DNA of 58,911 bases from Thermoplasmatota archaeon (GTDB lineage: Archaea > Thermoplasmatota > Thermoplasmata > Thermoplasmatales > Thermoplasmataceae): contig JAMDBT010000046.1 of NCBI GenBank assembly GCA_023487205.1, forward strand, positions 1-58,911, written 5' to 3'. The position numbers and the translations under genes are program-made. This document shows, in pieces, positions 1 through 58,911 of this stretch (position 1 is the stretch's first letter; each line of letters opens with the position of its first letter). The notes beneath the pieces were generated by a model. The model searched no databases, was not told where the DNA came from, and saw nothing but the letters and a program-made list of their open reading frames with translations.

Positions 1-69
1 AGGAATCTGTTGGTCCATTTCCTGCATTGTTTCTATTTCGATGCCGGGGAGTAAGATTAAAGCATCCAT
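1..69 (-). CDS. Possible N-terminus of a gene cut by the left window edge
   Basis: On the minus strand an ATG at 69 opens a frame of 23 codons that runs off the window edge without a stop. A GGGGGAG ribosome-binding sequence ends five bases before this ATG, which is the main support. The peptide starts MDALILLPGIEIETMQ and is not recognised. It would be divergent from the MarC gene with only 27 bases between the two starts. The reading is short, so it may be chance. Confidence 0.35.
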   Translation of the reverse strand, partial: MDALILLPGIEIETMQEMDQQIP

Positions 70-96
70 TGATGCTCCCCCTGCTGGAGTAGACTG

Positions 97-729
97 TTGA
101 CGCCTGAACTGTTCATGGTCACGGTATTTGTGGCCTTGTTTGCAGTGTTCAATCCAGTGGGGGCAGTTCCCATTTTGGTTTCCCTCACAGAGGGTTATAC
201 TAAGAAGGAAAGACGCAGGGTCATACAGAAAAGCATACTGGTGGCGGGCGGTATGCTTCTGGGCTTTATGCTCGTTGGAATCTACGTGTTCGAAGTGCTT
301 GGCATCGACATCGCAGACTTCCAGATAGCAGGGGGAATACTTGTCTTCAAGGTCGCTTTCGATATGCTGCAGGGAAAGACGTCCAGCACCAAGCTCACCA
401 CCACTGAGGAAGAAGAATCGCTTCAGAAGGAATCCATCGGGGTAGTTCCAATAGGGACACCGCTTCTTGCCGGGCCCGGATCGATTACGACGGTCATAAT
501 CTATTTCAACGAGATAAGCACGGGCCCGGTTTTCCAGCTGCTTGTGGTAGGGGCCATCCTGCTTGTTCTAGTTACTTCATTCCTGATCCTTAACTATTCC
601 ACGGGCATTTTTGAAAGGATGGGAAAGACAGGTTCCCTCATAATTTCAAGAATAATGGGGCTCCTGATTGCCGCCATCGGCATTTCATTCATAGTCTCGG
701 GACTGACTTCCATTGCCCAGAAATTCTGA
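97..729 (+). CDS. MarC family integral membrane protein
   Basis: A 210-residue hydrophobic protein with about six membrane spans. The N-terminal FNPVGAVPILVSLT stretch and the mid-protein GTPLLAGPGSITTVI stretch are characteristic of the MarC/UPF0056 family. Family members are inner-membrane proteins of unsettled function; the old link to multiple antibiotic resistance has not held up. The start chosen is TTG at 97, preceded by GGAG at 86-89 with seven-base spacing; an in-frame ATG at 115 is the alternative. Its 3' end overlaps the convergent 3-dehydroquinase gene by 45 bases. Confidence 0.9.
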   Translation: MTPELFMVTVFVALFAVFNPVGAVPILVSLTEGYTKKERRRVIQKSILVAGGMLLGFMLVGIYVFEVLGIDIADFQIAGGILVFKVAFDMLQGKTSSTKLTTTEEEESLQKESIGVVPIGTPLLAGPGSITTVIIYFNEISTGPVFQLLVVGAILLVLVTSFLILNYSTGIFERMGKTGSLIISRIMGLLIAAIGISFIVSGLTSIAQKF

Positions 730-1356
730 CGTGATTTCCTTCATTTCCCAAGCCTCCTCGATGGTGGGCTGGCCCGGTGCTGCTGCTGTGTCGAGGGCAG
801 CGTAAATCAGGTCCGACAGCAACATGGCAGAAAGAAGACGATCTCCCCTGTAGGTCTCTCCCATTGGGATCAGCGAGACCGCGGTTCCGTTGTCTCTCTT
901 GAACCTGCCGACCTTTCGTAAATCTGAAAGGAAAGAACGCCTGTCCTCGTAATCAATGGCGATCTTGCAAGCTGAAGGTTTGAACGCGAGAATTTGCTTA
1001 AACTTCGAAATCACGTCAACTTCTTTCCCATGATAGGAAACGATCAGGGGGACCCGTGGCATACTTTCAGCCATCGGGGCGATTTCCAGATCAAGGTCGA
1101 TTGCCGCTGGTTTATGTTTCAGGGATCCCGCATAGGCATATCGTGCCTCGCTAATGTCCGTCGACCTGTATGTGAATATGAATGGTATCCGCGAAGACCT
1201 TGCCTTGTCCGCCAGCCTGAACGCATCTTCAGTTCCCTCAAAGAGGTCAGCCCTTATTTCCGTAATATCATAGTGCTTCCTGCGTTCCTCAAGGATCTGG
1301 TGGATTTTCAGCGGGTCTTTTCCGAAGGCGGTAGCGACGACCACGGATTCGTCCAT
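685..1356 (-). CDS. aroD: Type I 3-dehydroquinate dehydratase
   Basis: Shikimate-pathway enzyme that removes water from 3-dehydroquinate through a Schiff base. From the ATG at 1356 the protein has 223 residues, normal for the type I family. Visible landmarks are EIRADLF (31-39, substrate-binding Glu and Arg), the catalytic His in VSYHG (His109), the Schiff-base Lys in CKIAID (Lys131), GDRLLS (171-176) and PGQPT (194-198). The frame is open upstream to 1497, but homology begins at MDESVVVATA, and an AT-rich box near 1375-1384 lies about 24 bases upstream of 1356, fitting a leaderless start. No other shikimate gene is adjacent. The 3' end overlaps marC tail to tail. Confidence 0.92.
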   Translation of the reverse strand: MDESVVVATAFGKDPLKIHQILEERRKHYDITEIRADLFEGTEDAFRLADKARSSRIPFIFTYRSTDISEARYAYAGSLKHKPAAIDLDLEIAPMAESMPRVPLIVSYHGKEVDVISKFKQILAFKPSACKIAIDYEDRRSFLSDLRKVGRFKRDNGTAVSLIPMGETYRGDRLLSAMLLSDLIYAALDTAAAPGQPTIEEAWEMKEITSEFLGNGSQSRDYE

Positions 1357-1467
1357 TTTCCAGACTGGATTCCCGAATAATTGGCCTTTCCTGGATATCA
1401 GAGGCAATGCACCATACATGTGAAGTTGCATAATCTTACTTTGTATTGTTTCGGCACTCCAGGTACT

Positions 1468-1478
1468 TGATAAATACA
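1468..1478 (+). promoter_or_regulatory. TATA box for the winged-helix regulator gene
   Basis: The stretch TGATAAATAC is centred about 24 bases upstream of the ATG at 1497, and no ribosome-binding sequence precedes that ATG. This is the archaeal pattern for a leaderless transcript and decides between the candidate starts at 1446, 1497 and 1506. Confidence 0.5.
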
Positions 1479-1496
1479 TCCAGATCATGCTCAACA

Positions 1497-1940
1497 ATGT
1501 TCAAAATGAGTGTCGTTTCCGTTCCCACCAGGGTGATATCCGACGATCTGGACAGGAACATCGCGTATTTCCTGTCTGACATAGGATATATCCCAAGGCT
1601 CAGGCCTGACACGGATTTCCAGACCATAAGCAGGGCAGCTTATTTCCGCCTCTTCAAGGACTGTTTTGTACTAAATCCCTCCAGACACTGGGGGGGAGAG
1701 GAACTCATGAGCTACCTGAATGTCAGCAGAACAACGCTCTACCGACACCTGAACAAATTGAAGGCGCTGGATATCCTTGAGGAAACCCAGGAGGGAAAAT
1801 CGAAGAAATACAGGCTCAGGTCCGGAGACCTGGTCAGGGCGTGGAACTGGGTGGAAGTGAACCTCCGGATGGCAATTGAGAATTACAGGAGAACGGTGGA
1901 GAGAATCTCTGAGATTGCCTTGTCCGGAAAATCCGGATAA
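1497..1940 (+). CDS. Winged-helix transcriptional regulator
   Basis: A 147-residue protein with a central winged helix-turn-helix: ELMSYLNVSRTTLYRHLNKL forms the helix-turn-helix, and the following LEETQEGKSKKYRLR looks like the wing. The C-terminal helix (WNWVEVNLRMAIENYRRTVE) may serve dimerisation. Target and effector are unknown. The start at 1497 (or 1506) is chosen from the TATA position; the frame itself extends to 1446. The stop codon abuts the TTG candidate start of the glycerate kinase gene, so the two may be co-transcribed and the regulator might act on the glycolytic genes behind it (inference). Confidence 0.8.
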   Translation: MFKMSVVSVPTRVISDDLDRNIAYFLSDIGYIPRLRPDTDFQTISRAAYFRLFKDCFVLNPSRHWGGEELMSYLNVSRTTLYRHLNKLKALDILEETQEGKSKKYRLRSGDLVRAWNWVEVNLRMAIENYRRTVERISEIALSGKSG

Positions 1941-3302
1941 TTGCCCTTCTCGTATGATGAGAGGATCGCGACCCATATGGAAATAAGATTCGGCTTTGCC
2001 GGTAATGATAGGGCCCGTTTCCTCGTTCATTGCCTTTCCACGGTCCTGGAGACCATGACACCAAGGAAGGCAGTGGCTTCATTCTGCGATTCCCACAAAA
2101 ACCTCTTCCGGACCTCGGGCCGAATCCACGTAATTGGCTTCGGCAAAGCGGCTTACGGAATGTATGCCGGAATTGCGGAGTCGTTACCCGAATCTCCCGT
2201 GCACGCATCCGTTATTGTTCCCAAAAATGAGCCGATCAGAAACAAATTCGCGGAGTTGCAAATACTTCATGGTGAGCATCCATTTCCCGGCCATGGATCA
2301 CTGTCCTCTTCGGAGATAATCCTGAAGGGATTGGCCGGATTGGGTAACGGCGACCTGGTTATTGCACTGGTTTCAGGCGGAGGGTCCTCACTGTTCGAGT
2401 TTCCCATCCAGGGATTGAGCATCCATAGAATCGCTTCCGTGACGAGGTGCATGATGGAATCAGGGTCCGACATACGGGAACTGAATGCTGCCAGGAAACT
2501 GATGTCGAGTGTGAAGGGTGGAAAGCTGAACAGGATGCTATATCCTGCAAGAGTCGTTTCGCTGATCATATCCGACGTACCAGGAGACGACCCCGCACTT
2601 GTAGCCTCAGGGCCGACGGTATTTGCTGCGCCTCCTGGCAGGAAAGTACTTGCTGCTGCGCTTGACAGCATTAGGCGGTGCGATCCGGGTACAGAAGAAA
2701 CGGTGAAATCAAACCTGAAGATGGACATCGATCACGATGCAGAACCGGAGTCTCACTGGCATTTGGTTCTGAAGAACGGGGACCTGGTTGAGGCAATGGC
2801 GAATGAACTCCGCAAGCATGGGGAAAAGGTAGTCTCGTTCGGCAGCGGTTTCACCGGGAACGTGGAGGACCTCTCCAGCCGTATACTTCTCATGCTGAGG
2901 GGAGAATTTGCCAGGTTCGGGGCAGGATTCTGGTTCGCCATGGGTGGAGAAAGCACCGCCACCGTTAGGGGGGCGGGAACTGGAGGCAGAAACCAGGAGC
3001 TTGCTGCAAGGCTGGCTTTGAAAATGCTTCCGGGAGAAAACTGCGTATTTATGTCCGCAGGTACGGACGGGATGGATGGCAACAGCAGCGCAATGGGATC
3101 TGTGGTTTTTCCGGGCTCACTTGATTCCGTCCCCCCTGAAGAGGTTGAAAAGCACCTGGCAGAAAGCAATTTGACGCCGCTCCTGAAACGAATCGGATCT
3201 GCACTGTTCTCCGGGCCGACCGGGAACAATGTCTCAGACATAATGGCAGGATACTATGGCGGCCTCGATGGCCATAAACCGATAAATAGTGGCCGCCGAT
3301 GA
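1941..3302 (+). CDS. Glycerate 2-kinase (MOFRL family)
   Basis: ATP-dependent kinase converting D-glycerate to 2-phosphoglycerate, the step by which the non-phosphorylating Entner-Doudoroff pathway of Thermoplasmatales feeds the lower glycolytic branch. The N-terminal domain carries GFGKAAYGM, the glycine-rich LVSGGGSSLFEFP and the ISDVPGDD motif; the C-terminal MOFRL domain carries GGESTATV, GTGGRNQELA and AGTDGMDG. Length of about 450 residues is typical. The start is either TTG 1941, directly after the preceding stop, or ATG 1977, where MEIRFGF begins. Its end overlaps the upstream part of the pyruvate kinase frame. Confidence 0.93.
   Translation: MPFSYDERIATHMEIRFGFAGNDRARFLVHCLSTVLETMTPRKAVASFCDSHKNLFRTSGRIHVIGFGKAAYGMYAGIAESLPESPVHASVIVPKNEPIRNKFAELQILHGEHPFPGHGSLSSSEIILKGLAGLGNGDLVIALVSGGGSSLFEFPIQGLSIHRIASVTRCMMESGSDIRELNAARKLMSSVKGGKLNRMLYPARVVSLIISDVPGDDPALVASGPTVFAAPPGRKVLAAALDSIRRCDPGTEETVKSNLKMDIDHDAEPESHWHLVLKNGDLVEAMANELRKHGEKVVSFGSGFTGNVEDLSSRILLMLRGEFARFGAGFWFAMGGESTATVRGAGTGGRNQELAARLALKMLPGENCVFMSAGTDGMDGNSSAMGSVVFPGSLDSVPPEEVEKHLAESNLTPLLKRIGSALFSGPTGNNVSDIMAGYYGGLDGHKPINSGRR
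3281..3290 (+). promoter_or_regulatory. TATA box inside the end of the glycerate kinase gene
   Basis: GATAAATAGT lies about 22-26 bases upstream of the paired ATG codons at 3307 and 3310 of pyruvate kinase. It suggests a separate leaderless promoter for the downstream gene, embedded in the last codons of the upstream one. Confidence 0.4.
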
Positions 3303-3306
3303 ATAT

Positions 3307-4992
3307 ATGATGCCTGGCGTCAAGATCATAGCAACAGTCGGTCCGTCCTGCGATACCGCAGAAAGAATAGAGTCCATGGCAGTCGCAGGTATGACCGCAA
3401 TCCGGGTGAACACTGCTCACGTGGAGAAGGGCTACATTTCCAGAATTTCCGGAATTCTGGCCGGTGCGAACAAGAAACTGGGTACTCGCCTTTCGCTAAT
3501 TGTCGACCTGAAGGGCCCTGAACTCAGGACAGACGTCTTTCCGGGTGGAAGCCTGGCAGTTTCAAAGGGAACGTCCTACTTGGTGGGCAGGGACAAGGAA
3601 TCCGACATTCCGGTGAACATGCCGGACGCCCTGGCCAACGTCGCAGAAGGGGACCCGATCATAATGGGAGACGGCGCGGTGAGATTGGCCGTAACTGGAA
3701 TCGTATCCAAAGGCGTCAGGGTAAATGCGGTAAACTCAGGCGTCTTGAGAAGCAGAAGCAGGATCAACGTTCCCGGCAAACTGCTTGACCTCGGATCGGT
3801 TACTGAAAGGGATATTTCCTACATCAAGGAAGGTTGCAAGTCGCATGTGGGCTTTTACGCACTATCGTTCGTACAGAGCAGGCAGGACGTAATTAAGCTC
3901 AGCGGCATACTTCAGTCAAACGGCTCTGACGCGGAAATCATCTCGAAGATCGAAACGCAAAAGGGACTTGAGAACCTGCACTCGATCGCGCCGGTTTCTG
4001 ACTGGATCATGGTGGCAAGAGGCGATCTTGGGGTTGAAGTACCGCTTCACGAAGTGGCCATAGAGCAGAAGAGCATAATTCACGAAAGCCACAGGTATGG
4101 AGTTCCGGCAATCGTAGCAACCCAGATGCTGGAATCGATGACTGAGAATCCTTCTCCAACAAGGGCAGAGGTGGCGGACGTGACCAATGCGATCCTGGAC
4201 AATACCGATGCCCTGATGCTGTCGGAAGAGACGGCAATCGGAAAATATCCCCTGGACGCTGTGAGATACCTCAGGGAGATATCCGATTTTGTTGAGTCTG
4301 GAAGTGGGGAATTCCCGGAGCCTGTTTCCTTTATGGGGAATAGAGTCGCATATTCCATCGCCAGGGCTTCAAAGGTGATTTCCAGGGAGATTGGATCACA
4401 CACGATTCTTGCCTTCACCAAGTCCGGATCCACTGCGCGCATGATTTCCGCCGTGAGACCTGGCGCCAGAATTGTCGCCGCAGTGACTGACAGCGATCTG
4501 GCATGCAGGCTGAGCCTCCTGCGCGGTGTTGAACCGGTTGTAGTCCCTGAAGAATTCTCGAAAGGCAAAGCACTCCAGGAAGCGGTAGAATACCTCCAGA
4601 AGATCGGGACTCTTGCTCTGGGGGAAAGGGTGGTTGTCACATCGGGGTCGCCGTACTTTCTTTTTGGCGGCACAACCGACGTCAGGGTGATCACCTCCGG
4701 GAGATTCATCGGCAGAGGATATGCGTCAGGAAAATCAATCAGGGGAAGGATCACATCAGATCCTCATGGAAAGGGAGAGATACTTCTGGCCACCGGCCGG
4801 GAAGAATTGGATCTGATGAAGAAATTCAAGGCTGTCCTCTTCGAGTCGCGGGTAAGTGCCGGCGTAAGAGACACACTGGCAGGAGCGGGGATTACCGTGG
4901 TAGGCGGCACAAGGTTGGCGACCCAGCCGGAAGATGGTTCGGAAGTCTTCATAGATGCGGAGACCGGGGTCATCCTGGCAAGTTCTCCATAG
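3307..4992 (+). CDS. pyk: Pyruvate kinase with extra C-terminal PEP-utiliser-like domain
   Basis: Transfers phosphate from phosphoenolpyruvate to ADP. Family signatures are all present: KIIATVGPSCD at the N-terminus, VDLKGPELRT, MVARGDLGVE, ATQMLESM and the ADVTNAILDNTDALMLSEET block. After the normal allosteric C domain there are about 95 further residues whose GKGEILLAT, ITVVGG and DGSEVFIDAETG segments resemble the mobile phosphohistidine domain of PEP-utilising enzymes, as in Bacillus-type pyruvate kinases. The phosphorylatable His is not seen: the position holds SAGVRDTL. The frame opens at GTG 3289, but ATG 3307 fits the TATA box and the family start. Adjacent to glycerate kinase, two steps earlier in the same pathway. 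Confidence 0.95.
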   Translation: MMPGVKIIATVGPSCDTAERIESMAVAGMTAIRVNTAHVEKGYISRISGILAGANKKLGTRLSLIVDLKGPELRTDVFPGGSLAVSKGTSYLVGRDKESDIPVNMPDALANVAEGDPIIMGDGAVRLAVTGIVSKGVRVNAVNSGVLRSRSRINVPGKLLDLGSVTERDISYIKEGCKSHVGFYALSFVQSRQDVIKLSGILQSNGSDAEIISKIETQKGLENLHSIAPVSDWIMVARGDLGVEVPLHEVAIEQKSIIHESHRYGVPAIVATQMLESMTENPSPTRAEVADVTNAILDNTDALMLSEETAIGKYPLDAVRYLREISDFVESGSGEFPEPVSFMGNRVAYSIARASKVISREIGSHTILAFTKSGSTARMISAVRPGARIVAAVTDSDLACRLSLLRGVEPVVVPEEFSKGKALQEAVEYLQKIGTLALGERVVVTSGSPYFLFGGTTDVRVITSGRFIGRGYASGKSIRGRITSDPHGKGEILLATGREELDLMKKFKAVLFESRVSAGVRDTLAGAGITVVGGTRLATQPEDGSEVFIDAETGVILASSP

Positions 4993-5173
4993 TCCGGAAT
5001 ACCGGTGATAGGGATTCATCAACCTCCGGTAAAAGTAGTTCCCGTTGGCGCTGCGATCCGGCACCTGCGCAGGAAGTCGGCAACCTGCCTGAACATAACC
5101 GTCAGGGTCCCCATGCTCTAAGGACACACTTCGACCAAAACATTTACTTATGTGATCCCCTCAGGACTAATCA

Positions 5174-7177
5174 ATGAATGGAGACGTAGGAAACACTAAC
5201 GATGGAGATGGTCGTATTAAGGGGGTTCCCAGAATCCCATCATTTTCCACTGACTATATGAACCCTAATGCAGAGCCATCCGGGGATTTTTACGAATATT
5301 GTGTTGGCAACTGGATCAGGAATAACCCGATCCCTGCGGACAAGTCTTCATGGGATGCCTTTCACGAACTCCTCGATAGAAATTACTATCTTCTCAGGGA
5401 AATTCTTGAGAATTGCGCGTCAGATCCAAACGGGCAACCTGGCAGGTTTGCCAGAATGCTTGGCGATTTCTACCGATCATCCATGGATTCCCAGACCATT
5501 GAGAGACTTAAGTTTTCCCCGATTTCTGAGATGCTTTCGAAAGTGGACAGGATAAGTTCTATTACCGATCTGGTCGGGATTGTCGCAGAACTTCACAGAT
5601 CTGGGTCTTATCCGCTTTTTTTCACGTTTTCCGAACCGGACAAGAAGAACAGCTCAGTCTATGCCCTGACCCTTTATCAGGGCGGATTGTCTCTTCCGGA
5701 CAGGGAGTACTACCTTTCTGAAAATTTCAAAGAGGTCAGGGAACAGTATGGCCAGCACATCGCGAACATGTTTCGTCTTCTGGGAACTGGTGATGCGGAG
5801 TGTGCGGAACATTCGAAGACAATAATCAGCCTGGAGACTGAATTAGCCAGGTTTAGCCGGTCGAGGGCAGACCTTCGCGACGAGGAGAAAAACTACAACA
5901 GAGTTGAAGTTGCCGATATAGAGAAAAGTTATGCCTTACTTGGGCTCGGATCGTACCTGAAGGCAATTGGAATTCCCGGGATAGGATATCTTATTCTTGG
6001 ACAGCCTGAATTCTTCCAGTCCCTTCAGAACCTGATCAATCAGAGGCCACTTGAGGAGTGGAAAACATACCTCAAATGGAAAGTGCTCAACACAAGCGCC
6101 CCGCTATTGCATTCTGAAGTTGAAATGGAACACTTTGATTTCTTCAACCGCAAATTGCTTGGACAGCAGGAACCTGAGCCGAGATGGAAGCGAACCATCG
6201 TCGCAATTGACAACTCTATAGGAGAGGCACTGGGTGAAATCTACGTCAACAGGCATTTCGGCAGGGATGCGAAATCGAGAATGGAAGAAATGATCAGCGA
6301 CATCAGCGATGTCTTCAGGGATAAACTGAGTAAGCTTGAGTGGATGAGCGAGGATACCAAGAAGCTTGCCAAGGCTAAGTTCGATCGTTTCAGGGCGAAG
6401 ATCGGGCATCCGGACAAGTTCAGGGACTATTCTTCAATAGTTGTGAAGAAGGACGATTATCTGGGCAACGTTCTCCGATCGTTCCATTTCGAGTTCCTGC
6501 GTCAAGTTATCAGATCGGGAAAGCCAGTGGACAGGAACGAGTGGTATATGACTCCTCCAACCATCAACGCGTATTTTTCTCCCACCGAGAACGAGATCGT
6601 ATTTCCTGCAGGAATATTGCAGCCTCCCTTCTTTGACATCAGCGCGGATGATGCTGTGAACTACGGTGCAATTGGAGGGGTAATAAGCCACGAAATCACG
6701 CATGGATATGATGACCAGGGCAGGAAGTATGATGCGAATGGAAACCTGAACGATTGGTGGAAGCCTGAAGACGGCAAGGAATTCATGAATCGCGCCAAAT
6801 CCGTTGTCGAAATATACAATTCCCTTGAGGTGATTCCGGGACTTCACGTCAACGGGCAGCTTACCCTGGGCGAGAACATAGCTGATTTTGGAGGGGTAAG
6901 CATAGCATATGAGGCCTTGCAACGCAGGCTCTCAAGGAACCCTGAACTGCGAAAACAAATAGGCGGTCTATCGCCGGAGCAGCGATTCTTCATCTCCTGG
7001 GCGCAGGTTTGGAGGCAGAACGTAAGAGAACCTGAAATAAAGAGGAGGATTACCATCGATCCTCACTCACCGGACAAGTTCAGGGCTACGGTTCCTGTAC
7101 TGAATCACTTTGGATTTGAGAAGGCCTTCCAGATAGATCCTGCAGAAAACGGTTCCCCGAAAGTCTCTATCTGGTGA
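5174..7177 (+). CDS. M13 family zinc metallopeptidase (neprilysin/PepO type)
   Basis: A 667-residue oligopeptidase. The zinc site is explicit: HEITH at 506-510 and ENIAD at 567-571, whose Glu is the third ligand, the spacing expected for M13. NAYFSPTENEIVFPAGILQPP upstream is the substrate-binding strand region of the family. There is no signal peptide or membrane anchor, unlike animal neprilysins, so the enzyme is probably cytoplasmic, as in bacterial PepO. An AT-rich TTTACTTA box at 5143-5150 sits about 27 bases before the ATG, fitting a leaderless transcript. M13 enzymes are mostly bacterial and eukaryotic, so a transfer origin is plausible but untested. Confidence 0.95.
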   Translation: MNGDVGNTNDGDGRIKGVPRIPSFSTDYMNPNAEPSGDFYEYCVGNWIRNNPIPADKSSWDAFHELLDRNYYLLREILENCASDPNGQPGRFARMLGDFYRSSMDSQTIERLKFSPISEMLSKVDRISSITDLVGIVAELHRSGSYPLFFTFSEPDKKNSSVYALTLYQGGLSLPDREYYLSENFKEVREQYGQHIANMFRLLGTGDAECAEHSKTIISLETELARFSRSRADLRDEEKNYNRVEVADIEKSYALLGLGSYLKAIGIPGIGYLILGQPEFFQSLQNLINQRPLEEWKTYLKWKVLNTSAPLLHSEVEMEHFDFFNRKLLGQQEPEPRWKRTIVAIDNSIGEALGEIYVNRHFGRDAKSRMEEMISDISDVFRDKLSKLEWMSEDTKKLAKAKFDRFRAKIGHPDKFRDYSSIVVKKDDYLGNVLRSFHFEFLRQVIRSGKPVDRNEWYMTPPTINAYFSPTENEIVFPAGILQPPFFDISADDAVNYGAIGGVISHEITHGYDDQGRKYDANGNLNDWWKPEDGKEFMNRAKSVVEIYNSLEVIPGLHVNGQLTLGENIADFGGVSIAYEALQRRLSRNPELRKQIGGLSPEQRFFISWAQVWRQNVREPEIKRRITIDPHSPDKFRATVPVLNHFGFEKAFQIDPAENGSPKVSIW

Positions 7178-7189
7178 ATGCCTGATCAG

Positions 7190-7400
7190 CTAGCGTGAAA
7201 AAAGGTGGAAACGGGATCATTGATCCCGGATTCAACGCAGGAACAAAACGTTCCGGTTTAGTATTGTGGAAGGGGTGGATACCGACTAAGCCAGTAGTCT
7301 TGTCTCCACTGAACGCTGATTCGGCAGCTACTGAACCGGGTCCAACAGCTGCCAGGACAGCGTGCGATACCATGCCCCACTTTTCTAAATTACAATACTT
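7190..7400. other. Gene-free stretch with three hairpin-forming repeats
   Basis: No convincing gene lies between the M13 peptidase and CTP synthase (7178-7670). The first half holds three inverted repeats: GGGATCATTGATCCC near 7215-7229, GGAAC/GTTCC around 7240-7256, and GGCAGCT at 7323-7329 pairing with AGCTGCC at 7347-7353. Two copies of TTCTAAATTA follow near 7382 and 7400. The second half contains a further stem, AAGGAT/ATCCTT, near 7615-7636. Short open frames on both strands look like noise. A structured RNA is possible, but no known RNA family was recognised. Confidence 0.3.
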
Positions 7401-7670
7401 CTAAATTATGGTGTATGCAGTCTGTTGATTTCAGGTCATGCTCTCTCAAGCATTAAGACCAGAAAGGTTCTGGAATCTTATACCCGATTCCGTACCGCGA
7501 TACGGGCCGTTCTCACCCGTCACACAAGTCGAATGTTAATTCCCCATCTTCTGGGTTTGAGGACTTCTATGCCTGCCACTGTCCGCCATAAGCTCGAGGG
7601 GAGTCTTTTATCGTAAGGATTAACCAAAATATCCTTGGTCTGTATTCTCAGGAAAGTTCAGTCCCAAACG

Positions 7671-7678
7671 TTAATTAA
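7671..7678 (+). promoter_or_regulatory. TATA box of the pyrG operon
   Basis: TTAATTAA is centred about 25 bases upstream of the GTG at 7699. It overlaps the ATG at 7678, so that ATG cannot be used on a transcript from this promoter. Confidence 0.5.
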
Positions 7679-7698
7679 TGCATCATGGCTTATGTGAG

Positions 7699-9315
7699 GT
7701 GCAATACATTGTAATTTTTGGCGGAGTGATGTCCGGGTTAGGAAAGGGGATAATCACGTCAAGCCTCTCCCATCTTCTAGCTAATTCCGGGAAGAAGGTT
7801 TCTGTTGTCAAGATTGATCCCTACCTCAATTACGACGCGGGTACAATGAACCCCTATCAGCATGGGGAGGTATTCGTATTAGAAGACGGAAATGAATCAG
7901 ATCTTGACCTGGGAAACTATGAGAGATTTCTGGACCAGAGCCTGACGGGAGATAACAACATCACAACCGGGAAGGTATACAAGGAGGTAATAGAGAAAGA
8001 GCGAAGGGGAGATTATCTGGGAAGCACGGTGCAGATTATTCCTCACGTCACTAACGAGATAAAGAGGAGGATTAGGAAAGCCGGCCTGGATAGTACCGAA
8101 ATAACGATCATCGAAGTGGGAGGCACGGTGGGTGACATAGAGTCCATGCCATTCCTTGAGGCAATCAGGCAGATGAGACATGAAGAAGGGGACGGAAAGG
8201 TGCTTTTCGGTCTTGTCACGCTTGTTCCCGAAATTGGCGGGAACCTGGAGCAGAAGACCAAGCCAACACAGCATAGCGTCAGTACGCTGAGGAGCCTTGG
8301 AATAATTCCTGATATGATATTTGCAAGGTCCAACAATCCTCTTTCTCCGGACACCAGAAAGAAAATATCCTTGTTCACGGACGTGCAGGAGAAGGGCATA
8401 ATCAGTGTCACCAACGCGAAGAGCATTTACTCCGTTCCGGAAATGATCTACAGGCAGGGAATCCTGGACTACGTTGCCGGCAAGCTCCAGTTCCAGAATC
8501 TTGTGTTCAATGATAAGTGGTCTATGTTCAGGAAAAACGTCGCAAACCCCGCGGAGAGTGTGAAAATCGCCGTGGTTGGAAAGTATACTGAACTTGAGGA
8601 TGCGTATATGAGCCACTCTGAAGCATTCAGTCACGTGACCGGCAATACCGGAATTGCTGTGAAAACGAAATGGGTGCATTCAGATACGTTGAAGGAGAAC
8701 ACTGATACCCTGAAGGACGTGGACGGAATCCTCGTTCCAGGAGGGTTTGGATACAGGGGAGTTGAAGGCAAAGTCATTGCCGCAAAGTATGCGAGGGAGA
8801 ACCGGGTTCCGTATCTGGGAATTTGCCTTGGATTCCAGACTGCCGTGATTGAATTTGCCAGGAATGTGCTTGCACTCCATTCCGCAAACAGCTCCGAATT
8901 TGACAGGAAGACTCCGGACCCGGTTATAGACCTGCTTCCCGAGCAGGAAGGTGTAGTCTCGAAGGGGGGGACCATGCGGCTGGGGGAAAAGAACGTCATT
9001 GTAAAGGAAAACACGCTTGCGTACAGGATATATGGATCAAAGGTGATCCAGGAAAGGCACAGGCACAGGTTCGAGGTTAACCCAAGATACATAAAGCGCT
9101 TCGAGGAAAATGGTGTCGTATTCAGCGGATGCGACGAGGAAGGAGTCAGGATGGAGATACTGGAACTCACGGACAGGGACAATTTCATTGCTTCACAGTA
9201 CCACAGCGAGTTCAAGTCCAGGCCCCTCGCTCCGTCCCGGCTTCATAAACACCTGGTGGAGAGCTCGCTGGCATTCAAGAAGGAGCAGGAGGTGAAAGTA
9301 TCCAGGAATCTCTGA
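7699..9315 (+). CDS. pyrG: CTP synthase
   Basis: Makes CTP from UTP, ATP and glutamine. The N-terminal synthetase domain begins [17 protein letters not shown] (P-loop), followed by [13 protein letters not shown] and the NITTGKVY segment. The C-terminal class I glutaminase has the nucleophile Cys in GICLGFQ and the His in QYHSEF; Ser replaces the usual Pro of the HPE motif. Start: the family normally begins directly with (M)xYIVIFGG, which here is GTG 7699, leaderless from the TATA box at 7671-7678; ATG 7678 would add seven unrelated residues. First gene of a run with the SCP2-like protein, DP2 and the GPN GTPase. Confidence 0.96.
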
Positions 9316-9320
9316 ATCTG

Positions 9321-9629
9321 TTGAGAACCAGGGTCATGGACAGGATCAACACGGATCCGAAATTCAGGGAGAAAATGTCCAAGGTGAACCGGTCCTTCCT
9401 GGTGGAATTCGATGGAAAACAATTCTATAATTTCAAGGTGGAGAACGGTTCGATCAGCGAAATTTCTGAGGGTAATTTGCCCGGTGACATCACGATTTCT
9501 GTGGATTCTGCCACATTCGGAAAAATCATCTCGAATGAAATGGACCCCATGGTTGCGTACTACGAAAAGAAGCTCCAGATCAAGGCTTCCCTTATGGATA
9601 AGATTCTCCTGACGGAGATCTTCAAGTAG
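9321..9629 (+). CDS. SCP2 sterol-carrier-like domain protein
   Basis: About 102 residues forming a single SCP2-like lipid-binding domain: FLVEFDGKQFYNFKVENGSI, GDITISVDSATFGKIISNEM and a C-terminal KIKASLMDKILL-type helix, the usual organisation of stand-alone archaeal members. Ligand unknown. The annotated start is TTG 9321, but no ribosome-binding sequence lies close to it. A perfect GGAGGTGA at 9288-9295 precedes an in-frame ATC at 9300, which would add the helix-like QESLNLL to the N-terminus, so the true start may be non-canonical. Separated from CTP synthase by five bases. Confidence 0.75.
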   Translation: MRTRVMDRINTDPKFREKMSKVNRSFLVEFDGKQFYNFKVENGSISEISEGNLPGDITISVDSATFGKIISNEMDPMVAYYEKKLQIKASLMDKILLTEIFK

Positions 9630-9645
9630 ATTCTATCGTGATATC

Positions 9646-12600
9646 ATGGAGATCAGGCCAGTAACCCCGGAACTTCTCAACAGGTACGACGCTGAGCTGG
9701 AAAGAGAGGTAATCCGTGCCTACGCGGTCGCGGAGAGGCTCCGGAAACTAGGCCGGGACCCCAGCGATAGGGTTGAGATACCCCTGGCGCTGGACATGGC
9801 TGACAGGATCGGGGAACTTCTTCAGATTCCGGACATCGCACAGTGGATTAGGGACCGCAAGGACATGCCGAGAGAGGACATGTCCCTAGAATTGTCGGTG
9901 AAGGTCGCCCGGGAATTGAAGGCAAAGGACCCGGCACTTGCTTTGGACAAGGCAGTCAGAGTTGGCCTGGCAATACTGACGGAGGGGATTCTCGTTGCTC
10001 CACTTGAAGGCATTGCAAGCGTGAACATTGTCAAGGAGGGAACGGGGACATACGCGTCTGTGGCATTTGCCGGACCAATAAGAGGCGCGGGAGGTACAGC
10101 CCAGGCCCTGAGTGTCCTTATCGCAGACATTGTGAGGAGAGAGCTTGGCATCGGCGCTTTCGTCCCTGAGGAGGCTGAGGTGGAACGATACGTGGAGGAG
10201 ATACAGAGCTACAACAGGGTGAAACACCTGCAGTATCTCCCGAGTCCCGATGAGATCAGGCTTGTGGTCCGGAATAGTCCTGTATGCATAGACGGCGAAG
10301 GCAGCGAGAAGGAGGAGATATCCGGGCACAGGGATATGCGCAGGATATCCACAAACAGGATCAGGGGAGGAATGTGCCTCGTGATCGGCGAAGGCATAAT
10401 CCAGAAGGCTAGCAAGATTAGAAAATACACCAAGACGATGGGTTTGAAGGAATGGGACTTTCTTTCCGATCTGGGCAAGTCAAAGAAAGAAGACGGTGAT
10501 ACCCACTCAAAATCTGAAAAGTTCCTGAAAGACATTATCGCCGGCAGGCCGGTGCTCAGCCATCCGGGACGCCCCGGAGGATTCAGGCTCAGGTATGGCA
10601 GGACAAGGGCAACCGGACTGGCTGCTGCGGCAATTCATCCTGCCTCCATGATTATCCTTGGAGGGTTCGTGGCCGTGGGAAGCCAGATGAAGATAGAGTT
10701 GCCTGGAAAGGCTGCCGCAATGACGGCGTGCGACAGCATTGACGGGCCGACGGTCCTTCTGGAGAACGGATCCCACGAACGGATAAGGTCGGTGGAACGC
10801 GCAATGGAAGTCAAGGACCGGGTAGCTGCAGTTACCGATCTGGGCGATATTCTGATCTCGTACGGCGAATTCCTTGAGAACAACACTCCCCTGAGGGTAG
10901 GTGCGTTCGGCGTGGAAAGGTGGAGGATATTTGCAGGGAAGCATCCGGAAATAGACGTTCTGCAGACTCCTGATCAGTACAAAGCCGTTGAGATTTCAAG
11001 GAAGTACCAGGTCCCACTGCATCCGGAATATGATCTGCTCTTTCATGATCTCCCTGTTGAGGAGATCATGAGGATCAGGAGTATCCTGATAGGCACGAAA
11101 GTGGAAAACGAAAGCGTCTATCTCAGTGCAGACTTTCAGGAGTCGCTTATTAAACTGAACATGGAGTTTGAAAGAAGGGAAGAAAGAATACTCCTGAAGT
11201 GGTTCTATCCCCTGATTGTGTGCCTTGGCCTGGACCTGGAATCCGGAACGATTGTGGAGAAAGCGCAGGTTCCAGAAGATTGTCCAGATCCAATTTCCCT
11301 TGTATCCCGCTTGGCCGGCTTTCCCGTAGTCCCCAGGTCTCCGACCAGGATTGGCGCAAGATTGGGCAGGCCTGAAAAATCTGGAGAGAGGGAAATGAAG
11401 CCTCGAGTGCACACCCTGTTTCCCATTGAAAACTATGGACAGTCCAGGAGATCCGTGATGAACGCGGGAAGGGACAAGGGATCCTACATGACGGAATACC
11501 TCCCCCGGGACTGCCCCAGCTGCGGAAACGTTTCACCCGTGCCGCTGTGCGAAAAATGCGGAAACCCCACCAGGCCAAGGCAGAGACCTGCGAAGATTGA
11601 ACTGAACCTGAGAGACGTGATCTCCAGGGCTGAGTCGAGGACAGGAATCATCCCCGACGGAAATCTTGAGGTGAAGGGCGTGAAGAAGCTCATGTCCAGC
11701 ATGAAGGTTTGCGAGCCCCTGGAAAAAGGCCTCGTTAGAGCCCGGTATGATATCTCGGTGAACAAGGACGGGACATGCAGGTTTGACATCACAGACGTTC
11801 CGCTGACGCACTTCAACTGCAATGAGGTCTCTTTGCAACGGGAAAGGGCGATGGATCTCGGTTATGATCCCGATAAGGAGAATGAGATATACGCCCAGGA
11901 CGTCATAATACCTGAGGGCGCAGCAGAATACCTTCTCAAGGTCTCACAGTATGTGGATCACCTGCTTGTCCACTATTACGGGTCCGAATCGTTCTATTCC
12001 TGCAGGACAAGGGAAGACCTCCTGGGGCAGCTTGTCATTGGCCTGGCTCCACATACTTCTGCGGGAATAGTTGGACGGATTGCGGGATTTACCAAGGTGT
12101 CCGGATGCCTCGCACACCCCTTCTTCCACGCGGCAAAGCGGAGGAACTGTGACGGGGACGAGGACAGCATTATGCTCCTCCTTGACGGGCTCCTGAATTT
12201 CTCGCGCCATTTCCTGCCCTCCACACGCGGCGGACTGATGGACGCCCCGCTGGTGCTCACCACCAAGCTGAACCCGGATGAGGTGGACAAGGAGGCACTG
12301 AACGTGGATACCGTTGACTCATATCCCGAGGAATTCTACGAGGCCTGCCAGGCAGGCGCGATGCCTTCCTCCATTGAAAAGGTTATGAAACCCATGAAGG
12401 TCTACCTGCAGGAGAAGGATTCCTACTGCGGGATCGGGTATTCATTCGAAGTTTCAAGCATAAACAGTGGTGTTACTGTTTCTGCATACAAGACCATCGC
12501 AACAATGCAGGAAAAGATTGAAAAGCAGCTTGATCTTGCACGCAAGATTCGAGCTGTAGATGCGGACGACGTTGCTACAAGGGTCATTGAATCGCATTTC

Positions 12601-12909
12601 CTGCCTGACATATACGGCAATTTCAGGGGATTCTTCACACAAACGTTCCGGTGTACACGTTGCAGCGCCAAGTACAGGCGCGTTCCACTTTCCGGGATAT
12701 GCAAGTCTTGCGGATCGGAATCCATCACTTTGACGGTGCACAAGGGTGGAGTTGTCAAGTATCTGGAAGAGACGAGGAAAATAGTGGAAACCTTCAGGGT
12801 GCCCGAATACCTGAAGAGCAGGGTCGAGAACCTGGTCAAGACCATTGAGGGGACCTTTGACCAGGGTGAGCGTGAAATATCACTATCGGATTACGGTGTT
12901 ACGAATTGA
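9646..12909 (+). CDS. polC: DNA polymerase D large subunit DP2
   Basis: Catalytic subunit of the archaeal family D replicative polymerase. At 1087 residues it is the usual size for an intein-free DP2. The N-terminal VKEGTGTYASV and GPIRGAGGTAQALSVL segments, the GARLGRPEKS segment and the RNCDGDEDSIMLLLDGLLN active-site region (Asp836, Asp838 and Asp840 nearby) are all present. Two zinc-binding knuckles are visible: CPSCG...CEKCG in the middle and CTRCSAKYRRVPLSGICKSC near the C-terminus. No intein interrupts the active-site region, a common insertion place in other archaea. DP1 is not in the window. The last codons overlap the GPN GTPase start by four bases. Confidence 0.97.
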   Translation: MEIRPVTPELLNRYDAELEREVIRAYAVAERLRKLGRDPSDRVEIPLALDMADRIGELLQIPDIAQWIRDRKDMPREDMSLELSVKVARELKAKDPALALDKAVRVGLAILTEGILVAPLEGIASVNIVKEGTGTYASVAFAGPIRGAGGTAQALSVLIADIVRRELGIGAFVPEEAEVERYVEEIQSYNRVKHLQYLPSPDEIRLVVRNSPVCIDGEGSEKEEISGHRDMRRISTNRIRGGMCLVIGEGIIQKASKIRKYTKTMGLKEWDFLSDLGKSKKEDGDTHSKSEKFLKDIIAGRPVLSHPGRPGGFRLRYGRTRATGLAAAAIHPASMIILGGFVAVGSQMKIELPGKAAAMTACDSIDGPTVLLENGSHERIRSVERAMEVKDRVAAVTDLGDILISYGEFLENNTPLRVGAFGVERWRIFAGKHPEIDVLQTPDQYKAVEISRKYQVPLHPEYDLLFHDLPVEEIMRIRSILIGTKVENESVYLSADFQESLIKLNMEFERREERILLKWFYPLIVCLGLDLESGTIVEKAQVPEDCPDPISLVSRLAGFPVVPRSPTRIGARLGRPEKSGEREMKPRVHTLFPIENYGQSRRSVMNAGRDKGSYMTEYLPRDCPSCGNVSPVPLCEKCGNPTRPRQRPAKIELNLRDVISRAESRTGIIPDGNLEVKGVKKLMSSMKVCEPLEKGLVRARYDISVNKDGTCRFDITDVPLTHFNCNEVSLQRERAMDLGYDPDKENEIYAQDVIIPEGAAEYLLKVSQYVDHLLVHYYGSESFYSCRTREDLLGQLVIGLAPHTSAGIVGRIAGFTKVSGCLAHPFFHAAKRRNCDGDEDSIMLLLDGLLNFSRHFLPSTRGGLMDAPLVLTTKLNPDEVDKEALNVDTVDSYPEEFYEACQAGAMPSSIEKVMKPMKVYLQEKDSYCGIGYSFEVSSINSGVTVSAYKTIATMQEKIEKQLDLARKIRAVDADDVATRVIESHFLPDIYGNFRGFFTQTFRCTRCSAKYRRVPLSGICKSCGSESITLTVHKGGVVKYLEETRKIVETFRVPEYLKSRVENLVKTIEGTFDQGEREISLSDYGVTN

Positions 12910-13685
12910 TAGGATCACTCTTTGTAACTGGACCCGCTGGCACCGGCAAATCAACGTTTTGCGCGAGCCTGAAGAATTTCATTCAACTGAACGATGCCGA
13001 ATGCTACATAGTGAACCTCGACCCCGGCGCGGATTTCGTCCCTTATGAAGCTGATGTGGACGTGAGGGAATGGATATCCCTGTCAGAGATAATGCAGGAT
13101 TACTCCCTTGGCCCAAACGGAGCCCAGATTGTGGCTTCCGATATGATCCTGGAGCGCACAGACGAGATCACAAGGGCCGTCAATGAACTTGGCGAGGGCT
13201 ATGTCGTGTTCGATACCCCCGGGCAGATTGAACTGTTTTCGTTCAGGCAGGGGAGCATGCGACTTGTTGACGACTTGACCGGCGGAAGAACCATGATGTC
13301 CTTCCTCGCAGATTCGGTCATTGCATCAACGCCTTCGGGATTCGTTTCCCAAAAAATGCTTTTCGGATCTGTATTTTACAGGTTCTTCAAGCCAATGCTG
13401 TTTGTCCTCAACAAGTCTGATCTCGTTGGTTCCGAAGACCTGGCAAGAGCCAGGAGATGGGAGGAGGACCCCGATCTGCTTTATGACGACCTCAGGGACG
13501 AGAAGCAGGCCATGGTGAAGGAGTATCTCCTGGGAGTGGTGCGTTCATTCAGGGACAGTGAGCTGACAAGCAGGCTCTATACGACCTCGTCCAACGGAAT
13601 GAGCGGCTTCGAGGACATATATTCACAAATGAATCTTTTTTTCCTCGGCGGAGAGGAATCAGACACTGCCTACAAGGATGATTGA
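12906..13685 (+). CDS. GPN-loop GTPase
   Basis: 259-residue GTPase of the Gpn/XAB1 family found in archaea and eukaryotes, where family members assist assembly of large complexes such as RNA polymerase II. Seen here: P-loop GPAGTGKST at 9-17, the family-defining Gly-Pro-Asn at 69-71, switch II DTPGQIELF, and the guanine-specificity motif NKSD. Start TTG 12906 overlaps the DP2 stop as TTGA, implying translational coupling. The same TTGA arrangement recurs elsewhere in this window. Confidence 0.93.
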   Translation: MIGSLFVTGPAGTGKSTFCASLKNFIQLNDAECYIVNLDPGADFVPYEADVDVREWISLSEIMQDYSLGPNGAQIVASDMILERTDEITRAVNELGEGYVVFDTPGQIELFSFRQGSMRLVDDLTGGRTMMSFLADSVIASTPSGFVSQKMLFGSVFYRFFKPMLFVLNKSDLVGSEDLARARRWEEDPDLLYDDLRDEKQAMVKEYLLGVVRSFRDSELTSRLYTTSSNGMSGFEDIYSQMNLFFLGGEESDTAYKDD

Positions 13686-13742
13686 GATATTCCTCTAGAC
13701 CGACGAGATGATAACAGGTTCTGGGAAGATCGGGGACGAAAA

Positions 13743-14054
13743 ATGAAGTTTGATCGGGTTCATGACCTTGCTCCGTGCATCCTTTCTTTGCTCGCAAACG
13801 CGGTTTGCCCTCCTGTAATAAATCATTATGATGTAAAGGGCAAAAACCCGATGAAACTCCCACTCTGCACTGGCGCAGATCCGTCGGTATTCCTGAATGA
13901 ACGAAACTCAATTGTCCGGCTGTGGCTGAGTTCTCTCAGGATGGCCATGAACCTGGACTTGCGGGCGGATACACTTTCCTGCGTTGCGCAATGCGTGTGG
14001 AAAGGCTCCGTTCATCACTTGCAGGGATCCGGTATTTTATTGAGCATCGATTAA
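13743..14054 (+). CDS. Doubtful small open frame, 103 residues
   Basis: This is the only plus-strand frame of any size in the 490 bases between the GPN GTPase and the zinc-ribbon protein. It encodes a Cys-rich peptide (five Cys) with no recognised motif. GGGGAC lies about ten bases before the ATG, a weak ribosome site. Codon use is not clearly like that of the neighbours. It could be a lineage-specific gene, a decayed remnant or non-coding sequence. Confidence 0.22.
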   Translation: MKFDRVHDLAPCILSLLANAVCPPVINHYDVKGKNPMKLPLCTGADPSVFLNERNSIVRLWLSSLRMAMNLDLRADTLSCVAQCVWKGSVHHLQGSGILLSID

Positions 14055-14144
14055 ACTAGTCTTACCCAACGGTGCGTCAAATCGCTTATATCTTCACAGC
14101 GGGTGTTTAAATATTATATTCTGCAAATGTCGTAAGCCATGAAA

Positions 14145-14157
14145 ACCTTTTAATCGT
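14145..14157 (+). promoter_or_regulatory. TATA box of the small zinc-protein gene
   Basis: CTTTTAATCGTA is centred about 25 bases before the ATG at 14176. A second, stronger AT-rich box, TTTAAATATTATAT, lies at 14104-14117. Confidence 0.4.
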
Positions 14158-14175
14158 AATGTCTTTGCGCATTCC

Positions 14176-14397
14176 ATGGCTGGCAAGAGGCACTGTATGA
14201 TTTGTTCCGCGTTGGTATTTTCAGGCCTTTTCTGTTCTTCGTGCTTCGCAGAGATGCATAGGACAAGAACCGCCGGGGATCAGCCGTTTGACGAGTGGCT
14301 CGACGGTCATGGCATGGTGAAAAATCCAAGGATAAATGTTGAACTCGTGACCCCACTCGACAAGTTTGATTTGTTAGAGGAGATGGGCCAGGATTGA
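14176..14397 (+). CDS. Small zinc-binding protein with two CxxC knuckles
   Basis: A 73-residue protein with CMIC and CSSC near the N-terminus (CMIC-SALVFSGLF-CSSC), the spacing of a compact zinc ribbon or treble-clef knuckle. The remainder is acidic and not recognised. The start is supported by a TATA box 25 bases upstream. Function unknown; zinc binding is inferred from the four Cys. Confidence 0.6.
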   Translation: MAGKRHCMICSALVFSGLFCSSCFAEMHRTRTAGDQPFDEWLDGHGMVKNPRINVELVTPLDKFDLLEEMGQD

Positions 14398-14479
14398 AGC
14401 GAACTTCAACGGTAATCTGCCGCGGACTTGGGAATTGCGAGATTACCTCGCGGAGCCAGTAGACTTATCATTCTCCTGC

Positions 14480-14488
14480 ATATAAATT
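14480..14488 (+). promoter_or_regulatory. TATA box of a candidate small RNA
   Basis: CATATAAATT forms a good archaeal TATA box with no gene starting within the next 240 bases. A transcript would begin near 14508-14512. Confidence 0.35.
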
Positions 14489-14509
14489 CGACAAGTATCC
14501 TGCAAGCCG

Positions 14510-14602
14510 AAGGAACCTGTAGGACAATTCGAGGAGCGTTTCCAGTAGGAACGCATCCCAGGATCAGAACGGGGAGACGCTTGGCACCCAGGACACTTTT
14601 TT
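14510..14602 (+). ncRNA. Candidate small non-coding RNA upstream of sod
   Basis: Between the zinc-protein gene and superoxide dismutase there is a TATA box at 14480-14488, a stable hairpin GCGTTTCC/GGAACGC at 14536-14554, further GC-rich sequence and then a run of six T at about 14597-14602, a typical archaeal terminator. The predicted transcript is about 90 bases long. No open frame of note lies inside it on this strand. No known RNA family is recognised, so this is a structural inference only. Confidence 0.35.
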
Positions 14603-14625
14603 GACAGTTGTTCACAATATGGGGG

Positions 14626-14640
14626 ACGGAGACACTCCGT
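14626..14640 (+). repeat. Perfect hairpin in front of the sod promoter
   Basis: ACGGAG-ACA-CTCCGT, a six-base-pair stem with a three-base loop, lies between the candidate small RNA and the AT-rich promoter region of sod (14660-14700). It could be an operator or part of a transcript end. Confidence 0.35.
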
Positions 14641-14730
14641 AAAGACCTTAGGCCTGTTGTAAATGATATTTATTATTATTTTAAAGGATATGTTTTTAAA
14701 CCGTGTGAAAATTTACGCCGAGGTGAAAAG

Positions 14731-15345
14731 TTGGCAGAAAATTGGAAAGAAAAGGACCAGTTGAAACCGAAGGACCTTGACGGGATCTCCAACCAGCAGG
14801 TTGACTACCATTTCGAGACGCACTACAAAGGATACGTAAAGAAACTCAACGAGATTTGGGAGAAACTACCTGCAAGCGATAGATCAAAGGCGAACCAGAA
14901 TTATTCAGAATTCAGGGAACTCAAGTTGGAGGAGACCTTCAACTATGACGGGGCCCTTTTGCATGAGATTTACTTTGGAAATCTTCAGAATGGCCACAGC
15001 ACTGTGCCGGAATCCGTGAAGAAGGCAGTGGCGAGGGATTTCGAGAGCTACGAAAAATGGGTGGAGGACTTCAAGGCTACCGGAATTGCATTCAGGGGAT
15101 GGTCGTTGCTTGTATTTGACCTGAACACCGGCAAGTTGCGTAACATCGGCGCTGATGTCCATAACACGAATGGAATATGGAATGCAATCGTTCTTCTCGC
15201 ACTCGATGTCTATGAGCATGCGTACTACACGGATTACGGCCCAAAGAGAGCGGGATACCTGGATGCTTTCATGAAGAACGTGAACTGGAAACTGGTGGAA
15301 GAGAGGCTGTCCAAGGCAGAGAAGGCCTATCAGGCCTTCAAGTGA
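14731..15345 (+). CDS. sod: Superoxide dismutase (Fe/Mn family)
   Basis: Dismutates superoxide in the cytoplasm. Metal ligands are visible with family spacing: His27 (in YHFETH), His78 (LLHEIYFGN), Asp159 and His163 (LALDVYEHAYY). At 204 residues it has normal length. The frame is open from 14608, but TTG 14731 is the start: GAGGTGAA ends just before it with good spacing, homology begins there, and the region further upstream is an AT-rich promoter (boxes at 14668-14685 and 14692-14699). First gene of a run with Ogg2, Nnr and Nob1. Confidence 0.96.
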   Translation: MAENWKEKDQLKPKDLDGISNQQVDYHFETHYKGYVKKLNEIWEKLPASDRSKANQNYSEFRELKLEETFNYDGALLHEIYFGNLQNGHSTVPESVKKAVARDFESYEKWVEDFKATGIAFRGWSLLVFDLNTGKLRNIGADVHNTNGIWNAIVLLALDVYEHAYYTDYGPKRAGYLDAFMKNVNWKLVEERLSKAEKAYQAFK

Positions 15346-15357
15346 TCAAGATCGGGA

Positions 15358-15981
15358 TTGTCGGATCTCACCGAGAGAATTGAGGAGAGCATCAGGGACG
15401 ACTCCCTCGAGATCAGGAACAGGACCTCTGGATTCCTCGCATTCAGGAATGCCTCGAAGGAAGATCTATTCGGGGAGCTCTGTTTTTGCATCCTTGCAGC
15501 GAACACGTCTGCCGAGATGGGGATCAGGATCCAGAATGCTGTCGGGAACAGAAGTTTCCTTGATCTCGATCTGGATAGCCTGAGATGCGAGCTCCACCGG
15601 CTGAGGTGCCGGTTCTACAATACCAGATCCAGGTTCATTTTCAGTGCACGGGAGGTGTCCCATATCCTTCCCGACCTGGTGAACTGGGATGACAAGAGCA
15701 AGGCAAGGGAGTTCCTGGTCGATAACGTTTATGGCATTGGATTCAAGGAGGCTTCCCATTTCCTCCGCAACGTTGGCACTTTTGATTTTGCTATCCTAGA
15801 CAAGCATATTACCGGGATGATTGCAAGGGAGTTTGGACTTGAACCGATAAAGTCATTTTCGAGAAAGAGGTATCTGGAAGTGGAGGCACTCTTCCTGAAA
15901 ATGGCTGAGGAGTTTGGGCTTCCCCCCGGAATTCTCGACCTGCACATGTGGAAGATAGCAACCGGAAAGGTGCTAAAGTGA
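15358..15981 (+). CDS. 8-oxoguanine DNA glycosylase/AP lyase, Ogg2 type
   Basis: Bifunctional base-excision enzyme that removes 8-oxoguanine and cuts the abasic site. The archaeal Ogg2 signature is clear: helix-hairpin-helix VYGIGFKEASHFLRNVG with catalytic Lys130, and FAILDKHI with catalytic Asp148. Length 207 fits the family. Start TTG 15358 lies 12 bases after the sod stop. Placement directly behind superoxide dismutase points to a shared oxidative-stress role. Confidence 0.92.
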   Translation: MSDLTERIEESIRDDSLEIRNRTSGFLAFRNASKEDLFGELCFCILAANTSAEMGIRIQNAVGNRSFLDLDLDSLRCELHRLRCRFYNTRSRFIFSAREVSHILPDLVNWDDKSKAREFLVDNVYGIGFKEASHFLRNVGTFDFAILDKHITGMIAREFGLEPIKSFSRKRYLEVEALFLKMAEEFGLPPGILDLHMWKIATGKVLK

Positions 15982-15982
15982 G

Positions 15983-17386
15983 TTGATAGACCTAAGGCAT
16001 TCCAAACGAATGGACATTAATCACTATTACCTGACCGGGGAATCTTTCTCCCTTATGGACTCCGCAGGCAGGGCGATTTCTGACTATGCGGTGGATCATT
16101 GCTCCAAGGGGGAAAGAATACTCATCGTATGCGGTCCCGGAAACAATGGAGGAGATGGCTTCTCTGCTGCCAGTCACCTGGAATCCAAGGCAGATTTCAT
16201 GGTGGTATCTCTAGTCAGCAAGGAGATGTATACCGGAGACGCAAGAAAAGCCCTGATGCGGTATTCTGGACCGGTTGCTGAGTATGCGGACCTGAGATCG
16301 GAGATCGACAAGTCCCAGTACCTGATAGATGCCTTATTTGGCACTGGCCTTTCCAGAACCCCGACAGGCGTGTACAGGGAGGCCATAGAGGCAATGAATG
16401 CCTCCGGGAAGGAAATCCTTTCCGTGGACATTCCTTCCGGTATGGGTACTGACATTTCCATACACCCCGCCTGTACACTTACTTTCCAGGACATCAAGCA
16501 GGGCATGTCCGTGCAGAATTGCGGCAAGATACAAGTCGTGAAACTCAACTACCACGAAAAGTCCGAGAATTATTCCGGTCCGGGAGATTTTGTATATTTC
16601 CCGTATCCGAAAAAGGATTCCCACAAGGGAATGAATGGGATCGTTGCGGTTGTGGCTGGCTGGGAATTCCCGGGATCGTCGCTTATGGCCGCCCAAGCGG
16701 CCGCTGCCATGGGCGCCGATCTTGTGAAAATTTACTGGCCCGCTGGCATGGCAGCAGGGGGAGCGATCTCTCATCCCTCCACAATCTTCAGGAATGTGGA
16801 CGATCTCAAGGACCCGTACGAAGAGATCGGCAACGCGAATTGCATACTGCTTGGCCCGGGCATAGGAAAGAGCCAGAAATCCATGGACTTCATGGAAAAG
16901 ATCCTGCAGCGCTTGCACAATTCAACAGTAATTGATGCTGACGGGATTTACCTGCTTTCCAAGAAACCTCACCTGTCCCATGGAAAGAATTCGGTCATAA
17001 CCCCCCACTCTGCGGAGTTCAAGATGTTAACTGGAGAGGAAGCCACCCCCGCAAATGCCGCGAAAACTGCGAAGAGTTCCGGATCGGTCATACTCCTTAA
17101 ACAGAGCACTGACGTCATAACGGACGGCACCAGAACGATCCTTTCCGATGGCGGGAATCCCAGACTGACCATGGGCGGAACTGGCGACATCCTTGCCGGA
17201 ATGGTTGCGTCATTGATGGCCAGGGGGACTCCTCCCCTGTGGGCATCCAGCCTATCGAGTTTTGTGCTCAAGCGGACTGGGGATGAACTGTTCAGGGAGA
17301 AGTCTCTCTGGTACGACCAGTTCGACCTCATCAGAAAGATTCCAGATACAATGGCATGGGTTGAAGGTCTGTACCGTGCAGCCTGA
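15983..17386 (+). CDS. nnr: Bifunctional NAD(P)HX epimerase/dehydratase
   Basis: Repairs hydrated NADH and NADPH. The N-terminal epimerase domain (about 1-205) shows CGPGNNGGDGFSAASHL and the Asp of LIDALFGTGLSR and VDIPSGMGTD. The C-terminal ADP-dependent dehydratase domain (about 215-467) shows PHSAEFKMLTG, ILLKQSTDVITDG and the GGTGDILAGM signature. The fused form is common in prokaryotes. Start TTG 15983 is one base after the ogg stop. Like its two upstream neighbours, it deals with damage, here of cofactors. Confidence 0.94.
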   Translation: MIDLRHSKRMDINHYYLTGESFSLMDSAGRAISDYAVDHCSKGERILIVCGPGNNGGDGFSAASHLESKADFMVVSLVSKEMYTGDARKALMRYSGPVAEYADLRSEIDKSQYLIDALFGTGLSRTPTGVYREAIEAMNASGKEILSVDIPSGMGTDISIHPACTLTFQDIKQGMSVQNCGKIQVVKLNYHEKSENYSGPGDFVYFPYPKKDSHKGMNGIVAVVAGWEFPGSSLMAAQAAAAMGADLVKIYWPAGMAAGGAISHPSTIFRNVDDLKDPYEEIGNANCILLGPGIGKSQKSMDFMEKILQRLHNSTVIDADGIYLLSKKPHLSHGKNSVITPHSAEFKMLTGEEATPANAAKTAKSSGSVILLKQSTDVITDGTRTILSDGGNPRLTMGGTGDILAGMVASLMARGTPPLWASSLSSFVLKRTGDELFREKSLWYDQFDLIRKIPDTMAWVEGLYRAA

Positions 17387-17876
17387 TTCCAGCTCCAAGA
17401 AATATGTGTTAGACACGTCTGCACTTATCTCAGGTAACGTCAACCCCGCGGACCCTTCCTTTCTGATACCCTCGTCGGTAATCTCTGAAATAAGGCATGG
17501 AAATCTGTCCATGCAGCTGGAAACCCTCTCTGAAACGCTCAGTGTTACCGATCCATCCGCAGCAGCCGTCGAACAGGTCAGGAAGAAGGCAAGGGAGTCT
17601 GGTGACCTTTCCAAGATGAGCAGCACAGACGTGGACGTTGTCGCGGTCGCTATGGAGCATGGAGGCACGGTCGTTACCGATGACTTTGCGATCCAGAACG
17701 TATGCTCCCATCTCTGCATTGAGTTCATTCCATCGGGAAAAGCACCGATCAAGGACAGGGTAAAGTGGATCGGGAAGTGTTCAGGATGCGGCAAGACTTA
17801 CGCCCAAACGTCTGGAACCTGCGGGATATGCGGGCACCAGATTCGTCGAATTCGGTCGAGTTCAAGGAAGGCATGA
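17376..17876 (+). CDS. nob1: rRNA maturation endonuclease Nob1 (PIN domain plus zinc ribbon)
   Basis: Predicted nuclease that trims the 3' end of 16S rRNA. The PIN domain has the acidic residues in YVLDTSALI, VISEIRHG, STDVDVVAVA and VVTDDFAIQN; the C-terminal zinc ribbon is CSGCGKTY...CGICGH, the domain order of archaeal Nob1. Start GTG 17376 is chosen because GAAGGT lies seven bases upstream and the PIN domain begins a few residues later; the open frame reaches 17262 inside nnr. The start overlaps the nnr stop by 11 bases. Confidence 0.92.
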   Translation: MQPDSSSKKYVLDTSALISGNVNPADPSFLIPSSVISEIRHGNLSMQLETLSETLSVTDPSAAAVEQVRKKARESGDLSKMSSTDVDVVAVAMEHGGTVVTDDFAIQNVCSHLCIEFIPSGKAPIKDRVKWIGKCSGCGKTYAQTSGTCGICGHQIRRIRSSSRKA

Positions 17877-17985
17877 TCTGGCCGTTGTCAGACAAATATC
17901 AGAAACTCCAAACGGCTTACGCTTCCTCCTATCATTGCAATGTTCTGCTTCTCACGAAATTGCTATGATTGGCAGTAATAGAAAT

Positions 17986-17997
17986 AGTTAAATATCG
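17986..17997 (+). promoter_or_regulatory. TATA box of the TMEM198-like gene
   Basis: AGTTAAATATCG lies about 28 bases before the ATG at 18020, consistent with a leaderless transcript. Confidence 0.45.
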
Positions 17998-18019
17998 TTA
18001 AAAGCATGTCAGACATGTT

Positions 18020-18715
18020 ATGCAGGGAAGTGGCAACGTCGGATCGTTTCTGAGTTCAATTTACTCTCTTATGTATTTCCTGCCGTCTTCATACCTATAC
18101 CTGACAACGGTAATGATTAGCGCAGTTGCCGTTTTCATGCTTTTCAAAGGCAAGAAAGCCTGGGACTTCACCTTCATGGCACTTGGCGCATACTACGGAT
18201 TCGTCTTCGCGCTATACGTCACTTCACTGGTTAACGCAAGTGACATTCCGATTTATCTGATCTTCATCATCGGCGGAGTCGTGGGCGCAGTAATAATGGT
18301 GAGGCTCGTACAGGTTGCCCTACCCGCGGGAATCGCTGTTGTCGCCTTTCTTGTTGCGCAGCAGGTTTATCCTTCAAGCCTGATCATTGACATTGCAGTT
18401 GGCGCGGTAGTTTTCGGGATTGCCAGCCTTTTGTACAATAACATCAAGATGCTTCTTGCAGGAATGGCCGGGGCTTTCTTGATGTGGTTAAATCTCTCCG
18501 TGATGGGTGTGAACACTGATATCTCTCAGGTTTTGGCAGGCCTTCTTTTTGCCCTTGGCCTTTATCTGCAGATAACAGAGAACAAGAGGAGGAAGGAAGA
18601 GATGCGCAGGATGACTGCGGCAAGATTCAGCCGCCTGTCCAGGGTCATGCTGGTGAAGAGGGAAGCACCTATGAGAACGTTTGGGGACGACGAGTCGTTC
18701 TCGGATTTCTACTGA
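18020..18715 (+). CDS. Polytopic membrane protein, TMEM198/DUF4203-like
   Basis: 231 residues with about seven closely packed membrane spans between residues 25 and 185, then a basic cytoplasmic tail (ENKRRKEEMRRM) of about 45 residues. The repeated small-residue spans with GGVVGAVIMVRLVQVALPAG resemble the TM7S3/TM198 (DUF4203) family. Function unknown; it stands alone behind its own promoter, in front of a pseudogene patch. Confidence 0.75.
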   Translation: MQGSGNVGSFLSSIYSLMYFLPSSYLYLTTVMISAVAVFMLFKGKKAWDFTFMALGAYYGFVFALYVTSLVNASDIPIYLIFIIGGVVGAVIMVRLVQVALPAGIAVVAFLVAQQVYPSSLIIDIAVGAVVFGIASLLYNNIKMLLAGMAGAFLMWLNLSVMGVNTDISQVLAGLLFALGLYLQITENKRRKEEMRRMTAARFSRLSRVMLVKREAPMRTFGDDESFSDFY

Positions 18716-18912
18716 TTGCCATCTGGCGGAGAGGCAATTCCAATTGGAAGCGCGTCCCAGATGCTCCGACCCCTGGATTTGGCTCATAACCCCGGGTGAC
18801 AAAGCAAGTCCAGCCAGCGACTGTCAACTCCTAATCCACGTCGAAAGGATATGATCCGGTGCGCGGAGAAAACAATAGTCGAAATATTGCAGCACTTTCT
18901 CAAAATCTGCAA

Positions 18913-19040
18913 ATGGCAAGAGACTTCTATCTGGTGAGACAAGGGGAAACTAACTGAAATCTGGAAGGGAGGGGGCAAGGCTTTCTGCATCCTGGCCTGA
19001 ATGAAACCGGATAAGGTCATTGTAGCCTGCCATCCCGGCC
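18913..19040 (+). pseudogene. Remnant of a histidine phosphatase (phosphoglycerate mutase-like) gene
   Basis: From ATG 18913 the frame reads MARDFYLVRQGETN, then TGA at 18955-18957, then NLEGRGQGFLHPGLNETG and a further stop. This is the active-site start of the histidine phosphatase superfamily (normally LVRHGETNWNxEGRxQG...LNETG). The catalytic His is changed to Gln (CAA) and the following Trp codon is TGA. Nothing recognisable of the family follows after about 19010. An AT-rich box near 18885-18893 may be the old promoter. Confidence 0.7.
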
Positions 19041-19847
19041 TTGAACGTGAGGGGTTTCAAGCTGATAGGTTCTTATCCGCAATCCCGCTGGCGGGCTGCT
19101 TATTGTGGTGTTTGGCGTCTGGCTTGGTCTCATTTACAACTCGATTACCTTTGCACTATCGGCCCCAGCCATAGGAATGATGATCATTCCGAAGACTGTG
19201 GCAGAATCGGTGAACAGGAATCCGGATGAGAAACGGAATTTGCCTCAGACTTGAAGGACGGATTTGGTTTCCTGAGAAGGCATCGAACGCTGATGGTCAT
19301 GACCTTTGCCTCCATGGCGTTGAATTTTTTCTCGTTCTATCTTCTCTACATAGTGGTTTACACCCTGAACATTCTCCATCAGGGATCGCTTATCTTTGGA
19401 ATCCTTGTGGGAAGCTCGTCGTTGGGATAAGTTCTCGGCGCTCTCGTTGCACCAAGGATGGGAACTGATAAACTGCCGGGAGTGTGGATGTCTGTGGCGT
19501 GGGGCCTTGGAGGGTTGCCAATTGTATTGATAGTCCTCCTTCCAGCTACGCAGATAGCGATTGCAAGCATGACCATTGACGGATTGCTGGCGGCGATTGT
19601 CAATACCACCTGGATAACTGCAATTCAAAGAACAGTACCTGAGAATTATCTGGGAAGATATTTCGCAATTGAACAAGCAGGAGGTTATTCAAAGGTACCC
19701 GCCGGAATCATGTTCGGGGGAACCCTGGTGACATTGTACGGGGTTGGAGATGCATTCCTTGTTTCCGGATTCGCCATGTTGTTCGTCGGCCTATTGCTTA
19801 TTGCGGTCAAGGGAATCCGGATCTGGGGAAGAGTAAATCCCGAATAA
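19041..19847 (+). pseudogene. Decayed MFS transporter gene
   Basis: Three consecutive reading-frame pieces add up to most of a major facilitator transporter. Piece one ends in SAIPLAG near 19092 and continues in another frame as GLLIVVFGVWLGLIYN... to a TGA at 19252-19254. Piece two, shifted, reads DLKDGFGFLRRHRTLMVM...ILVGSSSLG to a TAA at 19428-19430. Piece three (19431-19847) reads VLGALVAPRMGTDKLPG and then five or so membrane spans to RIWGRVNPE. At least two frameshifts and one nonsense codon make it non-functional. The last piece alone would be called as an open frame from 19458, but it lacks the N-terminal half. Confidence 0.8.
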
Positions 19848-19894
19848 TTGTGGTGTGCGAGCCTGGTCCACGGGCTCAGTTTTCAGTCTTACGG

Positions 19895-21628
19895 TCAAGT
19901 ATTTCTTTTCGTGTTAAGCAGGTCTGAAAGACTCTTCACGAATTCCATACAGTCCCCGACATATCCGTAATCTGAATACTTGAAAATTGGGGCATTAGGG
20001 TCCTTGTTCACCGAGAAAATCTTCTTTGCATACCTGAACCCAACCACATGATTGTCGTGACCTGAGATACCGAGAGCAAGGTAAAGTGAGGGCGAAATGG
20101 AAATTCCGGTCAGACCTATCTGAACCTGTCTGGGAACAAAGCCAAGATCCACGAGAGGCCTTGTGGCCCCAAGAGCAGCCCCTATATTGTCTGCCACCGA
20201 TCTTATTGGTTCAACGTTTGCCCTGTCGCCGATCCCCTTTCCTATTCCCACGATTATACTTGCATTCCTTAGGGGCCTGAAGCTTTCAGGCACTCCAATG
20301 AACCTGGTTATTTTCTCGGTGTGCGATCTGGAACATTTAAAATCTCCAATCCTAAAGGGGGTGTTCGTCCTGCAAACCTTGAACATTCCGGGCCTGACAG
20401 TTGCCATGGCCGGTTTCGTCTTCGATGTTATGTTTGCGACTACTCCTCCACCGAAGGCAGGCTTCATCTGAACCAGAATGCCGTTGACAAGCGCAAGGTC
20501 GACACAGTCAGCCGTGAGCCCGAGCTTTCCCATTGCTGCCACCATTGCGGAGACCTCCCTTCCTTCAACGGTGGAAGGGAAGACCACGAATTCGGGCTGT
20601 TTCTCCTCTATGTACCGGAAAATGTCCGCGGCCATGCACCTGGTGCTTCCGCAATCCAGCCTGTGGTACACGTGGCACTGAGCCCCTCTTATCAAATCAG
20701 GCGGGACGTTGCCGATCAACTCTATGTTGAATTCACCCCTCGAAAGATCAAAGATCTTTGACGATATTTCAATGGCCAACGACGGGTCGTCAATGCACAC
20801 ACCCAGCACGACCTTGTGGGAAGCGTCATATGAGGACATTTCCCTGTAAACTACCGGATCTTCGTTTTCCGATTCAGATGCCAGTGAAACTAAAGTTTCC
20901 AGCGCGCTTTCGAGTTTTTCGAAAAGATGGACATTTCTTCCGCTCTCCAGCCTGGCCGTGCCAGAAACCACCGTGGGAGAATCTTTCTGCCCAGAAATCG
21001 TAAGTCCCAGATCGGCGGAGGTCCAGTTCTCGATCCGGTCCGTCATGTCCGGAACCCCAGGTTTCAGAGGCCTTGCTCTGTTTATCTTCTCGCTCACGGA
21101 AACCAAAGCCTTCAAGGGAAGCTCGATTTCCTGGAGACCGTCTTCCCTCTCGTGCTCTATGAGGATTGTCTTCTGGTCGGCACTGAAATCGATTCTTGAA
21201 ACGGAAGACTTGAAATTGTATCCAGCGAAATAAGCAACTTCGGGCGGAACCTGTGAGGTTTCGCCGTCAAGTGAGTACTTGCCCGCAAGAACCAGGTCAG
21301 GAGCCAGTTTCTTCACGGCTTCCGCAAGAATTACGCTCGTAACAAGAGTGTCCGCTCCCGCGAAGGCCCTGTCGGAAATAAGGATTCCCCGGTCGGCACC
21401 CATCCTGAGGGAAAGGTTCAGTACCTCGGACGCAAATGGCGGTCCCATGGTTACGACTGATACAGTTCCTCCAAGCTTTTCCTTAATCTTAATTGCCTCG
21501 TCTACCGCTTTCCTGTCGAATGAATTCATCTGAAGCGGAACGTTATCCCTGATTATCCGTCCAGTTGAAGGATCGAACTGTATCTTGTTGATGTCCGGGA
21601 TCTGCTTCACCAGGACTGTGGTGTGCAT
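19895..21628 (-). CDS. Fused electron transfer flavoprotein, EtfB-EtfA single chain
   Basis: 577 residues joining a full EtfB (about 1-255: VLVKQIPD, VSVVTMGPP, the FAGADTLVTSVILAEAV loop) to a full EtfA (about 265-577, with a shortened N-terminal part, then VFPSTVEGREVSAMVA, the TVRPGMF segment, GIGKGIG and the FAD-binding LGATRPLVDLGFV...QIGLTG...LALGISG region). Etf proteins carry FAD and pass electrons between dehydrogenases and quinone or bifurcating partners. ATG 21628 overlaps the Rieske stop as TGATG, so the two are co-translated. Separate EtfA and EtfB genes lie just upstream, so this genome segment holds two distinct Etfs. Confidence 0.93.
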   Translation of the reverse strand: MHTTVLVKQIPDINKIQFDPSTGRIIRDNVPLQMNSFDRKAVDEAIKIKEKLGGTVSVVTMGPPFASEVLNLSLRMGADRGILISDRAFAGADTLVTSVILAEAVKKLAPDLVLAGKYSLDGETSQVPPEVAYFAGYNFKSSVSRIDFSADQKTILIEHEREDGLQEIELPLKALVSVSEKINRARPLKPGVPDMTDRIENWTSADLGLTISGQKDSPTVVSGTARLESGRNVHLFEKLESALETLVSLASESENEDPVVYREMSSYDASHKVVLGVCIDDPSLAIEISSKIFDLSRGEFNIELIGNVPPDLIRGAQCHVYHRLDCGSTRCMAADIFRYIEEKQPEFVVFPSTVEGREVSAMVAAMGKLGLTADCVDLALVNGILVQMKPAFGGGVVANITSKTKPAMATVRPGMFKVCRTNTPFRIGDFKCSRSHTEKITRFIGVPESFRPLRNASIIVGIGKGIGDRANVEPIRSVADNIGAALGATRPLVDLGFVPRQVQIGLTGISISPSLYLALGISGHDNHVVGFRYAKKIFSVNKDPNAPIFKYSDYGYVGDCMEFVKSLSDLLNTKRNT

Positions 21629-21945
21629 CAGACTTCGACCAGTACTGCGCCGCCTTCCACCTTTACGGGGTAGGACCTGAGTGGGGATATGTCACCTGCA
21701 CCCTCTGGTGGATTGAGCACGCTTCCATCCTTGGGATCGAACGTGGCAAAGTGGTTTGGACATATCAGGGTACCGCTGTCAATGAACGCTTCGGAGAGGT
21801 CATACTGCTCGTGTGTACACAGATGAGAAGTGGCGTAATACTTCCCGGAAACGTTCATCAGGATGAATTCTGTCTCGCCAGCCTTGCCCTTGAAAATATC
21901 TCCGTCCTTGAGCTTTCCCTCGTCTACTACCCTGTACCAGGCCAT
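21628..21945 (-). CDS. Rieske-type [2Fe-2S] ferredoxin
   Basis: A 105-residue soluble Rieske protein. The cluster ligands are Cys43 and His45 in HLCTHEQ and Cys62 and His65 in ICPNHFATFD, with 16 residues between, as in bacterial dioxygenase-type Rieske ferredoxins. No membrane anchor. The CATTTAAATG box 25 bases upstream of ATG 21945 suggests a leaderless start; a GGAGGT is also present but sits rather far. Translationally coupled to the EtfBA fusion, which is an unusual pair and suggests that it donates to or accepts from that flavoprotein (inference). Confidence 0.93.
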   Translation of the reverse strand: MAWYRVVDEGKLKDGDIFKGKAGETEFILMNVSGKYYATSHLCTHEQYDLSEAFIDSGTLICPNHFATFDPKDGSVLNPPEGAGDISPLRSYPVKVEGGAVLVEV

Positions 21946-21965
21946 AGTCTAAAGTTGACCTCCTC

Positions 21966-21975
21966 ATTTAAATGC
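21966..21975 (-). promoter_or_regulatory. TATA box of the Rieske-EtfBA operon
   Basis: CATTTAAATG, itself a palindrome, lies 25 bases from the Rieske start. It separates this two-gene operon from the eight-gene operon that ends at 22081. Confidence 0.45.
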
Positions 21976-22080
21976 ATCGGAATCAAAATGCGGCAAAGGC
22001 GACCGTACCGGCTAAGAGAACGCTAAAACCAGACTCCCGGACCCGTACTGGATATTAGTATGGTATTACTGACGGTATCG

Positions 22081-22866
22081 TCACTGCTGAGCTTTCAGGA
22101 TCTCGGCAATTCTCGCTGCCTTTTCCTCGTCGGTCCCTTCCACAAACTCCCTCTTCCTTTCCGGTGTGGGAAACTCAGTCAGTCGCAAGACGCTTGTATA
22201 GGAGCCCTTCAACCCTATCTCCTCAGGATTCAGGCCAAGGTCAGAAGCATTCCATACGGTCAGCTTGAACTCGGTTTCTGCCCATCTCTTGCGCCTGAAG
22301 TCGGGAAACCTGGGCTGGTTCACTCCCAGTTCAACGCTGACCAGCGCAGGCAGGGAACCCTCGGCAACTTCGTGACCGCCCCTGACGGACCTTGTTGCCG
22401 TGATCTTTCCCTCTCCCAAGTCTGCCTTTGACACGTATAATATCTGGGGAAGATCCAGTAATTCAGCCACCTGCGACGGGACCTGCCCGGTGCCCCCGTC
22501 CGAGGATTCCTCGCCCAGCACCACAAGGTCATAGTCTCCAATCTTCCTGATTCCCGCTGCCAGGACCATGGAGGTTGCAAAGCTGTCTCCGCCAGCAAAC
22601 TCCCTCGCAGACAGGAGAACTGCGTCATCCGCTCCCATTGCAATTCCCAGCTTGAGAAGCGGTTCGAAGAGCATAGGTCCCATTGAGAGGAGAGTCACTT
22701 TCCCCCCATAGCGTTCCCGAACCTTCACTGCAAACTCTATTGCGTTCTTGTCAGCCTCGTTAAGCTGGTTCTCGGCCCCTTCCCTCTTCAGGGTCATGGT
22801 CTCCTGGTCAAATGTCAGGTCTTCCGACTTCGGAACGACCTTTGTACAGACTATGATTCCTCTCAT
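22081..22866 (-). CDS. etfB: Electron transfer flavoprotein subunit beta
   Basis: 261 residues, normal for EtfB. Seen: VCTKVVPKSEDL at the N-terminus, GGKVTLLSMGPM, the FAGGDSFATSMVLAAGI loop and the DGGTGQVPSQVAELL nucleotide-binding segment followed by a typical C-terminal arm that wraps EtfA. Whether the nucleotide is AMP or a second FAD (bifurcating type) cannot be decided by eye. ATG 22866 overlaps the EtfA stop as ATGA. Last gene of the kor-hdr-etf operon. Confidence 0.95.
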   Translation of the reverse strand: MRGIIVCTKVVPKSEDLTFDQETMTLKREGAENQLNEADKNAIEFAVKVRERYGGKVTLLSMGPMLFEPLLKLGIAMGADDAVLLSAREFAGGDSFATSMVLAAGIRKIGDYDLVVLGEESSDGGTGQVPSQVAELLDLPQILYVSKADLGEGKITATRSVRGGHEVAEGSLPALVSVELGVNQPRFPDFRRKRWAETEFKLTVWNASDLGLNPEEIGLKGSYTSVLRLTEFPTPERKREFVEGTDEEKAARIAEILKAQQ

Positions 22867-23831
22867 TTGCTGCCCCCCTGGTTGAGAAGCTGGAGGATCT
22901 TGGATGCATCAGCCACGACACAATAATCGGAGTAATCGAAGATCTTGGCATTCTTGTCGGTGTTCACGGATATTACGGTCTTGCACCCCGCAATTCCAGT
23001 GACAAAATGCTCTGCGCCGCTCACTCCAATGACCACGGCAACCTTTGCCTTCAGCGAGTATCCAGTGGATCCGATCTGGGAATCCCTGGGTGCCAAGCCC
23101 TTGTCCGCAATTGGTCGTGACACTCCGACTTCGGCACCAGCTTTCCGGGCAAATTCCTTCACCATTGGAAATGAGTTCTCCACGCCAATGCCGCCTATAA
23201 CTACCGTTCCAGCCTTGCCTATGTCCGAGGTCTTCCGAACGTCACGGGAAACTGTCCTGACCCGGTCAAGAGAATCCGGGATATCAGAATCCACGATCTC
23301 AATTTTTCCATTCGTCCCGGGAAACTCCTGCTTGGAGAACACTCCCGGCCGGACGGTTGACATCTGGGGCTTGTTCTTTATGCACGCGACCTGCGCCACA
23401 ACCTTGCTTCCATACCCCGGTACCCCGGAAACAAGCGATCCCTGGGTATCGATGTCCAGTGAAACTGCATTCGCAGTGAGACCTGTGCGCAGCCTTGCCG
23501 CAATCCTTGCAGCAAGTTCCCTGCCCTGGTAGGTGGCTCCAACCAGCATAATATCGGGTTTCCGCGAACCAATCTGGTCACTTATGGCCCTGGTGTAAAG
23601 ATCGGTTGAATAGGAGGCCAGATTCCTGCCGCGGATCATTATGACGTTTTCCGCTCCGTGCTCCACGGCCTGGTCCGGAAGCTTGGCGGGATCGTGTCCT
23701 GCAATTATGGCAACGGTAGTGTAATGGACCTTTTCTCCCATCTCTCTCGCCCGGGCGAGAATTTCCAGTGAGACCTCCTCAATTTCTTCCCCGTCATGTT
23801 CCAGGTAAACCCATATTTCCCTCTCTTTCAG
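22863..23831 (-). CDS. etfA: Electron transfer flavoprotein subunit alpha, CTG start
   Basis: FAD-bearing Etf subunit, 322 residues from 23831. The C-terminal FAD domain shows VIGGIGVEN, EVGVSRPIADKGLAPRDSQIG and KVAVVIGVSGAEHFVTGI. The first ATG is at 23741, but the 30 codons before it are plainly EtfA sequence (REIWVYLEHDGEEIEEVSLE). No ATG, GTG or TTG exists between the upstream in-frame stop (23862-23864) and 23741. CTG at 23831 overlaps the preceding stop as CTGA, exactly like the ATGA and TTGA junctions around it, and GAGAGGTG sits seven bases upstream. CTG is therefore the likely start. Confidence 0.92.
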   Translation of the reverse strand: MKEREIWVYLEHDGEEIEEVSLEILARAREMGEKVHYTTVAIIAGHDPAKLPDQAVEHGAENVIMIRGRNLASYSTDLYTRAISDQIGSRKPDIMLVGATYQGRELAARIAARLRTGLTANAVSLDIDTQGSLVSGVPGYGSKVVAQVACIKNKPQMSTVRPGVFSKQEFPGTNGKIEIVDSDIPDSLDRVRTVSRDVRKTSDIGKAGTVVIGGIGVENSFPMVKEFARKAGAEVGVSRPIADKGLAPRDSQIGSTGYSLKAKVAVVIGVSGAEHFVTGIAGCKTVISVNTDKNAKIFDYSDYCVVADASKILQLLNQGGSK

Positions 23832-24958
23832 GCTAACGCACCTCTCAGCACTTCGGCAAGATCATGAACCCCGATGCCCATTTTCCGAGTATCTGAACTG
23901 TCCCGGAGATTCATCACGCAGTACGGGCATGCCGTGACCACATTTTTCGCTCCGGCTGCGGCAGATTCATCCATTCTCCTGTCCGCAAGTCTTGCACCTT
24001 CAAAATCCAAAAACATCCTGTTTCCTCCTCCGCCACAGCAGAGGCTCTCCCTGCCTGTGTGTTCCATTTCAATCAACGGAGATCGAGTCACCACGGAAAG
24101 CATCTCCCTTGGTCCTGAGACGAAGTCGTCATACCTGCTCAGCACACATGGGTCGTGGTACGCCGTTTCGGAGATTGAATCCGAACGAAGCTTCAGCTTG
24201 CCGTCCCTGAAAAGATCGTAGAAGAACTCTGAATAGTGCATTACCCGCGCCTTGAGCCCGTGCTTTGAATAGTAATTACGGAACGTGTTGGAGCAATGCG
24301 GGGACGCAGTAACAACGATTTCTGCTCCCGTTTTCTGGAACGCCGCAATATTCTGGGAAGCAATCTCTTCCATGTATCCCAGCTCTCCCGCATTCAAAAC
24401 GGGCTCACCGCAGCAACGTTCATCGTTTCCAAGGATTCCGAAGTCAACACCAAGCCTCGACATGATTTCCGTAATGCTCCTCAGGGACTCATGAGCTTCC
24501 CTGCTGTAGGCGCTCTCGCATCCCACGAAGAAAAGGACCTTGACACCCGCGCGGGCATCCTTTATCCCGAGGCCGTCTGCCCACAGGGATCGTTCGCCCT
24601 TCTTGCCGCCCCATGGGTTGCCGTTCTCGTAAATGTCCCAGACAACCTTCTCTATCTTCTCCGGAGCCTTTTTCTCCTCGAACGCAAGAGATCTCAGACC
24701 GAGGACCACGTCGACTATCCCGACTTCGCGTGGACATGTTGTCTCGCAGAGTTTGCAGGTAGCGCAGTTCCACAACTCTCCGTTGAAGTCCAGGCCCAGT
24801 TGCGCGGATCTCACAATCTTTCTCATGTTGAGGCCGGAATCTGAAATGGCATTGATGGGACAATGTGCGGAACATGAACCACACTGGAAACATACGCTGG
24901 CTTCTCCGCCCGTCATGGAATTCACCCTGTCCCACCTCTCGTCGTTTAACAGCAGCAT
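23828..24958 (-). CDS. HdrC-HdrB-like fused iron-sulfur/CCG-domain protein
   Basis: 376 residues. The N-terminal part is HdrC-like with two [4Fe-4S] motifs: Cys23, 26, 29 and 33, and Cys65, 68, 71 and 75. The rest is HdrB-like with two CCG domains, with CC pairs at 182-183 (ERCCGEP) and 307-308 (LCCGGGGN) and additional Cys at 222, 271, 344 and 347. Methanogen HdrB binds non-cubane clusters through such CCG motifs and reduces a heterodisulfide; this fusion is of the HdrD/GlpC type but without membrane spans. It lies one base after the HdrA-like gene and overlaps etfA. The physiological substrate is unknown: a disulfide, or simply electron relay to Etf. Confidence 0.9.
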   Translation of the reverse strand: MLLLNDERWDRVNSMTGGEASVCFQCGSCSAHCPINAISDSGLNMRKIVRSAQLGLDFNGELWNCATCKLCETTCPREVGIVDVVLGLRSLAFEEKKAPEKIEKVVWDIYENGNPWGGKKGERSLWADGLGIKDARAGVKVLFFVGCESAYSREAHESLRSITEIMSRLGVDFGILGNDERCCGEPVLNAGELGYMEEIASQNIAAFQKTGAEIVVTASPHCSNTFRNYYSKHGLKARVMHYSEFFYDLFRDGKLKLRSDSISETAYHDPCVLSRYDDFVSGPREMLSVVTRSPLIEMEHTGRESLCCGGGGNRMFLDFEGARLADRRMDESAAAGAKNVVTACPYCVMNLRDSSDTRKMGIGVHDLAEVLRGALA

Positions 24959-24959
24959 T

Positions 24960-27900
24960 TCAAGCCCTCCTCAGGAAAGCTTCCCTGCCCTTTGCTATCT
25001 CTTCTTCCGGCAGAGTCCTGATGAATTTATCCATCTCCCTCATTTTCTGTGCGAACCTGTTGCCTTCCGCAGCGCTTACCCAGTGGAGCTGCAGCCTGTC
25101 AGGATTAACGCCCCTTCCCTCTAGCATCTTTCTCCACCTCTCGATTCTCTTCTCCGTATCCTCGTTGGCACTGATGTAGTGGCAGTCGTTGATGTGGCAG
25201 CCGGTGATAAGGACAGCTCCCGCTCCGCGTTCCAGGGCTCTCCACACGAGCTTCTGCGAGACCCTGCTGGAGCACATTGTTCTGATCACTCTGGAGCTCG
25301 GCGGATACTGGATTTTCGATATTCCGGCCTGATCCGCTCCTGCATATGAGCACCAGTTGCATGCGAAGGTGACGACCTTTTCCTGCGGATCCTCCTCGGT
25401 CGCTGCATCTATCTGCGCAATCAGTTGATCGTCAGTGAATCCAGGCATGCTCATGGCACCCACGAAACAGGATGATACACAGTTCCCGCAGCCCATGCAT
25501 ACAGCAGCGTTGAGTTCGATCCATTTTCCCCGTTCTCCCTTGATTGCACCGTAGGGGCAGGCGGGTTCACATTGCATGCACTTTGTGCACTTCTTGGCAT
25601 CAATGGTCGCAATTATCGGTTCTTTCTTCATCCTGTCCTTGAGCAGAATTCCAGATGCCTTGGAAGCAGCTGCGAGCCCCTGAACTGAACTCTCCCTGAA
25701 ATCCTTTGGTCCCTGCACAGTCCCGGCTAGAAAGACTCCGGGTACCGCCGCCTCCACAGGTCCAAGCTTGGGATGCAGTTCCAGGAGGAAGCCCTCTTCA
25801 TCTCTGGAGAGCTTCAATTGCGAAAATACCGGATCATCAACCGGGACCATTCCGACGTTAAGGACCACAAGATCGGATTTGAGCCCGATGGTTTCTCCCG
25901 AAAGGTCATCCCTTACCGTGAGGACTCCCTCCTGCAATTCAACAGACTCTCCGTTCTCGTTACTATCGTACTTGAAGAACTGGACCCCGGACTTCGATGC
26001 CTTATAGTAGAGGTCCTCAGCGTACCTGGAATATGCGCGGATGTCCCTGTACAGTACCCTGACTCTTTTCCCCTTTTCCCTCAGCCTGAGCGCCTGGCCA
26101 AGCATGGTTGAGCAGCAGAACCGGGAGCATCCCCTGCCTTTTTCCCTGGACCCAACGCAGGAAATAATTGAAACTGAACCGGCATCCAGGCTGTCCATCC
26201 TCTTCTCCAGTTCGAGGGAAGTGATTACTCTTGGATCGTTTCCGTACCCGAATTCCTTCGGCGAATACGGATTGGCCCCTGTCGCTAGCACAACTGCTCC
26301 CAGGTCCATTGTGCTGCCGTCCGAGAGCGATGCCTGATAATTTCCCACAAAACCAGAAATGACCATGACCCGTGTTGACAGATGTGCTACCGCTCCCGAG
26401 GAATTGAACTCAGATACCTTCCTATTGAGAACTTCCCTTGATCTGATGCCAGCGGGAGCAAGCTCTTCCAGGGAATTCAGCATCCCTCCGAGGGATGGGG
26501 AAGATTCCACCAGGTGGGTTTCGATTCCCATCCTTGCCAGCGCGGTTGCCGCAGATAATCCGGCAACTCCTCCTCCCAGGACCAGGGCTCTCCTTGTTAC
26601 GGGGAATTCCTTTTCCGTTAGAGGGGCCAGTGCCCTTGCCTTTGCGACGGCCATTCCCACCATGTCCACCGCCTTACGGGTCGCTGCCTCCTTCTCTCCC
26701 CTGTGCACCCACGAATCCATGTTCCTGACGTTTGCCATTTCGAACAGGAATGGGTTTAGCCCCGCCCTTGCACACGCCCTCTGGAAAGTGCTGCCATGCG
26801 TCTTGGGGGAGCATGCACTCACCACAACGCGATTGAGTTTCTTCTCCCCAATCCTGCGGACAATTTGATCCTGAGTGCTTCCGGAACAGGAAAACTTGTT
26901 TTCCTCAACGTATGCTACACCAGGGATTCCCGTTGCCCGGTTCATGACCTCCTTTACGTTGACCACGCCTGCTATGTTGGATCCGCAGTCGCAGAGGAAC
27001 ACCCCAACCCTGGGATCGCCTGAAGTGTCAAGGGGCTCTGGAACCTCTTCCTTGATCCACTCCCTTTCTGCCACGAATTCCATTGCAGAGGCAGCAGCCG
27101 CAGAGGCTTCGGTCACGCTATCCGGAATGTCCTTTGGCCCGGAGGCGCAGCCCGCAACCAGGATGCCCCGCCTGGTTGTCTCCACAGGATTTGCTTCGTC
27201 TGTTCTGAAAAATCCGTCCTCTCCCAGTTCAATTCCCAGTATTCGCGACAGTTCGGGGGTGCCCCTTCCCGGGATGGTCGCAGTGGCGAGCACGACCATG
27301 TCGTAATCCTCCTGAATCAGTTTGCCGTCGCTGGTGGAGTCATACCTTACAGTGATCAGGTCTTTATTCCTGCGAATATCCGCCGGCCTTCCCCTGACAA
27401 ACCTTACCCCCTGGTCCAGGGTTCTCTGGTAGAAGGCGTCGAATCCTTTTCCATACGCCCTGACATCGATGTAAAGGGCAGTAGCTTTCTTGACACCGTG
27501 TTCCGATGCCTGCATTGCCTCCTTCACCGAATACATGCAACAGATCCTTGAGCAGTATTCCACAATCCTCCTGTCCCTGGATCCTGAGCAGAGGACGAAG
27601 AGCACGCTCTCCGGCATCTTCATGTTGCTCGGTTTCAGGATGTCCCCTTCAGTGGGACCCGCAGAGCTCAGAAGCCGCTCGAACTCGTAGGAAGTCAGTA
27701 CGTCGGGATCGGTCCCGTATCCGAAGTCTTTCAGCAGTTCCGGGTTCAGGAGATCGAATCCGGTGGCAACGATGATCGCACTTGCATGGATCAGGTGATC
27801 TTCGGTGATCATGCTATAGTCTATGGCCTTGGGCTGGCAGACGTCATAGCACCTCTGGCACGGATAATAGTTTGGAGGTTCGTTAAGACAGGTCTCAATA

Positions 27901-28358
27901 TCCAGCACGTATTTTCCTGGCTCTGCCTGGGAGAATGGCGTGTAGATCGCCTTTCTTGCTCCCATCCCTGAATCGAATTCGTTTCTGGTCAGTTGCGGAC
28001 AGGCCTCCACGCAGAGATCGCATCTGGTGCATTCGTCAGTGACGAATCTCGGGCTTTCCCGCACTGTGACGAGAAAATCTCCTGCCTGGCCGTCCACCTT
28101 TACGACTTCAGAGAGGGTCAACACGGTCACGTTCCGGTTGCGCATAACGTCACTGATCTTCGGCGATTCTATGCATATGGAGCAATCCAGAGTTGGGAAA
28201 TTCTTGTCGAGTCCGGCCATCTTGCCTCCCAGCGCTGGGCTCTTCTCCACGAGGACAACCTTTGCGCCGGACTCCGCTAAGTCAAGGGATGCCTGTATAC
28301 CGGCGATTCCCCCTCCTATCACAAGAACCGGTTTACTCAAATTTTCCACCTGCGTCAT
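24960..28358 (-). CDS. Tandem HdrA fusion with C-terminal MvhD domain (QmoA-QmoB-like)
   Basis: 1132 residues. First HdrA unit: FAD fold starting VLVIGGGIAGIQASL, an inserted ferredoxin-like segment (CTRCDLCVEACP near residue 110, then CQRCYDVC). Second unit: the HdrA N-terminal domain near 450 (VGVFLCDCGSNIAGVV...VVVSACSPKTHGSTF), a second FAD fold near 590 (ALVLGGGVAGLSAATAL), and two [4Fe-4S] motifs near 923 (CTKCMQCEPACP, CMGCGNCVSSC). From about 994 an MvhD domain: FACNWCSYAGAD, MCSSRV, TGCHINDCHY. Unit one lacks the N-terminal domain and unit two lacks the inserted ferredoxin, which matches QmoA and QmoB respectively. Predicted soluble flavin-based electron hub. The start may be ATG 28358 or TTG 28340, within the korC end. 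Confidence 0.93.
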   Translation of the reverse strand: MTQVENLSKPVLVIGGGIAGIQASLDLAESGAKVVLVEKSPALGGKMAGLDKNFPTLDCSICIESPKISDVMRNRNVTVLTLSEVVKVDGQAGDFLVTVRESPRFVTDECTRCDLCVEACPQLTRNEFDSGMGARKAIYTPFSQAEPGKYVLDIETCLNEPPNYYPCQRCYDVCQPKAIDYSMITEDHLIHASAIIVATGFDLLNPELLKDFGYGTDPDVLTSYEFERLLSSAGPTEGDILKPSNMKMPESVLFVLCSGSRDRRIVEYCSRICCMYSVKEAMQASEHGVKKATALYIDVRAYGKGFDAFYQRTLDQGVRFVRGRPADIRRNKDLITVRYDSTSDGKLIQEDYDMVVLATATIPGRGTPELSRILGIELGEDGFFRTDEANPVETTRRGILVAGCASGPKDIPDSVTEASAAAASAMEFVAEREWIKEEVPEPLDTSGDPRVGVFLCDCGSNIAGVVNVKEVMNRATGIPGVAYVEENKFSCSGSTQDQIVRRIGEKKLNRVVVSACSPKTHGSTFQRACARAGLNPFLFEMANVRNMDSWVHRGEKEAATRKAVDMVGMAVAKARALAPLTEKEFPVTRRALVLGGGVAGLSAATALARMGIETHLVESSPSLGGMLNSLEELAPAGIRSREVLNRKVSEFNSSGAVAHLSTRVMVISGFVGNYQASLSDGSTMDLGAVVLATGANPYSPKEFGYGNDPRVITSLELEKRMDSLDAGSVSIISCVGSREKGRGCSRFCCSTMLGQALRLREKGKRVRVLYRDIRAYSRYAEDLYYKASKSGVQFFKYDSNENGESVELQEGVLTVRDDLSGETIGLKSDLVVLNVGMVPVDDPVFSQLKLSRDEEGFLLELHPKLGPVEAAVPGVFLAGTVQGPKDFRESSVQGLAAASKASGILLKDRMKKEPIIATIDAKKCTKCMQCEPACPYGAIKGERGKWIELNAAVCMGCGNCVSSCFVGAMSMPGFTDDQLIAQIDAATEEDPQEKVVTFACNWCSYAGADQAGISKIQYPPSSRVIRTMCSSRVSQKLVWRALERGAGAVLITGCHINDCHYISANEDTEKRIERWRKMLEGRGVNPDRLQLHWVSAAEGNRFAQKMREMDKFIRTLPEEEIAKGREAFLRRA

Positions 28359-28893
28359 AGCCCTTCTCGAATGCTTTCACGTTTTCTTCCGCGCGTTTGG
28401 GAAAACGCTTCTTAATGGACTCCATGCACGACTTTTTAGTGGGAATGCCTGAAATCCGGGACAGGAAACCGAACATCGCAACGTTTCCTGAATTGGGAGT
28501 GCCGAGGCTTACTGCAATCTTTCTTGCGGAAACGCCCATTATAATTGCATGGGACATTTCTCCAGACTTTCCATTGCCGGGTGCGTCCGAGGAATCCACG
28601 AGTTCACTGTCCACCAGTACTGCAGATCCCTTGCGCATCCTCGCAATGTTGGAGTCAAAGCCTTCCTGGTTCAGGGCGAGAAGGTAATCTGGATTCCTGA
28701 CCAGGGGATAATCGATCTCTTCGTCCGAAATGACAAGATCGGCACTGGACCAGCCGCCGGTGATCTGGGGGCTGTATTCCTCCGTCATTGCCACCTCACA
28801 TCCGTCCAGGAGGGCTGCGGAACCGATAAGGTGACCCAGAGTGATAACCCCCTGCCCACCGGACCCATAAATCCTAAACTCCTTTCGCTTCAT
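28333..28893 (-). CDS. korC: 2-oxoacid:ferredoxin oxidoreductase gamma subunit
   Basis: 186 residues. The YGSGGQGVITLGHLIGSAAL N-terminus, EYSPQITGGWSSADLVIS and DYLLALNQEGFD are typical of the gamma domain, which helps close the CoA-binding active site. It overlaps korB by four bases (ATGA) and hdrA by up to 26 bases. The full four-subunit set (alpha, beta, gamma, delta) lies in order D-A-B-C, the arrangement of 2-oxoglutarate oxidoreductases. Confidence 0.93.
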   Translation of the reverse strand: MKRKEFRIYGSGGQGVITLGHLIGSAALLDGCEVAMTEEYSPQITGGWSSADLVISDEEIDYPLVRNPDYLLALNQEGFDSNIARMRKGSAVLVDSELVDSSDAPGNGKSGEMSHAIIMGVSARKIAVSLGTPNSGNVAMFGFLSRISGIPTKKSCMESIKKRFPKRAEENVKAFEKGYDAGGKFE

Positions 28894-29729
28894 CTGTCCA
28901 CCCTCACCCTTTCGATTATTTCCCGTTCGATGTCGTGAAAGGTTGGCCTGGTCTTATGGTAGAAATCTCCCAGGATGATTGGCCTGTCTCCGGAGAAAGT
29001 TACGCCCGCATTATGCAGGTCTGCATTGTTATCGATCTCACAATGTTCCCGGAAGTACTGCATCTGCGCATATGCGTCTGCAAATCCATTGTCCTTGCCA
29101 AAATTCGGAGGACAGACCGAGAGCACCTCGATAAAGGAGAAACCCCTTACGGTGAAGGACTTTGCAATGGATCTGGTGAGCTGCCTCACATGAAGTGCGG
29201 TCCACCTTGAAACGTAAGAAGCGCCCATGGCCTTCATCATGTATGGCAGGTTGAAGCTCTGTTCCAGGTTCCCGTACGGCGAGGATGCTGTCACCGATCC
29301 TGCAGGCGTGGTGGACCCGTGCTGGCCGCCGGTCATGCCGTAGTTGAAATTGTTCACGCATATGACGTTGAGATCGATGTTCCTCCTTGCTGCATGCATA
29401 ATGTGATTTCCCCCGATATTGAACAGGTCCCCGTCACCGCTGATGAGAGAAATGTGAAGCTTTGGATTGGCTATCTTCATCCCGGTTGCAAAGGCGATGC
29501 TCCTTCCATGTGTTGTGTGGTAACTGTCTGCGTTGGCATATCCCGGGAGCCGTGCAGTGCAGCCTATCCCCGAAATAAGCACAACTTCTTCCCGGGGAAT
29601 CCCGGAAAGCGCAAGCGCATTCAGGTAGGCATTCAGCACTATGCCGATGCCGCATCCCGGGCACCATATGTGCGGAAGCCTTTCAGACCGCAGGAATGCG
29701 TCCTTTGGATGTCCCTTCCCCTGGATCAT
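28890..29729 (-). CDS. korB: 2-oxoacid:ferredoxin oxidoreductase beta subunit (TPP binding)
   Basis: 279 residues. Thiamine diphosphate site: ISGDGDLFNIGGNH and NNFNYGMTGGQHG, with the N-terminal IWCPGCGIGIVL segment carrying cluster-ligand Cys, followed by ISGIGCTARL. The subunit decarboxylates the 2-oxoacid and passes electrons through its [4Fe-4S] cluster to ferredoxin. Overlaps korA and korC by four bases each. The thiamine transporter elsewhere in the window would supply its cofactor. Confidence 0.95.
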   Translation of the reverse strand: MIQGKGHPKDAFLRSERLPHIWCPGCGIGIVLNAYLNALALSGIPREEVVLISGIGCTARLPGYANADSYHTTHGRSIAFATGMKIANPKLHISLISGDGDLFNIGGNHIMHAARRNIDLNVICVNNFNYGMTGGQHGSTTPAGSVTASSPYGNLEQSFNLPYMMKAMGASYVSRWTALHVRQLTRSIAKSFTVRGFSFIEVLSVCPPNFGKDNGFADAYAQMQYFREHCEIDNNADLHNAGVTFSGDRPIILGDFYHKTRPTFHDIEREIIERVRVDR

Positions 29730-30901
29730 TTTCCCTTTTCCCTCCTGTGTTTCTCCTGCTTTGCTGGTTTAGAGATTGACTTCAGGACAGTATCTGGATC
29801 GGGTACAGCACCGGGAGGGAAATGCATCTCTTCCACCGGGGCATCGGAATTTTCTCGCACTGAGTGAGAGTACTGCCCGTAGTTTATTTCCGTCACAATA
29901 ATCCTCTGCACCCTCTTGCTCAGTTTCCTGATTTCCCTGTCCGGAAACGGCCAGATCGTGATTGGCCTGAAAAGTCCGATTTTCAATCCCTTGTTCCTGC
30001 CTTCCCTCACGACCCTTTCCATTACCCTTGAGGTGACGCCGTATGCCACCAACAGGGTTTCTGCATCATCCGTCTCGTACTTCTCGAACTCAACTATGCT
30101 GTCCCTGTGATCCCTGATTTTCCCCAGGAGGTGATTCATCATCTTCGCCTCAACAGCGGAACTGTTGGAAGGATAACCCATCTCGTCGTGGGTCAGGCTC
30201 TCAAAATTCCCCCTAATCCCTGTACCGGCAAGAAACATTGGGGAAAAGTCGGTGGAGAAGTCCACCAGCTTGTCATCTGCCTTGCGGCTTGAAATCGTCA
30301 GGCGGGGGACTATCTCATATTCCCACGGCTGTTTCACCACAATTTTCTCGCTCATGTGCCCGATCACCTGGTCAGGCAGCATAATGACGGGCTGTCGGTA
30401 TTTTTCTGCGGAATTGAACGCGGTGATCGTGAGATCAAACATCTCCTGCACGCTATTCGGACAGTACGAGATGGACTCGACGTCTCCGTGAGTACCCCAG
30501 TGGGCCTGCATGATGTCACCCTGTCCCACTCGTGTCGGGATTCCTGTAGATGGTCCGCTGCGCATCTCATTTACCACTACACAGGGAGTTTCCGTGATCA
30601 TCCCAAGTCCTATGTTCTCCTGCATAAGCGAGAACCCCGGACCGGAAGTGGCAGTCATAGACTTGAGGCCGGCATTGGCAGCACCCAGTATAGCGGCCAT
30701 GCTTCCTATTTCGTCCTCCATTTCCACGAAATGCCCTCCCACCATGGGAAGCCTGGAACTTAGCCGCTCAAGAATCTCTGAAGACGGAGTGATAGGATAT
30801 CCAGCATAGAAGCGGCATCCCGCTATGAGGGCTGCCTCTGCGCAGGCAAAATTTCCGCTGATAAAATGCTTTCCTGGATCAATGAGCCCTTTCACGATCA
30901 T
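29726..30901 (-). CDS. korA: 2-oxoacid:ferredoxin oxidoreductase alpha subunit
   Basis: 391 residues. FISGNFACAEAALIAGCRFYAGYPITPSSE is not quoted in full by motif here; its key pieces are GNFACAEAA and YPITPSSEI. EMEDEIGSM, TSGPGFSLMQENIG and the substrate-loop GPSTGIPTRVGQGD point to the 2-oxoglutarate (KorA) rather than the pyruvate branch. The C-terminal transketolase-like domain begins near LVAYGVTSRV. Product of the reaction is succinyl-CoA plus reduced ferredoxin, replacing 2-oxoglutarate dehydrogenase in an oxidative citric acid cycle (inference from family). Confidence 0.94.
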   Translation of the reverse strand: MIVKGLIDPGKHFISGNFACAEAALIAGCRFYAGYPITPSSEILERLSSRLPMVGGHFVEMEDEIGSMAAILGAANAGLKSMTATSGPGFSLMQENIGLGMITETPCVVVNEMRSGPSTGIPTRVGQGDIMQAHWGTHGDVESISYCPNSVQEMFDLTITAFNSAEKYRQPVIMLPDQVIGHMSEKIVVKQPWEYEIVPRLTISSRKADDKLVDFSTDFSPMFLAGTGIRGNFESLTHDEMGYPSNSSAVEAKMMNHLLGKIRDHRDSIVEFEKYETDDAETLLVAYGVTSRVMERVVREGRNKGLKIGLFRPITIWPFPDREIRKLSKRVQRIIVTEINYGQYSHSVRENSDAPVEEMHFPPGAVPDPDTVLKSISKPAKQEKHRREKGK

Positions 30902-31172
30902 TGGCCTCCTCTATGTATATGGCGAATTCCGGGCACACAGTTTCACACATCCCGCAAGCAATGCAAGAATCTTCCATTCCTTCTTTCACCGCCGGGGGAT
31001 GATACCCCATGGCGTTTATTGCGCTGGATTCCTCAAGCATGTCTTTCGGGCAGAAGTGCCAGCAGTAAGTGCAGGCTTTGCATCTTTCCGGGATAAAGTG
31101 CACTGTTCCCTTCGGAATCACGAAATGCTTTCGGTTGACCGGATTCCTCGTGATCTGATCCTGATACATCAT
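30879..31172 (-). CDS. korD: 2-oxoacid:ferredoxin oxidoreductase delta subunit, 2x[4Fe-4S] ferredoxin
   Basis: About 97 residues. Two cluster motifs, CKACTYCWHFCP and CIACGMCETVCP, follow the N-terminal NRKHFVIPKGTVHFI stretch, which is typical of KorD/OorD. The frame is open to 31328; the start is put at ATG 31172 (with a second ATG at 31169), because the TATA-like AAAATATATT at 31213-31222 would give a transcript start near 31194. ATG 31205 is the alternative, adding 11 residues. First gene of the eight-gene operon. Confidence 0.9.
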   Translation of the reverse strand: MMYQDQITRNPVNRKHFVIPKGTVHFIPERCKACTYCWHFCPKDMLEESSAINAMGYHPPAVKEGMEDSCIACGMCETVCPEFAIYIEEANDRERAH

Positions 31173-31212
31173 CGGACGAATGCGCGAGAAACCTATAACC
31201 GCCATATTGTGC

Positions 31213-31222
31213 AAAATATATT
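31213..31222 (-). promoter_or_regulatory. Promoter of the kor-hdr-etf operon
   Basis: AATATATTTT on the minus strand is the best TATA box upstream of korD. All eight genes behind it overlap or lie within one base of one another, so this is probably the main promoter for about 9 kb of message. Confidence 0.4.
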
Positions 31223-31352
31223 GAACTGTCAATTGATAAAGGGCATACCACACCCATACGCCGCTTCGTTCATATAGCCTGCGTTGTATATTTGCAGGAT
31301 GCCGCATGAATCTCTTCCTTCCGTGCAACTGGTGACTAAAGAGGGGGAATCA

Positions 31353-31715
31353 ATGGCTTTGAGCTTGGACAGGGAAATATTCATAGACGCTCCGCTTGAA
31401 GCAGGTGAATTCTTTTACGGCTTCACGTGTGCCCTGGCAACCGTTAAATGCAAGAAATGCAGGAACATACGATGGGTAGTGCTTGGCGAAAGCACCTGTG
31501 ATCCCGACGAATGGGGAGTCGATTACAGCGAAGACTGCTCCACATACGAGTCCAGATCAAAGTGCCCAAAATGCGGTTCAATACACTTCATGGGGATTCT
31601 AGTGAGATGGTACAATAACAAGGTGAGGACGGAGAAACACAGAACCAGGAACTGCAACTTTGTTGCGAACCGTGGTGTCGTGCCCATGTCCCAGCGCGTT
31701 GCCGGAGTTCTGTAA
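31353..31715 (+). CDS. Uncharacterised protein with a CxxC...CxxC zinc site
   Basis: About 120 residues from ATG 31353, which has GAGGGGG five bases upstream. CKKC and CPKC, 43 residues apart, probably bind zinc; between them is an acidic stretch. The frame opens at 31284, but a TATA box (GTATATTT, about 31285-31292) lies there, so the longer version is unlikely. Divergent from the kor operon with a short shared upstream region. Not recognised. Confidence 0.6.
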   Translation: MALSLDREIFIDAPLEAGEFFYGFTCALATVKCKKCRNIRWVVLGESTCDPDEWGVDYSEDCSTYESRSKCPKCGSIHFMGILVRWYNNKVRTEKHRTRNCNFVANRGVVPMSQRVAGVL

Positions 31716-31861
31716 GCGCAGACTGCGGTTTACCAACAACAACCTCTGTTGTGGTTCCAGGAAGAACGCATTTTGCCCGCATACAATGAGTCGTGTAATT
31801 ATACTACTCTCAGTAAGCAATAATTAAATAGTGCCAACCACATTATGCACTTTCTATCTGG

Positions 31862-33760
31862 ATGTTGGTGCACAGCATGAAAAGTGGGCGTCTTGGCGTG
31901 AATATTCTGGTATGTGGAATTGTGGTTGCAACTCTTCTGCTTGCGCCTTCTTATTCGTTTGGACTGGTTGGAGCTGACGAACCAGGCCTGGTTGGGAATC
32001 ATCAGACTTACGCGGCACAGGATAACCATGCGACATTCAATTCGCCACCCACCTATAAGTTCAGCTATGGGATCAAGTATGTTGGCAACTTTACCGTCGG
32101 GGACGGGCCTGAAGGAATGGCGTACGACCCTCTCAATCACTACATGTATGTTGCCAATCACTTCGGTTCGAACGTCACGATCATGAACGGTACCAAGATT
32201 GTGACCTCTGTGAATGTGGGAAATCAACCAGAATCCATATGTTTCGATTCCTCAAACGGATACATGTACGTGGCAAATTCAGCATCCGGTAATGTGTCTC
32301 TGATCAATAACTTCACCGTGGTACATACGATAAATAATCTTTCCAGTCCCTCCTTCGACACGTACGACCCTGCGAACGGTTACGTATATGTGGATGATTA
32401 TACAGACAACAATGTTACCGTCTTAAATGGGACGGGTTTCGCTGGAAATATTTCCGTCAAAGGATCTCCGTACTCGTCTGTTTACGATCCTTCGAATAAT
32501 ATGATCTATGTGGCCGGCTGGGGTAATGGTAACATAACACTGATCAATGGAATGGTCGCGGTTGGAAACATCATTCTTGGATCTAACAACGGACCCTGTG
32601 GGGGGGCGTACGACCCGTTGAACGGTTACCTGTATTTCGGGAGCGACGGTACCAATAACATTTCTGTAATTTCCGGAGCAAGACTTCTGCAAAACGTTAG
32701 CATTGGTACAAACTATGCATTTCCTTCGTTCGACCAGGCTGACGGCCTGATTTGGACTGCCGACTACTACGGCAACAACGTCACCATAATAGACAATTCA
32801 ACCGTCGTGGGGTCTTTTGTTGTTCCTAAATCTAGCTATCCCAACGGTGCGGCTTTCGATCCATATGATGGATATATGTACGTTGCCGACCGGGGTGCCG
32901 ACAATGTGACCATTTTCAGCACTCCAACAGTGGCGTCGTTTCGGGAGTCCGGACTCCCCACGGGGACTGCGTGGACTGTCGTCCTGAATGGAAGCTCTCA
33001 ATCGACAAGCAATACAAGCATGAAATTTGCCGTGACTGTTGGTTCGTGGACCTACACAACCAGCACGCCCATTTACGGAACTGCAGGCGTCAGGTACGCA
33101 ACTTCGTCTTCGGGGTCGGTGACTGCCGGCATGACCCTTGTTTCAATACCCGTGCACTATACCACGCAATACTTATTGACAGTGGACCCCGCCCCTCACG
33201 GGTCCGGTAATGTCACCTCATGGTCAACTCCCTGGTTCAACTCATCTTCAGTGGTTCAGATCCGTGCTGTTCCAAACCCTGGATACAGGTTTTCTTACTG
33301 GGTTGGATCGGGGACTGGGAATTACACTGGTAACAATGCGACCGCCAACTTGACCATGTCCTCGCCCGTATTAGAGATCGCATATTTCTCTGGATTTTCG
33401 TACACCGTAAGTTTCGAGGAAGTCGGACTTGCGCCTGGAACGTCCTGGTCAGTGACCGCGGGAGGCGTTCACGAGAAAAGCACTGGCACATTCATCTATT
33501 TCGAAGAGGGCAATGGCACGGGGAGTTATCTTGTTTCCAACGTGACTGGGTACACTGTGTCGCCATCATCCGGGGTCATCACGGTATCAGGGAGCAGTGT
33601 CACTGTGGTCATCAATTTTGGATCCACAAATCCCCTGATCGGAATAAGCGGAATTGCAACCTCTCAGGCATTCCTGGAGATCCTTGTGCTAATCCTGTCC
33701 GTTGCACTGGTCTACTCCGTAATGGAAGGGAAACGTCGTCCACGGAAGGGGCTCAGGTAA
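31862..33760 (+). CDS. Secreted YVTN beta-propeller surface protein with GLPxGTxW repeats
   Basis: 632 residues. Signal peptide or anchor at about 12-35 (VNILVCGIVVATLLLAPSYSFG), then a propeller of about seven YVTN-type repeats to about residue 355 (for example GYMYVANSASGNVSLI), then two copies of a surface-protein repeat beginning FRESGLPTGTAWTV and FEEVGLAPGTSWSV with a central PHGSGNVTSW domain, and a C-terminal membrane span followed by a basic tail (EGKRRPRKGLR). Many N-glycosylation sequons (NVT, NIT, NGT, NVS). The GLPxGTxW repeats occur in thermopsins and other surface proteins of Thermoplasmatales. Start ATG 31862, or ATG 31877-31880 region; TATA-like AATAATTAAATAG lies upstream at 31818-31830. 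Confidence 0.88.
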   Translation: MLVHSMKSGRLGVNILVCGIVVATLLLAPSYSFGLVGADEPGLVGNHQTYAAQDNHATFNSPPTYKFSYGIKYVGNFTVGDGPEGMAYDPLNHYMYVANHFGSNVTIMNGTKIVTSVNVGNQPESICFDSSNGYMYVANSASGNVSLINNFTVVHTINNLSSPSFDTYDPANGYVYVDDYTDNNVTVLNGTGFAGNISVKGSPYSSVYDPSNNMIYVAGWGNGNITLINGMVAVGNIILGSNNGPCGGAYDPLNGYLYFGSDGTNNISVISGARLLQNVSIGTNYAFPSFDQADGLIWTADYYGNNVTIIDNSTVVGSFVVPKSSYPNGAAFDPYDGYMYVADRGADNVTIFSTPTVASFRESGLPTGTAWTVVLNGSSQSTSNTSMKFAVTVGSWTYTTSTPIYGTAGVRYATSSSGSVTAGMTLVSIPVHYTTQYLLTVDPAPHGSGNVTSWSTPWFNSSSVVQIRAVPNPGYRFSYWVGSGTGNYTGNNATANLTMSSPVLEIAYFSGFSYTVSFEEVGLAPGTSWSVTAGGVHEKSTGTFIYFEEGNGTGSYLVSNVTGYTVSPSSGVITVSGSSVTVVINFGSTNPLIGISGIATSQAFLEILVLILSVALVYSVMEGKRRPRKGLR

Positions 33761-33772
33761 CACGGACTTAAA

Positions 33773-34468
33773 TCAGGGATTTTCCTGGTTCCCGACCCGC
33801 TTGGAAACCGCAGCTTTCAATTCCATTGCGGTTTCAGATTCGGATACAATGTTGAACCTGGCCAGAATGGAACGCCATTCAGCTTTTGAAACCGTTCTTG
33901 GATCAGACTCGGGTAGGTGCTTTGAAACACTGATCATTGCGACTCCCGTATCCTTCATTATCCTGGTGATCTCCGAGACAGCCTTATCATGTTCCGCCAT
34001 GCAGCAGAGCACACCTGAAGAGAGGACAAAATCTGCAGACTGATCCGGAATGAAATCCATTGCAGCCGCTGATCCTTCCTTGATTGCGACGTTGGAAAGA
34101 TTCTTCTTACGGCACAGCTTTTCTACTGTCATGACCATTCGGGGGTCAGAGTCCAACGAGAGGAGCTTGCCTGTTTTCCCAATGGAGTCTGAGATGTAAC
34201 GCGTGAAATAGCCCGGGCCGGACCCTGCGTCGACGACGGACATCCCTTCTTTCAGGAATGTCCCAAGAGTCGACCGGGGTGTCCTTCCAAGCATGCGCCT
34301 TAAAACGCTTCCAATCATGAAAAGGGCAGGCGGGAAATGCCTGTCATTGACTTTCTTGCAACAGTCCACCACCGTTGAGATGCATCCCCGTATTATAGTA
34401 TATGGTTTGCCGGACTTTATGTTCTCGCAGGCTGGGCATTTTTCCGGGTGGGCATGGGAAATTCGCAC
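33773..34468 (-). CDS. Class I SAM-dependent methyltransferase
   Basis: 231 residues. SAM-binding motif I VVDAGSGPGYFTRYI, acidic residue after motif II LLSLDSDPRMV, and the SADFVLSSGVLCCM motif place it among small-molecule/UbiE-like methyltransferases. An N-terminal CPAC pair plus CCKK may bind a metal. Start GTG 34468, about 32 bases behind a GGAAATATTTCC box. Convergent with the surface-protein gene; substrate unknown. Confidence 0.82.
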   Translation of the reverse strand: MRISHAHPEKCPACENIKSGKPYTIIRGCISTVVDCCKKVNDRHFPPALFMIGSVLRRMLGRTPRSTLGTFLKEGMSVVDAGSGPGYFTRYISDSIGKTGKLLSLDSDPRMVMTVEKLCRKKNLSNVAIKEGSAAAMDFIPDQSADFVLSSGVLCCMAEHDKAVSEITRIMKDTGVAMISVSKHLPESDPRTVSKAEWRSILARFNIVSESETAMELKAAVSKRVGNQENP

Positions 34469-34674
34469 TCATTTCTTGATGATTTACCGGTTTGGAAATA
34501 TTTCCGTATCCCTAAGGCCAAACTTGCACGATTCTAACCAAGAATGACCAGAAAGAAACATTGGCTTCGCAGGCTAATGTCGGGCGATAGCTCTCTTCCG
34601 ACCTTCAGAAAGTAGTTGTTCTTAGCATCACTGCGGAAATCTTTCACCCTCCGTGAACGTTACCATCCTGAATT

Positions 34675-34690
34675 AAGTATATATGATCGG
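34675..34690 (+). promoter_or_regulatory. TATA box of the padR gene
   Basis: AAGTATATATGATC is a strong archaeal TATA box; the transcript would start about 34706-34710, inside the palindromic operator that follows. Confidence 0.5.
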
Positions 34691-34700
34691 TCTGTATCCG

Positions 34701-34722
34701 ATATCGATAACAATATCGATAT
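34701..34722 (+). promoter_or_regulatory. Palindromic operator in front of padR
   Basis: ATATCGAT-AACAAT-ATCGATAT is an inverted repeat with perfect eight-base arms. Each arm contains the self-complementary TATCGATA, the two copies 12 bases apart centre to centre. It overlaps the expected transcription start and ends 14 bases before the PadR start codon, so PadR autoregulation is the obvious reading. Confidence 0.6.
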
Positions 34723-34736
34723 GAAAGGGGAATAAC

Positions 34737-35183
34737 ATGAGAGGACCGAAATTTGGTTTTGACTTCGGAGGAGGATTTGCTGCAGATCGGATTTTCAGGA
34801 GAAGGGGCGGTCTGAAGTACTACGTTCTGTGGCTGCTTCAGGAAAAGCCCATGAAAGGATCCGAGATTATGGCGGAGATTGAGAGGCAGACGCACGGCTG
34901 GTGGAGACCAAGCCCGGGGACAATATATCCCCTGCTGTCAAGCATGGAGGAAGATCATCTCGTCAGGAAGGGAGAAGACACGAAGTACGAGATAACCGAA
35001 GGGGGGCTGGAGGAGATCGGGATGAAGGAATCTCCGCGCGGAGACGCAACCGGATCTGTCGATTCGGTCATAAAGGAATTGGATGGAATTGTATCCTACC
35101 TGGAAGACACGTCGCCTCTTGAGGGTGACAGGAAAGAAAAACTCTCAAAAATTTCGGAGAGAATCAACAAACTGCTTCGGTAA
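34737..35183 (+). CDS. PadR family transcriptional regulator
   Basis: 148 residues. After a Gly/Phe-rich N-terminus the winged helix shows YYVLWLLQEKPMKGSEIM, WWRPSPGTIYPLLSSMEED and the wing GEDTKYEITEGG; a helical C-terminal domain for dimerisation follows. PadR proteins repress small regulons in response to ligands or stress. Start ATG 34737 is supported by AAAGGGG seven bases upstream. An inverted repeat covers the likely transcript start. Confidence 0.92.
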   Translation: MRGPKFGFDFGGGFAADRIFRRRGGLKYYVLWLLQEKPMKGSEIMAEIERQTHGWWRPSPGTIYPLLSSMEEDHLVRKGEDTKYEITEGGLEEIGMKESPRGDATGSVDSVIKELDGIVSYLEDTSPLEGDRKEKLSKISERINKLLR

Positions 35184-35216
35184 ACATTTTTGAGCATCCA
35201 CATCTAACCGTTACCA

Positions 35217-36089
35217 ATGGAACTTGACGTCCTGAGGAAATTTGAACTGGCAGGGAAGGTTGGAAAGAGAGCGCTGGAATACGCTCTCAGCCTTGTCGAA
35301 CCCGGTTCCAAACTCTACGATGTGGCGGAGAAGGTGGAGGCATTTATCGTTGAAAACGGGGCAAGACCTGCATTCCCTCTCAACCTGTCCGTGGACAACG
35401 ACGCAGCCCACTACACGCCGTTCACTGGCGATAAGTTGACCTTCCTCACCGGACAGTTAGTCAAGGTGGACATTGGTGCGCAGGTCGACGGATACCCTTC
35501 CGACAATGCGGCTACGATTGAAGTTGGAAACACCGGAAAACACAGCGATCTCATAGACGCAAGCAGGGAAGCTTTGAATTTTGCCATAAAGAATCTCAGG
35601 CCGCTTATGAGAATAGGACAGGTTGGATCTAACATAGGTCGCACAATCACGTCCTACGGATTCAAGCCCATCAGGAATCTCGGCGGACATGGAGTGGACA
35701 AGTATGACCTGCACTCCAGGGTTTTTATTCCAAACTATGACGATGGCAACGGCCGGCCCATCGATTCCGATGGTGTTTTCGCGCTGGAACCGTTCGCTTC
35801 CACCGGCACGGGAATGATACACAGCGGACCGGGAGGCAACATATACATTTTCAGCGGCACAAAGCCAAGAAAGGAGGAGGAGATTGTGAAGAATTTCGGG
35901 ACCCTCCCATTCGCTGAAAGGTGGTCTACAAAGGTGATTCCCGGGGGGAGCCGCTATCTTGCGGAAATGATGAGGAAGAAGGAAGTTTCGCAGTTTCCCG
36001 TGCTCAGGGAACACAGAGGAGTTCTGATCTCACAGGCCGAACACACCATCCTGGTCAGGGGAGACGAGATAAGGGTTCTCACGGCCTGA
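35217..36089 (+). CDS. map: Methionine aminopeptidase, type II (archaeal)
   Basis: Removes N-terminal Met from nascent proteins. The five metal ligands can be placed: Asp85 (VDIGAQVDG), Asp96 (PSDNAAT), His158 (GGHGVDKYDLH), Glu191 (FALEPFAST) and the Glu of AEHTILV near 276. At 290 residues with the about 60-residue insert before the C-terminal Glu, it is the archaeal type IIa form. It lies 33 bases after padR and may be read through from it. The tail overlaps tmk by 11 bases, convergent. Confidence 0.95.
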   Translation: MELDVLRKFELAGKVGKRALEYALSLVEPGSKLYDVAEKVEAFIVENGARPAFPLNLSVDNDAAHYTPFTGDKLTFLTGQLVKVDIGAQVDGYPSDNAATIEVGNTGKHSDLIDASREALNFAIKNLRPLMRIGQVGSNIGRTITSYGFKPIRNLGGHGVDKYDLHSRVFIPNYDDGNGRPIDSDGVFALEPFASTGTGMIHSGPGGNIYIFSGTKPRKEEEIVKNFGTLPFAERWSTKVIPGGSRYLAEMMRKKEVSQFPVLREHRGVLISQAEHTILVRGDEIRVLTA

Positions 36090-36681
36090 GCATTTTCCCG
36101 ATAATTGAAAGGCATTCTCCAGTTACGGATTCCGGGGTTCCCGATCCATCAACTGATATTTTCCCGGGGAAATCAATCTGCAGGTAAGCATTCCTGACCC
36201 TTTCCAGATAGGAAACCTCCTCAAAGCCGGTATTCTTTCTTCCCGAATCTGCAATTCTTCGCATCGCAAATTCAGGGTCTACGTCAAGTAGAATTGTGAG
36301 GTCCGGTTGCAGGCTGACTGGAGCAGAGACAGACGTCATCCATTCTACCGCCCTGCCTAGACCTCCCAACCGTTCGGCAATGACGGAACCCTGGTAAGCG
36401 AAACTTGAGAGGGTAAATCTGTCGGAAATCACGATGCTCCCGGATTTGAGCCGTTTCCTGATCTGATCCGCATGCCTTATTCTGTCAGCGGTAAACAGAA
36501 AGAAGACTTCCACGCCAGAATAGAATGTCCTGTCTGCGGAAAGAGTCTCGGGAATTACAAGATCATCGGTGGGTTCTTTCGTCAGCCAAACCTTCAAACC
36601 CCTTTTCTTAAGGGAATCATTCACCATCCTTGAAACGGTTGTCTTTCCGGAACCATCAATTCCCTCAAAGGCCACGAACAT
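36079..36681 (-). CDS. tmk: Thymidylate kinase
   Basis: Phosphorylates dTMP to dTDP. 200 residues with P-loop FEGIDGSGKTTVSRM, DRFTLSSFAYQG (the DR and substrate region), DVDPEFAMRRI and a short lid. The KEPT segment (LTKEPTDDL) is typical. An AT-rich CTGTTTATGTG box at about 36709-36718 lies 30 bases upstream of ATG 36681. Divergent from the trans-sulfuration gene. Confidence 0.94.
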   Translation of the reverse strand: MFVAFEGIDGSGKTTVSRMVNDSLKKRGLKVWLTKEPTDDLVIPETLSADRTFYSGVEVFFLFTADRIRHADQIRKRLKSGSIVISDRFTLSSFAYQGSVIAERLGGLGRAVEWMTSVSAPVSLQPDLTILLDVDPEFAMRRIADSGRKNTGFEEVSYLERVRNAYLQIDFPGKISVDGSGTPESVTGECLSIIGKMLRP

Positions 36682-36853
36682 TAATCTGCCTAAGAACGCA
36701 GATGCACATAAACAGTTCTTGCGTTGGCAAATCTGTATCCTTTGGTCCGAAAGGCGCGGCGTTCGGGTCGTGCCTTTCCATTCCTGTTGACAGGCTAAAT
36801 GAACCGGATGTGTTAGGAATCGTTAATTTCGTATAACTCATGCTTCACTTGCC

Positions 36854-38032
36854 ATGGAGAGGGACAAGAGGGGCTTCAATACCAGGGTCGTTCAATCCGG
36901 GGAACTGAAGGACCCAAGATTCGGCAATGTAACCACCCCAATCTTCGAAAACTCGACATTTGAGAGCCCGAACGTCAACCGGGATGCCTATATCGATGAT
37001 ACGACAGGCAAGCCGTTTCTGTATACAAGGTGGGGAAATCCTACAATTCAGGCGCTGGAGGAGAAGTATTCATCCGCAGAAGGATCTGAACGGGGGCTTG
37101 CCTTTTCATCCGGAATGGGGGCAATCAATGCAGCCGTGCTATCGTTCGCAAAGAAAGGAGATAGGATACTTTCATTGAACGAACTGTACGGCCAGACTTT
37201 CTCACTGTTTGCTCACACGTTTCCTGAATTTGGCATAGGAGTCGATTTCCTGCACCTGAATGAAATGAATGGCGGTGAGTATTCGTTGAGCGGATACAAG
37301 ATGCTGTACACGGAGTCCGTCGTGAACCCTACCATGGGAGTATCAGACCTGGAGGAGATAGGAAAGAAATGCGCGGAAGAAGGGGTGCCCCTTCTGGTCG
37401 ACGCGACTTTTGCGACACCCTACAATCAAAGGCCGCTGGAGATGGGTGCAAGCGTAGTGGTACACAGCGCATCCAAGTACATCTCGGGCCATACAGACGT
37501 TATAATGGGAATGGTTGGTTGTATGAAGGACAATTATGGCGCTATTTCCACCATGAGGAAAACGCTGGGTTCCAACGCTGACCCGCTCCAGGCATTCCTG
37601 GCAATGAGGGGGCTCAAGACTCTTGGCCTGAGAATGGAGAAACACAACTCCAACGGAATGAAAATATCAAGATTCCTTGAGCAGCACGAGAAAGTGAGGA
37701 AAGTTATGTACCCGGGACTGGAATCGTTCCCTTACTACGAGATAGCGAAAAGAAATCTGTCGGGTTTTGGGGGAATGGTTGCATTCGAGGTGAAAGGTGG
37801 TCTTGAGGATGCAAGAGAGGTTATGAGAAACCTGAAGCTGATTTCCCCCGCACCCAGCCTGGGTGGCGTGGAATCCCTGATGACTCTCCCGGTTGATACC
37901 AGCCACGTGAGCCTTACTCCGGAAGAACGGGCAGATGCTGGAATAGCCGACGGATTGATCCGGCTTTCCCTGGGAATAGAGGACCCAGAGGATATCATCG
38001 AGGATCTGGACCGGGCTATGAACGCAATCTAG
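36854..38032 (+). CDS. Cys/Met metabolism PLP-dependent enzyme (trans-sulfuration family)
   Basis: 392 residues. PLP Lys208 in HSASKYISGHTD; YTRWGNPT and the SSGMGAINAAVLSF phosphate-binding segment are typical. The family includes cystathionine gamma-synthase, gamma-lyase, methionine gamma-lyase and O-acetylhomoserine sulfhydrylase, and these cannot be separated by eye; the C-terminal SLGGVESLMTLP is common to all. A TTAATTTCGTATAAC box lies at about 36821-36835. The neighbours give no clue. Confidence 0.9.
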   Translation: MERDKRGFNTRVVQSGELKDPRFGNVTTPIFENSTFESPNVNRDAYIDDTTGKPFLYTRWGNPTIQALEEKYSSAEGSERGLAFSSGMGAINAAVLSFAKKGDRILSLNELYGQTFSLFAHTFPEFGIGVDFLHLNEMNGGEYSLSGYKMLYTESVVNPTMGVSDLEEIGKKCAEEGVPLLVDATFATPYNQRPLEMGASVVVHSASKYISGHTDVIMGMVGCMKDNYGAISTMRKTLGSNADPLQAFLAMRGLKTLGLRMEKHNSNGMKISRFLEQHEKVRKVMYPGLESFPYYEIAKRNLSGFGGMVAFEVKGGLEDAREVMRNLKLISPAPSLGGVESLMTLPVDTSHVSLTPEERADAGIADGLIRLSLGIEDPEDIIEDLDRAMNAI

Positions 38033-38389
38033 TCAGAGAAGAGGGTAATCCCGGGTTATCTCGTCCAGTTTTTCCTCTTCGTCCGGCCCAATCCCCAGAC
38101 AGGTGACAGTTCCGGGCGGAACCTGCGTGAGACCTGCGTCGCTAATGATGCATGTCTGGAATCCCCTGGATTCTGCGATTTCCTTGAGCCGGTATATCTC
38201 GTCCAGGCCAGGAACCCTTATTGCCACCTTCTTCTGCCCTTCGTCGAACCACGCCCGGAACAGTTTCCTATGGTTTTTCTGCGAGGCTAAGGCGCAAGCA
38301 ACTGCAGCGTGTGCAACCTGCACGGCGATCTTTCCCTTCCCCAGATCCAGGTCCCTCCTGAAGGCGATGACCATCTTGTGACTCTTCAC
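38033..38389 (-). CDS. pth2: Peptidyl-tRNA hydrolase, archaeal type (Pth2)
   Basis: 118 residues, whole-length match to Pth2: KMVIAFRRDLDLGKGKIAVQVAHAAV with the family Lys/His/Asp arrangement, then GLDEIYRLKEIAESRG and DAGLTQVPPGTVTCLGIGP. Recycles peptidyl-tRNA released from stalled ribosomes. Overlaps carS by four bases (ATGA); last of a three-gene operon HTH-CBS, carS, pth2. Confidence 0.96.
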   Translation of the reverse strand: MKSHKMVIAFRRDLDLGKGKIAVQVAHAAVACALASQKNHRKLFRAWFDEGQKKVAIRVPGLDEIYRLKEIAESRGFQTCIISDAGLTQVPPGTVTCLGIGPDEEEKLDEITRDYPLL

Positions 38390-38940
38390 CAGGGCACATC
38401 CTTCCTGTTCAGCTTATACCCGAGAACGTTTACTGCCTTGTGAAGGGGAGGGGTGATCACCACGATTACTATAAGAGCTGGAATATTGAATAGAACATAC
38501 CTGAAGAACTGGAAATAGAACAGGGCAGCGAAAAGGAGGGCCATGAGCACGAATGGAATCTGGTCCAGAAGGTACCCTTTCCCTCCCCTATCGATACCTA
38601 TTCTCCTCTTTATGAAAGACCCGAGGGTATCTCCGGTAAGGGATCCAAATGAGAGCAGCAAGACACCAAACAATGCAAAATATGCGTCCGGATAATTCAC
38701 AAAGACCGGCAGCAGGAATATCAGCCCATAAAGCAGCATCCCCAGGGCAGATGCAAGCAGCGACCCTCCCAGATATCCGCTCCAGGTCTTGCCGTCCCCA
38801 AGGATTCTCCTCCCGTCGAAAAAGTTCTTTCCAAAATCCATCTTCCATCGGCCTCCCGTAAGAACTGCGGCAGAATTGGCTGCGAAGGCTGGGATAAAAA
38901 AGAACAGACCCTGGATTGCCTGAATGACGGGATCAGCCAT
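38386..38940 (-). CDS. carS: CDP-archaeol synthase
   Basis: Membrane enzyme transferring CTP to unsaturated archaetidic acid in archaeal lipid synthesis. About five spans; the family motifs PAFAANSAAVLTGG, DFGKNFFDGRRILGDGKTWSG and SFGSLTGDTLGSFIKRR plus GYLLDQIPFVL are intact. Start ATG 38940 overlaps the end of the HTH-CBS gene by eight bases; the frame also allows TTG 38949. About 184 residues, normal for CarS. CTP comes from PyrG, also in this window. Confidence 0.95.
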   Translation of the reverse strand: MADPVIQAIQGLFFFIPAFAANSAAVLTGGRWKMDFGKNFFDGRRILGDGKTWSGYLGGSLLASALGMLLYGLIFLLPVFVNYPDAYFALFGVLLLSFGSLTGDTLGSFIKRRIGIDRGGKGYLLDQIPFVLMALLFAALFYFQFFRYVLFNIPALIVIVVITPPLHKAVNVLGYKLNRKDVPW

Positions 38941-39511
38941 ACATTTCAACCGCCTTCAGCACGTCTGCCTTTGTCAGGACCCCCTTTAATTCCCCTCCGT
39001 CGGAAATGAGCACTGCACTGTAGTACCTGAGGATCGGGTAAATAACTGATATTGGGGAAGTCCTGTGCACTATAGGCAGAGGCGGCACCATTACCTTGGA
39101 TACTATCAGCTTATGCAGCGACTCCAGCGGTGCCCCTCTGATTAATAAGTCATTAAGCCCGGACTCGGTTATGGTTCCAACCACTTTCCCCTCCCTGTTC
39201 ACCACTGGAAGTTGTGAAAAACCACGCTCCCGCATCCTGTTCAGGGCGCTAATGACCGAATCGTCCGGATAGCAGGTGACCACAGCCACAGACATCACCT
39301 TCTCAGCTGTTATTTCAAGGGATTCTGCCCGCATTCCAGACGTGCTCAGGTATTCGTAAATCTTCTTTACTCTCTCGTATGTGGGATTTATGTCTCCTTT
39401 TTCCAGCCTCGCTATGTAAGACTGACTCACTCCGCTGACGCGTGCGAGCTCTTTCTGGCTGATGCCCAGATTCTTGCGCATTTTCCTGATTTCGTCTATT
39501 GTGGGAAACAT
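38933..39511 (-). CDS. Transcriptional regulator with HTH and two CBS domains
   Basis: 192 residues. An XRE-type helix-turn-helix (KNLGISQKELARVSGVSQSY, then ARLEKG) is followed by a CBS pair from about residue 65 to the end (SVAVVTCYPDDSVISAL, GFSQLPVVNREGKVVG, GGELKGVLTKADVL). CBS pairs sense adenosine nucleotides, so energy-responsive control is likely (inference). It leads the operon with carS and pth2. Start 39511 lies about 28 bases from a GTATATTATTG box on the minus strand. Confidence 0.92.
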   Translation of the reverse strand: MFPTIDEIRKMRKNLGISQKELARVSGVSQSYIARLEKGDINPTYERVKKIYEYLSTSGMRAESLEITAEKVMSVAVVTCYPDDSVISALNRMRERGFSQLPVVNREGKVVGTITESGLNDLLIRGAPLESLHKLIVSKVMVPPLPIVHRTSPISVIYPILRYYSAVLISDGGELKGVLTKADVLKAVEMYG

Positions 39512-39590
39512 CTTCGAATGTGGGCGATATTACCTTCAATAATATACTCCTATCCTTCTCCTATTTATAGGGAGGGCTCATACGCATAGA

Positions 39591-40388
39591 GTGCCGATAG
39601 TTTCTATTCTGAGGGAACATAACAAGATTTCCGTTCCGGTAATATCAGTCCTGGTTTCCTCCCTTCTTTATTTTCTGGCTATCGTGGGATCGCCATTCTC
39701 CACAGAATTCGAACTGTTCGAACTTCTCATTCCAGTCGCCGTATTCCTTGTAATGCACTATCTCAATTTCTGGGGAGTAAAGAAGAGGGTAGTATACGGA
39801 TTTGCGATATTTGTCGTTGTTTCGCTTGTTGGAAGCGCAATGTGGGCTGGCATCCTGTACGAGAACCTTTATCATAACAGCAATGAAGTTTCAGGGCCAC
39901 TTTATGCGCCCAACCAGGCAATATCCTCAAAGATCAACCCCGGAATTTACGCATACGCCAACGAGACTCCCTACCTGACGAGTTCGACCTCTTATAACAT
40001 AACAATTGTGATGACTAACGCCAGCACCGTTCCGTCCGGCAATTACTGGCTCCGGATACAGGGCTTCAGCACGGGTTTCAGCGATAACGTTTCAAAGGCT
40101 AACCTGACGACTGTGGTTAAGGGGAATGGAACGGTCATTGTTTATTACAATCTTAAGGAGGCGCTTAACCCCGATTTATACGTGTATACTTTTTACATCA
40201 CCGCTAATAATAACAGCATTTCCGGGCTGGGTCCACTCCTGTATTTCCCCTATTCTTCCGCCCTGGTGATCATGATCTACAAATATTTCGTTGGCGACAT
40301 TATTCTGTTTGGACTCATCTTTGCCGTTGGAATATTTATAGGCCGCAGCATTGAAAATGCCAAGAAAGTGCGTACGCCTTCCAGATGA
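39591..40388 (+). CDS. Membrane protein with extracytoplasmic domain
   Basis: 265 residues. Three N-terminal membrane spans (about 15-105), an extracytoplasmic beta-rich region (about 115-215) with many sequons (NET, NIT, NAS, NVS, NLT, NGT), and a C-terminal span (DIILFGLIFAVGIFIG) with a short basic tail. GTG 39591 is placed 27 bases behind CTATTTATAG (39561-39570), a good leaderless start. No known family recognised. Confidence 0.7.
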   Translation: MPIVSILREHNKISVPVISVLVSSLLYFLAIVGSPFSTEFELFELLIPVAVFLVMHYLNFWGVKKRVVYGFAIFVVVSLVGSAMWAGILYENLYHNSNEVSGPLYAPNQAISSKINPGIYAYANETPYLTSSTSYNITIVMTNASTVPSGNYWLRIQGFSTGFSDNVSKANLTTVVKGNGTVIVYYNLKEALNPDLYVYTFYITANNNSISGLGPLLYFPYSSALVIMIYKYFVGDIILFGLIFAVGIFIGRSIENAKKVRTPSR

Positions 40389-40500
40389 TATCCGGGGTTT
40401 TGGGGTACACATTGTAACCTTTTAATTCCACCTCGAATTGACTGTAATCTTCTTCTGTTCTTGACATGCACAGAGACAGAGTGGAGTGAGGTAGTTTGAA

Positions 40501-40779
40501 TTGGAAATGATAGAAATCAAGAAAGGCGGCAAATACGTGGTGATCTCCGGCAGTGGGACAGAGGAGCCCATGCGAACGGAGGGAGAATTCCTCGGCTACA
40601 CAATACTTGGCGAAGAAGGCGCCATTGTGTTCAGGATCAAGGATAAGGATGGATCCAACATGGTCCGCGTTATTCCTGTTGGGGGCCTTTATGCGGTCGA
40701 GTTCAAGGACGAGGAACAGATCAAAATCAAGGATAACTCCAACTCTCACGACAAGGAAAGTGCCTATTACATAAACTGA
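40501..40779 (+). CDS. Small conserved-looking protein of unknown function
   Basis: 92 residues, mainly beta (KKGGKYVVISGSGTEEP, GEFLGYTILGEEGAIVFRI, RVIPVGGLYAVEF), with a charged C-terminal tail. The alternating strands suggest a small barrel. TTG 40501 has GAGGTAG eight bases upstream; ATG 40507 is possible. Its end overlaps thpR by 13 bases, convergent. Confidence 0.65.
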   Translation: MEMIEIKKGGKYVVISGSGTEEPMRTEGEFLGYTILGEEGAIVFRIKDKDGSNMVRVIPVGGLYAVEFKDEEQIKIKDNSNSHDKESAYYIN

Positions 40780-41285
40780 TGAGTGCACACGGGAACGTGC
40801 TCTGCTCCCTCCGGCTTAAGGGTGCTCTCGTACAGTGAAATCTGGATTACTTCCTCAGTTCCTCCTGATGTCAGGGAGGTGTTTTCCAGTATCCTGGCGA
40901 TATTGACGCGTTCCCCCCGCGTACGGGCAAGAGTCAGGTGCGGGATGAATTGCCTTTCCTCCTTGATCCCGATCTTCCCTGAAAGGTCATTGTAAATCCG
41001 CGTGAGTTCAGGACTGTCTATGAGCACCACAATCACCCTAGCCCCTGCTTCGGATGGAAATCCGGTTATTGCAGAATACTGGATTGTGAACTTTGCCTCC
41101 TTCAGGGACTCAAGAGCCTGGCACACTTGCCTGGCGCGCGGCGTCCCGATGTCTGCGAAGAAGAGAAGTGTGGAATGCAGTTTGTCGGACTTCTCCGTCC
41201 TGAGCCCGCGAATGGAGTGAAGCCGCTCCAGAACGCTGATTATTTCCGGAGTGCCACTAAGGGGTATCCCGACGTATGCCCGCAC
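40767..41285 (-). CDS. thpR: RNA 2',3'-cyclic phosphodiesterase (2H family)
   Basis: 172 residues. The two HxTx motifs that define the 2H superfamily are His37 (KLHSTLLFF) and His116 (FIPHLTLAR). Archaeal members open 2',3'-cyclic phosphate ends produced in tRNA processing. Starts MRAYVGIPL, as usual for the family. Divergent from gcvH by only 45 bases. Confidence 0.93.
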   Translation of the reverse strand: MRAYVGIPLSGTPEIISVLERLHSIRGLRTEKSDKLHSTLLFFADIGTPRARQVCQALESLKEAKFTIQYSAITGFPSEAGARVIVVLIDSPELTRIYNDLSGKIGIKEERQFIPHLTLARTRGERVNIARILENTSLTSGGTEEVIQISLYESTLKPEGAEHVPVCTHQFM

Positions 41286-41300
41286 CGTCAGGAATCACAG

Positions 41301-41310
41301 AATTATATAA
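41301..41310 (+). promoter_or_regulatory. TATA box of the gcvH-rlmE operon
   Basis: AATTATATAA lies 25 bases upstream of ATG 41331. It rules out the much longer frame that opens at 41127 inside thpR. Confidence 0.55.
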
Positions 41311-41330
41311 GTGGCTTAAGATTCCCACCT

Positions 41331-41708
41331 ATGTCTAAAGTCCCAGATAATCTCCTTTATTCGAAGACGCACGAGTGGTTTGTTCTTGAGGGGAATCTTG
41401 TTAAGGTTGGGATCACAGATTATGCGCAGCACCAGCTTACCGATGTCGTGTATGTGGAATACCCTAAGGTTGGATCTGCCGTCAAGGCGGGCGGAGTGCT
41501 ATTGACCATAGAATCCGTGAAATCTGCAGAAGACGTATTCTCACCGGTTGATGGTACGGTGTCATCGGTAAACAACGATCTTGACTCTGCTCCGGAAAAA
41601 TTGAATTCTGACCCGTACGGCAACTGGCTGGTAAAACTGAAACCGGCATCCGGCAGCCCGACTAAGGGCCTAAGTGCTGTGGAATACAGGAAGCATATCG
41701 GCGAGTAA
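41331..41708 (+). CDS. gcvH: Glycine cleavage system H protein (lipoyl carrier)
   Basis: 125 residues. Starts SKVPDNLLYSKTHEW, and the lipoylation site is Lys64 in TIESVKSAEDVFSP. DPYGNWLVKLK closes the domain. GcvT and GcvP are not nearby. It lies six bases before rlmE and shares its leaderless promoter. Confidence 0.95.
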   Translation: MSKVPDNLLYSKTHEWFVLEGNLVKVGITDYAQHQLTDVVYVEYPKVGSAVKAGGVLLTIESVKSAEDVFSPVDGTVSSVNNDLDSAPEKLNSDPYGNWLVKLKPASGSPTKGLSAVEYRKHIGE

Positions 41709-41714
41709 GGGTCA

Positions 41715-42302
41715 ATGCGGGACAGGAAAGACCCATTTTACCGTCTCGCCAGGGAACAGAGCTACAGGAGCCGGGCAGCTTTCAAGTTGCTTGAATTGCA
41801 GGATAAATTTTCCCTGATTTCTCCGGGAGATGTTGTCCTGGATCTTGGGGCATCCCCGGGCGGCTGGAGCCAGGTTGCGCATCAGCTTTCCGGCAAGACT
41901 GTGGTGAGCGTGGACAGGAATCCTGTGCCCGAAGAGGAGTGGAACAGGTACTTGAGGGCGGACATAACTGATCCCGGGTTCCCCGAAAAACTGTCGGCCG
42001 TTGCAACGGAATTGGGCATTGCAAGATTCAATTGCATTATTTCGGATGCAATGGTCCATACCAGCGGGAATCCTGGAAGGGATCATGCATCTTCCTTTGT
42101 TCTGTGCGAGGGAATAATGAAAGTTGTGTTACGATTCCTGAAGAATGGCGGCAACGCGGTTATCAAGCAGTTCTACGGGGACATGACAAAGGAATTCATG
42201 CAGAACTGGTCCAGGAAATTCAAATTCTCAAAAGTCACGTCCGTGACTGCCACGAGGAAGGGAAGCAGCGAGGTATATATTGTATTCAAGGAATTACTCT
42301 GA
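41715..42302 (+). CDS. rlmE: 23S rRNA (uridine 2'-O) methyltransferase, FtsJ/RlmE family
   Basis: 195 residues. YRSRAAFKLLEL with the first Lys of the catalytic tetrad, SAM motif VLDLGASPGGWSQVA, Asp in IISDAMVHTSG, Lys in NAVIKQFYG and the final Glu in GSSEVYIVFK give the KDKE set. Overlaps the convergent downstream gene by nine bases. Confidence 0.95.
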   Translation: MRDRKDPFYRLAREQSYRSRAAFKLLELQDKFSLISPGDVVLDLGASPGGWSQVAHQLSGKTVVSVDRNPVPEEEWNRYLRADITDPGFPEKLSAVATELGIARFNCIISDAMVHTSGNPGRDHASSFVLCEGIMKVVLRFLKNGGNAVIKQFYGDMTKEFMQNWSRKFKFSKVTSVTATRKGSSEVYIVFKELL

Positions 42303-42944
42303 TTTTTCGCCGTATCCCAGATGCTTGAGGAACTCCACAATCCTGGGATAGAATTCAAATTCAGAGACTACCAGTATGTTGTGATACATTCCCTGAGAGA
42401 TAATCAGATCAAGGTTGGATTCGATTTCTTTAATCCTGAGTTCCTCCATTTTCCTGAGGCCACGGATTGAGTTGACCATTGCGTCCCACTTGGTAACGAA
42501 TTCCTCCGCCGTTGACTCGGAAAATTTTGCCTTGAAGAGCCCCCTCTTCCTCACCGAGTGCCGGAGAAGATCGCGGGTGCTCACATTCTGTGTATATTCT
42601 CTGCTGAACTTTTCCTCAGTCATGTCCAGCCCAATCAGGGGTACCCCCCCGTGTATTGACCAGCGTGCAGATTCCGTAAAAATTGGAGCGGGAGTTTCAA
42701 CCTCCCCGTAATTCCTCAAGTTAACGCCGTAGATCATCTCGTAATCGGAAAGCGTCATCGCGTAAGGTTCCTTGACAAAGTTGACAATCCCTTCAGCCTC
42801 TTCCGGAGAGATCGTGGCTAGGATCACATCTGGTTGTATTTCGTTGAAAGTCTCCTCAAGGCGGTCGCCATCACGCTTCAGCCCCTTTATTCCGCCGAAT
42901 ACCGTAACCCCTGGCGAGTTATCCCTGACAAGAACGGCCCTCAT
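42294..42944 (-). CDS. Uncharacterised archaeal protein, weakly TraB-like
   Basis: 216 residues. The N-terminal VTVFGGIKGLKRDGDRLEE and IQPDVILATISPEEAEGIV recall the opening of TraB/PrgY-type proteins, but the match is too weak to assign. ATG 42944 overlaps the COG1395-type regulator stop by four bases, so the two form an operon. Confidence 0.65.
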   Translation of the reverse strand: MRAVLVRDNSPGVTVFGGIKGLKRDGDRLEETFNEIQPDVILATISPEEAEGIVNFVKEPYAMTLSDYEMIYGVNLRNYGEVETPAPIFTESARWSIHGGVPLIGLDMTEEKFSREYTQNVSTRDLLRHSVRKRGLFKAKFSESTAEEFVTKWDAMVNSIRGLRKMEELRIKEIESNLDLIISQGMYHNILVVSEFEFYPRIVEFLKHLGYGEKSE

Positions 42945-43891
42945 AGGCCGCGCTTTTTCCTTTCCACAAGACTCCCGAGTTCGCCCCTATCGCAGTAATC
43001 CACCAGTTCCTTGACGTTCACTACCGGACATCCGGAAATCTGGGTCTTTTCAGTATGATTCCTGGAGACCACCAGAAGATCGTCCTCCAGTATGTCAGCA
43101 ATGTTTCTCATGGCGGAAGCTCTCTCGTAGTCCCGCCCTATAAGTTCCAGAAGTCCCATGATCAGGGTTTCCGTCCCGTTGCCCGCCATCGCGTCGAAAG
43201 GCGATTTCCTCATGATATTCATGGTGTATCCAGATCCGACGATCTTGTTGGAGATTGTTCTCAAGAGAGTGTCGTCTATGGAGTTGAGCATATGAGGGGG
43301 TTCAATGCTCCGCACGACATTCAGGAGGTCTATGCTTCTCCGGAGGTCCCGCTCCAGCAGGTCGCAAAGCCTGAGGAATACCTCCACCGTTGCAGCGGTT
43401 CCAGACTCATACAGTGATATGGACCTCCTGGAAGTGCCTATCTTCCCGGACACATAACCGATGGAGAATCCCTCTTCCTCCCTGGCACTGCGCATCTTTT
43501 CGCCGTCCAGTGAAACGTAGAATCCACCCGGACCCGAAAAGACATAGGGCTTCTCGCCGTCAACATAATCTACGAAAGTTTCCGGGGACATTATTGGAAT
43601 CGTGTGCCTGTAGTAAACGAGCCCATGCTCCAGCTTGCCAGCGCCGGTTCTTTCCCCTATTACCACTGCTGCTGATCCGGTGACCTTTGCCAGCGTGATC
43701 AATTCACTTGCAGCGTCCTTCCTGATCGTGTCTACGTTGTATAGAACTTTCAGGAAGTATTTCTCGTTGTCTCGCCTGGCCATCATATCGAAGCAAATTG
43801 ATCCCGTGAGATCAGGATCGGAAACCCTGAATCCCCTTATCTTGAGATTCCTGAATACCTCTGTAACGATGCGCCCTCTGGACTCATCCAC
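42941..43891 (-). CDS. HTH transcriptional regulator, COG1395 type
   Basis: 316 residues. An N-terminal nuclease-like or sensor domain (VTEVFRNLKIRGF, FLKVLYNVDTIRKDAASEL), then an XRE helix-turn-helix about 130-185 (REEEGFSIGYVSGKIGTSRR, SISLYESG), then a helical C-terminal domain. This order is typical of the archaeal predicted regulators of COG1395. TTTAAATAC at about 43912-43920 lies 25 bases upstream of the start, a leaderless arrangement. Confidence 0.85.
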   Translation of the reverse strand: MDESRGRIVTEVFRNLKIRGFRVSDPDLTGSICFDMMARRDNEKYFLKVLYNVDTIRKDAASELITLAKVTGSAAVVIGERTGAGKLEHGLVYYRHTIPIMSPETFVDYVDGEKPYVFSGPGGFYVSLDGEKMRSAREEEGFSIGYVSGKIGTSRRSISLYESGTAATVEVFLRLCDLLERDLRRSIDLLNVVRSIEPPHMLNSIDDTLLRTISNKIVGSGYTMNIMRKSPFDAMAGNGTETLIMGLLELIGRDYERASAMRNIADILEDDLLVVSRNHTEKTQISGCPVVNVKELVDYCDRGELGSLVERKKRGL

Positions 43892-44033
43892 GATCTCTAT
43901 TATGGAAAAGTGTATTTAAAGTCATTCATGCCGGAAGTTCCGGAGCGGTATTGATTCCATTCCTGAATGACCGAAATCGTTCACTGTGATTTTCTTCAAT
44001 TCCATGGACCGTTTCCTGGTGGGGTGACGGCAA

Positions 44034-44055
44034 GTGATAAACTCAGTATTATCAC
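44034..44055. repeat. Inverted repeat in a gene-free gap
   Basis: GTGATAA and TTATCAC are exact complements separated by eight bases, in the 280-base gap between the COG1395-type gene and the ACT-type regulator. Nothing else was recognised in the gap. Could be an operator or a transcript end. Confidence 0.3.
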
Positions 44056-44172
44056 CATTTTTCGGACTTTGCGGCACCGATATCCGCCCCCCTCGTCCTG
44101 TTTTAATGATCATGGGTCACCTCAGTTTCCAGTTGTTATGCGAACGATGGCACTGTTTCAGCAAAAGCCGGA

Positions 44173-44760
44173 CTACAGTTCCTCAATGGCGGTCAGAGAC
44201 TTGGAAGGGCAGTTGTCCACTTCACACATGTTGCACACCACTTCTTCCGTCGCCAGATCGGGAGTCGTTATCTCAAAGCGCTTTACAGACGGTATTTCCT
44301 TTAATTGTTCAATGACCCCCTCCGGCAAGGGCCGGTCCACTATGACCCTCAAGTAGTGTTCGTCCTTGTTGCAGTTCCTGGCACATATGTCCTGTACGTG
44401 GGACATGTAATTCGCCAATATTCCGAAAACGATAGGAATTGTAGCAGAGAACATGCCGTGCCTTGGGTACAGAGAAATGATCTGATTTCCTATCAGTGCC
44501 GAGACAGGCCCCTTGTCAAGTGTCGGTCTGAAGCTGTAAATCATCTTGCTCAACACGGGATTGGACTCTATGAACCTGATGGTCTCGTAAACAGTCCTGC
44601 GATTCACTCCCGAGGCCCTTGCCACTTCGGAAAGCGGCAGCTCAAAATCTCCGCAGAAGAACCTCCCGTCCCGAAGCGCGATACCCTGGCGGTACATGAT
44701 TTCGACCAGTTTGATCCTTGAGGGGTATTCCTTGAAATACTCGTCAAGCGCAAAAAGCAT
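44173..44760 (-). CDS. HTH/ACT-like regulator of amino-acid metabolism (COG2150 type)
   Basis: About 195 residues. A helix-turn-helix at about 45-70 (LPLSEVARASGVNRRTVYET) is followed by an ACT-like domain (EHYLRVIVDRPLPEGVIEQL) and a C-terminal Cys cluster CNMCEVDNCPSK that could bind metal or sense redox. ATG 44760 is preferred over 44769 because a TATATATA box sits 25 bases upstream, and a palindrome covers the start. Confidence 0.8.
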   Translation of the reverse strand: MLFALDEYFKEYPSRIKLVEIMYRQGIALRDGRFFCGDFELPLSEVARASGVNRRTVYETIRFIESNPVLSKMIYSFRPTLDKGPVSALIGNQIISLYPRHGMFSATIPIVFGILANYMSHVQDICARNCNKDEHYLRVIVDRPLPEGVIEQLKEIPSVKRFEITTPDLATEEVVCNMCEVDNCPSKSLTAIEEL

Positions 44761-44769
44761 TCTGTGCAT

Positions 44770-44783
44770 CCATTTATAAATGG
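44770..44783. promoter_or_regulatory. Perfect 14-base palindrome in a divergent promoter
   Basis: CCATTTATAAATGG lies between the TATA box (44783-44793) and the start of the ACT-type regulator, overlapping its likely transcription start. It is a strong candidate for an autoregulatory operator. The TATATATA next to it is symmetric enough to serve also the PaiB-like gene on the other strand. Confidence 0.5.
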
Positions 44784-44851
44784 TATATATAGTATGAGAA
44801 TCGTGCTATCAGGACACGAATTCTTGATTACTCTCCTGGGGTTCGGGGTTC

Positions 44852-45457
44852 GTGTATAATCCGGAATACGCGCGCGTCACAGATTCAGAACGGTTGTTCG
44901 GCTACGTCGACCAGAATCCATTCGGGACCCTTATAACTTATTCGGATGCCATAAGGGCGACCCACCTCCCCATGCTTATTGGGAAGGATGGCGCCGGGAT
45001 ATTCCTGCAGGGCCATATGGCACGCGCCAATGAACAGTGGAAGGGCGTTGACGGTACACAGGCATTGGCCTTATTCCTCGGCCCGGACGCGTATGTTTCC
45101 CCCCGCTGGTTAAAGACGGAGCATCCCGTTCCCACTTGGAATTACGTCACTGTGCAGGCAAGAGGTATCCTTCACGTCCTTGAAAAGGAGAAAAGAAACG
45201 AGATGGTCATGAATCTGGTCAGGAAGATGGAGGGCGATGGAGAATTTCTGGAAAGGGTCAGGGAAAAGCATTACCAGATCATGCTGGAAGCTACCCTAGG
45301 ATTCGAGATCAGGGTCACTTCATTGGAGGGAAAGTGGAAGCTCAGCCAGAATCATACGCCGGAGAGCAGGAAGAGTATAATTGAAAACCTCATGAAATCT
45401 TCCGATGCCGGGAATTCGCGAATCGCGAATCTGATGGAGGAGGTCCTCTCGACATAG
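44852..45457 (+). CDS. FMN-binding split-barrel protein, PaiB family
   Basis: 201 residues. ATHLPMLIG, LQGHMARANEQWK, AYVSPRWL and VPTWNYVTVQARG are typical of PaiB-like proteins, which bind FMN or related flavins; the C-terminal KLSQNHTPESRKSIIENL is also characteristic. Called a negative regulator in bacteria, but no DNA-binding domain is seen here. GTG 44852 is the start. A run of five T at about 45514 may end the transcript. Confidence 0.85.
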   Translation: MYNPEYARVTDSERLFGYVDQNPFGTLITYSDAIRATHLPMLIGKDGAGIFLQGHMARANEQWKGVDGTQALALFLGPDAYVSPRWLKTEHPVPTWNYVTVQARGILHVLEKEKRNEMVMNLVRKMEGDGEFLERVREKHYQIMLEATLGFEIRVTSLEGKWKLSQNHTPESRKSIIENLMKSSDAGNSRIANLMEEVLST

Positions 45458-45593
45458 GTCCACATGCAACGTCTGAAGATTGTCCCAGCACTGTGCCCAT
45501 GAATTAGCAATCCTTTTTGCCGTCCGTGGAAAGTGCACACGAAGAGGAAAGTCCTGGTTTCCTGGGAGGGTTTGAAATGCGACTGGCTATGTC

Positions 45594-47357
45594 TTATCCG
45601 TACAGAAACTTCTTTCTGAGTGATACTGTGGGTTCGGGTGCATCCTGTACGGACTCCAGCGAATAGGTGAAGAATGGGTCAGCAGAAGCCTGAATCGTGA
45701 ACGACAGGAGTTCCTCTCCCCTGAAGACGTGGTAGACAATCTTCCCTGCACTGTCCGGAGGCACGGAATCTACGGTAAGGTCTGCTGTAAGGGTACCGTT
45801 CATCACCTTCTTGGTAAACGTCTCCCTGAACCTTGTGGTACCGACTGCAATGATCTCATCATCCGGACTTAATCCTGACTCCCAGGCGCTTGTGCCTTCC
45901 AGTACGGAATTCACGAAATAATTTTCTCCGGATTTCCTCAGTATGAGCCCTGTGCTGATTCTCTTTTCTCCGTTTTTCACCGGCTTGAGGTCCAGGCCGA
46001 CAGCCTTAAGTTCGCTGACAAAGTCGATGTCGTCCCTGCGCCTGACCAGGGACTGTATCAGATCTGTGAGGTCTGCCCCTGTGACTTCCTTCAGGTTCTG
46101 CACCAATTCTTTTTCCGTAAATCCCCTTCCGTCGCGCCTGTACTTTTCCATCATCAGTCTCAAGAGCGTGTCAAGGGACTTCTCTCCCCTGGTCAGTCCG
46201 AGGATCCTCAGGTTCAGGATCATTCCGATCAGGAGACCCTTCAGGTAGTAGGAGGTGTAGCTGTTCACGTTGTCGTTTGCAACTCCCCTGGCATAGTACC
46301 GTATCCATGCGTCAAAGGACGCCTCTGCAGCGGAGTAATACTTCCTGCCGGGCAAGAGTTCGTAGGTCCTGATTGAATCGGCCATCACCTTCAGGTATTC
46401 GGTTTCGCTTATCAGGCCGGATCTCAGCAATGCCAGGGACGCATAGTACTCCGTGACGCCTTCGGAAAACCAAAGGCTGGGCGTATACACCTCCTCCTTG
46501 AAGTTTATTGCAGAAAACTCTGCGGGCCTTATCCTTCGAACGTTCCACAGGTGAAAGAATTCGTGGGATACTACGTCCAGCAGGATGGCGTAGCCTTCCT
46601 TGTCCTTCACGAGCGCCGAATTGAAATTGATCACCGTGGAATAGGTGTGTTCAAGCCCCCAATACTTCATGGAATAATTCCTGATCAGGTGAATGATGAA
46701 CAGGTATCTCCTGTAGGGAAGAGGGCCCATGACCCTCAGGTACGCTTCCACAATCTTCTGGATGTCCTGTATGAACTTATCGCGGTCTTCGATATCGTTT
46801 CCGTAGACTGCTACCTCGTGATCCTTCCCGTCGACCTTGAACGAATACATTGTTTGTCTTCCTATTTCTATGGGAGAGTCCACTAGGATGTCGTAATTGG
46901 TAGCCCTGTACCTTCCTTCGGATATCTTGTCCAGGGCAGTCGAAATTGTCCAGGTTGGGGGTCCGCTGATGGTGATTTCGACGGTCTGCTCCCTGTAGCC
47001 TTCCGGATAAAGAAATACGCTCGTACCGTTGATCGTCGCGCGCGAGTGATCCACGTAGCTTGCCGGAGGGATATTTTCCGCTGCATATACCTCGTACTGC
47101 ACCTGAATCGGAGTTCTCCTTCCTGTCATTATCTTCCAGGTTGACTTGTCCTTCTTTGAGGTTTCGAGGTTAGACCCGTTTGAGGACGCCGTCAGTCCCC
47201 TGACGTTCCTCGAGAAATTCCTGATGGCGTATGAACCGGGATTCCACGCAGGCATGGTAAGCTGCAGGATGTCTTCCGGATAATCGTCGATGGTGATCCT
47301 GATCTTCACATAGTGTGTTTCCGGCCTGTTGATTTCCAGAAAATACGATATCTTCAT
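45594..47357 (-). CDS. M61 family aminopeptidase with PDZ domain
   Basis: 587 residues. N-terminal beta domain (NPGSYAIRNFSRNV), a catalytic domain with zinc motif HEFFH at 265-269 (followed by LWNVRRIRP) and the downstream Glu of FSEGVTEYYA, and a C-terminal PDZ domain (VLEGTSAWESGLSPDDEIIAV). Family members cleave N-terminal Gly or Ala. No signal peptide, so probably cytoplasmic. An upstream CTTAAATCTC box lies near 47391-47399. Confidence 0.93.
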   Translation of the reverse strand: MKISYFLEINRPETHYVKIRITIDDYPEDILQLTMPAWNPGSYAIRNFSRNVRGLTASSNGSNLETSKKDKSTWKIMTGRRTPIQVQYEVYAAENIPPASYVDHSRATINGTSVFLYPEGYREQTVEITISGPPTWTISTALDKISEGRYRATNYDILVDSPIEIGRQTMYSFKVDGKDHEVAVYGNDIEDRDKFIQDIQKIVEAYLRVMGPLPYRRYLFIIHLIRNYSMKYWGLEHTYSTVINFNSALVKDKEGYAILLDVVSHEFFHLWNVRRIRPAEFSAINFKEEVYTPSLWFSEGVTEYYASLALLRSGLISETEYLKVMADSIRTYELLPGRKYYSAAEASFDAWIRYYARGVANDNVNSYTSYYLKGLLIGMILNLRILGLTRGEKSLDTLLRLMMEKYRRDGRGFTEKELVQNLKEVTGADLTDLIQSLVRRRDDIDFVSELKAVGLDLKPVKNGEKRISTGLILRKSGENYFVNSVLEGTSAWESGLSPDDEIIAVGTTRFRETFTKKVMNGTLTADLTVDSVPPDSAGKIVYHVFRGEELLSFTIQASADPFFTYSLESVQDAPEPTVSLRKKFLYG

Positions 47358-47693
47358 CTGGGACCTTTACACGATAATGATCCGATAGAGATTTAAGGTT
47401 CGCATTGAGTCTTGCCTTTACCTGCCTGTACTTGCCCATTGAAAGTCTCCACCTTGGATTGCGCCATACCTCGATCCTTCCAGAATCCTGATCAGCCTTC
47501 ATGTTGCAAATTGCGCAATCGAATCACACAAGTCAGGAACGCGTCAAGGTGCAAGACTGTTGTGACTGGATCGTGGAATGGTTCTCACACACCGATGAAA
47601 ATGACCGTGCGGCGGACTTGTAGCGGAATTATTTAAAATCACCAGAATGTGATAATGATTTTATATCAATATTTATTATATTCTATGATACTC
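47358..47693. other. Intergenic region between divergent genes
   Basis: About 335 bases with no gene recognised. It holds promoter-like AT-rich boxes at each end: CTTAAAT for the M61 gene, ATTATTTAAAATC near 47627-47639 and TATTTATTATATTC near 47669-47682 for the 4-TM protein. The middle contains a short TTGCGCAA palindrome near 47511 and no stable long stem. Confidence 0.4.
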
Positions 47694-48158
47694 ATGGCAT
47701 CAAAGGTAAAGGTCGCTAAAGCCGGCGTGGTCGTATTTACCCTTTTCGTCGAATTCTTGGCAGGAGCATACCTGATCCTTTATGATATCAACCTGAAAAC
47801 TTATGCAATATATCACTGGTACGGCATGGCGGCCTATACAGGGGTCAATCTGCTACTGCTCCTTGCGGTAGCCGCTACCAGGAGCAGGGGTGCAGTCACA
47901 GGGGCTGCTGTATGGTCTGTCCTTGGAGTTATACTGATGCTTGGTGATGCCTTTCTGGGTCTTCCGTTCAGCCAGTTCTCCAGCACGACAGGATTCAGCA
48001 GTTCAGCCATAAGCAATGGTGTGGGCTACAAGTACCTCTTTGGTTTCGGGAACGGCGGAGGCTCCGTACTTTACACGTCAGTTGCCTTCTCCATCCTTCT
48101 GGTGTTCTCTCTTGTGACGGCCGTAACCGCCCTTTCTGCCCGCAAGAAGTCCGCATGA
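47694..48158 (+). CDS. Four-span membrane protein
   Basis: About 154 residues with four membrane spans (about 10-30, 45-65, 73-92, 120-145) and a short loop rich in Ser and Gly between the third and fourth. ATG 47694 (MASKVKVAKAG) fits the TATA box at 47669-47682; the frame opens at 47649. No family recognised. Its stop overlaps the next gene as ATGA, so it is the first gene of a five-gene run. Confidence 0.7.
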   Translation: MASKVKVAKAGVVVFTLFVEFLAGAYLILYDINLKTYAIYHWYGMAAYTGVNLLLLLAVAATRSRGAVTGAAVWSVLGVILMLGDAFLGLPFSQFSSTTGFSSSAISNGVGYKYLFGFGNGGGSVLYTSVAFSILLVFSLVTAVTALSARKKSA

Positions 48159-48811
48159 TCTCGGTATCGCTGGCCCAGCCGGGTGAGGTTCCCGAAAGCG
48201 TGCGCACCGAAAAGATGTGGCAGGCCGAGAAATTCGCCTCGTTCTTGAATTCTCCTCTCGTCCTTTTTGCCGGCGTAACTGGGTCCGTGTCGTACGTCCC
48301 CAGACAGATGGACGACGTGGACTTGTTCATTATCTCCAGGAACAATGGGCTGTGGAGGTGCATGTTCAGGGCGTACCTGACAAGATTCCTTGCAAGGACC
48401 GGGGAGGTGTGCCTTTCCCTGAACATGGATATGGAATATGCCTTGTCTATGTTCTCTGAGACGCGTGACCCGCTGGTTGCATCTGATTCTGTTCACGTGG
48501 TTCCCATTCTTGGAAGGGAACTGTATGGCGATCTCCTTTCGGTGTCTCCATACATTGCGGAGAAATACCCGCGAGCGGTGGCCGGGAAATGCTTTCAAGG
48601 ACCCCAAAAGGCTTCAGGACTGCTTGGGCACGCTCTGGACTGGGTATTTTTCATTGCCCTTGCCCCTGCAGTTTACATGAAAGCGCTGATTGTCAACTGG
48701 TTCAGGAGAAAGAACCACGGGCTTATGACATACAGGATTGTTATTGGCCGGCACTGCCTTTTCTTTGACAACCTGAGATATGAGATTATACGGAAACAAT
48801 ATTACATTTGA
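48155..48811 (+). CDS. Nucleotidyltransferase-fold protein
   Basis: 218 residues. The Gly43-Ser44 motif (VTGSVSY) and the acidic Asp54-Val-Asp56 (MDDVDLFII) are the hallmark of the polymerase-beta-like nucleotidyltransferase fold. The C-terminal part has a hydrophobic helix (WVFFIALAPAVYMKALIV) that may bind the membrane. Substrate unknown. Coupled to both neighbours by four-base overlaps. Confidence 0.7.
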   Translation: MISVSLAQPGEVPESVRTEKMWQAEKFASFLNSPLVLFAGVTGSVSYVPRQMDDVDLFIISRNNGLWRCMFRAYLTRFLARTGEVCLSLNMDMEYALSMFSETRDPLVASDSVHVVPILGRELYGDLLSVSPYIAEKYPRAVAGKCFQGPQKASGLLGHALDWVFFIALAPAVYMKALIVNWFRRKNHGLMTYRIVIGRHCLFFDNLRYEIIRKQYYI

Positions 48812-49953
48812 ACAACAAGCAGGACGGAAGATTTCTCCTGCTTTCCCTAGGGCGTAAGGTCGTTCCGCTTTCGTACGTTGAGTTAGAGAATTCCGTGTGC
48901 CTGATATCTGATTCCATCCGATCCGTGTGGGCTTCCTCTATCCTCCGAAGCGGGGAGGCACGCGTCCGGATTGGAGAAAAAAAGGCCATGATGAACGTAA
49001 CGCTGGTCACCAGCGGCGAGGAGAAGCAGAGAATATCCAATATGTTCCGGACCAAGTACGGAACGGAGAATTTCGGGAAGTGGTTCTCGTCTCCTGGCAA
49101 ATTCCTCAGGCTGTCCGGAACTGCCGGGACAGGATCATCAACTGCCAGTTACGAAACTTGGTTGCAGGAAGAATTCGACGCCATAGCTCCCGATTATGAT
49201 ACGCACATAATGGGTAACACAATCAACAGGCTTCTCAGGAACAGGTCGGTAAGCCTCATGGCCAGAACCTTTCCTCCCGCTTCCAGGCTGCTTGAGATTG
49301 GCTGCGGGACCGGGACAGAGACTCTTTCGCTGCTGGAAATGGGGTACAACATAGTGGCTACCGACATATCGCCGGAAATGATATCAGTCCTGCAAAAGAA
49401 ATCTTCAAAGTTCGAATATGGAGAAAGGCTGTCTCTCCAAGTTCTCAAAGCATCCAGCGTATCCGAACTGCTCTCAAAATACGGGGAATCCTCCTTTGAC
49501 GGGATATACAGCACCTATGGCGCACTGAACTGCGAGCCTGACCTTTCCTTGCTCGTGCCTGCGTTCGGTTCCCTGCTGAAGAGAAAAGGAAAACTTGTGC
49601 TTGGGGTCTATAACTCCATATGCCCCATGGATTCCCTGGGGAGCATTATCAGGGGAAGCCTGAAAGGCGCTTTCGCCAGGTTTATGGATCCCATCCCCAT
49701 AGAGCATTCCAGATTTTGCATAGACGTCTGGGCATATTCCCCCATGCAGATTTCCAATCTTTTCAGGGAAAAATTCAGGGTGATCTCCGTTGAAGGAGCT
49801 CCAGTGATCATTCCCCCATCAGACAAGGTAAGATTCATGGACAAATTCTTAAGGCATTTCAATACCATAGATAGGATTGACAGGTTCCTTGGTTCCAGAT
49901 GGCCGTTCAGTTACCTGGGTGATCATTTCCTGATGGTGATGGAGGCGATCTGA
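48808..49953 (+). CDS. Fusion of a split-barrel oxidoreductase-like domain and a SAM methyltransferase
   Basis: 381 residues. The first about 105 residues (LLLSLGRKVVPLSYVELEN, ARVRIGEKKAMMNV, GEEKQRISNMFRTKYG) resemble flavin/deazaflavin-dependent nitroreductase-like split barrels. From about 115 a class I methyltransferase follows: FDAIAPDYDTH, LLEIGCGTGTETLSL, IVATDISPEM. Start TTG 48808 overlaps the previous stop as TTGA. The N-terminal assignment is by pattern only. Confidence 0.7.
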   Translation: MNNKQDGRFLLLSLGRKVVPLSYVELENSVCLISDSIRSVWASSILRSGEARVRIGEKKAMMNVTLVTSGEEKQRISNMFRTKYGTENFGKWFSSPGKFLRLSGTAGTGSSTASYETWLQEEFDAIAPDYDTHIMGNTINRLLRNRSVSLMARTFPPASRLLEIGCGTGTETLSLLEMGYNIVATDISPEMISVLQKKSSKFEYGERLSLQVLKASSVSELLSKYGESSFDGIYSTYGALNCEPDLSLLVPAFGSLLKRKGKLVLGVYNSICPMDSLGSIIRGSLKGAFARFMDPIPIEHSRFCIDVWAYSPMQISNLFREKFRVISVEGAPVIIPPSDKVRFMDKFLRHFNTIDRIDRFLGSRWPFSYLGDHFLMVMEAI

Positions 49954-50738
49954 TGGGCAGAAATGACGTCACCTACTGCGTGTGCACCTACAACTCAGCG
50001 CTTACCCTTGAAAAGTGCCTCAGGAGCATTCGGTCGATTTCGGAAGATCCAATTCTCGTTGTGGATCACAACAGCACTGACTCCACCGTGCAAATAGCCA
50101 GGCGATACACAGACATGATAGTCCAGGAAAATGTTGGCCTGGGATATGCGAGACAGCTATGCCTTGACCGCGTTAAGGAAGGGCTGATAGTGTTTGTAGA
50201 CGGTGACGTAGAGATAATCAGGCGCACATTCCTTCGGGAATCAGTTGAAATCCTGGCGGATGACCGTTTTGGCGCAGTTGTGGGTATGACCAACACACAG
50301 AAGCTGAGGCTGGGTCTTCCCGCAAGTCTCCTGGTTATCAGGAAGAAGGATTTCCCAGGGAAAATAGTACCGGAAGTTGTTGATGGGCGAGAGACATTCT
50401 TCCTGAGCCGGAGGCTCAAAGACTTGAAACTCAGGGTGTTTTACCTGCCCGGATCGATAGTACATCGTTCCCAGTATTGGAAATACAAGGCGGAGTGGTC
50501 CGGCGCGTGGACAAGGATGCTTCCTTCCTCCAAGGCTTACCAAATACTCTATTCGGGCTTTACCGTCTTTCTGATTTCATTGAACAGCGGAAGCGTGGTG
50601 AATTTTCTCATATCGGGTGCGGTCTTTCTGAGGTTCCTGATCGGATTCACCAATCCCGAGAAGTGGTTGCACATGGAGAGGGTTCCTGGCACGGAAGGCG
50701 AAAGATATGCGGAGGGTTTGAGAAGTGGCAGGACGTAA
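49953..50738 (+). CDS. Family 2 glycosyltransferase
   Basis: 261 residues. GT-A fold with TYCVCTYNSALTLEKCLRSI, LVVDHNSTDST, and the metal-binding Asp83-Gly-Asp85 (FVDGDVE). A C-terminal pair of hydrophobic segments (about 195-230) suggests membrane association and a lipid acceptor. ATG 49953 shares one base with the methyltransferase stop (TGATG). Confidence 0.88.
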   Translation: MGRNDVTYCVCTYNSALTLEKCLRSIRSISEDPILVVDHNSTDSTVQIARRYTDMIVQENVGLGYARQLCLDRVKEGLIVFVDGDVEIIRRTFLRESVEILADDRFGAVVGMTNTQKLRLGLPASLLVIRKKDFPGKIVPEVVDGRETFFLSRRLKDLKLRVFYLPGSIVHRSQYWKYKAEWSGAWTRMLPSSKAYQILYSGFTVFLISLNSGSVVNFLISGAVFLRFLIGFTNPEKWLHMERVPGTEGERYAEGLRSGRT

Positions 50739-51021
50739 TATCAAGATTTACTCCGAGACATTTCCCTTGAAGTACCTTCTCTCTAATCACGGACTGTGCC
50801 TTGGCGTGGATACCAAGCGGCTATGTCTCCTGGCCCTGGTTTGCACCAAGGGTATCATCGCACTGAAGCGGCCCGTGGGTGATCTGGTTGTGGAGAATAA
50901 CGAATACGATATACCGCTGATCTGGAATGCCCTTCTTGACGAGATACCGGATCTTGGTAAAAGGAGGTTCAAGATTATTCACAACATGGAAGAGGCAACC
51001 GGGCACGACGGGAAATTCTAA
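50725..51021 (+). CDS. Small protein of unknown function, last gene of the 47.7-51 kb run
   Basis: 98 residues from GTG 50725, overlapping the glycosyltransferase by 14 bases. KYLLSNHGLCLGVDTKRLCLL and DIPLIWNALLDEIPDLGKRR are seen; no family recognised. Overlap and strand suggest co-translation with the glycosyltransferase. Confidence 0.55.
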   Translation: MAGRNIKIYSETFPLKYLLSNHGLCLGVDTKRLCLLALVCTKGIIALKRPVGDLVVENNEYDIPLIWNALLDEIPDLGKRRFKIIHNMEEATGHDGKF

Positions 51022-51024
51022 CGG

Positions 51025-51290
51025 ACATAACGTCACTGAGGCTCCGGGAACAGGACATCTGGTTGCGACATGCCAATAACTCGACAATCAGGATGAAGAC
51101 GAGCAATGCAGGAATCCAGAGGGAACGCCAGGTACGTCGAGAGTTGCGCCAGCAGGAGTACCACGGAAGATGCCTGGGCGTATGTCAGTACAGAATGGGG
51201 GGGCAGGAGAGAAGGTGAAGGCAATTGGCCTGTCGGGAGTCCGCGAAATGATCGGTGATGGACGGTCGTAGAGTGGATTTGTTCGACACC
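51025..51290 (-). pseudogene. Possible remnant of a membrane protein
   Basis: On the minus strand one frame reads VLTYAQASSVVLLLAQLSTY and a neighbouring frame continues WIPALLVFILIVELLACRN. Together they look like two adjacent membrane spans separated by a frameshift. No start, stop or family can be fixed, so this may be chance. Confidence 0.2.
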
Positions 51291-51307
51291 GCACTCCCGC
51301 CCGGAAG

Positions 51308-51318
51308 AGTTAAAATTC
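51308..51318 (+). promoter_or_regulatory. TATA box of the thiamine transport operon
   Basis: AGTTAAAATTC is centred about 22-25 bases before the first paired base of the TPP riboswitch. Confidence 0.5.
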
Positions 51319-51334
51319 AAAGCCGCATAGGGTG

Positions 51335-51433
51335 CATGCTAGGGGAGCCTTAGGAATATGCTGAGAGGGCAGCAATGAACTTTGCTGTCGACCCTTGAAC
51401 CTGATCCGGGTAATTCCGGCGAAGGAAAGCGTG
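51335..51433 (+). promoter_or_regulatory. TPP riboswitch (THI element)
   Basis: The conserved core is easy to see: GGGGAGCC (51342-51349), CTGAGAGGG (51361-51369), ACCCTTGAACCTGATCC (51391-51407) and GGCGAAGGAAAG (51418-51429). The closing stem P1 pairs CATGCT (51335-51340) with AGCGTG (51428-51433). It lies 34 bases upstream of a thiamine-binding-protein gene. The linker holds CCTTCT (51445-51450), which can pair with the GGAAGAAG ribosome site (51457-51464), so control is probably at translation initiation. Confidence 0.93.
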
Positions 51434-51467
51434 ATTCTGTAGCGCCTTCTCCGGCAGGAAGAAGCAA

Positions 51468-52610
51468 ATGGATCCTGCAAGAGATAATGCTGGTGAGGGA
51501 AAGAAGTTCAGACCGTACAGGAACAGGTTGATTGCTGTTGCGATTGCCCTGATCATTGTGATTGCCGGATTTACGCTGTATTATACATCCACGAACAAGC
51601 CACCCGGCCCGAACACACTGATAATATACACGTATTCATCGTTCCTGGGCAGCGGGGCTAACAGGAGCCAGGCAATGAACGTGGTTTTCGGGACATTCGA
51701 AAAGGAATACAATGTAAGTATCACCGTTGAAAACCTGACTGCCCCGTTGCTTCAAACGCTTGAGGCGCAGAAATCAAATCCACAGGCGGACATCGTCATC
51801 GGTCTTGACAACATCAATAGCCTGCAGGCCGTATCCGATGGACTGCTGGTGAAGTATGTGCCTCCCGCCCAGAATTATATTAACAAAACCCTGCTGAGCG
51901 AAATGGGAAATGCTTCGGCTTACGTGACTCCCTATGAGCATGGATACTTGGGCCTTGACTACAATAAGTCGTTCTTTGGAGGAAAGAACCTTACTCCGTC
52001 CTTCAGCAACATATCTTCAAACTCCTCGATTGCAAAAAACCTGCTCATCGAAAATCCGATGACCGATGAAACCGGGACGGAATTCCTGCTCTGGGAGATA
52101 GCGTATTACAAGTACATGCTGCATGAGAACTGGACTTTGTGGTGGAGTTCAATGAAACCATATCTGACCGGCCATACTTATTCAGGGTGGACTTCCGCGT
52201 TCTACAACTTTGAAACCGGCCCGGGAACAAACCTTGTGGTGAGTTATTTGACTGACCCCGCCTATTTCCACTGGTCTGGGACCTATAATGCCTCAGCTTC
52301 CACTGTCACGTTTAACAACGGAACAGCCTACGGGTGGGATTCTGTCTATGGGATTGGCATAGTGAACGGATCCGGCAAGTTGGCACTTGACAGGGAGTTT
52401 GTGAATTACTTCCTTAGCCCCACGGTACAGAATGAACTTCCGTTGAACGAGTGGATGTATCCGGCAAACAGTACGATAAGCCCGCCACCGCTCTTCAACT
52501 ACGTGCAGAATCAGTCTTTAATACATCCTCTGAACTTGTATATGGGTCCAGCTACGATCTCTGCAAATCTGCTGAACTGGGAGACTGAATGGCAAATTAC
52601 CATGTCCTGA
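51468..52610 (+). CDS. thiB: Thiamine ABC transporter, substrate-binding protein
   Basis: 380 residues. N-terminal membrane anchor at about 20-42 (RLIAVAIALIIVIAGFTLYY) instead of a cleaved signal, then a ThiB/TbpA-like binding fold: LIIYTYSSFL, FEKEYNVSITV, LEAQKSNPQADIVIGLDN, YGLDYNKS-like YLGLDYNKSFF and NEWMYPAN near the end. Many glycosylation sequons fit an extracellular domain. Sits directly behind the TPP riboswitch, which fixes the likely ligand as thiamine or its phosphates. Confidence 0.93.
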   Translation: MDPARDNAGEGKKFRPYRNRLIAVAIALIIVIAGFTLYYTSTNKPPGPNTLIIYTYSSFLGSGANRSQAMNVVFGTFEKEYNVSITVENLTAPLLQTLEAQKSNPQADIVIGLDNINSLQAVSDGLLVKYVPPAQNYINKTLLSEMGNASAYVTPYEHGYLGLDYNKSFFGGKNLTPSFSNISSNSSIAKNLLIENPMTDETGTEFLLWEIAYYKYMLHENWTLWWSSMKPYLTGHTYSGWTSAFYNFETGPGTNLVVSYLTDPAYFHWSGTYNASASTVTFNNGTAYGWDSVYGIGIVNGSGKLALDREFVNYFLSPTVQNELPLNEWMYPANSTISPPPLFNYVQNQSLIHPLNLYMGPATISANLLNWETEWQITMS

Positions 52611-54235
52611 AGAATCATACAACGCTTGAAAGATGGATTCTGCTGTTTGCACCTTCCATCTTTGTATTTCTGGTCATCCTGTTCCCTTTTCTTGACCTGG
52701 CATCAGGTAAAATTAACGCAGGCTTTATCACACAGGTATTCAGCAATTCTCCCGTGTCACTGGTCACAAGGAGAGCGATCTGGAACTCCACATTGCAGGG
52801 GGCGTTCAGCGCCCTGTTATCATTCGCAGTGGGCCTTCCCCTGGGGATGTTCCTAGGACGTTTCAGCTTCAGGTTCAAGAAAGCAGTCACTTCCCTGATA
52901 CTGGTTCCGTTCTTCCTTCCCTCAATTGTGGTTGTCCTTGCATTCGTATCCAGTTTTGGTCCGGATTCCTTCCTGCACGCTGTCATCCCGTTCTCCGCAG
53001 TCCTTGCCAGCGGCTTTACGGGCATTATTGCAGTGAACACGTTCTTCAACGCGCCCCTGGTTGCGCTCTTTACCATGACGGCTATCGAGCAGGTTGATCT
53101 GTCCCTCGATGAGGCTGCCATCACGCTGAATGCTTCAGATGCCAGAAGGTTCTTCACCGTTTGGGGAAGAGACGGTATTGCCTCAGGTCTTGGCGGTGCC
53201 CTGCTTGCGTTTGTATACTCCTTCTCTGGCTTTGCTGCTCCGCTGATCATCGGTGGATCCCAGAACTACACAATGGATGCGTGGATCTACTTCTTTTATA
53301 GAACGGTGTACAATTTGCCGGCTGCAGTTTTTCTCGCGATCATTGAGGCGATTGTTCTCATGGTTCCTGCAGTGGCATACGTCATGTTCTTTACCAGAAA
53401 ACCGCGGGTCGCAGGAGGAGGCCCCCTCGTGCGATCGCCACGAACGGCAAGAAACATTTTCTTCCTCATCGGGCTTGCCTATGCTGCACTCTGGATAGGC
53501 ATTGAAGCCTATATTCTGTCCTCAGTTCTTGCCATGTCGCTGTTCAATGGCGGGACGCACTGGACCGGCCTGGGCAATTATTACGTCCTGTTCGGAAGCA
53601 GGGCGGACTACGCTGTTGGCATCGGGGCCTGGAACAGCATACTGAACACCCTGTTCTACGGATCCCTGACCGCCTTGCTGGTTACCGGCCTGGGGTCAAT
53701 GTGGATCGTGGGCAAGCGAAGACTGGCAGTTACCGGCGCTCCAGTGGCTGACCTTATGCAGTACGTCCCTCTGGTTATTTCCGCCATTGTGATGGCATTC
53801 TCAGTGCTGGTGGTTTATGGTTCCGTTACGCCCGTATACCTGCTGTGGGTCCTCATTGTTGCGGCACAATCCGCTGTTGCGATTCCCGTCGTATTGAGGA
53901 TTCTTGAGGCGGGATTTTCCCCCATTCCGAGGAGCCACACAGAGGCAGCAATGGTGCTCAAGGGAAACGCATTCTTTGAAGTGGAGCTCCCAATGGCTAA
54001 GTCCACGTTCGGATCGGCATTGATGTTTGGATTCGCGATCAGCCTGGGGGAATTTTCCGCGACCAATTTTCTTGCCAGTGGCACATTTATCCCGCTGACC
54101 GTGGAGATTTACTTGTTGCAGTATGATCGGTTGTTCGGAGCAGCCTATGCTGCAGCTGCCATTCTACTGATTGTGAGCCTGATCTCGTTCTACGTCATTC
54201 AATTGTTGGGGGAGAGATTCAGTGCCTTTCGTTGA
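52589..54235 (+). CDS. thiP: Thiamine ABC transporter, fused permease
   Basis: 548 residues with about 12 membrane spans in two homologous halves, as in ThiP. Each half has an ABC permease EAA-type loop: DEAAITLNASDARRFFTV (first) and TEAAMVLKGNAFFEVELP (second). Overlaps thiB by 22 bases and the ATPase gene by 14. Confidence 0.93.
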   Translation: MANYHVLKNHTTLERWILLFAPSIFVFLVILFPFLDLASGKINAGFITQVFSNSPVSLVTRRAIWNSTLQGAFSALLSFAVGLPLGMFLGRFSFRFKKAVTSLILVPFFLPSIVVVLAFVSSFGPDSFLHAVIPFSAVLASGFTGIIAVNTFFNAPLVALFTMTAIEQVDLSLDEAAITLNASDARRFFTVWGRDGIASGLGGALLAFVYSFSGFAAPLIIGGSQNYTMDAWIYFFYRTVYNLPAAVFLAIIEAIVLMVPAVAYVMFFTRKPRVAGGGPLVRSPRTARNIFFLIGLAYAALWIGIEAYILSSVLAMSLFNGGTHWTGLGNYYVLFGSRADYAVGIGAWNSILNTLFYGSLTALLVTGLGSMWIVGKRRLAVTGAPVADLMQYVPLVISAIVMAFSVLVVYGSVTPVYLLWVLIVAAQSAVAIPVVLRILEAGFSPIPRSHTEAAMVLKGNAFFEVELPMAKSTFGSALMFGFAISLGEFSATNFLASGTFIPLTVEIYLLQYDRLFGAAYAAAAILLIVSLISFYVIQLLGERFSAFR

Positions 54236-55181
54236 AATACGAAACCTTACCAGGCGATATTCCAGGAATTTTTCGCTGACTGACGTCTCCTTTGACCTCG
54301 AAGGAGGCGAAAGCCTTACCCTCATGGGACCAAGCGGGTCCGGCAAGACCTCCCTTCTCCGCCTCATTTGCGGGCTTGATTTTCCAGATTCCGGGGAGAT
54401 AATTATCGATGGAAAGAACGTGACTGGTCTTCATGCAAAAATGCGGAACGTGGGGATGATATTCCAGGATCTTGCCATTTTTCCGCACATGAGGGTGTAC
54501 GATAACATTGCCTACGGGCTCCGTGCACAGCGGGAGAACGAGGGAATCGTAAGGAAACGGGTAATGGAACTTGCGGAGCTGCTCAGGATTGATCACCTTC
54601 TTCAGAATTATCCCGGACAAATATCCGGAGGTGAAAGGCAGCGTGTTGCCCTGGCCAGATCGGTTGCGCCGTCACCGTCCCTGTTACTGCTGGACGAACC
54701 CATGAGTTCCCTGGATACCCAGCTTCGGGAGAACGTCAGGAGCGAGATCAAGGCCTTTGCCAAAAGGGTTGGGCTCACGATGATCTATATTACCCACGAT
54801 CACAGGGAGGGATTCTACATGGCAGACAGGGCGGGACTCATATTCGATGGCAGACTCGGGATAACTGGCGCACCGGATGAAATATTCTCACATCCGGAAA
54901 GCACGGTTGCGGCCCGGTTCCTTGGATACAACGTGATCAGAATGGATGGGGAGGAAACTGCGTTCTACCCCACGGACTTTGAATTCACGGAGAATAATTC
55001 AAGCATATGGGGAACCGTAAAAACGGTTGGTTTCGAAGGCGAACTCTTCAGGTTGCATGTACAGCTTGATAGCGGGGAGACCATACAACTGTGGCAGCCG
55101 CCCTCGGATTCCGCGTGGAAAAAAGAAGTTGGGTCCAGGTTAGGGTTCAGGCTGAGGCGTAAGGTCGTTATCAAGGATTAG
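54222..55181 (+). CDS. thiQ: Thiamine ABC transporter, ATPase
   Basis: 319 residues. Walker A GPSGSGKTS at 36-44, Q-loop IFQDLAIFPHM, signature SGGERQRVALARS, Walker B LLLLDEP, switch His in IYITHDHRE, and a C-terminal TOBE-like domain (about 235-319). It is longer than bacterial ThiQ and of the CysA/PotA-like type. Start GTG 54222 within the thiP end. Confidence 0.92.
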   Translation: MPFVEIRNLTRRYSRNFSLTDVSFDLEGGESLTLMGPSGSGKTSLLRLICGLDFPDSGEIIIDGKNVTGLHAKMRNVGMIFQDLAIFPHMRVYDNIAYGLRAQRENEGIVRKRVMELAELLRIDHLLQNYPGQISGGERQRVALARSVAPSPSLLLLDEPMSSLDTQLRENVRSEIKAFAKRVGLTMIYITHDHREGFYMADRAGLIFDGRLGITGAPDEIFSHPESTVAARFLGYNVIRMDGEETAFYPTDFEFTENNSSIWGTVKTVGFEGELFRLHVQLDSGETIQLWQPPSDSAWKKEVGSRLGFRLRRKVVIKD

Positions 55182-55218
55182 TCGCATAGCATCAGACGCA
55201 CCAAAAGAAAGACTGCAA

Positions 55219-55461
55219 ATGGACTGTCTGTGTACAGATATTTGTGAAGACCCAAAGATTGATGACAGGACGCATTACAAGCTGAAGAAGATGGAGGGAG
55301 ACGGGAGCTTCAGCAAACTCCTTAGCTTGCCGGCAGACGAATCGAAAGTGGGATCCAAGGAGTCACTGAGGAGATTCTATGGTACGCTGACTGAAGAGGA
55401 AGAAGAACCTATGGAGACCGCAATTAAGGAGTTGAGAATCAGCTTCAGGGACAGGTTATGA
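55219..55461 (+). CDS. VapB-type antitoxin, probably orphaned
   Basis: 80 residues. DDRTHYKLKKMEGDGSFSKLL matches the core of DUF217/VapB antitoxins (usually DExYEKLKKMKGEGSFSE), and the acidic C-terminus is typical. The first about 14 residues do not look like the normal N-terminal strand, so the gene may be damaged too. The stop overlaps the VapC remnant as ATGA. Confidence 0.6.
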   Translation: MDCLCTDICEDPKIDDRTHYKLKKMEGDGSFSKLLSLPADESKVGSKESLRRFYGTLTEEEEEPMETAIKELRISFRDRL

Positions 55462-55745
55462 AAGCTCCTCTTGACGGTTCAGCAATCATGGCGTTGCTCA
55501 AGAATGTCAATAAAACCATATCGTAGGTTGAAAAAGCAGATGAGGCGTGGACAAGCACCTTATGCCTGCAGGAACGTTTCTCGGAGAGACTTATTCGAGG
55601 CAGAGGGGGGAAAGCCCGAGAGGAAGGTTAACGGACTTCCTGGACAAGATTGGAGTGATAGATTTCACTTTGAGCGATGCAAGGAAGGCTGGTAAATGGA
55701 CAAGTTGAAATTCCGATCCCCAATTCGATATGTTGATGAATTCCG
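55458..55745 (+). pseudogene. Broken VapC (PIN-domain) toxin gene
   Basis: ATG 55458 opens MKAPLDGSAIMALLKN, the start of a PIN toxin (normally LDTSAIIALLK), then stops at TAG 55524-55526. Further on, another frame reads RGESPRGRLTDFLDKIGVI and DFTLSDARKAGK, and a third gives IPIPNSDMLM; both are standard VapC segments. Several frameshifts and the stop make it inactive, and the end is overwritten by the start of the helicase gene. Confidence 0.75.
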
Positions 55746-57109
55746 GGAAGTCGCCTCCTACCCTCACCCACAGAGGTGGACTGATCCTCCTTGCCAATCC
55801 CAGTTTTGGGCCCCCGGATTTCTTTGTCTATGATGACAGGCTGGGAACCTATACTGCACCTGCATTCCGCTATTCGGATACGCTGAAAGCGATTAAGGGA
55901 TTGAACGACCAGGTGATGGCAGACGAAGGTTCTGTCGATATAGGTGACGTGGAGGGCATGAGATCCTATCAGAAGGAGGCCATCAGGCAGTGGTCTTCCA
56001 ATGCCTACAGGGGCATCGTTGTTCTTCCGACGGCTGCGGGCAAGACACACATAGGTCTCGCGGCAATGTCCAGGCTTAAGTGCTCCACCCTGGTTGTTGC
56101 GCCCACAATCGAGCTCGTGAGGCAGTGGAAGGACCGCATTGAAAGAACCTTCGGCGTAAAGGTGGGAATGTTGGGTGGAGGAGAGAAGGACATCCTCCCA
56201 ATTACTGTGTCCACCTTTGACTCCGCATACCTGATGGCAGAATCCCTCGGAAACAGGTTCCGGTTCCTGCTTGTGGACGAGGTGCACCATCTTGCATCCG
56301 AACAGTTCAGGCAGATAGCGTTGATGTTCGCGGCGCCGTACAGGCTTGGCTTGACAGCTACACTGGAAAGGCCCGACAAGCTTCACGAGACTCTTTCCGA
56401 ACCCATGGGTGGAAAGATCTTTGAGATGGGTTACGAGGAACTGTCGGATTACCTGGCAAATTTTCGAATCGTGCGGATCCCGGTGGATCTTTCGCCGGAA
56501 GAGCAGGCAGAATACGACGAGAACAGGCGCGTTTTCCTCACATACCTCAGGAGGCACAGGTTCTCAATGCGTGGCCCGTGGGACTTCGAGAGATTCATAA
56601 TGAGCTCGTGGAATCCGGAGGGAAGGGAAGCCCTGCTTGCCTGGAGAAGATCGCGTGAAATTGCTTTCAACGCAGAGGCCAAGATAGACAACGTCAGGTA
56701 CGTCCTTTCCCGGCATCCGGAAGACAAGACACTGATATTCTCCGAGGATACCGAAACGGCCTATATGATCTCCAAGGAATTCCTCTTCCCGGCCATTACC
56801 TACCTTACGCCGGCGAAGGAGAGGAAGGAGTACCTTGACATGTTCAGAAGCGGACAGGTTCGTGCAATATCCTCGTCAAGGGTTCTGGACGAGGGAATAG
56901 ACGTCCCTGATGCCTCGGTTGCGGTGGTTATCAGCGGTTCGGGGAGCTCGAGACAGTTCAGGCAGCGGCTTGGCCGCATTCTCAGGCCGGCTTCCGGGAA
57001 GAATAGCACACTTTACGAAATCGTTGCGAAAGGCACGTCGGAATTCCATACGTCCAGCAGGAGGAGAAAGGGTGTTCCCGTCGGAACTCCTGACAGTGAG
57101 AAGAATTAA
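55730..57109 (+). CDS. XPB/Rad25-like superfamily 2 DNA helicase
   Basis: 459 residues. Walker A LPTAAGKTHIGL (about 99-110), DEVHH at 183-187, GLTATLERPD, and in the second RecA domain SSSRVLDEGIDVPD and RQRLGRILRP. The short N-terminal part precedes RSYQKEAIRQW, which is the Q-motif region of XPB. ATG 55730 falls in the VapC remnant; ATG 55736 is equally possible. It is coupled to Bax1, its known partner, by a 38-base overlap. Confidence 0.93.
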   Translation: MLMNSGKSPPTLTHRGGLILLANPSFGPPDFFVYDDRLGTYTAPAFRYSDTLKAIKGLNDQVMADEGSVDIGDVEGMRSYQKEAIRQWSSNAYRGIVVLPTAAGKTHIGLAAMSRLKCSTLVVAPTIELVRQWKDRIERTFGVKVGMLGGGEKDILPITVSTFDSAYLMAESLGNRFRFLLVDEVHHLASEQFRQIALMFAAPYRLGLTATLERPDKLHETLSEPMGGKIFEMGYEELSDYLANFRIVRIPVDLSPEEQAEYDENRRVFLTYLRRHRFSMRGPWDFERFIMSSWNPEGREALLAWRRSREIAFNAEAKIDNVRYVLSRHPEDKTLIFSEDTETAYMISKEFLFPAITYLTPAKERKEYLDMFRSGQVRAISSSRVLDEGIDVPDASVAVVISGSGSSRQFRQRLGRILRPASGKNSTLYEIVAKGTSEFHTSSRRRKGVPVGTPDSEKN

Positions 57110-58412
57110 GGGAAAAGTAATCCCGTCATTTCTTTCCCCTGATTCACAGGACTATACCAGGTCTGTCATAGACCTCTTCCTATCCGGAACAGGAAAGACC
57201 CGCGGGGAATTGGAGAAGGAGATAAGGAATCTTGAGACCGGCTTTCCCAACCACAAGGCGATTCGCGGTCTGTCGATCCTTATGGAAAGGAAGTCATACT
57301 TCGAACGGCCCACGAAACTGGACCCGCCATCGGTCAGGAAATTCCTTTTCGCCGTTGCGCATAAAATTCCCCTCACCCCCGCGGAAAGGAAAAGATACAT
57401 TGATCTGGCCGCAGACCATTTTGGATCTCCCCCGAACGGGATAGATGCTGCGATTTACGGAGACATGGATGACCAGTTCATACTTCGCAGCACAGATGCT
57501 GTTTCACAGAAGCTGCTGGGACTCGAATACAACCGGGAACTGGTAGAGACCCTCCTGATGAAATCAGACTACATGAAGATCAGGCTTTCAGGAGGCTGGA
57601 AAAACTTGATCTGGCTCATCAAGCGGGAGGGGCTTATGTTCCGGATCGAAAGCGAGAATGCTTCCATCCAGTATGTAATCGTGGATGGTCCCCTTACGGT
57701 CCACACTCAGACCACCAGGTATGGTGAAAGGTTTGCGTCCCTGTTCCGTCACATTTGTTCAGCGGAATCCTGGAGCATAGAGTCCACCGTTCGACTGAAA
57801 GCAGGCAATGCGAAATCCCAGTTTGCATTCTCAATCGATTCTGCGTCCTCGGATCTATTCCCCTCGGTGGAACTGTTCCGGGAGGAGTTTCCGGAATTTC
57901 CATGGATTGTTTCCCGGGATCCTGAACCCGTAGTCGTGGCGCAGAGAGTCTTTTATCCTGATCTAACGGTCCGAATTGGAGACCGAACAGTTATGATTGA
58001 CCTGAGCAGGCCGGCCTACCAGAAGCACAACGAGGAACGGGATGTTCTGATCAACGGTAAGGGTATCCCCTGGGCAACGGTTTACCTGCTGGATGCCGGA
58101 GAAAAGCCTGTAAAGGGTGCAATCAACGTTACGATCCCGGTCAACTGGGATTCTCTTCATTACGCCCTGGAAACCAGGCTGCCCGGAAAAAGTTCGCGCA
58201 AGGAAGAAACGAAGAAGGTGGCGGTGGAACGGGAAATACCTGCCGGATTCGCGGACCGGTTGAGGGAAAGAATTGATGCCCTGCTGCCGGACTTTGACAG
58301 GATCTCGGAGTACGTCGAGTCCGAAGGCTACAACCCATCCAGGGTCCTGCCTGAGCTCGGCTACAGGATCAGGTGGGACGGGCTTTCCGCAAAGGTTTCA
58401 AGGAAAAATTAG
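57072..58412 (+). CDS. bax1: Bax1, XPB-partner nuclease (DUF790)
   Basis: 446 residues. The opening FPSELLTVRRIKGKVIPSFL is the Bax1/DUF790 signature, and the C-terminal part has the nuclease-like FYPDLTVRIGDRTVMIDLS and VLINGKGIPWATVYLLD segments. Archaeal Bax1 binds XPB and cuts near bubble junctions in nucleotide excision repair. The frame opens at 56910 inside the helicase, but GTG 57072 has AGGAGGAGA seven bases upstream and coincides with the start of homology. Confidence 0.93.
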   Translation: MFPSELLTVRRIKGKVIPSFLSPDSQDYTRSVIDLFLSGTGKTRGELEKEIRNLETGFPNHKAIRGLSILMERKSYFERPTKLDPPSVRKFLFAVAHKIPLTPAERKRYIDLAADHFGSPPNGIDAAIYGDMDDQFILRSTDAVSQKLLGLEYNRELVETLLMKSDYMKIRLSGGWKNLIWLIKREGLMFRIESENASIQYVIVDGPLTVHTQTTRYGERFASLFRHICSAESWSIESTVRLKAGNAKSQFAFSIDSASSDLFPSVELFREEFPEFPWIVSRDPEPVVVAQRVFYPDLTVRIGDRTVMIDLSRPAYQKHNEERDVLINGKGIPWATVYLLDAGEKPVKGAINVTIPVNWDSLHYALETRLPGKSSRKEETKKVAVEREIPAGFADRLRERIDALLPDFDRISEYVESEGYNPSRVLPELGYRIRWDGLSAKVSRKN

Positions 58413-58495
58413 CCCTGACGGGAGCCTGGCTGCGGAGAGGGCTATTGGTGATTAACGGCAGGCCACAATTGCCTTCATGCTACGGAAAAAATGTC

Positions 58496-58514
58496 TGATC
58501 AATTGGGGATCAGG
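58496..58514. terminator. Small inverted repeat between convergent genes
   Basis: CTGATC and GATCAG with a seven-base loop lie between the end of bax1 and the end of the SHOCT-domain gene. It may help end both transcripts. There is no adjacent T run. Confidence 0.3.
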
Positions 58515-58911
58515 GCTGCGTCCCTCCCCTGGATTCCGGGCCGTTTGTCTTTCCCAGTATTTTTGCCTTTTCTCCGTCGAATTCGGCCTGTGTTATCGCC
58601 CCTGAGTCCAGAAGCGCCTTAAGCCTGGTCATCCGATCAGCGCCATCCTCCTGCCTGGGCTTTCCCGGACCCCTGACTGATGACATGAAACCGGCAGCCT
58701 TTCGAGCAGAATACCTGACGCCACTCGCGGCCATCCTTCGGGTTGCAGGGAAGTACACCACCATGGCGATCAGTGCTGCCAGGATAATTCCCACTACCAC
58801 GAATCCGGTAACTGAACTGCTGACCGGGCCATTGTTTGGGCCTGGACCGGGGCTCGATCCGGTAGAAATCACATACAGGGAAGAGGCCGCAGAATTCGCA
58901 AGGTAGATGTA
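58510..58911 (-). CDS. SHOCT-domain membrane protein, cut by the right window edge
   Basis: The frame is open through the window end, so the N-terminus is missing. It reads through LANSAASSLYVISTG, a Pro/Gly/Asn-rich linker, one membrane span (VTGFVVVGIILAALIAMVVYF), a basic helix, and a C-terminal SHOCT domain (RLKALLDSGAITQAEFDGEK). A GTG at 58872 would be a possible internal start, but the residues before it look like the end of an extracytoplasmic domain. SHOCT domains are short oligomerisation or membrane-associated motifs; function unknown. Confidence 0.75.
   Translation of the reverse strand, partial: YIYLANSAASSLYVISTGSSPGPGPNNGPVSSSVTGFVVVGIILAALIAMVVYFPATRRMAASGVRYSARKAAGFMSSVRGPGKPRQEDGADRMTRLKALLDSGAITQAEFDGEKAKILGKTNGPESRGGTQP

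Follow-up and report, generated by a model that had tools for sequence, protein, structure and literature searches.

Several described systems resemble parts of the operon reported here, which lies in a 58,911-nucleotide stretch of DNA (the window) from an uncultivated Thermoplasmata archaeon. The HdrABC-MvhAGD and FdhAB complexes of methanogens share with it the HdrA and MvhD domains, the HdrC cubanes and the Lys409/Glu356 FAD site, which is found here in the first HdrA domain only; by contrast, the operon encodes an HdrB site that is predicted from sequence to be non-catalytic and a tandem HdrA; genes for a hydrogenase or a formate dehydrogenase are missing from the unit, and MCR is absent. 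Type II HdrA and HdrA-HdrA-MvhD fusions (PMC12054007, PMC11237513) also possess two TrxR-like domains and a C-terminal MvhD, but the second domain of the operon protein lacks Lys409 in all copies, and its gene is joined with those of Kor and Etf. In tubeworm symbionts, Kor and Hdr genes are interspersed in a korABCD-flxABCD-hdrABC cluster, for which direct electron transfer has been proposed (PMC6315080); this cluster differs from ours in being bacterial, in its link to the reverse TCA cycle, and in carrying the NADH-linked Flx in place of Etf. Type II sHdr clusters (PMC11582611) combine Hdr-like genes with etfAB, whereas the operon includes Kor and lacks the core shdrC1B1A-Hyp-B3 (one HdrCB is present, and C1, B1 and Hyp have no genes of their own). 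Kor-Hdr clusters and Hdr-Etf clusters are both known; no report of a cluster that unites Kor, Hdr and Etf was found in the open-licence literature searched.

Gene content and conservation of the operon

Eight closely packed open reading frames were found on the minus strand at positions 22081-31172 and are listed below in order of transcription.

30879-31172, minus strand: KorD-like ferredoxin subunit with two 4Fe-4S motifs (Pfam Fer4; best NCBIfam model OorD/OGOR_delta, under cut-off; start matches relatives)
29726-30901, minus strand: KorA, 2-oxoacid:acceptor oxidoreductase alpha subunit (POR_N, PFOR_II; NF006412, 491 bits for a cut-off of 411)
28890-29729, minus strand: KorB, TPP-binding beta subunit (TPP_enzyme_C; best NCBIfam model 2-oxoglutarate:Fd oxidoreductase beta, under cut-off)
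28333-28893, minus strand: KorC, gamma subunit (POR domain)
24960-28358, minus strand: HdrA-HdrA-MvhD, a type II (tandem) HdrA fused to MvhD (HdrA2, 1152 bits; FlpD; PDB alignments to HdrA and MvhD; K409/E356 test; model pTM 0.81)
23828-24958, minus strand: HdrCB-like soluble Fe-S protein, putative EtfD-like relay (two cubane motifs and two CCG domains; best Foldseek match 9ojn)
22863-23831, minus strand: EtfA (likely CTG start at 23831, first ATG at 23741; Val137, Phe276)
22081-22866, minus strand: EtfB (NAD motif RxFxG present; b-FAD motif degenerate, DGGTGQVPS)

In the same order, the junctions consisted of overlaps of 23, 4, 4 and 26 nt, a 1-nt gap, and two overlaps of 4 nt, the first of which is obtained with a CTG start for EtfA. 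The first ATG of this gene leaves an 86-nt gap after HdrCB, and the N-terminal beta-strand is lost. With a start at the in-frame CTG of position 23831, EtfA shares 4 nt with the HdrCB stop (C-TGA); the resulting protein begins REIWVYLEH and aligns with its relatives from the first residues. Among these relatives, the EtfA start was located at -4 or -1 in 11 out of 15 (ATG in 10, TTG in genome L031). The CTG is likely the EtfA start, and with it the first-pass annotation, which described eight genes overlapping or lying one base apart, holds at every junction.

An identical eight-gene order was found in 17 other Thermoplasmatota genomes, belonging to seven families and more than one class, and the arrangement is therefore not attributed to chance; its absence from relatives had been named beforehand as evidence against the unit. 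Identity to the relatives' operon proteins was 33-69% for most proteins, and three further copies of the operon were broken off at contig ends. Since the neighbours on both flanks varied from genome to genome, we consider that the unit is made up of these eight genes. A Rieske protein and a fused EtfBA encoded downstream (19895-21945) were considered as part of the operon and rejected: they are separated from it by 135 nt, were found apart from it in G002 and other genomes, and form a separate conserved pair. GTDB contigs were also scanned with a single HdrCB query; this search, which reaches close relatives only, returned four of these, all Thermoplasmata.

Pairwise distances of the eight proteins were correlated (Mantel r of 0.90-0.97), with a contribution of shared descent that is not separable from that of interaction. 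Together with the conserved order and the overlapping junctions, these correlations agree with the earlier proposal of one functional unit. A conserved operon is by itself no proof of contact, and Kor, Hdr and Etf might have only their regulation in common; however, the tight junctions persist over deep divergences and Etf carries class-specific residues, which makes co-transcription without a complex improbable. The f22 genomes contained Kor-Hdr-HdrCB without Etf, so HdrCB can function in its absence, which counts against our best model, a path from Kor to Etf.

The four-subunit Oor/Kor set was complete, with a POR alpha, a TPP beta, a gamma and a 2[4Fe-4S] delta subunit. Models in NCBIfam that are specific for 2-oxoglutarate scored under cut-off, and only the general alpha model passed. 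In our best model, the encoded module probably oxidises a 2-oxoacid. Kor-type enzymes are reversible, which would also allow the opposite direction, in which reduced carriers drive the carboxylation of succinyl-CoA by Kor. This was proposed for the tubeworm symbionts, whose interspersed cluster offers a precedent (PMC6315080), and would suit those carriers of the operon that have no COX1; nevertheless, Etf is normally a high-potential carrier and neither Flx nor ATP-citrate lyase adjoins the genes, so that we regard a reductive role as very unlikely.

Relationship of HdrCB to EtfD

The closest relative of HdrCB, in sequence and fold, was EtfD, the mycobacterial Etf:menaquinone oxidoreductase (PMC13083937, PDB 9ojn), which wires Etf to menaquinone, and 9ojn was the best Foldseek match (E 9e-24, TM 0.76). 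The soluble part of EtfD is homologous to HdrCB, and its D2 noncubane site and the equivalent of His583 were conserved: C271, C307, C308, C344, C347 and H221 were invariant, the histidine being present in 21 out of 21 sequences. HdrCB differs from EtfD (PMC13083937) in its coupling to HdrA and Kor and in the loss of the membrane part with haem b, as a search for hydrophobic stretches revealed no transmembrane segment in HdrCB. The ligands of the D1 linear cluster (C503, C538, C581, C584; T539) were not matched either, with Ser in place of Cys581 and Cys in place of Thr539.

Moreover, the first Cys of the CxxC motif in CCG1 was replaced by Ser in all 21 HdrCB sequences, more cysteines were missing in L089, L090 and L092, and an HdrB-type pair of noncubane clusters with full Cys sets was not encountered in any of the 21. 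Because of its kinship with EtfD and of the extra His ligand found in every copy, HdrCB is probably a non-catalytic Fe-S wire and Etf dock, and not a disulfide reductase. The Hdr-like chemistry that the first-pass annotation had envisaged for this module is not supported in that form, as CCG domains with an EtfD-type His and an incomplete first cluster site make disulfide reduction at HdrB unlikely. A function in the conversion of sulfur compounds or disulfides, like that of HdrABC or sHdr, with Kor merely co-transcribed, would agree with the HdrA homology and with the etfAB genes of type II sHdr clusters (PMC11582611), but seems extremely unlikely given the unsuited CCG sites, the sHdr core genes missing from the unit, and the absence of MCR.

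Genome L094 encodes a related HdrCB (37%) together with EtfAB and acyl-CoA dehydrogenases. HdrCB paralogues of approximately 670 aa, present in most relatives, do match the EtfD D1 ligand set. Their interpretation as fused oxidases was dropped; we consider them EtfD-like, on the basis of the N-terminal hydrophobic segments of the copy in the source genome and of the EtfD cluster motifs of the group.

Flavin sites of the tandem HdrA and of EtfAB

The HdrA-HdrA-MvhD protein was characterized, from the N- to the C-terminus, by a first FAD domain with an inserted ferredoxin (aa ~1-432), an HdrA N-domain (~447-580), a second FAD domain without insert (~590-910), two 4Fe-4S motifs (~917-970) and MvhD (995-1116). 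It is a type II HdrA in that two TrxR-like FAD domains occur in one protein. Lys409 and Glu356 have been proposed as the mark of a bifurcating HdrA. In domain 1, K409 was present in 19 out of the 19 readable copies, and E356 was present too; in domain 2, K409 was absent from all 21. The conserved Lys and Glu of domain 1 suggest bifurcation over simple linear flow and count against a linear model.

All copies had an intact MvhD domain that included the Cys motifs. In HdrABC complexes, MvhD is the docking place of hydrogenase or formate dehydrogenase, and a third partner could be served here as well: Kor would supply low-potential electrons and Etf, via HdrCB, high-potential ones, and both would be confurcated at HdrA domain 1 towards a mid-potential acceptor at MvhD (NAD, F420 or another protein), or the reverse, by bifurcation. 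Both the retained K409 and E356 and the intact MvhD favour such a scheme, but a gene for the mid-potential module occurs neither in the eight-gene unit nor conserved beside it, and we consider the scheme unlikely.

The nearest solved relatives of the operon EtfAB were bifurcating Etfs (CarDE, LctBC, Bcd-Etf), with which it shares the RxFxG motif. In contrast to these, the Arg at N5 of b-FAD was replaced by Val in 21 out of 21 operon EtfA (Val137 here), whereas Arg was found in 12 out of 12 FixABCX-type paralogues. In Ldh-Etf, the R205A substitution abolishes bifurcation and leaves NADH:DCPIP activity. The b-FAD motif of EtfB, DGDTAQVGP, was also degenerate (DGGTGQVPS and variants; D124 lost, G129 replaced by P), and the second FAD may therefore not bind. 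At the position of the a-FAD His, EtfA has Phe276. A Phe also occurs there in LctC.

The RxFxG motif, which is needed for NAD in Ldh-Etf, was present in 21 out of 21 EtfB. Its retention indicates that Etf may serve NAD(H), and counts against our best model. Etf might then pass electrons between HdrCB and NAD, and the whole would functionally replace the 2-oxoglutarate dehydrogenase complex. The activity left in the R205A variant is in line with this role, for which the odds nonetheless appear low, as the degenerate b-FAD motif argues against it. Given the Arg to Val change in Etf and the Lys retained in domain 1, with Glu, and never found in domain 2, any bifurcation would be expected at HdrA domain 1 and not at Etf.

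Proposed electron path and host context

We tentatively propose that the products of the eight genes form a single soluble complex, or a closely coupled pathway, running from Kor (low potential) through HdrA and HdrCB to EtfAB (high potential). Electrons of 2-oxoacid oxidation would leave Kor via KorD, enter the flavins and Fe-S clusters of the tandem HdrA-MvhD protein, and pass on to HdrCB, with its HdrC-type cubanes and its His-ligated noncubane cluster. HdrCB would reduce EtfAB, which would not bifurcate and would deliver to the respiratory chain; any bifurcation or confurcation would take place at the FAD of HdrA domain 1. The unit may reoxidise ferredoxin through Etf, as the first-pass annotation suggested.

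MCR alpha was detected in none of the 24 genomes tested, control methanogens being positive, and the source genome encodes COX1 (haem-copper oxidase), a possible redox sink. The host had been described as an aerobic non-methanogen, which fits these results; the unit itself is not tied to aerobes, as several carriers (f4, f25, G306) showed no COX1, which also counts against the proposed path. Moreover, the source genome holds two other Etf-quinone routes, EtfAB with an EtfD-like protein and FixABCX; these make the need for a third questionable and count against the proposed path.

The operon would give HdrA a new partner, Etf. It also provides comparisons for what bifurcation requires, namely an Etf that has naturally lost an Arg regarded as general among Etfs, and a tandem HdrA in which only one flavin is predicted to be bifurcation-competent. 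In archaea without methanogenesis, the route by which the low-potential electrons of 2-oxoacid oxidation are reoxidised is often unknown, and a self-contained unit found across the phylum would be a defined and testable answer. It is conceivable, though doubtful, that the operon represents a hitherto undescribed class of HdrA complexes across Thermoplasmatota. In these, a bifurcating HdrA flavin would have a 2-oxoacid oxidoreductase as its low-potential partner and a non-bifurcating Etf, reached via an EtfD-like soluble wire, as its high-potential one. If so, flavin-based bifurcation or confurcation would link 2-oxoacid metabolism and the Etf pool directly in organisms without methanogenesis.

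Gene layout and conservation of the operon

The genome carrying the window comprises 1.56 Mb in 60 contigs (97% complete), and its nearest named relative having the operon is a Thermoplasmata MAG. Eight ORFs were found on the minus strand, in the order KorD, KorA, KorB, KorC, HdrA-HdrA-MvhD, HdrCB, EtfA and EtfB, with junctions formed by 23-, 4-, 4- and 26-nt overlaps, a 1-nt gap and two 4-nt overlaps. The 4-nt HdrCB/EtfA overlap depends on CTG at 23831 as the EtfA start. Use of the earliest ATG (23741) loses beta-strand 1; translation from the CTG gave REIWVYLEH..., which could be aligned with the N-terminal end of the relatives' EtfA, most of which had an ATG or TTG start at the matching -4 site. 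EtfA of the window appears to be initiated at this CTG, with the same -4 overlap as in relatives; given this start, the genes do overlap or lie one base apart throughout, as described in the first-pass annotation.

With HdrCB as the query against 101 genomes, true orthologues (50-60% identity) were distinct from paralogues of about 670 aa (30-38%). The complete set, in identical order and strand, was present in 12 of the 13 fetched loci; in the thirteenth (L041), the contig end falls within HdrA. Further searches at class and phylum level yielded more distant copies, of which five had all eight genes in operon order (L082, L089, L090, L092 and L093) and two were truncated at contig ends (L081 and L091). 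The order Kor-HdrA-HdrCB-EtfAB, sought in other Thermoplasmatota, was thus kept in 17 complete copies besides the window, all from Thermoplasmatota MAG data. Carriers belonged to families of the window's order (f1, f3, f4), of its class (f15, f25), or of the phylum outside that class (f36, f38); the flanking genes varied between genomes.

In a tree of the concatenated operon, the window paired with its congener, f4 joined with modest support and the distant families formed their own clade; transfer is neither demanded nor excluded by this tree. Pairwise protein distances were correlated for all 28 pairs of the eight proteins (r 0.90-0.97), which shows joint inheritance and says nothing on contact.

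Predicted roles of HdrCB, EtfAB and the tandem HdrA

The top solved match of HdrCB by sequence was M. smegmatis EtfD (9ojn; E 1e-43, versus 4e-15 for HdrC and 1e-4 for HdrB), and the top fold match was likewise EtfD (E 9e-24, TM 0.76, versus TM of about 0.5 for HdrB). Hydrophobic segments were sought in the HdrCB sequence and none was found. In EtfD, the His completing the noncubane D2 cluster makes D2 non-catalytic (PMC13083937). The corresponding His of HdrCB (H221, SPH motif) was invariant in 21 orthologues, and the D2 Cys set did not vary among those that were readable. In the CCG1 CxxC, Ser always replaced the first Cys, and most CCG1 Cys were gone in the distant copy L092. Because the EtfD-type His and D2 are kept and the CCG1 Cys is replaced by Ser, HdrCB should act as an electron relay, with no disulfide cleavage expected; the Hdr-like chemistry previously proposed for the module was not borne out at this subunit.

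At L094, a relative of HdrCB (37%) adjoins EtfAB and two acyl-CoA dehydrogenases, which fits Etf as a partner of HdrCB. Genomes of f22 encode KorDABC, HdrA, MvhD and an SPH-motif HdrCB without Etf; HdrCB therefore also occurs in other contexts.

Several related arrangements were also observed. The f22 array (L086, L087, L088) reads KorDABC-HdrA-MvhD-HdrCB2-HdrA/MvhD-HdrCB, with a RuBisCO large-chain gene a few kb away in L086. DPH-motif HdrCB-like proteins (CCG1 Cys replaced by Asp) had Etf genes nearby in L095, L096 and L098, with Ser at the N5-Arg position of EtfA in the first two. At three f27 loci (L083, L084, L085), where Kor alpha/beta and Etf were not found, an HdrCB orthologue-like protein (38-40%) lay near separate HdrA, MvhD and HdrB-like genes.

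The nearest solved relatives of the operon EtfAB were bifurcating Etfs. In Ldh-Etf, DGDTAQVGP binds the bifurcating flavin (b-FAD), RxFxG binds NAD, and bifurcation requires EtfA Arg205, located at b-FAD N5 (PMC9232219); this Arg is reportedly kept in both bifurcating and non-bifurcating Etfs (PMC6405883). The operon EtfB copies retained RxFxG, with DGDTAQVGP degenerate, and the N5-Arg position of EtfA was Val (21/21). FixABCX-type EtfA paralogues of related genomes, which served as a control inside the same lineage, had Arg (12/12). Given this Val and the degenerate motif, the operon Etf is not expected to bifurcate.

The tandem HdrA begins with an FAD domain that carries a ferredoxin insert, followed by the N-terminal domain of HdrA, another FAD domain lacking such an insert, a pair of 4Fe-4S clusters and, last, MvhD. 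By the classification of PMC12054007 the protein belongs to type II HdrA, and HdrA-HdrA-MvhD fusions are already known in other archaea (PMC11237513). Its AlphaFold model (mean pLDDT 76, pTM 0.81) matched HdrA structures. Lys409 contacts the bifurcating FAD N5 in M. thermolithotrophicus HdrA, and the Lys409/Glu356 pair has been proposed as a hallmark of bifurcating HdrA (PMC12054007). Both residues were present in domain 1 of every readable copy (CCMYSVK; ExER). In domain 2, the Lys409 position was Gly, Asn, Gln, His or Ser in 21/21, and the adjacent Cys cluster was retained.

Proposed electron flow

What the sequences themselves establish is which genes the unit contains, their order and conservation, and the residue patterns. 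By the known properties of these families, Kor supplies low-potential electrons, HdrC/HdrB-type clusters are a wire to HdrA, and Etf exchanges electrons with EtfD-type clusters. Kor, HdrA, HdrCB and EtfAB would assemble into one complex, through which electrons would pass from Kor via KorD, HdrA and HdrCB to Etf, mainly in the oxidative direction. There may instead be three-way coupling at HdrA domain 1, with a mid-potential third partner docking at MvhD: since Lys and Glu are retained there, the domain 1 flavin may bifurcate or confurcate, but the eight-gene unit encodes no such partner. Of the two, linear flow in the oxidative direction is judged somewhat the more likely.

Other electron-transfer systems of the genome

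Additional Etf-related features of the genome
Window 21628-21945, minus strand: Rieske ferredoxin, overlapping the fused EtfB-EtfA gene
Window 19895-21628, minus strand: fused EtfB-EtfA, with Lys at the b-FAD N5-Arg position
L127:4235-7936 (G000, the window's genome, contig C59): EtfB-EtfA next to an EtfD-like membrane protein of 682 aa in which hydrophobic segments occur
L128:3280-6818 (G000, contig C31): FixC, FixX-like, EtfB and EtfA cluster, with the EtfA N5 Arg present

A 135-nt gap 3' of EtfB precedes the Rieske/fused-EtfBA pair, which is conserved independently. The two genes adjoin in L131, L132, L134 and L135; the Rieske gene is merely nearby in L133 and missing from L136. The L127 cluster, which neighbours acyl-CoA dehydrogenases and a thiolase, is a probable archaeal EtfD system. 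The L128 cluster may be a bifurcating FixABCX, as its EtfA retains the N5 Arg.

The host had been described as an aerobic non-methanogen, and its genome indeed encodes a haem-copper oxidase, with no MCR found there. However, COX1 was undetectable in several operon carriers (f4, f25 and genome G306), so the operon is not limited to aerobes.

Kor-Hdr clusters were previously known (PMC6315080), as were Hdr-Etf clusters, namely type II sHdr (PMC11582611) and hdrF3-etfBA of Desulfobacterium (PMC2702500); our literature search for Kor, Hdr and Etf in a single cluster found no description. Further 2-oxoacid oxidoreductases are encoded elsewhere in the window's genome. Together with the other Etf systems, these indicate that the operon is a specialised additional system, and its Kor-Hdr-Etf combination offers a defined, testable route.
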